Part shown: in pieces, positions 1 to 36,713 of the stretch | Layout: every line of letters starts with the position of its first letter | How positions within the stretch are numbered: the first letter of the stretch is position 1 | Assembly: GCA_002796305.1 (NCBI GenBank) | Contig: PCWZ01000043.1 | Span: 1-36,713, forward strand | Reading direction: 5' to 3' | DNA: 36,713 nt | Source: Deltaproteobacteria bacterium CG11_big_fil_rev_8_21_14_0_20_49_13 | GTDB lineage: Bacteria > UBA10199 > GCA-002796325 > 1-14-0-20-49-13 | Translations under genes and position numbers: made by a program | Notes under the pieces: generated by a model | What the model was told of the DNA's origin: nothing | Database searches by the model: none | Seen by the model: the letters and a program-made list of their open reading frames with translations, nothing else

Positions 1-2
1 TG

Positions 3-170
3 TCGATAAAAAGCCTCTCGAAATATCTCGACGTATCTGCCGGAACAATACGGGACTGGGTTTATAAACGCCAGATCCCTTATTTGAAGGCGGGACGTCT
101 TGTCCGTTTTAATTTCTCTGACATCCGGTTGTGGCTGGAAAATGGAGGGAATGGATGTCAATTGAAATAA
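3..170 (+). CDS. Excisionase-like helix-turn-helix protein, 5' end outside the window
   Basis: The reading frame is open from the left edge and ends at the TAA at 168-170. About 55 residues are visible, with a MerR-like/HTH_17 pattern: a first helix containing SLSKYLDVSAGTIRDWV, then IPYLKAGRLVRF and a final DIRLWLE. Such small proteins are excisionases or directionality factors of integrative elements, or antitoxin-type regulators. The 3' end overlaps the integrase start at 155 by 16 bases, so the two are co-transcribed and probably translationally coupled. That pairing favours an excisionase role. The start codon and any N-terminal extension cannot be seen. The fold is clear; the exact role is inferred from the integrase next to it. 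Confidence 0.75.
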   Translation, partial: SIKSLSKYLDVSAGTIRDWVYKRQIPYLKAGRLVRFNFSDIRLWLENGGNGCQLK

Positions 171-1270
171 GGAAACGAGACAAAGGAACAGTGTATCGTG
201 TTCGCTGGAATCAAAACGGGTTAAAAGCGTGCAGGAGTTTTTCAAGATATCACGATGCCAAATCGTTTCAACAGGAAGTAAAAGAGAGCGACTCTGGTTT
301 TGAGGCTGTAAGCTTCACATTCCAGAAGGCCGCCGATGAATGGATCACCAAACATGCCGAGATAAGGAAAGAGCCGAGTAGTGTTTACATGGATAAAAAC
401 ATGTTGAAGCAGAACATCCTGCCTCATATCGGCAACCTTCGGCTTTGTAGCATTCAACCACGCCACCTAGAGAACTGGATCCATTTTTTGAAGCAGAAAA
501 AAAGGCTAAGCAATTCGACGATCAATAGAAATATTGATGTGATCAAAGCCATTTTTAGCTACTATCACAAGCGGCGCGCGATTTATTTCAATCCAGCATC
601 GGTGGTAGATAAACTAAGGATGGACACAAAGCCTTTCGACTTTTGGAGCGGTCAAGAAGTTCGTCTTTTTTTGGAATATGTAAAAAAGAAATATGAACAC
701 ACGGCACAACACTCCACCTATGTATTTTACGCACTAGCCCTGAACACAGGAGCGCGACTTGGCGAACTCTTGGCCTTAAGATGGTCGGATGTTGATTTTG
801 ACAATGGCTTGATCGCTATAAGTAAAACGTTTAGTGGCCATGTGAGAAAGGTCAAGAATACGACCAAGAGTCATAAGGTGCGGCATGTCCCGATCAATTC
901 AGCTCTAACGCCTGTGCTGGAAAAAGCCCAGAAAGGCCACCGAAATGACGAATTGGTAATCACATGGAGTGGCACAGTGATCGACCCTAATAATTTACGT
1001 CAACGTTGCTTCTACAACGATCTAAAAGAGAGCGGCGTAAAACGGATTCGCATTCATGATATGAGGCATACATTTGCAAGCCATTACATGATGAATGACG
1101 GAAACGTTTTCAAATTGCAGGCTATATTGGGCCATAGTAGCCTGAAAATGACCCAACGCTACACTCACTTATCGAAGACCTTTTTGATGGATAAGACGGA
1201 CGTTGTGAGCTTCACAGCGGAAGAGAACGTCATCAAGGTCGACTTTACGAAGCAAGCCGCCACCGCCTAA
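155..1270 (+). CDS. int: Tyrosine recombinase / phage-type integrase
   Basis: A 371-residue protein of usual integrase length. An N-terminal arm-binding region (about 1-50) is followed by a SAM-like core-binding domain (about 52-145) and a catalytic domain (about 165-345). The catalytic residues are visible: R201 in TGARLGELLALRW, H301 and R304 in HDMRHTF, H327 in LGHSS and the nucleophile Y336 in QRYTHLS. The start at 155 is chosen because a GGAGG lies at 144-148 with good spacing. A GTG at 131 in the same frame would add eight residues but has no better ribosome site. It overlaps the upstream HTH gene and ends 70 bases from the 3' end of a tRNA-Gly gene, the classic position for an element integrated at a tRNA. 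The rest of the element should lie to the left of the window. Confidence 0.95.
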   Translation: MSIEIRKRDKGTVYRVRWNQNGLKACRSFSRYHDAKSFQQEVKESDSGFEAVSFTFQKAADEWITKHAEIRKEPSSVYMDKNMLKQNILPHIGNLRLCSIQPRHLENWIHFLKQKKRLSNSTINRNIDVIKAIFSYYHKRRAIYFNPASVVDKLRMDTKPFDFWSGQEVRLFLEYVKKKYEHTAQHSTYVFYALALNTGARLGELLALRWSDVDFDNGLIAISKTFSGHVRKVKNTTKSHKVRHVPINSALTPVLEKAQKGHRNDELVITWSGTVIDPNNLRQRCFYNDLKESGVKRIRIHDMRHTFASHYMMNDGNVFKLQAILGHSSLKMTQRYTHLSKTFLMDKTDVVSFTAEENVIKVDFTKQAATA

Positions 1271-1293
1271 AAAATGCCCCCAAATTGACCCCG

Positions 1294-1330
1294 CAAACAA
1301 AAACAGGCACTCACATAAACTGTAAGTGCC
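1294..1330 (-). terminator. Intrinsic terminator of the tRNA-Gly gene
   Basis: GGCACT at 1306-1311 pairs with AGTGCC at 1325-1330. ACA/TGT extends the stem past a one-base mismatch, leaving a five-base loop. Read on the minus strand, the hairpin follows the tRNA 3' end and is followed by a T-rich tract (rc of 1294-1304). This suits rho-independent termination of the tRNA transcript. It could also slow readthrough from the integrase side. Confidence 0.6.
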
Positions 1331-1339
1331 CGTTATCTT

Positions 1340-1414
1340 TGGAGCAGGAGACGAGGGTCGAACTCGCGACTTTCACGTTGGCAACGTGACGCTCTACCAC
1401 TGAGCTACTCCTGC
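1340..1414 (-). tRNA. tRNA-Gly (anticodon GCC), CCA encoded
   Basis: On the minus strand the acceptor strands GCAGGAG (1408-1414) and CTCCTGC (1344-1350) pair fully. The D arm contains AGCTCAGTGGTAGAGC. The anticodon stem CACGT/ACGTG encloses a loop TTGCCAA with anticodon GCC, and the T arm contains GTTCGA. The discriminator and CCA (TCCA) are encoded at 1340-1343. The 3' end points at the integrase gene, so this tRNA is the probable attachment site of the element on the left, with its 3' half kept intact by the element end. Confidence 0.97.
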
Positions 1415-1427
1415 AATAGAGGCACCC

Positions 1428-1455
1428 TGTATATACATTTCGCGAATCTTTTCAA
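1428..1455 (-). promoter_or_regulatory. Promoter of tRNA-Gly
   Basis: On the minus strand TTGAAA (-35, rc of 1450-1455) and TATACA (-10, rc of 1428-1433) are 16 bases apart. The G/C-rich discriminator GGGTGCC follows, as at growth-rate-controlled stable RNA promoters. The tRNA 5' end lies 13 bases downstream of the -10 box. Confidence 0.5.
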
Positions 1456-1572
1456 CTGTTTTTTTAACAATGTCTTTTCTGTTTGTCTATCCTAAGATCT
1501 ATGGTAAAAAGCCATCTATAGAAACGAAAGGTAACCAAAAGGACCCTGGAGCGTTCTAACACAAGGCTTGAG

Positions 1573-2487
1573 ATGCTCAACGAATGCAGGCAGGTGATCA
1601 TGCGTTCGGAGAACAAGATAGACATGCTCCATGATATCTGCCACCACATCGTCAATACCGGGGGCTATTCTGCCGCATGGATAGGCCTTTTGGGAAAGGA
1701 CGATAAGAAGAACATCGTGTCCATAGGCCATGTTGGCCTTGGCGAAAATTATAACCTGCTCATCGAGAATGTCTGGAAAAAGATAGAGAACGACCGCGGG
1801 CCCACAGGCAGCGCCGTCCGGGAGAACAAGATAAGCGTGAACACGTCGCGCCCGGGAAGACGCTACCCCGCATGGCTTTCCGAAATGAAGAGCTTCGGCT
1901 ATGCCGCCTCTGTCTCCTTTCCTCTTAAAGTGGAAAGAGACCTAGCCGGCGTCCTTAACGTCTATTCCAACAACCCTCAGGCATTTAAGGCCGAGGACCT
2001 GGATGTCTTTATGGAGCTCCATAAAGATGTCGTTTTCGGCATAAAGGTCATGCGAATGCACCTTGAGAGCGAGAGATTCAAGGAAAGACTAGAGGAAATG
2101 GTAGAAGAGAGAACGAAAGAGCTGGCGCTTTCCGAGGAGAGATACAAAAATGTGGTCGAACATATTGGAATAGGAATATCCATAATAAGCCCAAAAATGG
2201 AGATACTCTCTTTAAATAAAAAGATGCGTGAATGGTTCCCTAAAATTGATGTTGGGCAAAAGCCTATATGCTATAAGGCCTTTAACGAACCCCCAAGGAA
2301 CGAGATATGCTCCTACTGCCCCACTTGCAAGTCTCTTGTAGATGGGCAGGTGCACGAGGCGGTTACACAAACGCCTGTAAAAGGGAAGATAATGAACTAC
2401 CATGTGATCTCATCACTGTTAAAGAACAGCGAAGGTAATATTATCGGCGCCGTTAAAATGGTGGAAGATATAACCGAAAAGAAATGA
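1573..2487 (+). CDS. Orphan GAF-PAS sensor protein without a kinase domain
   Basis: 304 residues. A GAF domain (about 10-155, with GGYSAAWIGLL, a DRGPTGSAV segment and GVLNVYSNNPQAF) is followed by a coiled-coil linker (about 158-190) and a PAS domain (about 190-302) ending VEDITEKK. The PAS carries a CSYCPTC cysteine cluster. In multi-domain histidine kinases DITEKK normally runs on into more PAS domains or the kinase, but here a stop follows at once. The frame is also open upstream to a TAG at 1519-1521. Those codons encode RTLERSNTRLE, the usual linker before such GAF domains, so the gene looks like an internal piece of a larger sensor that has lost its N-terminus. The first ATG at 1573 has no good Shine-Dalgarno sequence. 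It could act as a stand-alone ligand sensor or be a remnant. Confidence 0.7.
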   Translation: MLNECRQVIMRSENKIDMLHDICHHIVNTGGYSAAWIGLLGKDDKKNIVSIGHVGLGENYNLLIENVWKKIENDRGPTGSAVRENKISVNTSRPGRRYPAWLSEMKSFGYAASVSFPLKVERDLAGVLNVYSNNPQAFKAEDLDVFMELHKDVVFGIKVMRMHLESERFKERLEEMVEERTKELALSEERYKNVVEHIGIGISIISPKMEILSLNKKMREWFPKIDVGQKPICYKAFNEPPRNEICSYCPTCKSLVDGQVHEAVTQTPVKGKIMNYHVISSLLKNSEGNIIGAVKMVEDITEKK

Positions 2488-2693
2488 AACCGTCGAGCAA
2501 CAAAAAATGCCACAAAAAATGCCCGCGCTGTAAGAGCGTTCGGGTCGAAATGAGGCTCAACTCTCAGCGCTACTGCCGCAGGTGCGGCCAGCGCTGGTGG
2601 GCCCACGGCCTTCTTGTTCCTTCATACGACCGCAGAAAAAAGAACGCCGGCCTTGATAAAAAAGCCGGCGAACAGTTGTTACTTACGATCTAG
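2484..2693 (+). CDS. Small zinc-ribbon protein
   Basis: 69 residues with two CxxC knuckles, CPRC (about 13-16) and CRRC (about 31-34). It has a basic composition and an RWWAHG segment after the second knuckle, as in transposase-type or ribosomal-type zinc ribbons. Its ATG overlaps the stop of the GAF-PAS gene (ATGA), so the two are probably translated together. The stop abuts a palindromic repeat. No specific family is recognised. The CxxC spacing supports a real metal-binding protein, but the function is unknown. Confidence 0.6.
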   Translation: MKPSSNKKCHKKCPRCKSVRVEMRLNSQRYCRRCGQRWWAHGLLVPSYDRRKKNAGLDKKAGEQLLLTI

Positions 2694-2758
2694 ATTGCTT
2701 CGCTTTCGCTCGCAATGACATCCCACTAGCCCGCGCCGCATTGCTCCTCGCAATGACA
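2693..2758. repeat. Dispersed palindromic repeat of the GTCATTGCGAG/GAAGCAATC family, two partial copies
   Basis: GATTGCTTCG...GCAATGACA at 2693-2720 and a shorter GCATTGCTCC...GCAATGACAC at 2738-2759. Relatives of the same family occur at 26223-26328 and 30268-30298. It fills the space between the convergent zinc-ribbon and ferritin-like genes. Confidence 0.75.
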
Positions 2759-2766
2759 CGCCATCC

Positions 2767-3300
2767 TTATCCCGCGTCAAATGAGCTCTTTTCGTGCTCG
2801 TTGAACCACCCCACAGGATTCGTAAGATAGAACTTGGTGTCCTTTAAAATGGTAAAGTGGCTCCGCTCTTCCACCACCATCTTTTCGATAAATGCGCGCT
2901 CGATGGGATCCTTGGCGTCCTTTAAATATCCATCGTAGAAGCTGATCGACTTCTCTTCCATATCGAGAGCTATGTCCAAGGCCTCAATATCCTTTGTATC
3001 GGCCTTTATCATCTTGCCGTTCTTTTCGGTGAACTTGTAGAACATCTCGGTCAGGTTGCCCTTGTGGCCCTCGAACTGTTTCCATTCATCTGTCCAGCTC
3101 TTGTTCGCCTCGATACCCGCGAATATCTTCTTTATCCTTTGCGTATGTGCGATCTCGTCCTGAATGAGGGTCGCGAACATATCGCGGCCGAAGGTGTTGC
3201 TGCAGGTCCTTGCGGCCTTTTCATAGAAGACTCTCCCCTTCTCTTCCATATCAAGGGCGGTCTTTAGCATCTTTAAGGCTCTTTCATTGGTGTTCGTCAT
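2767..3300 (-). CDS. Ferritin-like diiron protein, rubrerythrin type without rubredoxin domain
   Basis: 177 residues forming a four-helix ferritin-like fold. The carboxylate and ExxH ligands appear twice: E19/E20 in ALDMEEKG with E49xxH52 (DEIAHTQ), and ALDMEEKS with E145xxH148 (EERSHF). The C-terminal rubredoxin domain of classical rubrerythrins is absent; the chain ends soon after the last helix. The family reduces peroxide or oxidises and stores iron in the cytoplasm of anaerobes and microaerophiles. AAAGGAG stands just upstream of the ATG, and a good promoter lies at 3327-3355. It is probably monocistronic and divergent from the hydrolase at 3436. Confidence 0.9.
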   Translation of the reverse strand: MTNTNERALKMLKTALDMEEKGRVFYEKAARTCSNTFGRDMFATLIQDEIAHTQRIKKIFAGIEANKSWTDEWKQFEGHKGNLTEMFYKFTEKNGKMIKADTKDIEALDIALDMEEKSISFYDGYLKDAKDPIERAFIEKMVVEERSHFTILKDTKFYLTNPVGWFNEHEKSSFDAG

Positions 3301-3326
3301 AGTTTTTTATTCTCCTTTATATACGG

Positions 3327-3355
3327 TTTATACACAGAGGCGAGACCCCTTGCAA
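3327..3355 (-). promoter_or_regulatory. Promoter of the ferritin-like gene
   Basis: On the minus strand TTGCAA (rc of 3350-3355) and TATAAA (rc of 3327-3332) are separated by exactly 17 bases and lie 27-55 bases upstream of the start codon. Confidence 0.5.
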
Positions 3356-3396
3356 ATATAAATTATTTTAAGCGTCGGGCATGGGCTTGTTCGGTC

Positions 3397-3426
3397 TTGA
3401 CTGTTGCAAGGAGTATCCTGTAAAAT
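3397..3426 (+). promoter_or_regulatory. Promoter of the alpha/beta hydrolase, near-leaderless
   Basis: TTGACT (3397-3402), an 18-base spacer and TAAAAT (3421-3426). The ATG is at 3436, so transcription would begin within a few bases of the start codon. No Shine-Dalgarno sequence fits in between. Confidence 0.5.
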
Positions 3427-3435
3427 AGCCGACGT

Positions 3436-4224
3436 ATGACACTTTACAAGACCGGCGAACTCAACCTTTATTACGAGATAGCGGGCAAAGGAGAGCCTCT
3501 CATCCTTTTGAACGGGCTCGGCTGCGACACAAGGACCATGCAGCCCCTTGCCGAATCCCTTAAAGGGTCTTTCACAGTCATAAATTACGACATGCGATGC
3601 GTCGGCCAAAGCGATAAACCGGACACGCCGTTCACCCTCGCAGATGTCGCCTATGAAACATCTCAATTAATAGAACATCTGGGATACGAAAAGATAGGCG
3701 TTCTTGGTTTTTCCATGGGCGGCATGGCGGCAATGGAGCTTTTTCACCTCGATCGCGACATCGTTGGTAAAATGTGCCTCGTCTCCACCACACCATCTTT
3801 TAGGAGGCCTTCTCCGGTGGCGGAAGAGATGCTTTCAATGCTTCGCTCCACCGAGATATCTAACGCGCTCTTAAAACAGGTCTACGAATCGATGTTCGGC
3901 AATAGTTTCAGAAAGGCCCATCCGCTCGATGAATATATTAAGCTCAGGATGACCGACACAAATCCTCAGCCGCTGCACGCCTATCTTCGGCAGCTCGCGG
4001 CATGCGAATCCTTTGACTCCTTCGATAACTTAAAAGATATCAACGTGCCGGTCCTTTTAGTTGCGGGTAACGAAGACGGACTTGTTCCTGCCGAAAATAC
4101 AAAGTGGCTCCACAAGAATATTGCCGGCTCAGAACTTCACGTCTTAAACGGCGTGGGGCACATGGCCCCGCTTGAGGCCCCGAAGGAACTGGCGGCCGCC
4201 CTGCTTTCGTCATTTTCACAATAA
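3436..4224 (+). CDS. Alpha/beta hydrolase
   Basis: 262 residues, normal for a single-domain alpha/beta hydrolase. The catalytic triad is visible as S93 in the nucleophile elbow GFSMGG, D214 in AGNEDGLVP and H242 in GVGHMAPLEAP. The oxyanion region is LLNGLGCD near residue 25. It resembles the 3-oxoadipate enol-lactonase/proline-iminopeptidase-like branch, but no residue fixes the substrate. It has no signal peptide, so it is cytoplasmic. Its promoter suggests a very short leader. It is followed after 52 bases by tamA in the same direction. Confidence 0.88.
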   Translation: MTLYKTGELNLYYEIAGKGEPLILLNGLGCDTRTMQPLAESLKGSFTVINYDMRCVGQSDKPDTPFTLADVAYETSQLIEHLGYEKIGVLGFSMGGMAAMELFHLDRDIVGKMCLVSTTPSFRRPSPVAEEMLSMLRSTEISNALLKQVYESMFGNSFRKAHPLDEYIKLRMTDTNPQPLHAYLRQLAACESFDSFDNLKDINVPVLLVAGNEDGLVPAENTKWLHKNIAGSELHVLNGVGHMAPLEAPKELAAALLSSFSQ

Positions 4225-4276
4225 ATCGATTGCGCGTTCTGCCAATATTAGCTATCAATTTTGTAAGTTACCGCTC

Positions 4277-6043
4277 ATGTCCAAAAAGATATTATTAGCC
4301 ATAACCTCTTTTATCTTCCTTTTTTGTTCTACAAGTTTAGCCGGAAAATATGACCGCGCAAAGCTCCTTAGGGAGCGCCCTATCTGCGGAAATTACTACA
4401 TCGAAAGCGAAGCCCCGATAACCTTCAACGGAAACGAGATGCATCTCATCTGCGGAGACCCCAACGTTGGGGCATGGCAGAATATACCCGAGTCTCAGGC
4501 ACGATACAATTTAAAGAACTTTTTGCAGGCAAGGGGCTTTAATTATCCCGATTTCAGGAAAGAGGGGAAAAAGATAATAATAGCCCCGGGCAAACGGACA
4601 AGAGTGAAGGAGATTGTGATCGAAGGGGACCATCCCAAGGGGCTCGTAATGAGCCGCAAAAGGAAGATAAAGAACAAACCCCTAACCCCCTCCCTGCTTT
4701 CTACGTTGAACGACTGGACCGCTTCAGAGCTTAGGGATATAGGCTACCCCTGCAATAAGGTGGATGTCTCGGCAGAGGCCTATTCGGGGCGGATATTGCT
4801 CAAGATAGATTCCGGAAAGTTCCTGAACATGCCGCCGGTAAAGGAACCGGAGCTAAAAGAGATGGACGCCGCGGCATTCAGGCGTTTCGACGCGTTCGAA
4901 ACGGGCAGACCTTTTTATCAGCAGTTATTGGACCTGACAACGCGAAGAATAGAAGAGGACGGCATTGCCCAGAACGCCTATTTTATAGATAATTGCACGC
5001 CCGACGGCGTAGAGGTAGAACAGAAAGTGAGCATCGGAAAACCTCATCTTGTCATCTTTGGCATAGGCGCCGACACCGAAGAATATATAAAAGGAAAGGT
5101 GTCGTGGAAGCACACCCGCCTCGACAACAGGGGATCGTCCGTAAATGTCACCGCCACCGCATCCTATAGATTGCAGAAATTGAACACCACTCTTCACTGG
5201 TACGCTTTCAAAGCGCCGACCAGGTGGAACCTTGCCCCCAGCGTCTTTTTCGAGCGAAGGAACGAAACAAAGTTCAACTACCTTCAGGCCGGTTTCAACG
5301 TCTATCCCAATTACAAATGGGACAACCAGTCGATAGGTGTCGAGCTGAACATAGGCCCGCAGCTGAGCTTCTTTAAAACGTATAAAGGGGCCAACCGCGA
5401 CTTCACGCGCTATCTTTCGGGCTATGTGGAACTCGATGTTGCAAGCCACGATTACGAGGTATTTAACTACGACCCGCGAAGCGGCTTCATCCTTACCGCA
5501 AGCGGAAAGTTCAACAGCAAATATGTCCTTTCGGACGTCTCGGCGCAGACGATGCAGCTCTACGGCCAGTGGCTGTGGAACGTGAGCGACCTCGACCCGC
5601 CCCTGCTCATTGTCGGTGTTAAAGGTATGATAGGCACGACCATAGCAAGACGCAGCGACCCCAACTTCGGCAATCTCCCGCCCGAATTTCTCTTCTATCT
5701 GGGCGGAGACGCGGACCTAAGGGGCTTTCACAGGCTGCAACTTCCGATAACTTATACCGGCGCCCTCACCTCGGCGTTCACCAGTTTTGAAGTAAGGCTC
5801 TCTAATGTCCTCCCGGCAAAGCTGGAACCAATAGCCTTTGCGGACATTGGCATTTTGGGCGTCGATTCGATGAACTTTGATTATCCAGCGTATTGGTCGC
5901 CCGGCGCGGGACTTAGGCTCTTTTCGATGATAGGCGTCTTTAGAACGACCATCTCGCACGGATTCATGATAAAGAACGATGACCCGGCGAACGACCCGGC
6001 TTCGCACTGGCAGTTCTTTTTGAGCTACGGACAGGAATTTTAG
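4277..6043 (+). CDS. tamA: TamA-like outer-membrane assembly protein (Omp85/BamA superfamily)
   Basis: The start at 4277 gives a clean signal peptide (MSKKILLAITSFIFLFCSTSLA is its span). An upstream in-frame ATG would overlap the hydrolase and bury the signal. The mature protein has POTRA-like repeats (about 90-290, e.g. RVKEIVIEGDHPKG and RIEEDGIAQNAYF) followed by a 16-strand-type barrel. The barrel carries the conserved loop-6 motif GGDADLRGF (near 490) and ends in the C-terminal Phe of outer-membrane barrels. At 588 residues it matches TamA length. tamB starts 2 bases after its stop. Together they would insert beta-barrel or surface proteins and link the inner and outer membranes. The identity rests on architecture plus the tamB neighbour. 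Confidence 0.88.
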   Translation: MSKKILLAITSFIFLFCSTSLAGKYDRAKLLRERPICGNYYIESEAPITFNGNEMHLICGDPNVGAWQNIPESQARYNLKNFLQARGFNYPDFRKEGKKIIIAPGKRTRVKEIVIEGDHPKGLVMSRKRKIKNKPLTPSLLSTLNDWTASELRDIGYPCNKVDVSAEAYSGRILLKIDSGKFLNMPPVKEPELKEMDAAAFRRFDAFETGRPFYQQLLDLTTRRIEEDGIAQNAYFIDNCTPDGVEVEQKVSIGKPHLVIFGIGADTEEYIKGKVSWKHTRLDNRGSSVNVTATASYRLQKLNTTLHWYAFKAPTRWNLAPSVFFERRNETKFNYLQAGFNVYPNYKWDNQSIGVELNIGPQLSFFKTYKGANRDFTRYLSGYVELDVASHDYEVFNYDPRSGFILTASGKFNSKYVLSDVSAQTMQLYGQWLWNVSDLDPPLLIVGVKGMIGTTIARRSDPNFGNLPPEFLFYLGGDADLRGFHRLQLPITYTGALTSAFTSFEVRLSNVLPAKLEPIAFADIGILGVDSMNFDYPAYWSPGAGLRLFSMIGVFRTTISHGFMIKNDDPANDPASHWQFFLSYGQEF

Positions 6044-6045
6044 AT

Positions 6046-8376
6046 ATGAAGAAGAAAAGTAAAAAGATATGGCTTTTTGTGTTTATCCCCTTCCTGTTTA
6101 TTATCGCCCTTTTAGGAACGATATTGATCGCACCGCAAATGGTCTTTAACGGTTATTTTATCGCCAAGGCCGCGCGATATGTAAAGGTCTTCGGTGTCGA
6201 TATCAATTGGAAAGAACTGCAGGTGGAAACCTCTTCAGCGGGTCTTTTGGATAAGAAGATCGAATTATCGTTCACGGACCTCTGTGTAGAGAAAGGCCCG
6301 GAACTTGACAGCGCCTGTTTTACGCTGGCGCTTTTTGGGTTTAGATACAGATTCCAATCGATCGTTCCAAGCCTTGTTGAGGTCGGGCCAGTGAGGCTTG
6401 AAGGCGGCGAGGTGGTTGTTAAGGTAGCCGGGAACGAAACAAAGCTCGAAAAGAAGCTCGACACCAGCAAGTTCACGATACCCGAGCTCGTTCTCCCCCG
6501 CATTTTAAGCAATGCAGAGATAATGCCGGTATCGGTCGATATAAGAAGCCTTCTGGTAAAACTCCCCAACGGCGAACTAAAGGCCCGTATGAACTTAGAG
6601 ATGCTTGAAAACCTTCACATCGATGCAGATATAGAAAAGATACCCGAACGGGTCGCGTTAAAACTTTCTTTCGATGCAAAGAGCGAGAGCAGATTTAAGA
6701 TTATTGACGCAAAGATAAACGGCCATGCCGATATAAAGAGCAACGAGGCCGGTAACGTTTCGGCCGTCTTTAATATCGAACAGGGAGCGGATAAAAGGGT
6801 CACCTATTCATCAGACCTTAAGTTCGATCGAAAGACTCTCACCGCGCTCCTCAAGTTATCGGGGCACGTAGCGACCGGTTCGATACTTGCCGACCTTGCA
6901 CTGGACGCAAAGGACAGTTCGCTACTTGTCAACCGTGCAACGATCAACAAATGCCAGCTAACGCTTGACATGGTCCGGGCCTCAAAGAACGACGGGCGTC
7001 TTAAGTTCGATTGCCCCGTCCGCCTCTTCATTAAAAAGATAGAGTTGCCCGACGAAGTTGAGACCGTATACCACCCGCCTGACATTGTGGATCTCACCCT
7101 AAAGGCCGCACTCGACACATTTTTCTTGCCGGAGCTGGGGCATTCCACAAAGGGCAACGTTGAGCTCAACATCGCCTCCTCACAGAGCGGCATGGTTAAG
7201 ACAAGCGGTTATCTTAACATAGCTCTCGACGGAACAATGGACGACCTGCCAAAGAGCATGAAGATAAGCGGCAAAAGCGACCTTGATTTCAAGATATTGC
7301 AGTTCGCAAGGCTCGTTGACATCCTGGAAAATTCCCCCTTCTCCATCCCCGCCCCTTTCAATATCATGGCGGGCGAGGTAGACATAGGCATCAGGGGCGA
7401 GATACCCTCTTTCGAGGAGTTGAGCTATTTCCCCATGACCCTCACAACAAGGCTTGAGGGACCGCAGGAAAAGATCTATCTCGACGCCACCGGAAAGGCG
7501 ACCTTCAGGCTTGACGGAAAGGACCTTTCGGCAAGCAAGGTGGAGATGGAACTTGTGCTGACAAAGGTGGAATTTCCCCTTCCCGACATTCAGCTGGCAA
7601 GTCTGCCGCAGCTTGCGCCGGACAAACGGATCAAAGAGTCGCCTGAAGATAAGAAGCCTGAAAAAGAGCTTCCGGTCGATTACCTTCTTTCCGTGCTCAC
7701 CCCTGAGGAAAGCCCCGTTAAGATCAGCTCCAATATGGCCAAGGAGCCGGTGCCCATAGGGATAAATATCAGGGGGGACAAAGAAGGATTCACAGGAAAG
7801 GTGAACATTAATAATTTTACGCTCAAGCTGTTCAGGAGCGAAGCTCGTATCAAAAAGATAAACTTCGATATTAAACAGCCTGCGGAACAGAGCACTGTCT
7901 CGGCCGAAATATCGCTCAAGGCAAGCGAATACGAGATAATAATAAAGATGGTGGGGCTGCTTAGCCGCCCCACCATCTGGTTCGAATCGAACCCGCCGCT
8001 TTCGGAGGAAGATATCGTCTCCGTGCTTCTTTACGGAGAACCGTACGACGAGCTCGATTCAGAGATGTCGGGCTCGGTGGGCAACATGCGGGCCGCCACG
8101 GCCAACAAGGCAATGGCGTTCACCACGTTCATCATCCTCGCCTCCACTCCGATACAATCGATCATCTACGACCCCGCCACCAAACAGATAACCGCAAGGA
8201 TAAGACTGGACGACAAGACCTCGCTCTCTGTAGGTTCAAGCGGCGAGGGAAAGAAAGGCGTCGGCATCAGACGCAGGCTGGGCAAAGGATGGATAGTTCG
8301 CACATCGTTCGACAAGAACAACTACGACGGCACCACCTCGGTCGCAACCTTCGTCGAATGGCATCAGAGGTATTGA
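6046..8376 (+). CDS. tamB: TamB-like translocation and assembly module protein (DUF490 domain)
   Basis: 776 residues with one N-terminal membrane anchor (about 8-30), a long region of amphipathic beta repeats, and a C-terminal TamB/DUF490 domain (about 560-776). The domain includes SRPTIWFESNPPLSEEDIVS, LLYGEPYDEL and a late ARIRLDDKTSLSVG segment. It is shorter than the roughly 1250-residue E. coli TamB, as is common outside enterobacteria. TamB-type proteins span the periplasm as hydrophobic grooves that carry phospholipids or support barrel assembly. It is co-transcribed with tamA (2-base gap), which strongly supports the call. Confidence 0.88.
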   Translation: MKKKSKKIWLFVFIPFLFIIALLGTILIAPQMVFNGYFIAKAARYVKVFGVDINWKELQVETSSAGLLDKKIELSFTDLCVEKGPELDSACFTLALFGFRYRFQSIVPSLVEVGPVRLEGGEVVVKVAGNETKLEKKLDTSKFTIPELVLPRILSNAEIMPVSVDIRSLLVKLPNGELKARMNLEMLENLHIDADIEKIPERVALKLSFDAKSESRFKIIDAKINGHADIKSNEAGNVSAVFNIEQGADKRVTYSSDLKFDRKTLTALLKLSGHVATGSILADLALDAKDSSLLVNRATINKCQLTLDMVRASKNDGRLKFDCPVRLFIKKIELPDEVETVYHPPDIVDLTLKAALDTFFLPELGHSTKGNVELNIASSQSGMVKTSGYLNIALDGTMDDLPKSMKISGKSDLDFKILQFARLVDILENSPFSIPAPFNIMAGEVDIGIRGEIPSFEELSYFPMTLTTRLEGPQEKIYLDATGKATFRLDGKDLSASKVEMELVLTKVEFPLPDIQLASLPQLAPDKRIKESPEDKKPEKELPVDYLLSVLTPEESPVKISSNMAKEPVPIGINIRGDKEGFTGKVNINNFTLKLFRSEARIKKINFDIKQPAEQSTVSAEISLKASEYEIIIKMVGLLSRPTIWFESNPPLSEEDIVSVLLYGEPYDELDSEMSGSVGNMRAATANKAMAFTTFIILASTPIQSIIYDPATKQITARIRLDDKTSLSVGSSGEGKKGVGIRRRLGKGWIVRTSFDKNNYDGTTSVATFVEWHQRY

Positions 8377-8394
8377 TCGCTTAAGATCCTGATA

Positions 8395-9663
8395 TTATTC
8401 ACCAACCGGAGTCTCTTCAAGGCACGAAGATGACGTCACACTTGGCGTAAGCGATGTCGTAAAGCTTATCGCGCTCGCTGTTTCGCCGTCTATCACTTTC
8501 AGTGTGTAATTATCGTTGGCGTTCAGCGCTGTCACGCTATCGGCTATGCCGAATGTGGTGGCGAACGAAGCCGTGCATTGTGCAAGCGGTACATATTTGG
8601 AGCTCACGACCTTATCGCCTATAAGGACGCAGCGGTTCATGCTCGGGCTATCTTTTTTTGTGGCAACTTCGCTTGGAGCCGCAGGAAAAGAGGTTCCTGA
8701 CCATGACTGATACCATATATAAGTCTCGTTCGAAGTTATTCTTTCGATATATTTCTCATCCTGCACCCTCACCTGCATCGCCTCGAACTGGGCGGGAATG
8801 GTCGAAAGCGTTCCTGCATAGGCGGATATATTGACCCCCGAACCTTCGCCACGACCGCTGTAGTAAGCGGGTGAACCGGTGCCAAAGAACATGAACTTAT
8901 CTGTAGCCGGATCCTTTATTCCTGAATATAACCAGTCCGAATCGAGCGAGAGGAAATATTGCTGGTCTCCCGCCGCACCATTGTTAACGGTCCACCAGAT
9001 GCCGCCTCCGCTACCTCTGGAATAATAGCTGGAGAAATTGACCGTTTCAGGGAGACCCCAAGAAGCGTACCATGGAACGGCCGATGCAAGGCTCACTGCG
9101 CCTCCCGCAACCGTCTTGCATGTAGCTATGTTGTTTATCTGCCCTATCATGGCGTCAAAGAAGCATGGGTCGACACCCATATTCACGTATCTTCCCGCAG
9201 TGGTGGAAGTACTGTCACAGGTCGTGGGACTTGCCAACATTGTAGGTATAATGAAATTTGTTGTTCCGACCGAACCGGTGTCACAATCTACGCAGTTAAA
9301 ACAGGTGCCATCGGCTATCAAAGCCTCTGTACATGCGTCATTATAATCAAGCCCCCATAATCTCATCAGTATTTCGCCTGCTGCGCTGTCACCGCCGTTT
9401 GCTGCGGTAATATCGGGACAGTCCGTATAGCTGGCAAGACATGTCCCGGAAAGCTCTTTTCCCAAGGCAGCCGCTATGTCAGCATTGGCGCCTCCGGCCT
9501 TGAGCCCGGCCGGAAAAGTGTTGCTGAGCGTTGCTCCAAAATCGGCATATTCCGCCGCGTCTGGGTTTGGTTCGAGCGAACTCGAACCGCTCGAACCGCA
9601 TCCGTAGAAATTAAGCGACAACATAAGAACAACCGACAACGCAAACGGTAAATGTCTCTTCAT
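8395..9663 (-). CDS. Uncharacterised cysteine-rich lipoprotein
   Basis: The start at 9663 is chosen because it is preceded by AAGGGG and gives a short signal peptide ending LSLNFYGC, followed by a Gly/Ser linker typical of lipoproteins. The longer frame to 9753 would add 30 hydrophilic residues ahead of the signal. The mature chain (about 400 residues) has many cysteines, e.g. SYTDCPD, CFNCVDCD and VDPCFFD, suggesting disulfides. No family is recognised. Divergent from the outer-membrane protein at 9758 and convergent with tamB. Confidence 0.75.
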   Translation of the reverse strand: MKRHLPFALSVVLMLSLNFYGCGSSGSSSLEPNPDAAEYADFGATLSNTFPAGLKAGGANADIAAALGKELSGTCLASYTDCPDITAANGGDSAAGEILMRLWGLDYNDACTEALIADGTCFNCVDCDTGSVGTTNFIIPTMLASPTTCDSTSTTAGRYVNMGVDPCFFDAMIGQINNIATCKTVAGGAVSLASAVPWYASWGLPETVNFSSYYSRGSGGGIWWTVNNGAAGDQQYFLSLDSDWLYSGIKDPATDKFMFFGTGSPAYYSGRGEGSGVNISAYAGTLSTIPAQFEAMQVRVQDEKYIERITSNETYIWYQSWSGTSFPAAPSEVATKKDSPSMNRCVLIGDKVVSSKYVPLAQCTASFATTFGIADSVTALNANDNYTLKVIDGETASAISFTTSLTPSVTSSSCLEETPVGE

Positions 9664-9757
9664 AATACCCCTTTTTTTTCTGCACAGTAAACCTTTCTGA
9701 CCTCTTTGACAAGAATAAGTTGTCCTAAATTTAAAAATAGTATAAAGATTCATCTAT

Positions 9758-10561
9758 ATGAAGCCGAAAATGACCGTCATAGTCATTTGTTGCGTTTTGG
9801 TCGCTCTATTTTGCTCCGCCGGTCCGGCGCAAGCCGAGAACCCGGAGCATAGCAAGACCGAAAGCCTCGCCAAGGAGGTATCTCTTAGTTTCAGCTCGAA
9901 CTTTCGCTCTCGATACGTTTCCTTTGGGATCGCCGACAGCGAAGGATGGGTCTGGCAACCGTCCGCCAATATTGAATGGAAAGGGATCGGTTTTAACGTG
10001 TGGGGGAATCTTGTTATGGAGGACAAGGCCGACAGGGGAACCTTTAACGAGGTGGACCTGACGGCCTACTACGACATTAATTTTCACAATTTCAACATCC
10101 ACCCCTATTTTACCGTTTTTCTCTACCCTACCGACAACAAATTTTCACTCGACTATTCTTCATACTCCGACGTTCTTCCTTCTCTCTACCTCTCTTATTT
10201 TTTTAAGCCGTTCAATGTGTTCATTAACGCACAGTTCTATACCCACCCAACGCCGTGGGCGCTGCGTTCAGAGATGGGACTCGGATTCACGGAAGAACTT
10301 CCAATGAATTTCGGGATAAACAGTTCCGGCCTTGTCGGGTTCGACAATTCCCGCCGTAACAAGGCGGAATTCAACATATCCGAAACCACCTTCGACTATT
10401 TTACCTACTCTATTGCTATTCCATGGAAGCCCATTAAAGGCCTTGTGATAAAGCCGAACGCCTATGTCACGGCATACTTTCAGCAAAAGTTCAGGAATGC
10501 CACACGCTACCCTGTACAGGTCTATGGTGGACTCGACCTATCCTACAATTTTTCGCCTTAA
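9758..10561 (+). CDS. Outer-membrane beta-barrel protein, possibly TIGR02001/Gcw_chp-like
   Basis: 267 residues with a signal peptide ending PAQAEN (cleavage near residue 26). Alternating aromatic beta strands follow, starting FSSNFRSRYVSFGIADSEG, which resembles the first strand of the Gcw_chp/TIGR02001 family (RYxxxGxS pattern). The size fits a 12-strand barrel. The function of that family is unclear. No good Shine-Dalgarno sequence stands before the ATG at 9758. An in-frame ATG at 9770 would still leave a usable signal. The MarC-family gene follows after 21 bases in the same direction. Confidence 0.7.
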   Translation: MKPKMTVIVICCVLVALFCSAGPAQAENPEHSKTESLAKEVSLSFSSNFRSRYVSFGIADSEGWVWQPSANIEWKGIGFNVWGNLVMEDKADRGTFNEVDLTAYYDINFHNFNIHPYFTVFLYPTDNKFSLDYSSYSDVLPSLYLSYFFKPFNVFINAQFYTHPTPWALRSEMGLGFTEELPMNFGINSSGLVGFDNSRRNKAEFNISETTFDYFTYSIAIPWKPIKGLVIKPNAYVTAYFQQKFRNATRYPVQVYGGLDLSYNFSP

Positions 10562-10582
10562 ATAACATGGAGACGATCTATC

Positions 10583-11209
10583 ATGGAAGACATAGGGTAT
10601 TACATCAAGGCATTTGTAACTCTGCTCATGCTGGTCAATCCGTTCGAAGGGATGCCGGTCTTCATCTCCGCTACGGGGACCGCGACACCGGAGCTAAGGA
10701 ACAGCATCCTTCGCATCACCTGTCTTTCGGTAATTGTGATACTTGTATCGTCCCTTCTTTTTGGAAGAATGATCTTGCAGGTGTTTAGTATCACTACCGG
10801 CGCGTTCCAGATAGGTGGCGGCATCATATTGTTTCTTATAGCCGTCAAGATGACGCTCGGTCCAAGCGGAGCGATGAAAGAGTTCTCCGGAGGCGGTGAG
10901 CTCAAACCTTCATTTGGAATTGTGCCGCTTGCACTCCCTCTTCTGGCCGGCCCGGGCGCCATAAACGGAGCCATCCTTTTTGGGACAGGGGCTCACCCGG
11001 TAACAGACATGCTTGTGCTTATAGGGGTCGCCTTCCTTGTCGGGATTATTCTATACATCATGTTAAAGACCGGAAATACACTTGCCCGTTATATTGGCAC
11101 CACAGGAATAGAGGTTGTAACGCGGGTCACCGGACTTTTTATAGCGGCCATATCCGCCGAAATGGTCATAAAGGGGATGGCTTCGACCTTTAGGCTTGTC
11201 ATCTTCTGA
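10583..11209 (+). CDS. MarC-family integral membrane protein (UPF0056)
   Basis: 208 residues with six predicted membrane segments. The conserved LVNPFEGMPVFIS near residue 17 corresponds to the NPxGxxPxF motif of MarC/NAAT proteins. A second signature PLALPLLAGPGAINGAI lies around 115, where the family has PLAxPLLAGPGAI. Family members sit in the inner membrane; some archaeal ones transport neutral amino acids, while bacterial MarC has no agreed substrate. A GGAGA stands upstream of the start. Confidence 0.9.
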   Translation: MEDIGYYIKAFVTLLMLVNPFEGMPVFISATGTATPELRNSILRITCLSVIVILVSSLLFGRMILQVFSITTGAFQIGGGIILFLIAVKMTLGPSGAMKEFSGGGELKPSFGIVPLALPLLAGPGAINGAILFGTGAHPVTDMLVLIGVAFLVGIILYIMLKTGNTLARYIGTTGIEVVTRVTGLFIAAISAEMVIKGMASTFRLVIF

Positions 11210-11233
11210 TGATTTTGGTATTTTGCCGAAACT

Positions 11234-11323
11234 ATGATCCTAAAAAGACATCACAAGATACTTATAGTCGGATTCCTGCTCTGCATGGTCGCCATGATAT
11301 TCTTCGTGGCGCTCCAGTCGTAA
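11234..11323 (+). CDS. Possible 29-residue single-pass membrane peptide
   Basis: ATG at 11234 and TAA at 11321-11323. A basic head (MILKRHHK) is followed by a 20-residue hydrophobic helix and a short polar tail (LQS), the plan of many bacterial membrane microproteins. It starts 24 bases after the MarC-family stop and could ride on that transcript. It lacks a convincing ribosome site. Its stop directly abuts the stop of the decayed transporter on the other strand, so the open frame could be chance. Confidence 0.3.
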   Translation: MILKRHHKILIVGFLLCMVAMIFFVALQS

Positions 11324-11790
11324 TCAATCCGCCACCAGACGCTTGCCATTGGTCTCCGGCAACGTCCATACCCAGATGCCCGTCAGTAGCGCGAAGAACG
11401 CCGCGAGAGAAATGCCTCCGGCAAGGCCGTAATGCGCGGCCACCATCGTAATGATGATGGGAGTGAAGAATTGGACCCCTCTTGCCAGATTGAACGCCGT
11501 TCCCATGGCCGTGCCCCTGATATGCGTCGGGAATATCTCGGAAAATAGAGGTCCATATCCGCCGAACATCCCTGTTCCCCACCCTACCATGAACATGCAG
11601 ATAAGTATCAGATGCGGCATCGAGACAAAGGCGCCAAAGAAAACGGTTACCATTAAAAGCCCAGCCGCCATGATAATGGAGAACAAAGTGTACACCGACC
11701 TTCTGCCTATCTTGTCTGCGATATGCCCGAAGGTGGCGTAGCCGATGAACGCGTAATCATAGACCGCGTGGCCATCCGCATCGTCTGCCG
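11324..11790 (-). pseudogene. C-terminal half of an MFS transporter, decayed
   Basis: Recognisable MFS sequence starts near 11755 (YAFIGYATFGHIADKIGRR, the loop motif GxxxDKxGRR). It continues through six membrane helices to a C-terminal LPETNGK motif of the sugar-porter/metabolite-proton symporter type. The N-terminal six helices are missing. Upstream in the frame the residues become hydrophilic and run straight into the prfC 3' end, with no start or signal of their own. I read this as a transporter whose front half was deleted, possibly during the event that placed prfC here. Only the final half is supported. Confidence 0.7.
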
Positions 11791-11831
11791 CATGTTCAGG
11801 GGTCGCTGTTGTCTGGGTAAAAAATGACTTT

Positions 11832-13496
11832 CTAGGGCAAGAAAATACCCTGCTGACCACCCTTTTCATAGTTTATGAGGCTCGAATAGAAGATCATGTC
11901 GGGGTGCTTACCCTGGATATAGTTAAGCTCCCATTCGCTCTTGAAGAGCATCATGGGATAATCACGCACGTCATAAACAATGTGATCGTGATAGTAGCTC
12001 TCGAACGCCGTCTGTTTCTTGCGGTCAGAAGAACGATACCAGCGGGAATAGGTGTAAGGCATCGGGTAAAAGTTGGCGTCGGCCCCGTATTCATGCAGGA
12101 GTCGAAACTTCACCACCTCGAACTGAAGCTGTCCGACAACACCTATTATCTTGTCTGAATTATGTTTGCGGAAAAAAAGCTGGGAACTCCCCTCTTCGGC
12201 AAGTTGTTCCAGACCCTTTTGGAGCTGTTTTATCTTTATGGGATTCTTCAGCGTGACCTGACTAAAGAGGTCCGGCGAGAACTGCGGGATACCGGTGAAT
12301 TTTAGCTTCTCGCCGGTAGTTATAGCATCGCCTATCATCAGACTACCGCGGTCGTGAATGCCGATGATGTCCCCTGCATAGGCGCGGTCCACATTGCTCC
12401 TTTTTTGCGACATGAATTGAAGCGCGTTCTTTATCTTGAACTCGCGGCCCGAACGAACGTGATAAACGCCCATTCCCTGAACGAACTCTCCGGAACATAT
12501 CCGGAGGAAAGCCACGCGGTCTCGGTGCTTGGGGTCCATATTGGCCTGTATCTTAAAAATGAGCCCGGTGAAATTGGGCTCAAATGCGTCAACTACCCTC
12601 GTTTCGGCTGGACGTTGCAGAGGCGCGGGCGCGTAGCTGATGAACGAGTCGAGGATTTCTCTGATGCCGAAGTTTTTGATGGCCGAGCTGAAGAATACCG
12701 GAGAGAGCTTCCCAGCGAGATAATCGTCTCTTTTGAATTCCTGCCCTGCCCCCTGCACCAGTTCCAGGTCCTCTTTTAACTTGGCCAGCAGGCGTTCTCC
12801 TATCGCCTCCAAAAGTCTCGGGTCGTCGAGATTTTCAATGAGCCTTTCCTCGGCATCTTGCCGGAGTTCCTTTATATTGGGCCTGATAAGGCGAACGCAT
12901 TTGTTCATCAGGTCGTAGACACCTTTAAAGTCGCTCCCCTGACCGATGGGCCATGTCATGACGGCGCAGGAGAGGTGAAGCTGGGTCTCTATCTCGCCGA
13001 GAAGCTCGAAGGGATCGCGCCCCTCGCGGTCCATCTTGTTCATGAGGGTCATGATGGGCATGTGACGGTCGCGACAGACCTGAAAAAGTTTTTTCGTCTG
13101 GGTCTCTATACCTTTTGCGGAGTCGATCACCATGAGGGCGCTGTCGACCGCGGTAAGCACACGGTAGGTGTCCTCGCTGAAGTCGGCGTGGCCCGGGGTG
13201 TCAAGAAGGTTGATCTCGTGGTCATCGTAGGAGAACTGCATGACGGAGGATGTCACCGAGATGCCGCGCTGTTTTTCTATCTCCATCCAGTCGGAGGTGG
13301 CGAACTGCTCGGAGCGCTTTGCCTTAACGGTCCCCGCCATCTGGATGGCGTTGCCGAAAAGAAGCAGTTTTTCGGTCACGGTCGTCTTGCCGGCATCCGG
13401 ATGCGAAATGATTGCGAATGTCTTGCGGCGCCCTATCTCCAAGCGCGCTAATTCATCGATAGTGTCCATGGGTGTAGCTTCATCTCGCTCATGCAT
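11832..13496 (-). CDS. prfC: Peptide chain release factor 3
   Basis: Up to 554 residues; an alternative ATG at 13469 gives 545, nearer the usual 525-540. A translational GTPase domain is present, with P-loop HPDAGKTT (about 32-39), switch region QRGISVTSSVM, DTPGHADFSEDT and NKMDREGRDPFELL, the RF3-specific form of NKxD. EF-Tu-like domain 2 (near 305-400) and the RF3 C-terminal domain with VVGQLQFEVVKFRL and a late WELNYIQGKHPD follow. It recycles RF1/RF2 from ribosomes after termination. Neither start has a strong ribosome site. Confidence 0.95.
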   Translation of the reverse strand: MHERDEATPMDTIDELARLEIGRRKTFAIISHPDAGKTTVTEKLLLFGNAIQMAGTVKAKRSEQFATSDWMEIEKQRGISVTSSVMQFSYDDHEINLLDTPGHADFSEDTYRVLTAVDSALMVIDSAKGIETQTKKLFQVCRDRHMPIMTLMNKMDREGRDPFELLGEIETQLHLSCAVMTWPIGQGSDFKGVYDLMNKCVRLIRPNIKELRQDAEERLIENLDDPRLLEAIGERLLAKLKEDLELVQGAGQEFKRDDYLAGKLSPVFFSSAIKNFGIREILDSFISYAPAPLQRPAETRVVDAFEPNFTGLIFKIQANMDPKHRDRVAFLRICSGEFVQGMGVYHVRSGREFKIKNALQFMSQKRSNVDRAYAGDIIGIHDRGSLMIGDAITTGEKLKFTGIPQFSPDLFSQVTLKNPIKIKQLQKGLEQLAEEGSSQLFFRKHNSDKIIGVVGQLQFEVVKFRLLHEYGADANFYPMPYTYSRWYRSSDRKKQTAFESYYHDHIVYDVRDYPMMLFKSEWELNYIQGKHPDMIFYSSLINYEKGGQQGIFLP

Positions 13497-13675
13497 GGGT
13501 TCAAGTCAATGGGAAAGTTAGAACTTGCTAAGCGCACTAAATGATCAAAAAAGAGCGAGTTAGAAATAACTGCCGGCGTAGAAACACACCATCTCCACAT
13601 TACTTATCCAAAACCGCTCAATCTCCTTCAAATGAGTCCGTCTTGTGGGTCCATGGCAAACACTCGTACGGACAA

Positions 13676-14554
13676 TTAATGGGATGATGTCGGATATTTA
13701 CGCCGAATCAGCTCCATATCGATAAGTTTCTGGACCTCTCCCTTAAGCTCGCGCGTTAATGTTTCAACAGACTTTTTGGACCTCTTGTAATAGATAGGCT
13801 TTCCGAACTTTATCACCCACTTGCTGGGGAACGGAATAAGCCCGACGAGACCGAACAGAGGGAATGTCGGCGTCACCGGAAAGAAGGGAAGGCCTATCTT
13901 TTTGCCGAGATCTTCGAACTTCCAGAGTATCGGATGGATATCCTCGGCGCCGACTATCGCACAGGGTATGACGGGAACACCAGTCTTTCTGGCAAGCTTA
14001 ACAACGCCGCCCTTGCCAAAGTCCTGAAGCTTATACCTTTCAGAGTAGAGCTTTCCTATTCCTCTGGTCCCTTCCGGAAAAGCGCAGACGACCTCACCCT
14101 TTCTTAGAAGCTTCGCCGCATTCTCCGGGCTCGCCTTGACACCTCCTGCGCGCTGGATGAAATGGCTGATGACCGGAAAATTATCGACAAAGTCGGCGAC
14201 CAGAAAACGGATGTTTCTTCTCTTTGGATGCCTGTTATAGACCGCCATATTGAGCATAACCGCGTCATATGGGAGCATGCCTGAATGATTGGAGACCACA
14301 AAAGCCGGTCCCCTGAGCGGTATGTTCTTTACGTCCTTTACCTCAACACGGAACCAGTCCTCATAAAGAAATTCGAACACGGGCCGCACCATATCCAGAA
14401 GCTCCGGGTCCATTCCGAACTCGTCATCGGTCTTGATGACGTCGTTAAGACGCTGATAGATGGCGGTACATCTGGCGACAAGGTCAGAAACAGGTTTGGT
14501 CTTCATTAAGATGACCAGGAGATCCTGCATAAGGCTGTAATAATCTTTTGTCAT
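13676..14554 (-). CDS. PlsC-family lysophospholipid acyltransferase
   Basis: 292 residues. The acyltransferase block I is present as NHSGMLPYD (H and D separated by six residues rather than the usual four, a variant seen in some LPLAT-like proteins). Block III is FPEGTRGIGK, and block IV contains GVPVIPCAIVGAED. It would transfer acyl chains to a glycerophospholipid or related acceptor at the inner membrane. The start codon overlaps the stop of the preceding membrane protein (ATGA), so it is translationally coupled to that gene. The substrate is not determined. Confidence 0.85.
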   Translation of the reverse strand: MTKDYYSLMQDLLVILMKTKPVSDLVARCTAIYQRLNDVIKTDDEFGMDPELLDMVRPVFEFLYEDWFRVEVKDVKNIPLRGPAFVVSNHSGMLPYDAVMLNMAVYNRHPKRRNIRFLVADFVDNFPVISHFIQRAGGVKASPENAAKLLRKGEVVCAFPEGTRGIGKLYSERYKLQDFGKGGVVKLARKTGVPVIPCAIVGAEDIHPILWKFEDLGKKIGLPFFPVTPTFPLFGLVGLIPFPSKWVIKFGKPIYYKRSKKSVETLTRELKGEVQKLIDMELIRRKYPTSSH

Positions 14555-14997
14555 AAGCCAAGACTTACAACCGTCCTTCTATAAAGGAACCATGTCATGA
14601 AAAGTATGACGCCGTCAATTATCATGCCGGAGAGGTACGCGAAATATTGGCCCGAATAGATGAACGCTATCAAGAACCCCAGTGTTGTAACGACCTTTGA
14701 AATGATTATGATGCGGACATCTTTCAGGTTCTGACGGATCTCGCTCTGGGCAGAAAAGGCCGCATAGGTAAGGACGGCCAGGAGAGCGACCGCAAGGACC
14801 TGCCAGAAGTGTTCAACGGGCTCGGGGAGATTCTTGTACGGCCAGCCGAATATCGAATGGCCTATCGTGTTGAGCCAGTAGATGATCTGCGAAGGAAAGA
14901 TGGCGAAACATATGCCCGCGGCGGTGAACAGACCCGCCCACCAGCGAAGAAGAAATACCAGCTGGCGTTCCTGCAATGTCATCCAGAGTTGGCGCAT
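14551..14997 (-). CDS. Four-helix membrane protein of unknown function
   Basis: 148 residues with four hydrophobic segments (about 15-38, 62-82, 95-112 and 117-140) and a WPYKNLPEPVEHFWQ loop between the first two. It is not assigned to a family. It lies 6 bases downstream of the small Cys-ended membrane protein and overlaps the acyltransferase start by four bases, making a three-gene operon. The context suggests a membrane lipid or envelope task, but no function can be claimed. Confidence 0.7.
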   Translation of the reverse strand: MRQLWMTLQERQLVFLLRWWAGLFTAAGICFAIFPSQIIYWLNTIGHSIFGWPYKNLPEPVEHFWQVLAVALLAVLTYAAFSAQSEIRQNLKDVRIIIISKVVTTLGFLIAFIYSGQYFAYLSGMIIDGVILFMTWFLYRRTVVSLGL

Positions 14998-15003
14998 ATT
15001 TTA

Positions 15004-15246
15004 TCAGCAGCAGGACGGGGCCTGCGCGGAGCTTCCCTTGTTCATTTTGCAAGCGATCAGCGCAAAAATGATGGAGAGAAGACCGCAAAGTATAAAGACC
15101 ATCCAGCTTGTCTTCATTGCGAACATCTGACCGTTAATGATAACGTCCCAACCCGCGATTATGCGGATGATGTGCGCGATGGCCGGTGCCGCAAAAAGGC
15201 CCGAGAACCATGTGAACATGCAGCCGCAGTGACATTTGTCTGACAT
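15004..15246 (-). CDS. Small membrane protein with cysteine-rich ends
   Basis: 80 residues with two membrane helices. The N-terminus is MSDKCHCGC and the C-terminus ends PSCC, so both tails carry paired cysteines that could bind metal or form disulfides. AAGGGGG precedes the ATG with good spacing, which supports a real gene. It is first in the operon with the 148-residue membrane protein and the acyltransferase, 44 bases after the thiC stop, and may be read through from the thiamine operon. The family is not recognised. Confidence 0.7.
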   Translation of the reverse strand: MSDKCHCGCMFTWFSGLFAAPAIAHIIRIIAGWDVIINGQMFAMKTSWMVFILCGLLSIIFALIACKMNKGSSAQAPSCC

Positions 15247-15290
15247 ATTATTACCCCCTTGTTAAAAAATGAAATCAGAAGTTCTCAATA

Positions 15291-16610
15291 TCACTTCGTC
15301 CTGTCAATGTCCAGAGTCTCCTTCGACGTTTTCATCGCGCAATATTTGGGCCCGCACATGCTGCAGTGGCTCGTGACTCGTGACTCGTGACTCGTTATTT
15401 GTGAACCATTATTATCCGGATTAGATTGTTTGTGGTACTCGCGGGCACGGTCTGGGTCTAGGGCAAGCTCGAACTGTTTAGTCCAGTTGAACTCGTAGCG
15501 GGCCCTTGCCATGGCGTCGTCGCGGTCGCGTGCTCCCTTGCGCCCTCTTGCCACATCCGCGGCATGGGCGGCTATTTTGTGAGCAATGACACCCTGCCTC
15601 ACATCATCCTCTTCAGGAAGTCCCAAGTGCTCCTTTGGAGTCACATAGCAGAGCATTGAAACCCCGTGATAAGCAGCCATTGTGGCGCCAATGGCGCTTG
15701 CAATATGATCATAACCGGCAGCTATATCGGTGATAACAGGGCCCAGAACGTAGAACGGGGCACCGTGGCAAAGTTCTATCTCCTTCTTAACGTTCATCTC
15801 TATTTCATTGAACGGAATGTGGCCGGGCCCTTCGATCATCACCTGAACGTCGCGCGCCCATGCCTTTTTGGTGAGCTCGCCAAGCGTTGCGAGCTCTGCG
15901 AACTGTGCGGCATCCGAGGCGTCGGCAAGCGAGCCGGGACGAAGGCCGTCCCCAAGGCTCAAGGAAACATCGTACTTTTCACATATATCGAGAAGGCGGT
16001 CATAATGTTCGTAGAACGGGTTCTCTTTTTCGTTCTTCATCATCCATTTCCCCATGAGGGAGCCGCCCCTGCTGACGATCCCGGTTGTGCGCTTGCAGGC
16101 AAGGGGAATGTGTTTTCGCAGGAGCCCTGCGTGGACCGTCATGAAATCCACCCCCTGGCGAGCCTGTTCCTCTATCACGCCGAACATCTGGTCGAGCGTC
16201 AGATCCTCGACATTCTCCACAAGCTCTATCGCCTGATATATAGGGACCGTGCCGACCGGTGCGGTAGAATGTTCTATAACGGCGGCGCGGATATCGTTTA
16301 TTTCGGTCCCTGTTGAAAGGTCCATCACCGCGTCTGCTCCGTATTTGATGGCGGTATCGAGCTTTTTGAGCTCCTCTTTAATGTCCGACTTAAGGGATGA
16401 ATTGCCGATGTTGGCGTTTATCTTGCAGGTCGTTGCAACACCGATACCGATAGGTCTTAGGTTCTTGTGATTGACGTTCGCGGGGATGATAAGTTGGCCC
16501 TTTGCTATCTCACCTCTTACAAATTCAGGAGAAAGCCTTTCTGTCCTGGCAACGGATTCCATCTCTTTTGTGATAACGCCCCTTCGGGCCTCGCGCATTT
16601 GTGTTGTCAT
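15291..16610 (-). CDS. thiC: Phosphomethylpyrimidine synthase ThiC
   Basis: 439 residues, the short form without the long N-terminal domain. ThiC is a radical-SAM enzyme that converts aminoimidazole ribotide to HMP phosphate in thiamine synthesis. The barrel shows [46 protein letters not shown] and [19 protein letters not shown]. The C-terminal cluster motif CSMCGPKYC (CxxCxxxxC) is intact. AGGAG precedes the ATG. Between [10 protein letters not shown] and the cysteine motif is an unusual insert of about 16 residues, encoded partly by a 7-base tandem repeat (15371-15395). Last gene of thiS-thiG-thiC. Confidence 0.97.
15371..15395. repeat. Heptamer tandem repeat inside thiC
   Basis: TCGTGAC repeated three times plus TCGT, on the + strand. 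It lies in the thiC linker just upstream (in coding sense) of the [4Fe-4S] cysteine motif. The unit length is not a multiple of three. Confidence 0.85.
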
Positions 16611-16628
16611 GAATTCTCCTAATAGAAT

Positions 16629-16659
16629 CGCTCATGGTGAGCCTGTCGAACCATGGGCG
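16629..16659. repeat. Palindromic repeat between thiG and thiC
   Basis: A ten-base stem (16629-16638 with 16650-16659, one wobble) with the core GAGCCTGTCGA in the loop. This is the widespread TTCGACAGGCTCA repeat; another copy is at 18171-18195. It begins two bases after the thiG stop and may tune mRNA stability or thiC translation. Confidence 0.7.
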
Positions 16660-16660
16660 A

Positions 16661-17431
16661 CTATTTTCCAATTATCCCATCCAAAGGGCTCGATGCGGTT
16701 GCATAAAGTTTTCTGGGGATTCTCCCTGCCTCAAACGAAAGCCTGCCGGCTTCTATGGCATATCTCATGGCCTGCGCCATCTTCACGGGATCATTTGCCC
16801 CGGCAATGCCCGTGTTCATAAGGACCGCCGTACAACCAAGCTCCATCGCTATGGCTGCGTCCGAGGCACAGCCAACGCCTGCGTCTACTATCACCGGAAC
16901 CTTAACGGTCTCTAAGATTATCTGAAGGTTAGTGGGGTTTCTAACGCCCATCCCGCTCCCTATAGGCGCGGCAAGCGGCATGACCACGGCGCATCCTGCG
17001 TCTTCAAGTTTCTTGCAAACTATGGGGTCATCGCTGCAATAGGGAAGGACCACAAAACCGTCCTTAACAAGAGACCTTGCGGCCTCAAGAGTACCTTCAT
17101 TGTCTGGAAAAAGTGTCTTTTCGTTACCGAGGACCTCTATTTTGACCCAATTCGTGCCAAGCGCCTCACGGGCGAGCCCGGCAGTAAGCAGGGCATCTTT
17201 TACATTGTAGCAACCGGCGGTGTTCGGGAGGAGCCAGTGTTTCTTTCGGTCGAGATAATTGAAGAGATTCTCTTCCGGTGCACCGTTTAGCTTCACGCGT
17301 CTTATAGCCACGGTTACTATCTCGGTGCCGCTTATTTCAAGCGCACGTTGCATCTGCTCAAAATTGGCATATTTGCCCGTTCCCACCATCAGCCGCGAAT
17401 TGAACGTCTTGTCTGCTATTTTGTATGTCAT
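16661..17431 (-). CDS. thiG: Thiazole synthase ThiG
   Basis: 256 residues from the ATG at 17431, which has GGGGA upstream. The longer in-frame start at 17473 would add [14 protein letters not shown], unlike any ThiG N-terminus and encoded by a 9-base repeat. ThiG joins deoxyxylulose phosphate, dehydroglycine and ThiS-thiocarboxylate to form the thiazole phosphate. Visible features are [45 protein letters not shown] and [10 protein letters not shown]. It sits between thiS and thiC in one operon. No thiF, thiH or thiO is in the window. Confidence 0.96.
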
Positions 17432-17446
17432 AATGTATCCCCATAC

Positions 17447-17480
17447 TTTGCTGGCCTGTGACTTTGCTGGCATTGCTGGC
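17447..17480. repeat. Nine-base repeats (TTTGCTGGC) between thiS and thiG
   Basis: TTTGCTGGC at 17447-17455 and 17463-17471 and ATTGCTGGC at 17472-17480. The same 9-mers form a four-unit tandem array inside the small basic-protein gene at 19229-19264. Confidence 0.65.
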
Positions 17481-17486
17481 TAAAGC

Positions 17487-17690
17487 TCATCCTCCTCCAA
17501 CCGCATGTATAACCTCTATCCTGTCGCCTTCTCTGACCCTGGTCAAAGGATGCTCGGAGCGAGGGATAACCCTATCGTTTATTGCCACCGCAAGGTAGGT
17601 TTGGTTGAGTTTTAATTTTGTGAGGAGGTCAGTCAGAAGTTCCAACCCTTCCAATTCCCGCCTTTCACCATTAACGATTATATGCGACAT
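17487..17690 (-). CDS. thiS: Sulfur carrier protein ThiS
   Basis: 67 residues of beta-grasp ubiquitin-like fold, ending VIHAVGGG. The terminal Gly-Gly, here with one extra Gly, is adenylated and thiocarboxylated to deliver sulfur to ThiG. It starts NGERREL, as ThiS does. It is the first gene of thiS-thiG-thiC. The upstream region contains no TPP riboswitch core that I can see. A possible promoter (TTGACA at rc 17722-17727, weak TAGCAA at rc 17699-17704, 17-base spacer) would give a very short leader. Confidence 0.92.
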   Translation of the reverse strand: MSHIIVNGERRELEGLELLTDLLTKLKLNQTYLAVAINDRVIPRSEHPLTRVREGDRIEVIHAVGGG

Positions 17691-17698
17691 GGGTCCGT

Positions 17699-17727
17699 TT
17701 GCTATCAGATTGAACGGCCTTTGTCAA
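17699..17727 (-). promoter_or_regulatory. Possible promoter of thiSGC
   Basis: Perfect TTGACA (rc of 17722-17727), 17-base spacer and a weak -10 TAGCAA (rc of 17699-17704), ending nine bases before the thiS start codon. Confidence 0.3.
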
Positions 17728-17735
17728 CGGTTGGA

Positions 17736-17761
17736 AAGGCAGGCATTTGTACCACTGCCTT
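17736..17761. repeat. Seven-base hairpin next to the palindromic element
   Basis: AAGGCAG (17736-17742) pairs with CTGCCTT (17755-17761) around a 12-base loop. It lies between the thiS promoter region and the left end of the large inverted-repeat element. No T-run follows on either strand, so it is not an obvious terminator. Confidence 0.5.
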
Positions 17762-17763
17762 GA

Positions 17764-18319
17764 CATAATACCCGTTCCGCGACTGTGTTTTCAGGAGCGG
17801 GTGAGGTATTCAAGCGACCGGTGTTCGGTTTCGCTCAAACGCCGCGAAACCGGCACCTCGGCGCTCGGTCACGGCGTTTATTGAGTTGGCTGCCGATGCC
17901 GTGCCCTCCGCGACGTCGCTTTCACACCTCACCCGCTCCTGAAAACACACCTGCCGATCCTTGAGTGAAGTCATCATTGGTTGATAAGGTCTTAGGGGAG
18001 ATGCCGGTTGTGAGGACAATGGCGCCTCCGACGAATCCGTTTTTTTTGAGGATGAGGAGGAGTGACCGCGAGCCGTACGAGGTCAAAAAACATGTAAGCG
18101 GCTTTTAATTTTGGCGTTTGAGCGAGCTCGTCGCAGTGAAAACGCCAAAATTCAGCGGTCAATTTAAACTTCACCCTTCGACAGGCTCAGGGTGAGCGGG
18201 ATATAAAACACCAAAGCCGCACATGTTTTTTGGCCGAGAAGGCGAGCGGTCAAGCTTGGCCGAACAAACGGCATCTTCCCTAAGACCATAATTATTAATG
18301 TCGCGGAACGGGTATTATG
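17764..18319. other. 556-bp hierarchical inverted-repeat element (structured RNA or MITE candidate)
   Basis: The gene-free stretch between thiS and coaE folds as a tree. Outer perfect 20-bp arms: 17764-17783 with 18300-18319. Branch one: perfect 24-bp arms 17784-17807 with 17926-17949. These enclose 17812-17818/17915-17921, 17826-17833/17845-17852 and 17870-17875/17898-17903. A 38-base unpaired linker follows. Branch two: 17988-18011 with 18264-18287 (one wobble, one mismatch). This encloses a hairpin at 18026-18060, 18064-18069/18246-18251, 18081-18105/18213-18235 (two-base bulge, one wobble) and 18107-18119/18140-18152. A TTCGACAGGCTCA repeat hairpin (18171-18195) sits inside. No long open frame exists. 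The right arm overlaps the coaE stop codon. GAC flanks both ends (17762-17764, 18319-18321), a possible 3-base target duplication. Confidence 0.85.
18171..18195. repeat. TTCGACAGGCTCA palindromic repeat within the element
   Basis: TCACCC (18171-18176) pairs with GGGTGA (18190-18195) around the conserved core. It is related to the copy at 16629-16659. Confidence 0.75.
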
Positions 18320-18950
18320 ACTGGTTCGAAAGCAGGTCAAAAAGCCTTTTGACCTGAGGAAAAGTTAAGTGTTTAGGGCCGGAGGAGTCGATGATGTAGT
18401 CGGCGAGGGGTATCTTTTTTGCAAGGGGCCACTGGGTGCATATCCTGTTCCTGAAACGTTTCTTGCACCTGTCATACATGGCTTTTTTGGAGCAGGCGAC
18501 AACGATCTTTACATCTACCTTTTTGTCCCAGCCGGTCTCAAAAAGGAGCGGAACTTCGACCACCATAAATTTGCACTTATGCCTTATGACCTCTCCACTC
18601 GGCCGCCTCCGGTGGGCTTGCTCGAAGGATAAGACTGCTTTCCAAATTGCCGGGTGAAGGATGCTCTCAAGTCTCTTTCTTAAATATGCGGCCGCGGCCC
18701 CTTTTGCAAAAACGATCCTAGCAAGTTTATTTCTGTCGATCTCGCCCTTATCTCCCAAGATCCTCCGCCCAAATAGTGCAACGGTTCTATAATATTCAAG
18801 CCTCCCCTTCTTTAAGAGCTCGTGTGCTATCGTGTCGGTGTCGACGGTTGGCACACCAAGCCTGTGGAATGCCTTGGCAGTAAGGGATTTACCGGTTGCA
18901 ATGCCTCCGGTAAGGCCGATCAGTTTTATTCGTTTGGGGTTTTGTCGCAT
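18315..18950 (-). CDS. coaE: Dephospho-CoA kinase
   Basis: 211 residues. The P-loop GGIATGKS (about 15-22) is followed by the CoaE-type segment RLGVPTVDTDTIAHELL. A VVEVPLLFETGWDKKVD lid region and a late DYIIDSSG motif match the family's DxVIxNxG position. It phosphorylates dephospho-CoA in the last step of CoA synthesis. Its start overlaps the end of the preceding small gene by 25 bases. Its last codons and stop lie in the right arm of the palindromic element, so the C-terminus may have been rewritten by that insertion. Confidence 0.95.
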   Translation of the reverse strand: MRQNPKRIKLIGLTGGIATGKSLTAKAFHRLGVPTVDTDTIAHELLKKGRLEYYRTVALFGRRILGDKGEIDRNKLARIVFAKGAAAAYLRKRLESILHPAIWKAVLSFEQAHRRRPSGEVIRHKCKFMVVEVPLLFETGWDKKVDVKIVVACSKKAMYDRCKKRFRNRICTQWPLAKKIPLADYIIDSSGPKHLTFPQVKRLFDLLSNQS

Positions 18951-19306
18951 GACTTCTTGTTGAACAGTTCAACAGCCGACTTTAATTTAAGGACGATATC
19001 GATAAGCGGCCTTACGGCGCGTTCACCGTGGGCACAGACCTCTTCGACATGTTTCGTGACCTCGGCATCGTTCGAAGCCTCGAGCATTTGAGAGACCGAT
19101 TGGACCACCTTGTTCCATTCGGGCTCAAGCTTGGCGTGAAGCATCTTCAGATGTTTGTTCCTCTCGGCCTGTTCCTGCATCGTGCCCCATACGGAATCTA
19201 CAAAATCGTTCACCCCCCACTCTTTGCCTTTACTGGCCTTGCTTGCATTGCTGGCTTTGCTGGCTATTTTCGCCTTGCGGCCTTTCTTATTTTTCTTATT
19301 TTTCAT
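18926..19306 (-). CDS. Small basic protein with an Ala-Ser-Lys repeat N-terminus
   Basis: 126 residues. A very basic start (MKNKKNKKGRKAK) runs into ASKASNASKASK, encoded by four 9-base repeats (19229-19264). A predicted all-helical region with heptad-like hydrophobics follows (about 35-120). No family is recognised. It overlaps the coaE start by 25 bases in the same direction, implying coupled translation. A DNA- or RNA-binding or cytoskeletal-adaptor role could be imagined, but nothing in the sequence fixes it. Confidence 0.6.
   Translation of the reverse strand: MKNKKNKKGRKAKIASKASNASKASKGKEWGVNDFVDSVWGTMQEQAERNKHLKMLHAKLEPEWNKVVQSVSQMLEASNDAEVTKHVEEVCAHGERAVRPLIDIVLKLKSAVELFNKKSCDKTPNE
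19229..19264. repeat. Four tandem 9-base units coding for Ala-Ser-Lys/Asn
   Basis: TTTACTGGC, CTTGCTTGC, ATTGCTGGC, TTTGCTGGC on the + strand, in frame with the minus-strand gene. The last two match the 9-mers upstream of thiG (17447-17480). Confidence 0.75.
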
Positions 19307-19323
19307 AATTTATCCGATCGCAC

Positions 19324-19394
19324 GTCATTCTGGGCGTTAGCGAAGAATCTCCCGAACCAACTTACGGGGGATCCTTCGCTTCACTCAGGATGAC
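19324..19394. repeat. Palindromic repeat of the GTCATTCTGAG/GAAGAATC family overlapping the cca stop
   Basis: GTCATTCTGG...GCGAAGAATC at 19324-19349 is roughly the inverse of GATCCTTCGC...CAGGATGAC at 19370-19394. It fills the gap between the CCA-adding enzyme and the small basic-protein gene. It supplies the last two codons and the stop of the former. Confidence 0.8.
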
Positions 19395-20746
19395 AGTTCT
19401 TTGTATAAATTTTTCGCCAGTGCCGACAGTTGTTCCTTTGTATTGAGTCCGGGGTCGTCCAGGACCAGCTCCATGAGCCCTTTTATCACCTTCCCCATCA
19501 AAGGACCAGACTTTATTCCCATTTCCATAAGATCGTGGCCGTTCATGGCAAGGTCCTTGGGACCGAAAGGCGGTTTCTTTTCCAGCTCTTCTATGATCCT
19601 TTTCTTGAGTTTCAGGACCCCGCCGACACCGGCCGGATATTTTCCGCCCCTGTTATCGGCGATACGCATATCGACAAGTTTCATTATAAGGTCTTTGCCT
19701 GTCTTCGCCACAAAGCGCCTTATCGCCTTGTCGGAGTAGAACGACTTGGTCTCGAACATGTGGTTCTCTATGAGAGTAAGGACATTTTCGGGGTTCACGC
19801 CTATTACAGTTACCTTCAGCGCATCCATCCTCTTCTTCGCTATCCTCTTGGAGACTATCTGATGGCCGAAAAAGGCCACGCGCTTCTGCTCGGGCACAAA
19901 ACGGGCGGTCTTTGCCTTGCCGACATCATGAAAGATCGCCGCAAGCATCAGTTCAAGATCTCCCCTGTGCTGTATCAGATGGTCGCTTGCCGCTGCATCG
20001 AGCACTATCATCGTATGTTCGTATACATCGTGACCCTTATCCTGCTTAATGCCCTTACATGCCGATATTTCCGGAAAGACAAAAGGGAGGACGCCCGTCC
20101 TGTCCATCAGCTCAAAACCGCGAGACGGCCTTTCGGCCAGAAAGAGCTTTCTTATCTCATCGATGATGCGTTCACCCGAAACCGTCTTTATAAGCTCGGC
20201 GTTCGCCTCCATCGAGGCGAGCGTTTCCGGATCTATCTTAAGATCGAAGCGCGCGGCGAACTGGATCGCACGAAGGAGCCTTAACGGGTCCTCCTTGAAG
20301 GCCTCTTTAAAGACCTGACGTAACGTCTTTCTTTTAATGTCGTCCTTGCCGCCGAACGGGTCTATTATTTCTCCGGTACGGAGGTCTTTGGCCATCGCGT
20401 TGATCGTAAAATCCCTGCGAGAGAGGTCCACAAAGACGGGAAGCGTATGATCGTAGCTTACGTCAAAATCGCGGTGGCCGCCACCTGTTGAGACCTCTTT
20501 TCTCGGGATAGCGATGTCGTGAATGACACCCTTCTCATTGAACGGAGAGAACTTCAGGACGCCAAACGACTTGCCTACGAACGTTACCGTGCCGAATGGC
20601 CTTAAGATCTGCGAAAGCTTTTCAAGCGGGATGCCGGTGACCAGATAGTCGCTGTCCTTTTTGGGATGGCCAAGAAGCTCATCGCGCACACTTCCGCCGA
20701 CCTCATAGATCTCGCCGCCGGCTTCGTGTATGATTTTCTCTAACAT
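19385..20746 (-). CDS. cca: CCA-adding tRNA nucleotidyltransferase / poly(A) polymerase family with HD domain
   Basis: 453 residues. The class II nucleotidyltransferase head shows GGSVRDELLG (17-26), the metal-binding DSD (32-34), RRDFTINAMA and RLLRAIQFAARF. An HD phosphohydrolase domain with FHDVGKAKT and YEHTMIVLD follows (about 235-330), as in bacterial CCA enzymes with 2',3'-cyclic phosphatase activity. The enzyme adds or repairs the 3' CCA of tRNAs; a poly(A) polymerase role cannot be excluded by sequence alone. The C-terminal residues ELSS and the stop codon come from a dispersed palindromic repeat. A perfect 27-bp hairpin lies 8 bases upstream of the start. Confidence 0.93.
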   Translation of the reverse strand: MLEKIIHEAGGEIYEVGGSVRDELLGHPKKDSDYLVTGIPLEKLSQILRPFGTVTFVGKSFGVLKFSPFNEKGVIHDIAIPRKEVSTGGGHRDFDVSYDHTLPVFVDLSRRDFTINAMAKDLRTGEIIDPFGGKDDIKRKTLRQVFKEAFKEDPLRLLRAIQFAARFDLKIDPETLASMEANAELIKTVSGERIIDEIRKLFLAERPSRGFELMDRTGVLPFVFPEISACKGIKQDKGHDVYEHTMIVLDAAASDHLIQHRGDLELMLAAIFHDVGKAKTARFVPEQKRVAFFGHQIVSKRIAKKRMDALKVTVIGVNPENVLTLIENHMFETKSFYSDKAIRRFVAKTGKDLIMKLVDMRIADNRGGKYPAGVGGVLKLKKRIIEELEKKPPFGPKDLAMNGHDLMEMGIKSGPLMGKVIKGLMELVLDDPGLNTKEQLSALAKNLYKELSS

Positions 20747-20753
20747 ATAGATC

Positions 20754-20810
20754 GGGGTCAGGCTTGACTTCTTGACTTTAGCTTAAAGTCAAGAAGTCAA
20801 GCCTGACCCC
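20754..20810. repeat. Perfect 27-bp hairpin between the PpiD-like gene and cca
   Basis: Left arm 20754-20780, loop GCT (20781-20783), right arm 20784-20810, no mismatch. It lies 5 bases past the PpiD-like stop and 7 bases before the cca start in the transcription direction. No T-run follows, so it is not a standard terminator. It may stabilise the upstream mRNA or hinder cca translation. Confidence 0.9.
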
Positions 20811-20815
20811 AAAGA

Positions 20816-21775
20816 TTATTCCTCTATATATCTATGGATCTTGGCGTCCTTCATGAGAGAGGATATCCACAATTGGAAGAACTCCTGGCCGTTCTGCGTT
20901 GCGACCGTCTTTTGAAATGTCTCGCCGTCCTTCTGCCACTGGGCTTCCTGAGGAAGGTCTATCTTTAGAGGCCTCACCACATACCACTTTTCACCTGCCT
21001 GAACTGGAGCGGCTGGAGCCCCCTTCTCGGTCCTTAAGGTAAATATCTTGTCCCAGACCTCAACGTCAATATCCGAAGGGATTATCTGGCTGCGTTCTGA
21101 AATGGAAACGGGGCCCACCTTTTTGGTTTTTCCCTGTTTCCCGGCCTTGGCAAGGTCTTCGTTGTCGAATTCGGTAACGTCGAAGGTCCACTTTGTGTTG
21201 CTCATATCGAAGAGCGGCTTTGCGAAAGGGGCCTTTTCTTCGGTCTTAAAGACGCTCTGCACGTTCTGAATGATGATCTCTTCTTTAAGAAGATTCTCAT
21301 AGTCCATATTATATTTTTGCGAGAAGTACGGCAGGAAACGGCGTTTGTACATATACGGATCGAACTGACCGTTCTCATCTTTGGCGGCCGGGGAATTTTT
21401 GATCGCCTCGGCAAGTTCCATGTCTGTAGGACCCACGCCTATCTTATTGCCAAGCTGGTCCACGATCGACTGCTGGATGAGCTGGTTTATAGTTGTTGCG
21501 GTAACGCTCTTTTGGATCCCTTCGGGGAGGGGCTCTCCCTCTTTCCCTTTGAATATGTTCTGATACATCTTGTAGGTGTTATCGTAGGCGAGCTGGAACT
21601 TGGGCCTCGTTATGATCTCGCCGTTGACCCTTGCCACGACCGTTCCGCCCCTCGCTCCTTTGTCACGCTGCGACATTCGGCTGTATCCGAAGAAGAATAC
21701 GAACACTATGATGATGATGCCGAATATTACCTTTACTCCCCAATCCGCCGATTTCTTTCTTATAATGTCTAACAT
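20816..21775 (-). CDS. PpiD/SurA-like membrane-anchored periplasmic protein without a PPIase domain
   Basis: 319 residues with one N-terminal membrane helix (about 14-32, VKVIFGIIIIVFVFFFGYS). The SurA_N-type region that opens PpiD follows (RVNGEIITRPKFQLAYDNTYKMYQ, NQLIQQSIVDQLGNKIGVGPTD, and a YKRRFLPYFSQKYNMDYENLLKEEI helix). Full PpiD has about 620 residues with a central parvulin domain. No parvulin signature is present; the chain passes from the chaperone half to a short C-terminal beta region (KWYVVRPLKI). It probably chaperones exported proteins without isomerase activity. GGGAGGAG precedes the start. It is upstream of cca in the same direction. Confidence 0.75.
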   Translation of the reverse strand: MLDIIRKKSADWGVKVIFGIIIIVFVFFFGYSRMSQRDKGARGGTVVARVNGEIITRPKFQLAYDNTYKMYQNIFKGKEGEPLPEGIQKSVTATTINQLIQQSIVDQLGNKIGVGPTDMELAEAIKNSPAAKDENGQFDPYMYKRRFLPYFSQKYNMDYENLLKEEIIIQNVQSVFKTEEKAPFAKPLFDMSNTKWTFDVTEFDNEDLAKAGKQGKTKKVGPVSISERSQIIPSDIDVEVWDKIFTLRTEKGAPAAPVQAGEKWYVVRPLKIDLPQEAQWQKDGETFQKTVATQNGQEFFQLWISSLMKDAKIHRYIEE

Positions 21776-22030
21776 TATATCTCCTCCCGTTTTGTGGCGT
21801 GTATTCTACCTATAAGCTCCAAAACCGCAAGGAATTTTCGCAATGCTAAGCTCCCCGTAGCATCGCAACAAATATCTTTAACGTCGTGGAATGTAAAAAT
21901 GGTTTGCAGAACTTGGCGGTTATGTGGTAGCGAGTTCGGCAGATGAACGTTATCTATCGCACTCGAAGGCTGATGTTCCTGATACCGCACGGTATCTGGC
22001 GTGTCATTCTGGCGTCATATCTTCTTCTGC

Positions 22031-23008
22031 TTATCTTCCCGAATAAGATGTGGCAGGGGCCTTCACCTCTTCCAAAGAGGAGCCCTTCCTAGAGAACTTG
22101 AACTGGCTCGATATCGCAAATAGACCACCGGTCAGCGTGATAGGAATTATCTGCATCAAATGATATGTGGCGCCTATCACAAGCGCCGTCTCCTTGTCCA
22201 GCCCCATAGATGTATAAGCAAGCACGCAGGCAAGTTCAAAAGTACCGAGCTGTGCGGGCGCAGAAGGTACAACTATGGCCAGGTTTACGGCTATCAGCAC
22301 AAGTAGCGAGCTCCAGAACGGCAACACGACTCCAAAGGCCACCTGCGTCATATAGATCATCGAAAGCTGAATGAGCCACGAAAGAATCGAGGCGAAGATA
22401 CCTTCCAGAAATATCTTCCAGTTGCGCAAAGGGGCTATCCCCTCCTGAAACTTTTTAAGATATTTGTGTTCTATGTCCCGCGTTGAGTAGATGATCGCCA
22501 CAGTGTAAAGGACCACGGTAACAATGAGCGAGATCGTAAGGCCGTAGTGCATCCATTTTGGAACGTTCGTGAACAAGATAAGTGAAGCGGCTAAGAGCAA
22601 AAAGCTTATCGCCTCTACTATCTTATCTGAAACGAGGCTCGCCGTGGTTGTAAACCTGCTGACCTCGGCATCTTTTCCAAGAAGGTGCACACGAACCGCC
22701 TCGCCAAGCCTTGCGGGGAGTATATTGTTGGCCATGAAGCCTATGTTCACGACCCTGTACATAAGCCAGAACCTTATCTTCTTGATAAGTTTCAGCATCA
22801 CAAGCCATCGCCATGATTTGAGCGCCAAAACCACGTAGTTTGCAAGGACGATTGGGACAAGCCAAAGGGGTTTAATGGAAGCAAGCGAGGCCCTAAGTTC
22901 GTCGGAGCTAATATTCTTAAAAGAAAAATAGATGGCAACAACGCCAATAACGATACCTACCGTTTGGGCGATATATCTATTCTTGAGAATTTCTTTGAAG
23001 CTCTTCAT
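22031..23008 (-). CDS. Lysylphosphatidylglycerol-synthase-type flippase domain protein (YbhN/UPF0104)
   Basis: 325 residues with about eight membrane helices. The family signature is clear: SWRWLVMLK followed by NIGFMANNILPARLGEAVRVHLL (residues about 66-113), then TTTASLVSDKIVE. The C-terminal part has LVLIAVNLAIVVPSAPAQLGTFE, also conserved. These proteins move lipids or lipid-linked sugars across the inner membrane. Here there is no aminoacyl-transferase domain, so only the flippase part is present. Its start lies inside the preceding glycosyltransferase (32-base overlap), which suggests that it handles that enzyme's lipid product. Confidence 0.88.
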   Translation of the reverse strand: MKSFKEILKNRYIAQTVGIVIGVVAIYFSFKNISSDELRASLASIKPLWLVPIVLANYVVLALKSWRWLVMLKLIKKIRFWLMYRVVNIGFMANNILPARLGEAVRVHLLGKDAEVSRFTTTASLVSDKIVEAISFLLLAASLILFTNVPKWMHYGLTISLIVTVVLYTVAIIYSTRDIEHKYLKKFQEGIAPLRNWKIFLEGIFASILSWLIQLSMIYMTQVAFGVVLPFWSSLLVLIAVNLAIVVPSAPAQLGTFELACVLAYTSMGLDKETALVIGATYHLMQIIPITLTGGLFAISSQFKFSRKGSSLEEVKAPATSYSGR

Positions 23009-24095
23009 AATATGAGACGACCTCTCTTGCTATCTTGCTCCATGAGAAGTCTTCGGCCCTTGCACGGGCATGTTCGCCTATTTTCTTTCGTGTTTCGGGC
23101 GAATCTAATAGTTTATTAAGCGCATTTGCAAGGTTTTTGTGATGCGGCTCGCCGCAAAGAACACCATCGACACCACTTGTTATCATTGCCTCATATGCCG
23201 GCATCGAAAAGGCGACAACCGGCTTGCCGGCGGCCATCGCCTCCAGGATAGTAATGCCGAACGAGGCCTTGGTCGTGGGAAAGCAAAAGATGTCGGCGGT
23301 TGCGTAGTAATTGGGTCTGACCCCATTGATGTGGCCCAAGAAATGGACATCATCTGCGATCGAAGCCGGGACCATGGATGTATAATAGAGTTTTAGCGGC
23401 CCATCTCCACCTATTATGAGCCGGCAATCGCTGCGCGCTTTTCTTACCTCAACGAAGGCCTTTATCAGATAATCAAGCCCGTTCCTTGGTTCCAACCTTC
23501 CAAGGTAAAATATGTTCTTTTTATCGTCGCAATATTTTTCTATCTTGGGCGCCGCCGGATAGAACTTGTTTATATCGACGCCGTTGGGAATGATCCGGTA
23601 ATCTCCCCTGAAATAGCGGTTCATGCTCTCCACGCACAGATGTGAGACCGCTATCCTGCCATGGAGGCCGTCGAAATATTTTTGGATGGGGCGTCTGAAC
23701 GTCCTTAAAAACCCGCTGGAACTGAAATGTGTATGAAACGTGCCCACTGTTATGGTGTTGGAATATCTCTGAAAGAAGAACGGCAGTGTAGGAACGAACG
23801 GAGAATGGATATGAAGAATATCAAATTTTTCCCGTTCTATTATCTTCCTCACCTTTCTGCCCAGATCAAAACTGACCGTAACGCGCGCTATCGAACCATT
23901 TGAATAGATAGGAAGGCTCTTACCTATCTTTATTATCCGGACGTCGGTTTTGACGCTGGGATCAGGTCCGACATCGGAGGTTATGATGACCGGTTCGTGC
24001 CCAAGTCTTTTGGCCTCCAAGCTAAAATGGTGGACATGCTCGGTGATCCCGCCGAGGAGAGGATAATAATATTCGGTTACGATGCCTATTTTCAT
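22977..24095 (-). CDS. GT4-family glycosyltransferase, PimA/PimB-like
   Basis: 372 residues with two Rossmann domains. The acceptor side opens MKIGIVTEYYYPLLGGITEHVHH with the glycine-rich loop. The donor side has NIFYLGRLEPRNGLDYLIKAF, GGDGPLK and the EX7E-type SFGITILEAMAAGKPVV (near 285-300). It would use a nucleotide sugar to glycosylate a lipid such as a phosphatidylinositol-like acceptor in the cytoplasmic leaflet; the acceptor is inferred from general similarity. The downstream flippase overlaps by 32 bases. A three-copy palindromic repeat array begins 6 bases upstream of its start. Confidence 0.9.
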   Translation of the reverse strand: MKIGIVTEYYYPLLGGITEHVHHFSLEAKRLGHEPVIITSDVGPDPSVKTDVRIIKIGKSLPIYSNGSIARVTVSFDLGRKVRKIIEREKFDILHIHSPFVPTLPFFFQRYSNTITVGTFHTHFSSSGFLRTFRRPIQKYFDGLHGRIAVSHLCVESMNRYFRGDYRIIPNGVDINKFYPAAPKIEKYCDDKKNIFYLGRLEPRNGLDYLIKAFVEVRKARSDCRLIIGGDGPLKLYYTSMVPASIADDVHFLGHINGVRPNYYATADIFCFPTTKASFGITILEAMAAGKPVVAFSMPAYEAMITSGVDGVLCGEPHHKNLANALNKLLDSPETRKKIGEHARARAEDFSWSKIAREVVSYYEELQRNSQE

Positions 24096-24101
24096 TTAAC
24101 T

Positions 24102-24225
24102 GTCATTCCTGCGGCATTAGGCAGGAATCTCCCTTATATCCTTGTCATTCCTGCGGCCTTAGGCAGGAATCTCCCTTATATCCTTGTCATTCCTGCGGCC
24201 TTAGGCAGGAATCTCCCTTATTTAT
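24102..24225. repeat. Three tandem 42-base palindromic repeats, left of the GIY-YIG gene
   Basis: Units start at 24102, 24144 and 24186. Each contains GTCATTCCTGCGG, a short loop and GGCAGGAATCTC, so each forms a hairpin. The last unit's tail (TTATTTATT) carries the GIY-YIG stop codon. They belong to the same family as, but opposite orientation to, the array at 24513-24636. Confidence 0.9.
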
Positions 24226-24509
24226 TCGTTGACCAACCCTTTATACAAATCTTCCCAGTCAGGATTATCTTTCTCAATCAATCTGACCTTCCAATCTCTT
24301 TTCCATGCCTTCAAATGTTTCTCTCTTGTTATTGCTTCTTTAATATCTTCATGCTCTTCAAAATATACAAGACTATGAACATTGTATCTGTCGGTAAATC
24401 CTTCAACTAAATTATTCTTATGTTCATATACACGTTTTATTAAATTTGATGTAACACCTATATATAAGACACCGTTCTTTCTGTTGCTTAAAATGTAGGT
24501 ATAATACAT
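24222..24509 (-). CDS. GIY-YIG family nuclease, YhbQ/UPF0213-like
   Basis: 95 residues, the length of the stand-alone GIY-YIG group. The catalytic features are YTYILSN (GIY strand), GVLYIGVTSNLIKRVYEHK (YIG strand and the conserved Arg and His), and a later TREKHLKAWKRDWKVRLIE with the metal-binding Glu. The gene is visibly more A/T-rich than its neighbours, with many AAA, AAT and TTA codons. It is bracketed on both sides by tandem palindromic repeats that touch its start and stop. Known members cut DNA, some in repair and some as selfish elements; the role here is unknown. It interrupts the envelope gene block. Confidence 0.9.
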   Translation of the reverse strand: MYYTYILSNRKNGVLYIGVTSNLIKRVYEHKNNLVEGFTDRYNVHSLVYFEEHEDIKEAITREKHLKAWKRDWKVRLIEKDNPDWEDLYKGLVNE

Positions 24510-24512
24510 TCT

Positions 24513-24636
24513 ATTCGTGAGATCCCTGCTTACTACCGCAGGGATGACACACCTTTATTCGTGAGATCCCTGCTTACTACCTCAGGGATGACGCACCCTT
24601 ATTCGTGAGATCCCTGCTTACTACCGCAGGGATGAC
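24513..24636. repeat. Three tandem 44-base palindromic repeats, right of the GIY-YIG gene
   Basis: Units start at 24513, 24557 and 24601. Each carries GATCCCTGCTTACTACCGCAGGGATGAC or a one-base variant, split here as GATCCCTGC, a short loop and GCAGGGATGAC. The reverse complement matches the left array's unit apart from the loop and a few bases. The first unit begins 3 bases from the nuclease start codon. Confidence 0.9.
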
Positions 24637-24646
24637 AACCTATTTA

Positions 24647-26341
24647 CTATTTTGAAAGGTCGTGAAACACGAGTTTCACCTGCGTCGAGAAATCAACGTC
24701 ATTATTGCCGCTCCTGAAACCATCGTTCTTCACGGCATCTATCCCGGCTTCGCCGTAGATATTCATCACTTTTGTTATCTTTTTCTGGCCGGCAAGTTTA
24801 AAGAGGAAATGATGTTCGGTAATACCTTTTTGGGAAACATATATGCCGTTATTATTACCGTTCGAATCAAAGGTAAGTCCGTATTGATCGCTTGATCTGT
24901 ATAGATATCTCGCATTCGCCCTTATGAACTCGTTCAAATTGAACTGATATGTAGAGGTTATGTATGCTGAATAAGTATCAGACCCGGCGTCATAGCCCAT
25001 GAATTTATCATCCAGTGCAAAACCATCCCTGTAAAAACCGTGTCTGTAGGAGAACTGGCCCGTATAGATAAATTCTCCCCGTAGAGAGAGCCTATTCTTT
25101 TTATCCAATCTTGGAAAATAGATCCCGCCAAGCCAGTTGGCATCATTTATAAGCATAAAACCATATTCCTGCTGTGTGTCTTCTAGTAGAACTTTGCCAT
25201 ACACCTCCATGCCAAGTAATGGTGGGATATGGAACGTGGCATCGGCGCCCATCAGGTGGTTGGAAGACGCACGACTATTCCCTGAATTAAAAAGAAACCC
25301 TATGAACTCGCCTATCGCGGTTGTAACACTAGGGTTAACGGCACCCTCTCCACCCATCATAACTGCATGGTCAAATCCAAGATCGAGCCAGTAGGCCGGT
25401 TGATAATCTACCCTGTATCCGGAAAGTATCGTGTTCTTTGGCTGATAATCACCGCCTAGAAGCGAAAAGAAGGCGGTAAAACGCCACTGGCCAAGGTGCT
25501 TAAGTACCCACGGAAGCCTGAATGTAGAGGGCGTTGTGAGCCTTATCATGTCCTGTGCATGTGCGTTGTTGCTGAAAAGAAGGCTGTATTCACCCGGACC
25601 CCAGATAAGCGCATCGCGACCTACCTGAAGCTCAAAGTTCTTATATCCCGTCTTAACATATCCGCGGTAGAGCGTAATACCGCCGTTCTCGATATCGCCG
25701 GAACGCAAATAGAAGAGAGGCTGAACATAAAATGAAAAATATGGTGTTGCGGAAAGCCGGTGAGATGTATCGAAGTAGAAGTTGCTATATTTTTCATAGC
25801 GCTGGCCGTCTTTATAATCCAAAAGAGGCTGAACAGTACCAGATGTAGTGCCAAGCCCGCTCGGCATGGCCTCTTCCTGCTGATTCGTGGCGGTCCATGA
25901 AAAACCTGCTGTATCTATCGGTCTAAATTCCAAACTCCTTCCCTTGTTGCCATCGATCAATGCGATATCCGCACTAAATTCATTCTCAAGCTCACGCATT
26001 ATAGGCTCAACTCCCTCATCGGGGGCCTCGATAAGCCTTCCCCTTGCCTCAACAACAAGTCTTGCGACAGTAAACCTCGAGAGCGGCCTTTGGTTGGGGC
26101 TATAGGTCTTTATGAGCTTGCGAGATGCGAGCTTAGCCAGATAGCTGTAGACAACATCATCGTACACGTTCACATCTACCTGCTGAATGGCAAATGATGT
26201 GGCAGATATGATAAGTATAATTGTCATTGCGAACGCAAGTGAAGCAATCCAGTTAACGCACTGGATCGCCACGCCCCTTCGGGGCTCGCGATGACATGTA
26301 GATCGCTTCGCTACGCTCGCAATGACATGAGTTTTACGCAT
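24647..26341 (-). CDS. Wzi-like capsule assembly / outer-membrane barrel protein
   Basis: 564 residues from an ATG that overlaps the MMPL stop (ATGCGTAA) and has GGAG just upstream. The N-terminal helical part (RPLSRFTVARLVVEARGRLIE, about 85-105) and the barrel with FELQVGRDALIWGPGEYSLLFSNN match the Caps_assemb_Wzi family, whose E. coli member anchors capsule at the cell surface. The chain ends in beta strands. Between MRKT and the hydrophobic end of the signal (TIILIISATSFA) lies a palindromic repeat translated in frame as about 35 residues. An internal ATG at 26227 could give MTIILIISATSFA. It is the third gene of the PAP2-MMPL-Wzi operon and is paralogous to 29881-31452. Confidence 0.8.
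   Translation of the reverse strand: MRKTHVIASVAKRSTCHREPRRGVAIQCVNWIASLAFAMTIILIISATSFAIQQVDVNVYDDVVYSYLAKLASRKLIKTYSPNQRPLSRFTVARLVVEARGRLIEAPDEGVEPIMRELENEFSADIALIDGNKGRSLEFRPIDTAGFSWTATNQQEEAMPSGLGTTSGTVQPLLDYKDGQRYEKYSNFYFDTSHRLSATPYFSFYVQPLFYLRSGDIENGGITLYRGYVKTGYKNFELQVGRDALIWGPGEYSLLFSNNAHAQDMIRLTTPSTFRLPWVLKHLGQWRFTAFFSLLGGDYQPKNTILSGYRVDYQPAYWLDLGFDHAVMMGGEGAVNPSVTTAIGEFIGFLFNSGNSRASSNHLMGADATFHIPPLLGMEVYGKVLLEDTQQEYGFMLINDANWLGGIYFPRLDKKNRLSLRGEFIYTGQFSYRHGFYRDGFALDDKFMGYDAGSDTYSAYITSTYQFNLNEFIRANARYLYRSSDQYGLTFDSNGNNNGIYVSQKGITEHHFLFKLAGQKKITKVMNIYGEAGIDAVKNDGFRSGNNDVDFSTQVKLVFHDLSK
26223..26328. repeat. Composite GTCATTGCGAG palindromic repeats inside the Wzi-like signal peptide
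   Basis: A full palindromic unit (26223-26295: GTCATTGCGA...GCAATCCAG, centre TTAACGCA, CTGGATCGCC...GCGATGAC) adjoins a second, half-size copy (26300-26325). The whole insert stays in frame with the minus-strand gene. Confidence 0.85.
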
Positions 26342-28805
26342 CAGATCTCCTCTTATTGAACAAGACCATCAGCGCGGGGGCAAGGATCACCGCAGCACTG
26401 ATGCATGTCAGCTCTCCTATGATCGCGACCCATCCGAACGACGCAAGCGCCTGATTGTTGGCGACGATAAGCACGGAATAGCCAATGATCGTGGTGAGCG
26501 AACAGAGCATGACGGCAAGCCCAGTATGCCTGAGCGAATGTTCAACGTTCTCCATTTTATCGCGCACAAGACGCATCACCACATTTATCGCGTAATCGAC
26601 ACCTATCCCGAAGGTCAGTGGGAGCGCAATAAAGTTGAAGAAGTTAAGTTTGATCTTCAGGAGTGCCGCAAGCCCAAGCATCGTGATTATGCCCACAACA
26701 AGGCAGATGATTATCACCCAGGAGGACCGCCAGTGCCTGACGACAAAGCCTACAAAGATGATCACCATGATAAAAGAGGCCAGGGTCAGAATGGGGGCCT
26801 CGTCCCTTATGGCCTTCACAAGGTCCGAAAATATCATCGAGGCGCCTGCCGCGTGAAAGATGCGGCCGTCTTTAAGCGTGAATCTCTTTATCGTGTCCGA
26901 AAAACGTGTCAGATTCCTGCCGTCGGAAAGGAGCATGCCGGGCCTCGGGTTCACAAAGACAACGACACCCTTGTTCTTCTTCAGGTCCTCAAAATGTTTG
27001 GTGAGGGCATAGGGAATATCGTCGATCGTTAAAAGGTCCCCTTTGAGGGATTCTCTGATAGGATCGACCTTGTCCTTTAGATCGCCTTTAAGGCCGTTGA
27101 TATACTCCTCATTCTTTGCAAATAATATCCTGAACTTTTCAAACTTCGGTATCTTCTTTTCCTGATCCTTGGGAAGAAGGCTGTATATCGAATAGCACGA
27201 ACCGACGCGGCGTTCCGACTCCGGAAGCGCCATGTTCTTTTCGTTTATGACATCACAGACAAGCGGCGCATCTTCTTTTTTATCCAAGAGGACAACGGCA
27301 GGGGTCATCGAGTCCTTAAAGAGCTTGCTGACACGTTTTTCCAGGGCCTCGGTCCCGGAGGCGACGCTTGTCTTGTTCCTAAGCTTCGTAAAATCGTATT
27401 CGATGGCATCGGGAACGAATTGGGCGACAAGCAAGACCGAAAGGACCGCGATAGTTATGGAGACGGCCAGGACCTTTCCGGGGGAATGAACCACGCACGA
27501 CGTAAGCTTGGCGAAGACCGCACTCTTTCTTGGAGACTCGGCCCCTTCTTTCACGGTCTCCCTGACGCGCTCGGTTATTAACGTAAATATGGGAAGAAGA
27601 ATGAATGTGCCCAGCCAGCAGAGCATGACTCCGACGGCCCCTATCATCCCGAACTGGTTGAGCCCCTTTATCCTCGCCAAAAGGAGGACGGCAAAGGCGA
27701 CGGCAGTGGTCGATGCGGCAAGGAATGTGGAGCTTAATGTGTTCCTGACCGATATCTTCATGGCGTCGGCCGGAATGCGGCCCTTCCTTCGCTCTTCGAC
27801 ATAGCGAGCCATTAGAATAATGCCGTAATTGATACCGGTTCCGAGGATTATGGAGCCCAAAAATGCCGTCTGGCTGTTCAAGTAACCGATGGAAAGATAG
27901 GTAAATGCGAACGTCCACGAAAGCGCGATTATGAGCGTTGTGCCAAGCAGGAACACTATCCTGATGCGCAGGAAAAAGATACTGATAGCAAGTGCGACCA
28001 GAAAAATGCAAAGGAGCGCGGTCGAGACCACGTCCTTTTTGAGCGTATCGTACTCCTCCACCGTGCTCTTAACGTTGCCGCAAAAACCGATCTTCATTGA
28101 AGGGTCATAAGAGTAAGGATCAAGACCGGCAACTTCCTGCTCCACGTTGTTTATCAGCCTGCGGGCGTTCTCAACAGAGAGGCTCTGCTCATAGGGCCTT
28201 ATTATCATGATGAGCATGCGGCCCCACTCACCTCCGTAATAGTTCTCAAAGGCCTGAATGGGGGCGGTGTAGTTCTTCTGGTTCCGGCCCTTTATCTCAT
28301 CTATCTGGGCGGTCAGGGGGTCCTCGTCCGCAAAGTCTATAAAGAGGCCCGACTTGGTGAGCTTCTCGTAATCGATCCTTCGCTGGATGCTTCCGTAGAG
28401 CTTGTCTATGTCTTCAATGTTTATGTAATATAGAGTATATTTTTCGTAGAACTTCTTTATGTCATCAGATTTATAATCAAGGTAACGGATGGTCCCTTCG
28501 GGCAGCTTTTCAATCCTTGAAGCAAGGTCATCCATGAACTTTTTATTGGCATTAACATTGGGGCTTTCGGCGACAACTATGAGGCTTCCTACCCCGCCTA
28601 TGCGCTCAAGGGTGGCGTTAAGGTCCTTGACGCTTTGGTAATTATCAGGAAGGAGCTCTTTTAAGTCCCCCTTTATCGATAACCTGGACGACAGGTAGAA
28701 CGAAGCGATCGATGTGAGAAGAACCGCCGCAAGCGCGAGAAAAAGGTGCCTTTGAACGAGGTCTATGTATGCGGAAAAACCGCGGTGTATTCTATCGGAT
28801 ATCAT
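26334..28805 (-). CDS. RND/MMPL-family exporter
   Basis: 823 residues in two homologous halves. Each half has one N-terminal helix, a large periplasmic domain and a block of five helices, as in MMPL/HpnN lipid exporters. Signatures include LGSIILGTGINYGIILMARYVEE (near 330) and the corresponding LPLTFGIGVDYAINVVMRLV in the second half (near 735). GD...ELLP in KGDLKELLPDNYQS is the usual start of the first periplasmic domain. It is driven by the proton gradient and typically exports lipids or hopanoids. It overlaps the PAP2 gene (14 bases) and the Wzi-like gene (8 bases), so the three are coupled and may move a lipid or polysaccharide to the surface. Confidence 0.88.
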   Translation of the reverse strand: MISDRIHRGFSAYIDLVQRHLFLALAAVLLTSIASFYLSSRLSIKGDLKELLPDNYQSVKDLNATLERIGGVGSLIVVAESPNVNANKKFMDDLASRIEKLPEGTIRYLDYKSDDIKKFYEKYTLYYINIEDIDKLYGSIQRRIDYEKLTKSGLFIDFADEDPLTAQIDEIKGRNQKNYTAPIQAFENYYGGEWGRMLIMIIRPYEQSLSVENARRLINNVEQEVAGLDPYSYDPSMKIGFCGNVKSTVEEYDTLKKDVVSTALLCIFLVALAISIFFLRIRIVFLLGTTLIIALSWTFAFTYLSIGYLNSQTAFLGSIILGTGINYGIILMARYVEERRKGRIPADAMKISVRNTLSSTFLAASTTAVAFAVLLLARIKGLNQFGMIGAVGVMLCWLGTFILLPIFTLITERVRETVKEGAESPRKSAVFAKLTSCVVHSPGKVLAVSITIAVLSVLLVAQFVPDAIEYDFTKLRNKTSVASGTEALEKRVSKLFKDSMTPAVVLLDKKEDAPLVCDVINEKNMALPESERRVGSCYSIYSLLPKDQEKKIPKFEKFRILFAKNEEYINGLKGDLKDKVDPIRESLKGDLLTIDDIPYALTKHFEDLKKNKGVVVFVNPRPGMLLSDGRNLTRFSDTIKRFTLKDGRIFHAAGASMIFSDLVKAIRDEAPILTLASFIMVIIFVGFVVRHWRSSWVIIICLVVGIITMLGLAALLKIKLNFFNFIALPLTFGIGVDYAINVVMRLVRDKMENVEHSLRHTGLAVMLCSLTTIIGYSVLIVANNQALASFGWVAIIGELTCISAAVILAPALMVLFNKRRSDA

Positions 28806-29865
28806 AACGGGCCCTGAAACCGTGCCAGGCTTTTAGAACATATTCCGAAAGCGCGTAGGCCACACCCGCCACAAAAAGCCCTGCAAAGATATCGATGACC
28901 CAGTGGTGGCGCAGATAGACGGTGGAGAACCAGAGCCCAAGGACGAGCGGTATGTATATCAGCCAGATGGTGCCGAATATTCGATTAATACTCCTGAACT
29001 TCCACGCAAAGAAAAGCGCGACCGCAGAAATGCCGACGTGCAGGCTTGGAAATGCCCCGCACGGAACGACGGAGAGGCTGTCCCAGGCGCTCTGCAACCG
29101 GTCGAAGATATAGGGACCGTGAAGGACGTGCGGATTCGTGTAGAGTTCGGTTATAAAATAGCGCGGAGGCGATGTCGGCCAGGCAACATAACCTATGAAA
29201 CCCATAAGGAACGTGAATGTTACGGCCAGGGCCATCTCCCTGAACTCGGAACGCCTGTCTTCATGAGAAAGAAAGAACATAAGAACGAGCGGGAAGACGA
29301 AATAGAGGGCATAGCAAAAGGCCATGATGTCGGTAAGTATGGGCGAATAGATCTTCTGTGCCCAGATGGTTGGTTCAACGCCAAAAATAGCGATGTCCCA
29401 GTGGTAAAAGACCCCGGCAAAGTCGTGTTTATAGAAAAGTTTGCTCAGGTCGTGAAGGTTTTCGTAGATGAACGTGACCAAGAGGAAGGGAAGCCAGTCG
29501 CGAAGGATGTGATGCGGAAGCTTTCTCTCCTCCGGCCTGAACCTGGCAAGGATAGAGTGATAGATAATAAGGGTCAAGGTGATGCCGACCGGCAGACCCA
29601 GGGACGCCTGAAAGAACCTTATGTGACCGCCGGCAAAGATTATGGTAACAAGGAGGACGAGGGTCATAACGACCGCAAGCATGAGGTCAGGGCCCGCAAG
29701 GGCTATAAAGGCAAGGATTCTTTTAAATAACCACCTGGAGTGGGACGTCAGGATACCCTTTTCTTCGTTCAAGGATGTAGCATGAGTTGTGGTGCCATTT
29801 GCCATAGAAGTGGCGGCTTTTGTATCTGTTTTGGCGCTTTTTTGCAATGACTTTTGACAAATCAT
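28792..29865 (-). CDS. PAP2-superfamily membrane phosphatase/phosphotransferase
   Basis: About 357 residues from the ATG at 29865. The frame extends to 29913 but would then overlap the divergent gene at 29881; 29805 is another possible start and none has a good ribosome site. Six membrane helices are present. The PAP2 motifs are GAFPSLHVG (about 275) and YLRHHWVIDIFAG (about 325), giving the catalytic H and D. The long loop PTSPPRYFITELY resembles PAP2_3/inositol-phosphoryl-ceramide-synthase-like proteins, which transfer phospho-head groups. It is the first gene of the PAP2-MMPL-Wzi operon and probably makes or trims the lipid handled by the exporter. Confidence 0.85.
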   Translation of the reverse strand: MICQKSLQKSAKTDTKAATSMANGTTTHATSLNEEKGILTSHSRWLFKRILAFIALAGPDLMLAVVMTLVLLVTIIFAGGHIRFFQASLGLPVGITLTLIIYHSILARFRPEERKLPHHILRDWLPFLLVTFIYENLHDLSKLFYKHDFAGVFYHWDIAIFGVEPTIWAQKIYSPILTDIMAFCYALYFVFPLVLMFFLSHEDRRSEFREMALAVTFTFLMGFIGYVAWPTSPPRYFITELYTNPHVLHGPYIFDRLQSAWDSLSVVPCGAFPSLHVGISAVALFFAWKFRSINRIFGTIWLIYIPLVLGLWFSTVYLRHHWVIDIFAGLFVAGVAYALSEYVLKAWHGFRARYDIR

Positions 29866-29880
29866 TGAAATTAAACTACA

Positions 29881-31452
29881 TTGTCGCCCACCTTGAAACC
29901 ACTTTTTAAACACCTTCTAACCACCTTTAAACTCCTTCTGTTCCTCATGCTTCCTCCGGCCATGGGATATGCCCAAGTTTCAAATAACATCCCTACAAAT
30001 GACTATTCTTACGCCCTGATAGACAAATTAGCCGCCGTGGGCCTTATTAAAACCCCCATCACCGCCCAACGCCCATGGACCAGAGATTATGCGGCGCGGT
30101 TGGTCACGGAAGCCATGTCCAACAGGGATGAGCTGATCAAGGGCCTCGAGTCGCCGGATAGACCTGAAAGGGGTGATTACAAGAGTTACAACAAACTCCT
30201 CGCCCAAAAAAGATTCGTGGATGCGATACTAAAGGAACTTTCGGCCAAATATGGCGATGGATTGCATGTCATTGCGAGCCCAAAGGGCGAAGCAATCCCA
30301 TGCGATCAACTACATTATAATGACATTCAATTTCATCCACTCTCATCCGCCTCCCTCACCTACACATACCTGAACAACTCCCCGCTTCCGGTCGGCGCGG
30401 CCCCTCCCAACCGGATAAATGACCAATTCTACCCTCTGGCCGCCAACCAAGAGGGCCGCCATTATGAAGAAGGCAGCAACTACTACATCGAGACCGAAAG
30501 TTCCCTCACATTTCCAAAATATTTCTCCGCATACCTGCGCCCCCAGTTCCAGTTCATCTATACAAGCACAAGTGCCGGCGACGAGGCCCATGCCTACATC
30601 CAGAACCTCTATGTCAAGACAGGGATAAATAGTTTTGAGATAGAGGTTGGACGAGATCAACTTGTATGGGGAAATGCATTGCATGGGGGCTTAATGTTCT
30701 CCGATAACCCAAGGCCTCTGGACATGGTCAAGTTATCGACATCAAAACCGGTAAAGATACTTGTCCCGGTGGAGGCAACGCTCATTGCGGCAAATATGGG
30801 ACCATCTTACGATCCCGAAGATGCTTGGGTTTGGGGCGGCAAAATAAATGTAAGCCCGTTCGAATGGCTGGACCTCGGTTTTGCCGACATCACAGAAAGC
30901 AAGGCAGGTCATTCGTCAGTGAACCGGATAGGATTTGACGGAAAGCTGGTTTTAAATGGACTACGCGGGGTAAATCTTTACGGGGAGGGATATATTGAGA
31001 ATAGAGATGATGAAAAGTTCGGCTGGCTTGCCGGTGTCTATTTCCCAAGGTTTGACTTCATAGGAAAGTGGTCGCTACGGGTTGAATATGAGAACATCGC
31101 CGCGAACACTTATACGAGCTCTAAGTACCCATCGGGCTGGGCGCTAAATAATTTGTTCATCGGAAGCATAATGGGACCTGATTCACAAAAATTCACCGCA
31201 TCAGCCGATTACAACTTCACGCCGCAGACTAAATTAGGGCTTGCCGGAGGTTACATGGAAAGAAAAGGGGTAAATAACGAATCTCATATCTTTAATGCCT
31301 ACACATTTGCCATCCCCTTCCAAGATAACCGACTTAACTTCTATTCATCCCTCGGCTGGGACTACGTAACAAATAGTAATTTTACATCAGGAAACAACAA
31401 AGCCGACCTGATGTTCCAGGCCGGCCTCAAAATGAACTTTCCGGAATTTTAA
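29881..31452 (+). CDS. Second Wzi-like outer-membrane barrel protein
   Basis: About 523 residues from a TTG at 29881; a TTG at 29893 is the alternative and no ATG precedes the signal. The signal peptide ends PPAMGYAQ. The N-terminal helical repeat (SYALIDKLAAVGLIKTP, RPWTRDYAARLVTEA) parallels that of the gene at 24647. The barrel has NSFEIEVGRDQLVWGNALHGGLMFSDN, the family's characteristic strand-loop. The chain ends KMNFPEF with a C-terminal Phe. Around residue 130 a palindromic repeat is translated as HVIASPKGEAIP, absent from the paralogue. It is divergent from the PAP2 operon, with little space for a promoter. Confidence 0.78.
   Translation: MSPTLKPLFKHLLTTFKLLLFLMLPPAMGYAQVSNNIPTNDYSYALIDKLAAVGLIKTPITAQRPWTRDYAARLVTEAMSNRDELIKGLESPDRPERGDYKSYNKLLAQKRFVDAILKELSAKYGDGLHVIASPKGEAIPCDQLHYNDIQFHPLSSASLTYTYLNNSPLPVGAAPPNRINDQFYPLAANQEGRHYEEGSNYYIETESSLTFPKYFSAYLRPQFQFIYTSTSAGDEAHAYIQNLYVKTGINSFEIEVGRDQLVWGNALHGGLMFSDNPRPLDMVKLSTSKPVKILVPVEATLIAANMGPSYDPEDAWVWGGKINVSPFEWLDLGFADITESKAGHSSVNRIGFDGKLVLNGLRGVNLYGEGYIENRDDEKFGWLAGVYFPRFDFIGKWSLRVEYENIAANTYTSSKYPSGWALNNLFIGSIMGPDSQKFTASADYNFTPQTKLGLAGGYMERKGVNNESHIFNAYTFAIPFQDNRLNFYSSLGWDYVTNSNFTSGNNKADLMFQAGLKMNFPEF
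30268..30298. repeat. In-frame GTCATTGCGAG repeat within the second Wzi-like gene
   Basis: GTCATTGCGAGCCC, short spacer, GGGCGAAGCAATCC. This is a half unit of the repeat family seen at 2693 and 26223, read here as HVIASPKGEAIP. The flanks carry TGCATG and CATGCG. Confidence 0.8.
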
Positions 31453-31499
31453 CCGCCGCTTACTGCTTCACTGTTCACTATTCTCTGCTTCTCTCTGCT

Positions 31500-34400
31500 T
31501 CAAACTCCGCGCCTTTCGTACACAATCATCGCCGCGATCGTGTCCGAAACGTGCGATGAGTCATGGCAATATCGACCACTGTTTTTTTTCGTTTCCGAAA
31601 ATCCATGATCGGTCAAAAGAACGAGAGGGCGGCCGGATCCTATCAACGGCAAAATATCTTTTATAACGCCGCTGACTTCCGCAACCGCCGAATCCATCAA
31701 TTGATGCAACGGCTGCGTCGTTGCATGCAAGAGGCGGTCTATTATTCCAACTCGCAGCCACATTGAGCCTTTACCCGCTTCCTCCTTGATCCGTTTCCTT
31801 ACCTCCAGCGTTTCAGCGTCGGCAAAATAGCAAATGCCCCGATTTTTAAGGATCGCCGATATTGCATCCGCATCCGACGTGCCAAAGAAGGCCCTCTGCC
31901 ACGAGCCAGTATCTGCGCCATTAATGCGGCACCAATTTTCACTAGCGACATTCATTCCATCGCTCTTTCTGATAAATTCGCCTAGTTGGGCCACGATATC
32001 CCATCTGGCAGCGTCCAGAAAGAGGAACACGGCATTCTGATGCTTTTCAAATACGTGGCTAAATTGCTCTTTCCATTCCGGAAGCCCGGCAAACATGCGA
32101 TCGCGAACATCTGTCTGTCGCAACATGGCATTACGCAACTTTTCCACGATTTGCATCGACGGAAAATCGTTCCGGTAATGGCTCTCCGCCAAAAAAGAAA
32201 TCGCGTATTCGCGCCGCGACTCTGAACGAATCAACTCGCCAACCGGCGCATCGAAAAATGGCTTTGCGACGATAACGGCCGCATCGCATATTTTTTTGAT
32301 GTCGCCAAACTGGCAATCTACCGCGGTTGCTTCGGGCCTCCATCCATCTATCAAATGATTTATCAGATGTTTCGCGGCTTCCATGGCAAACGTCCGGCAG
32401 CACCGCTCGCGCTTGAGTATTTGCAATATTTTATCGCCGCTGGCGTTTACAAGGCCGGCCAGATCCGCCATTTTCTTGAGCCGCGTTCCATCAACAACAA
32501 GTTCTGCCCCGGAGAAGCAAGCAACCGTTCCGCTTGGTATTACAAGGGCTAATCTCGCGCTCAAATCATCCAGTTCGTGATCCTTGATCCACACCGCGAG
32601 CAGAGAATCGGCCATGGCGGCAACGTCTCCGTCCCCTTCGTTCATGTCTATCACAACATCGCCTTTTTCATAATTCCCAAGCCATTTTTCAAATATTTCG
32701 CGAACCAGCGAAGGAGGCAATTTTCTGCCGGAAAGCCTCTCTGAAAGATCGCCGACCTTTCTTTTGACGATTGTCACTTCGCGTTTGAGCGCCTCGTTCA
32801 AAAGAAACGCCGCATCGGGAGCCAAAAGTTCCACGAATGCGCCCATCTCCAAATTTTCGCGCAATTTGTGAAATATGCTCTCAAGCGTTTCCGACTTCGT
32901 CCGGTCTAAATCGCGCAACGCCGCTATTCGTGAAACAAGTTTTTCCAGAATAGCCGGGCTTGAAAGCGCCAAAAACGCCTCTTTCAGGCCGCCTTCCGCC
33001 ATTTTTACGATATCTGCGGCATTTGCAAACTTAATCATCTTGCCCGGCATGAACCCGCAGTCGCAATGCGGCTTCAGCCGCAAAAACGGCGTGGCCGCTC
33101 TGTCACAATAGAGCGACAACGCCGCATCAATGCGCGCCTTGATCGAATCAAACCCGTCCACAAGGTGAATTCCAGAAATGCCACTTGCAAGCGAAAGCGC
33201 ACGCATTTTCTTCATCTCAAACAGCTGTTTGAGCTCCTTAAAGCGCTCCTTGGGAAACGCGCGCGCATGCTCATCGACATACCATAAAGAATAAGATCCC
33301 AAAAAAGCGTCAAACGCGGAAAAAATGTCGTCTACCTTGTTATGCAAAACAACTTCAGTAAGGCTCTCCAGAAGACTTTTTAAATCCGCAAGCTTCTGCG
33401 CGGCCGGCGGCGGCATAACAGTCCCCTCCGGAATCCCCCTCAAATAATCCGCAATGCGAATCACCCGCTCTGAATCGCCAACCGCAAATTTTTCAATCGC
33501 ACCAGCCGTTTTCAATATTCCGCCGAGCTCCGGCGGCGAGGCCGAAAGATACTGCGCAAGCCCCTTTGCCGCCCCCTTCGAATCTTCAACGCCGCCCATC
33601 GCTTCAAGACCGCCATTAATAACGGCCTTCGCCTTTGCAAAATCAAAACCGTCGAAAATAGGATATTTGCTGATGGCTGAAAGAGCAGGAAGCGTTTCCA
33701 AAGAAAATCTTTTCATCAGGTCGCGAGCTTCCAACAATCTTCCCCACGCTTCCCTCTGCGAAGAGAGCGAAAAAGATGCGCTCTCGATGCCTTCGGTAAG
33801 ATACCCATCCAAAAAAAGGCGTTTTTTGAGATCTGCCGGAAGAAGCTCGCCGGTGTTGATCTCGTCGGCCTCTTCAACATGCGAAAAGCCGACGATGCCG
33901 GACGGAATGCGCCGGCCTCCTTTTTTGATGTCGACAATGCCTGTGTGGACAAGCGACACGATGAGCAGTTCGGCCATCTCTTTGGTAAGGCCGTATTCTC
34001 CCCGCCTGAGGTTGCGCCTCAATGCTCCCATCTTGCCGTCCTTTTTGATCATGCTCAAAACATCGCTCGCCAGGGATGAAAAAGAAGGATCCGCCTGCAT
34101 GACAAAAGACGGGCCCTGAACGCGCGCGAGCCCCATCGGGATCAGCACACCTTCTATCATCGTGCGGCTGTTGTTCTTGCGCGCTGCAGCCATGGTAACG
34201 CGTCCGGGCGCAATAATTGCTTCTATCAGCGGCATAAGCGTCCGGCGCGACACAAATTCCACCTCCGGAGCCACCTCCAAAAATTTAGGATGGATTCCCT
34301 TAAGCATTTCAACGACCGGCCTCGCCGCAAACCGTTCCATTAAGCCTGCGGGATTGCCGGAAGCGAACGCACGCTCTTCTGTATGGCCGCCCCAGACAAA

Positions 34401-36470
34401 CTTCCCTTTTTTAAATCCCGACTCGACTATGCCGGCCAGCCTTGTTTTTTCGTCATCAAGCTTGCGAACGGCGTCTTCCTTGACCGCCATTTCAACGCTT
34501 GCATCTTCCGACAAAATCTTCACAGCGTAATATTTTTGCATCTCTGAAAGATCGGTCTTATCAAAATCAGGAATCCAGTATACGGCTCCATCCGGAATCG
34601 GTTCATTTGTCGGCAGCTTAAAATCCGGCGGGCAGAGGACAATCGCGAAATCACGGTCTGCGCCGACGATCTTTTGCTCAACCTCCGCAAAAGAGAGCGA
34701 TTCCGACCATAAAATGCCGCCCCGCCTCTGCGTTCCTCTCCATTGAATAATCAACTCGTTGGCGGCTCCATTTAACGCTTCGCGGACGGGAATTTCCGAC
34801 GAAACTTCGCCGAATACCGTCCTAATTGCGCGCTTGTCGGATGACGGCAGAGAAGATAAAACGCGGTCGATCTCCTTTTGCAGAAGGTTTTTGGCATTGC
34901 GTTCTAAAGAAATTTCAAAGACGCGTTTTCCGGCCTCCTTCTCATGGCTCGCATGGAGAAAAAGCGACGCCCTAAGGAGAGGTTCCAAAATGACGTCCGA
35001 CAGATATTGCTCGTTCGCCTTCGACGACACCTCGCTTGGGGCCATCATGAGCATCCCGACAAGTTCGGAAACGCTCTTAGGCCTTTCGAGTTCGGCAATT
35101 TTATTTAAAATTAAAATATCGCAGGCGCGATTCGCAAGCGAAAGGTCGCCTTCGTCCGCGAATGTCTTTTTGGCGGCGTGTTGCATATCGCGCCGCACAA
35201 GCGTATCGAACTCCGCAAATCGTCCGTCCTCTCTGATTCTGTCCCTGAAATGATCGTAGATAGCATCTACGGTAACGAGGGTTTTGTCGGGCCCGTCAAG
35301 AAGACCCTTTACTCCCCTCTTCGCATCGCCCTTCACTTGTGAAACGATGAAATCTACAACACCCCTGTGGGCGGAAAGAAGGCTTTTAAGCCCCTCCAAA
35401 TAACGGATAGTCGAGGGATGAATCGGATAAATGCGGTAAAATTCCTCGAAATCAATTTTAAACTGCGGAATGGTTTCGCTGTACTTCGCCCATACCTCGC
35501 GGATGCGCTCCCTTGCCCCCTCTTTTTTGCGTATCAGCCTTCCATCTATCAAACCCTTGATATGGGCCTCATCAAGGGACATTTTTACGGGATACCTGTC
35601 CTTGATCTTTGCTATGACGTCGCGGGCTATATCGCCAGTCTGTTCGATGGCCTCCTGCAGCGAAGCTACAATCCAAAGCTTTTCCGACAGCGCCAACTCA
35701 CCCATAAGCTGGAGATAGCGCGCGTCTTCGTTGAGCGCTACGCGCGACGGCTTCGACTTCAAAAATTCCGAAAGCTCGTCGATAACGATAACGACCCCTT
35801 CGTAACCGAGCGATTTTGCCGACTTCACAATTTGCGAAAGGAGCGTTGCCGGCGCTGTTTCCGGCATTTCAGGGCAATCCGGGTGGGCCTTAATATATCC
35901 CCACGCCGAGACAGCCGCCTTATCGGGATCTTCCTTTAATTTTTCCCATGTCGGCAGGCCGCGGGAGATAAAATATTCGTCCATGCCGGCCGAATCGACC
36001 GGCCTCACAAAGCTATCGACATAGTCTATGAAGCGGGACCTTTTTGCAAAATTCGCCTCGGCGCCCAACGCGCGAACATTCCTCTCCGCCTCGGCAAGAA
36101 CCGCGTCTTCTAAGCGCCTGTCGTTCCGGACATTCACCAGCGAAACGCGGCAGGGCATGAATCGCTTTTCCATTGCGGCGCTAGCCAGCGGATTTTCGGT
36201 CCGGCAGGCCACTTCGCCGGAAAGGACAAGCGAAACGTACGACAAAAAGTGCGATTTCCCCGAACCGTACGGCCCGACAAGAAAATGGCCCCTTCCTTTT
36301 CCGTCTCTGACAGACTGCGCGATCAGGCTAAGATTCCGCTCCACCTGGCGCGTGAGAACAAACTCGCCAACCACACCTTCGCGCTTAGTTCGATCCGCTG
36401 CGTCGTCTAGGCGGACGACCGTCTCAACCACCGGCACATCAATTATATCGCGCATTAACATGTGATACAC
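31500..36470 (-). CDS. Giant PglY/BrxC-like ATPase fused to a C-terminal PglZ-like domain
   Basis: 1656 residues (1651 from the ATG at 36455, MRDIIDVPVVE, which resembles the LRDxIDxPE start of PglY/DUF6079 proteins). The P-loop ATPase has Walker A GPYGSGKSHFL (66-76) and Walker B VVIVIDELSEFLK (227-239). A long helical middle carries an HCDCGF cysteine pair near 1137. The last 176 residues match the PglZ alkaline-phosphatase superfamily: VFLFLDAARWD (D1486, R1489, D1491), GADTGSW (T1521 at the nucleophile position) and LLTDHGFSE (D1621, H1622), then H1636 and H1640 in GRYCHDSSH. In BREX and Pgl phage defence these are normally two separate core proteins. It starts one base after the preceding gene, so the two are co-transcribed. 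No methyltransferase is in the window. The fusion is seen in the sequence; the defence role is inferred. Confidence 0.82.
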   Translation of the reverse strand: MYHMLMRDIIDVPVVETVVRLDDAADRTKREGVVGEFVLTRQVERNLSLIAQSVRDGKGRGHFLVGPYGSGKSHFLSYVSLVLSGEVACRTENPLASAAMEKRFMPCRVSLVNVRNDRRLEDAVLAEAERNVRALGAEANFAKRSRFIDYVDSFVRPVDSAGMDEYFISRGLPTWEKLKEDPDKAAVSAWGYIKAHPDCPEMPETAPATLLSQIVKSAKSLGYEGVVIVIDELSEFLKSKPSRVALNEDARYLQLMGELALSEKLWIVASLQEAIEQTGDIARDVIAKIKDRYPVKMSLDEAHIKGLIDGRLIRKKEGARERIREVWAKYSETIPQFKIDFEEFYRIYPIHPSTIRYLEGLKSLLSAHRGVVDFIVSQVKGDAKRGVKGLLDGPDKTLVTVDAIYDHFRDRIREDGRFAEFDTLVRRDMQHAAKKTFADEGDLSLANRACDILILNKIAELERPKSVSELVGMLMMAPSEVSSKANEQYLSDVILEPLLRASLFLHASHEKEAGKRVFEISLERNAKNLLQKEIDRVLSSLPSSDKRAIRTVFGEVSSEIPVREALNGAANELIIQWRGTQRRGGILWSESLSFAEVEQKIVGADRDFAIVLCPPDFKLPTNEPIPDGAVYWIPDFDKTDLSEMQKYYAVKILSEDASVEMAVKEDAVRKLDDEKTRLAGIVESGFKKGKFVWGGHTEERAFASGNPAGLMERFAARPVVEMLKGIHPKFLEVAPEVEFVSRRTLMPLIEAIIAPGRVTMAAARKNNSRTMIEGVLIPMGLARVQGPSFVMQADPSFSSLASDVLSMIKKDGKMGALRRNLRRGEYGLTKEMAELLIVSLVHTGIVDIKKGGRRIPSGIVGFSHVEEADEINTGELLPADLKKRLFLDGYLTEGIESASFSLSSQREAWGRLLEARDLMKRFSLETLPALSAISKYPIFDGFDFAKAKAVINGGLEAMGGVEDSKGAAKGLAQYLSASPPELGGILKTAGAIEKFAVGDSERVIRIADYLRGIPEGTVMPPPAAQKLADLKSLLESLTEVVLHNKVDDIFSAFDAFLGSYSLWYVDEHARAFPKERFKELKQLFEMKKMRALSLASGISGIHLVDGFDSIKARIDAALSLYCDRAATPFLRLKPHCDCGFMPGKMIKFANAADIVKMAEGGLKEAFLALSSPAILEKLVSRIAALRDLDRTKSETLESIFHKLRENLEMGAFVELLAPDAAFLLNEALKREVTIVKRKVGDLSERLSGRKLPPSLVREIFEKWLGNYEKGDVVIDMNEGDGDVAAMADSLLAVWIKDHELDDLSARLALVIPSGTVACFSGAELVVDGTRLKKMADLAGLVNASGDKILQILKRERCCRTFAMEAAKHLINHLIDGWRPEATAVDCQFGDIKKICDAAVIVAKPFFDAPVGELIRSESRREYAISFLAESHYRNDFPSMQIVEKLRNAMLRQTDVRDRMFAGLPEWKEQFSHVFEKHQNAVFLFLDAARWDIVAQLGEFIRKSDGMNVASENWCRINGADTGSWQRAFFGTSDADAISAILKNRGICYFADAETLEVRKRIKEEAGKGSMWLRVGIIDRLLHATTQPLHQLMDSAVAEVSGVIKDILPLIGSGRPLVLLTDHGFSETKKNSGRYCHDSSHVSDTIAAMIVYERRGV

Positions 36471-36471
36471 A

Positions 36472-36713
36472 TTAGACCTCCAGCAACCATCTAATCACGT
36501 TCGCATGAACAGCGTTATGCTTTTTGAGGATATCTGCAGAAATGCTATTATTCAACGTCAGGATTAGATTCTGACCGTTTTTGAGATATTTATCAACCAA
36601 CAAAAAAGCGCCCAACTCTCTGGCGCAATTCTGTTCCTCAAGATCGGCGCAAACCTGATATTTGTCAAAAAACCCGTTTTCAACATCCAAAATAAAATCG
36701 ATCTCCCTCCCCC
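36472..36713 (-). CDS. C-terminal end of a probable DUF4143-type ATPase, cut by the window edge
   Basis: The frame is open to the right edge (visible from about 36711) and stops at 36472-36474, one base before the PglY-PglZ gene. About 79 residues are visible: REIDFILDVENGFF, KYQVCADLEEQNCARELGAF, and a closing IRWLLEV. This matches the nuclease-like C-terminal segment of archaeal-type AAA ATPases with DUF4143 (E-hydrophobic-DF pattern, QVC, REL, W-LL end). Such ATPases are common in genomic islands. A TTG at 36690 could be used as a start but would leave an odd fragment; the edge truncation is more likely. Same operon as the large fusion gene. Confidence 0.55.
   Translation of the reverse strand, partial: GREIDFILDVENGFFDKYQVCADLEEQNCARELGAFLLVDKYLKNGQNLILTLNNSISADILKKHNAVHANVIRWLLEV

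What the first reader, a model, noticed from the sequence alone, without database searches (positions are those of the whole stretch)
31500..36470. A single protein joins a PglY/BrxC-like ATPase to a PglZ-like phosphatase domain
Seen: Walker A (GPYGSGKS) and Walker B (VIDELSEF) near the N-terminus and a complete PglZ-like metal-site set (DxxRxD, TDHG, two later His) in the last 176 residues of one 1656-residue frame. Known: BrxC/PglY and PglZ are separate core proteins of BREX and Pgl phage-defence systems. Inference: this is a compact, fused BREX-like core, or a new class that lacks the usual methyltransferase nearby. The PglZ part is short, only the catalytic core. This is my best candidate for an undescribed system.
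Basis: partly seen in the sequence, partly recalled or inferred. Interest (0 to 1): 0.82.

Follow-up and report, generated by a model that had tools for sequence, protein, structure and literature searches.

The report
BrxC-like ATPase fused to PglZ nuclease
One large bacterial protein joins two parts, an ATP-driven DNA motor and a DNA-cutting enzyme, that the well-known anti-phage system BREX keeps as separate proteins; the fused form is an old family of its own in at least ten bacterial phyla, tied to a small partner protein and often a DNA helicase, and I found no published description of it.

Summary
Window 36470-31500 (minus strand) encodes one 1656-aa protein. Its N-terminal part is a BrxC/PglY-type (DUF6079) ORC/Cdc6-like AAA+ ATPase, and its last ~200 residues are a minimal PglZ domain. 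Profiles, an AlphaFold2 model with pLDDT 90, and alignment with PorX and BREX PglZ all support the PglZ assignment. The fusion is not a local accident. About 40 homologous loci in at least 10 phyla form a clade separate from BREX BrxC (99/99 support). All 32 full-length members keep every catalytic residue of the PglZ domain, the Walker motifs, and a CxC zinc-like motif that BREX BrxC lacks. It is not BREX: no methyltransferase, BrxA, BrxB or BrxL, and no defence-island neighbours. The family has its own partners: a TPR protein (17 of 20 fusion genomes among 395 Desulfobacterota, adjacent in 31 of 41 loci), a long RecQ helicase (only in fusion genomes, 8 of 8) and a SWIM/SNF2 helicase. The window copy lacks an adjacent TPR gene; its contig ends 1.1 kb upstream. 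Best reading: a self-contained ATPase-nuclease for DNA processing, more likely foreign-DNA restriction than repair, not decided here. No description was found in the searchable open literature.

The parts
31500..36470 (-). Fusion gene, 1656 aa: BrxC/DUF6079-type AAA+ ATPase with C-terminal PglZ domain
35210..36470 (-). ORC/Cdc6-like AAA+ ATPase region, about aa 1-420: Walker A 66-73, Walker B 231-232, invariant R292 and R369
   Evidence: Pfam PF19557 and PADLOC BrxC; AF2 model of aa 1-1180 with top Foldseek hits BREX BrxC 9zll/9zdx, E 3e-12; residue counts
32931..35209 (-). aa 421-1180: helical and alpha+beta middle region with the motif C1122...P-x-C1136-x-C1138-G-F (zinc-like)
   Evidence: cysteines invariant in 32 of 32 fusions; motif found in 1 of 52 BrxC-type proteins outside the fusion clade, and that one (L030) is not a BREX BrxC
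32151..32930 (-). aa 1181-1440: poorly conserved linker, not modelled
31503..32150 (-). Minimal PglZ domain, aa 1441-1656: D1486, T1521, D1578, H1582, D1621, H1622, H1636
   Evidence: A5 alignment, AF2 pLDDT 90, Foldseek PorX 4e-8 and BREX PglZ 1e-4, profile match to PorX/PglZ with catalytic T and H aligned
36472..36713 (-). 3' end of an upstream gene on the same strand, stop codon one base before the fusion's GTG: AAA_14/DUF4143 ATPase. It continues beyond the window to the end of the 37588-base contig and holds a short run of N

Best explanation
The protein is a self-contained ATPase-nuclease. An ORC/Cdc6-like AAA+ ATPase of the BrxC type assembles on DNA in an ATP-dependent way, and its own C-terminal PglZ domain, a two-metal phosphodiesterase/nuclease with Thr1521 as nucleophile, cuts nucleic acid there. 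Covalent fusion replaces the BrxB-mediated docking by which BREX BrxC holds PglZ. A TPR protein acts as adaptor or target sensor, and a RecQ or SWIM/SNF2 helicase, when present, remodels or feeds the DNA. The most likely purpose is restriction of foreign or aberrant DNA without a methylation mark. Shown here: the domains, intact active sites, family monophyly and partner genes. Inferred: DNA as substrate, oligomerisation, the TPR role and the defensive purpose.
For: Domain identity of both ends by profile, fold and catalytic-residue alignment. PglZ catalytic residues invariant in 32 homologues. Fusion clade 99/99, separate from 50 BREX BrxC. None of the BREX BrxC loci scanned has a fused PglZ; where PglZ was found it is a separate ORF. 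TPR partner: adjacent in 31 of 41 loci, often overlapping by 4-35 bases; in 395 Desulfobacterota genomes 17 genomes have both, against 20 with the fusion and 19 with the TPR protein. The two TPR-only genomes (G254, G440) are contigs cut where the fusion would follow. Long RecQ occurs only in fusion genomes, 8 of 8. The two members in the window's phylum fall in different subclades, as expected of horizontal transfer. [quoted passage not shown] BrxC binds DNA and the BrxB-PglZ complex (PMC13326643).
Against: No defence-island context: neighbours are metabolic or housekeeping genes. In part of the Desulfobacterota the TPR gene or whole operon sits stably near the EF-G gene, and the operonic RecQ is the only RecQ match in four of four such genomes searched, which would suit repair. 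No self/non-self mark is evident. The window copy has no adjacent TPR gene, and none better than a generic TPR lipoprotein was found in its genome. No activity was tested.
Confidence: 0.5

Rival explanations
1. Genome maintenance: the fusion, TPR protein and RecQ/SNF2 helicase form an accessory DNA-repair or recombination module in which the helicase unwinds, the AAA+ ring organises and PglZ trims or resects the host's own DNA.
For: RecQ is the only RecQ match in G188, G288, G216 and G453 and is embedded between the TPR gene and the fusion; neighbours are housekeeping genes; conserved EF-G synteny in one clade; the AAA+ part resembles ORC/Cdc6.
Against: Patchy: 20 of 395 Desulfobacterota genomes and 2 of 46 in the window's phylum. 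Most fusion loci have no RecQ. Phylogeny suggests transfer between phyla. Both domains' closest kin, apart from PorX, are anti-phage proteins.
Confidence: 0.33
2. Nucleotide-signal degrader: the PglZ domain hydrolyses cyclic or linear oligonucleotide messengers, as PorX does, and the ATPase and TPR parts gate it.
For: PorX is the best match by sequence profile and by fold; BREX PglZ also cleaves cyclic oligonucleotides in vitro (PMC12205998).
Against: No response-regulator, CD-NTase or effector neighbours recur; the recurrent partners are DNA helicases.
Confidence: 0.12
3. A reduced BREX: a compact remnant of a BREX core whose other genes lie elsewhere or on the missing sequence beyond the contig end.
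For: BrxC and PglZ are both BREX core proteins; the window's contig ends 1.1 kb upstream.
Against: No full-length BREX-type PglZ in the genome by Pfam PglZ. No methyltransferase among conserved neighbours of about 40 loci. The clade is separate from BrxC. The PglZ N-terminal portion present in separate BREX PglZ proteins is missing.
Confidence: 0.05

Closest known systems
BREX BrxC/PglY (DUF6079, PF19557)
   Same: N-terminal ORC/Cdc6-like AAA+ ATPase and following region; top fold match and profile match
   Different: Separate clade; carries a C-terminal PglZ domain and the C..PxCxCGF motif, both absent from BREX BrxC
BREX PglZ (PF08665)
   Same: Metal-binding catalytic core with T and H aligned to T538/H741
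   Different: Only about 200 aa instead of roughly 750-1005 aa; no N-terminal portion; not a separate gene
PorX PglZ domain (type IX secretion response regulator)
   Same: Best structural and profile match for the catalytic domain; also a PglZ domain fused to a regulatory N-terminus
   Different: PorX has a CheY receiver domain, not an AAA+ ATPase, and acts in secretion signalling
BREX-related (BR, DUF499) and BREX-related capture (BRC) systems of Rakesh and Krishnan 2026 (PMC12839542)
   Same: Reuse of BrxC-like ATPase and/or PglZ with helicases or translocases outside canonical BREX
   Different: There the ATPase and PglZ are separate proteins, with a methyltransferase (BR) or HerA/FtsK and a STAND NTPase (BRC); the text has no TPR or SWIM term and its fusion passages shown describe no BrxC-PglZ fusion

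Membership tests
BREX | BrxC/PglY-type AAA+ ATPase | tested here: met
BREX | PglZ as an encoded protein or domain | tested here: met
   catalytic core present as a fused domain:
BREX | PglX/BrxX adenine methyltransferase in the locus | tested here: not met
   none in the window genes scanned with Pfam; no methyltransferase conserved among neighbours of about 40 loci. The contig ends 1.1 kb upstream, so the window alone is incomplete
BREX | BrxA, BrxB or BrxL in the locus | tested here: not met
   no recurrent neighbour of those kinds
BREX | ATPase falls within the BrxC clade | tested here: not met
   fusion proteins on one side of a 99/99 branch, BrxC on the other
PglZ domain (alkaline phosphatase superfamily) | Two-metal ligand set and Thr nucleophile | tested here: met
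   D1486, T1521, D1578, H1582, D1621, H1622, H1636 invariant in 32 of 32, aligned to PorX T272 and H500
PglZ domain (alkaline phosphatase superfamily) | Metal-dependent nuclease or phosphodiesterase activity | not testable with these tools
   needs purified protein
Anti-phage defence system | Defence-island context | tested here: not met
   no PADLOC family matched more than 2 of 122 neighbours; Pfam context metabolic; no matched random background was run
Anti-phage defence system | Patchy, horizontally spread distribution | tested here: met
   20 of 395 and 2 of 46 genomes; same-phylum members in different subclades
Anti-phage defence system | Protection against phage | not testable with these tools
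   needs plaque assays

The most novel reading that the evidence does not exclude
A previously undescribed DNA-processing system found in at least ten phyla. Its core is an obligate pair, a TPR protein and a BrxC-type ATPase fused to a minimal PglZ nuclease, with an optional RecQ or SWIM/SNF2 helicase; it acts on DNA without a methyltransferase.
Probability: 0.6. Interest if true: 0.75.

Novelty: new variant of a known kind. Interest (0 to 1): 0.62.

Why it matters
How BREX couples its ATPase to its nuclease is still open. A natural single-chain version without methyltransferase, BrxA, BrxB or BrxL would be the simplest material in which to test whether BrxC-type ATPases control PglZ directly. 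If the family is defensive, it is a BREX-related system not listed in the one 2026 survey read here; if it is a repair module, it gives BrxC and PglZ a non-defence role.

Tried and rejected
Single-sequence scan of genome contigs found no relative; the two-sequence alignment was needed. Viral contigs and phages gave nothing and plasmids only weak BrxC/DUF6079 matches, so a phage or plasmid origin was dropped. The SNF2 helicase seen next to G044's copy was first thought to be a core component; it is adjacent in only 4 loci, has orthologues elsewhere in other fusion genomes and is absent from the window's genome. The best TPR hit in the window's genome is a generic TPR lipoprotein, so it was not accepted as the partner. 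L030 (1302 aa) was considered as an unfused two-gene version, but its next gene is not PglZ; it is kept as an outlier. The organism could not be named from the data held.

Full report
The gene. Window 36470-31500, minus strand, is one open frame of 1656 codons. It starts with GTG, five bases after GGAGGT and one base after the stop of an upstream AAA_14/DUF4143 ATPase gene on the same strand. The contig is 37588 bases long, so only about 1.1 kb upstream of the gene is known, and that stretch holds a short run of N.

The two ends. The N-terminus matches DUF6079 (7e-35), PADLOC BrxC (7e-28) and NCBIfam BrxC (8e-22). The C-terminus matches PglZ weakly by itself (1e-4 and 3e-4). With 19 homologues the C-terminal profile reaches PorX at 1e-9 and BREX PglZ at 1e-7 in the PDB. 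The domain folds with pLDDT 90 and its best solved matches are the PglZ domain of PorX (4e-8) and BREX PglZ 9zn5 (1e-4). The model of residues 1-1180 (pLDDT 86) matches BREX BrxC 9zll/9zdx at 3e-12, then ORC/Cdc6 proteins.

Active sites. In 32 full-length homologues the Walker motifs and D1486, T1521, D1578, H1582, D1621, H1622, G1623 and H1636 are conserved; of these only Walker position S70 varies, in two sequences. T1521 and H1636 align with the PorX residues that the BREX PglZ paper equates with T538 and H741 (PMC12205998). That paper shows PglZ to be a metal-dependent nuclease that nicks and linearises DNA and cleaves cyclic oligonucleotides, with T538A abolishing nuclease activity.

A family, not an accident. 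A genome-contig scan with two sequences gave about 20 homologues in Thermodesulfobacteriota, Myxococcota, Acidobacteriota, Planctomycetota, Actinomycetota, Bacillota, Fibrobacterota, Nitrospirota, Pseudomonadota and Wallbacteria. Within 395 genomes of one phylum (that of L023, Desulfobacterota/Thermodesulfobacteriota) 20 have the gene; in the window's own phylum 2 of 46 do. On a tree of the ATPase region, 31 fusion proteins and 50 BREX BrxC proteins lie on opposite sides of a 99/99 branch. None of the BREX BrxC loci has a fused PglZ; where the profile found PglZ there, it is a separate ORF of about 750-1005 aa. A motif C..PxCxCGF is invariant in its cysteines in the fusions and found in 1 of 52 BrxC-type proteins outside the clade, the outlier L030. 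The two members of the window's phylum are in different subclades, which suggests transfer.

Partners. A TPR protein of about 320 aa, usually ending in LYGR, is adjacent in 31 of 41 loci. It usually lies upstream on the same strand, often overlapping the fusion by 4-35 bases; in one subclade it is divergent. Of the other ten loci, L012, L140 and L148 are cut by contig ends and L014 has only 0.9 kb upstream; four have the TPR gene elsewhere in the genome (G136, G140, G173, G365); L027 and the window remain. In the 395 genomes, 17 have both genes, against 20 with the fusion and 19 with the TPR protein (hypergeometric 7e-25; shared ancestry inflates this). The two TPR-only genomes end at contig edges. 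A long RecQ helicase with DEAD, RecQ zinc, RQC and HRDC domains lies between the TPR gene and the fusion in Desulfobacterota loci, and is found in 8 of 395 genomes, all with the fusion. A SWIM/SNF2 helicase is adjacent in four loci; L015 has all four genes in a row.

Context. No methyltransferase, BrxA, BrxB or BrxL recurs. Of 122 neighbours scanned, no PADLOC family matched more than two, and Pfam shows metabolic genes. The window itself holds thiC, thiG, coaE, RF3, TamA/TamB-like, Wzi, MMPL and PAP2 genes. This does not support a defence island. I had no matched random-background scan, so enrichment is judged absent, not measured.

What it most likely does. Inference: the AAA+ part assembles on DNA and controls its own PglZ nuclease; the TPR protein guides it; helicases prepare the DNA. 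BREX BrxC docks BrxB-PglZ (PMC13326643), so the fusion would replace BrxB. Foreign-DNA restriction is favoured by homology and patchy spread; repair by the RecQ link, by housekeeping context and by EF-G synteny in one clade. I put these at about 0.5 and 0.33.

Known or new. The 2026 BREX survey (PMC12839542) read here describes separate ATPase and PglZ proteins, BR systems with DUF499 and BRC systems with HerA; the terms TPR, tetratrico- and SWIM do not occur in it and the fusion passages shown do not describe this fusion. Literature searches found no other description. Preprints and most subscription papers were not searchable, so priority is uncertain.

Noticed in passing
window 36472-36713 and contig G000:C43 to 37588: AAA_14/DUF4143 ATPase gene directly upstream of the fusion, interrupted by a run of N and cut by the contig end; whether it belongs to the system is unknown.
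   Followed up: partly
window 131-1270: Tyrosine integrase gene at the far end of the window, about 30 kb from the fusion, beside a GAF/PAS protein (1573-2487).
   Followed up: no
window 24647-31452: Two Wzi-like capsule-assembly proteins (24647-26341 minus, 29881-31452 plus) flank an MMPL transporter and a PAP2 phosphatase; the plus-strand Wzi gene is convergent with the fusion.
   Followed up: no
L015:9377-12052, L016:6924-9575, L007:7356-10073: The SWIM/SNF2 helicase is 62-75% identical between these loci from two phyla, while the fusion proteins of the same loci share only about 19-25% identity with the window protein.
   Followed up: partly
L030:1892-5800: Halanaerobiaceae 1302-aa relative with the C..PxCxCGF motif but no PglZ domain, beside genes of unassigned function; possibly another branch of BrxC-like systems.
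   Followed up: partly
L148:1777-6168: Fusion gene of G241 is split by an in-frame TAA after about 390 codons; a pseudogene or an assembly error.
   Followed up: no
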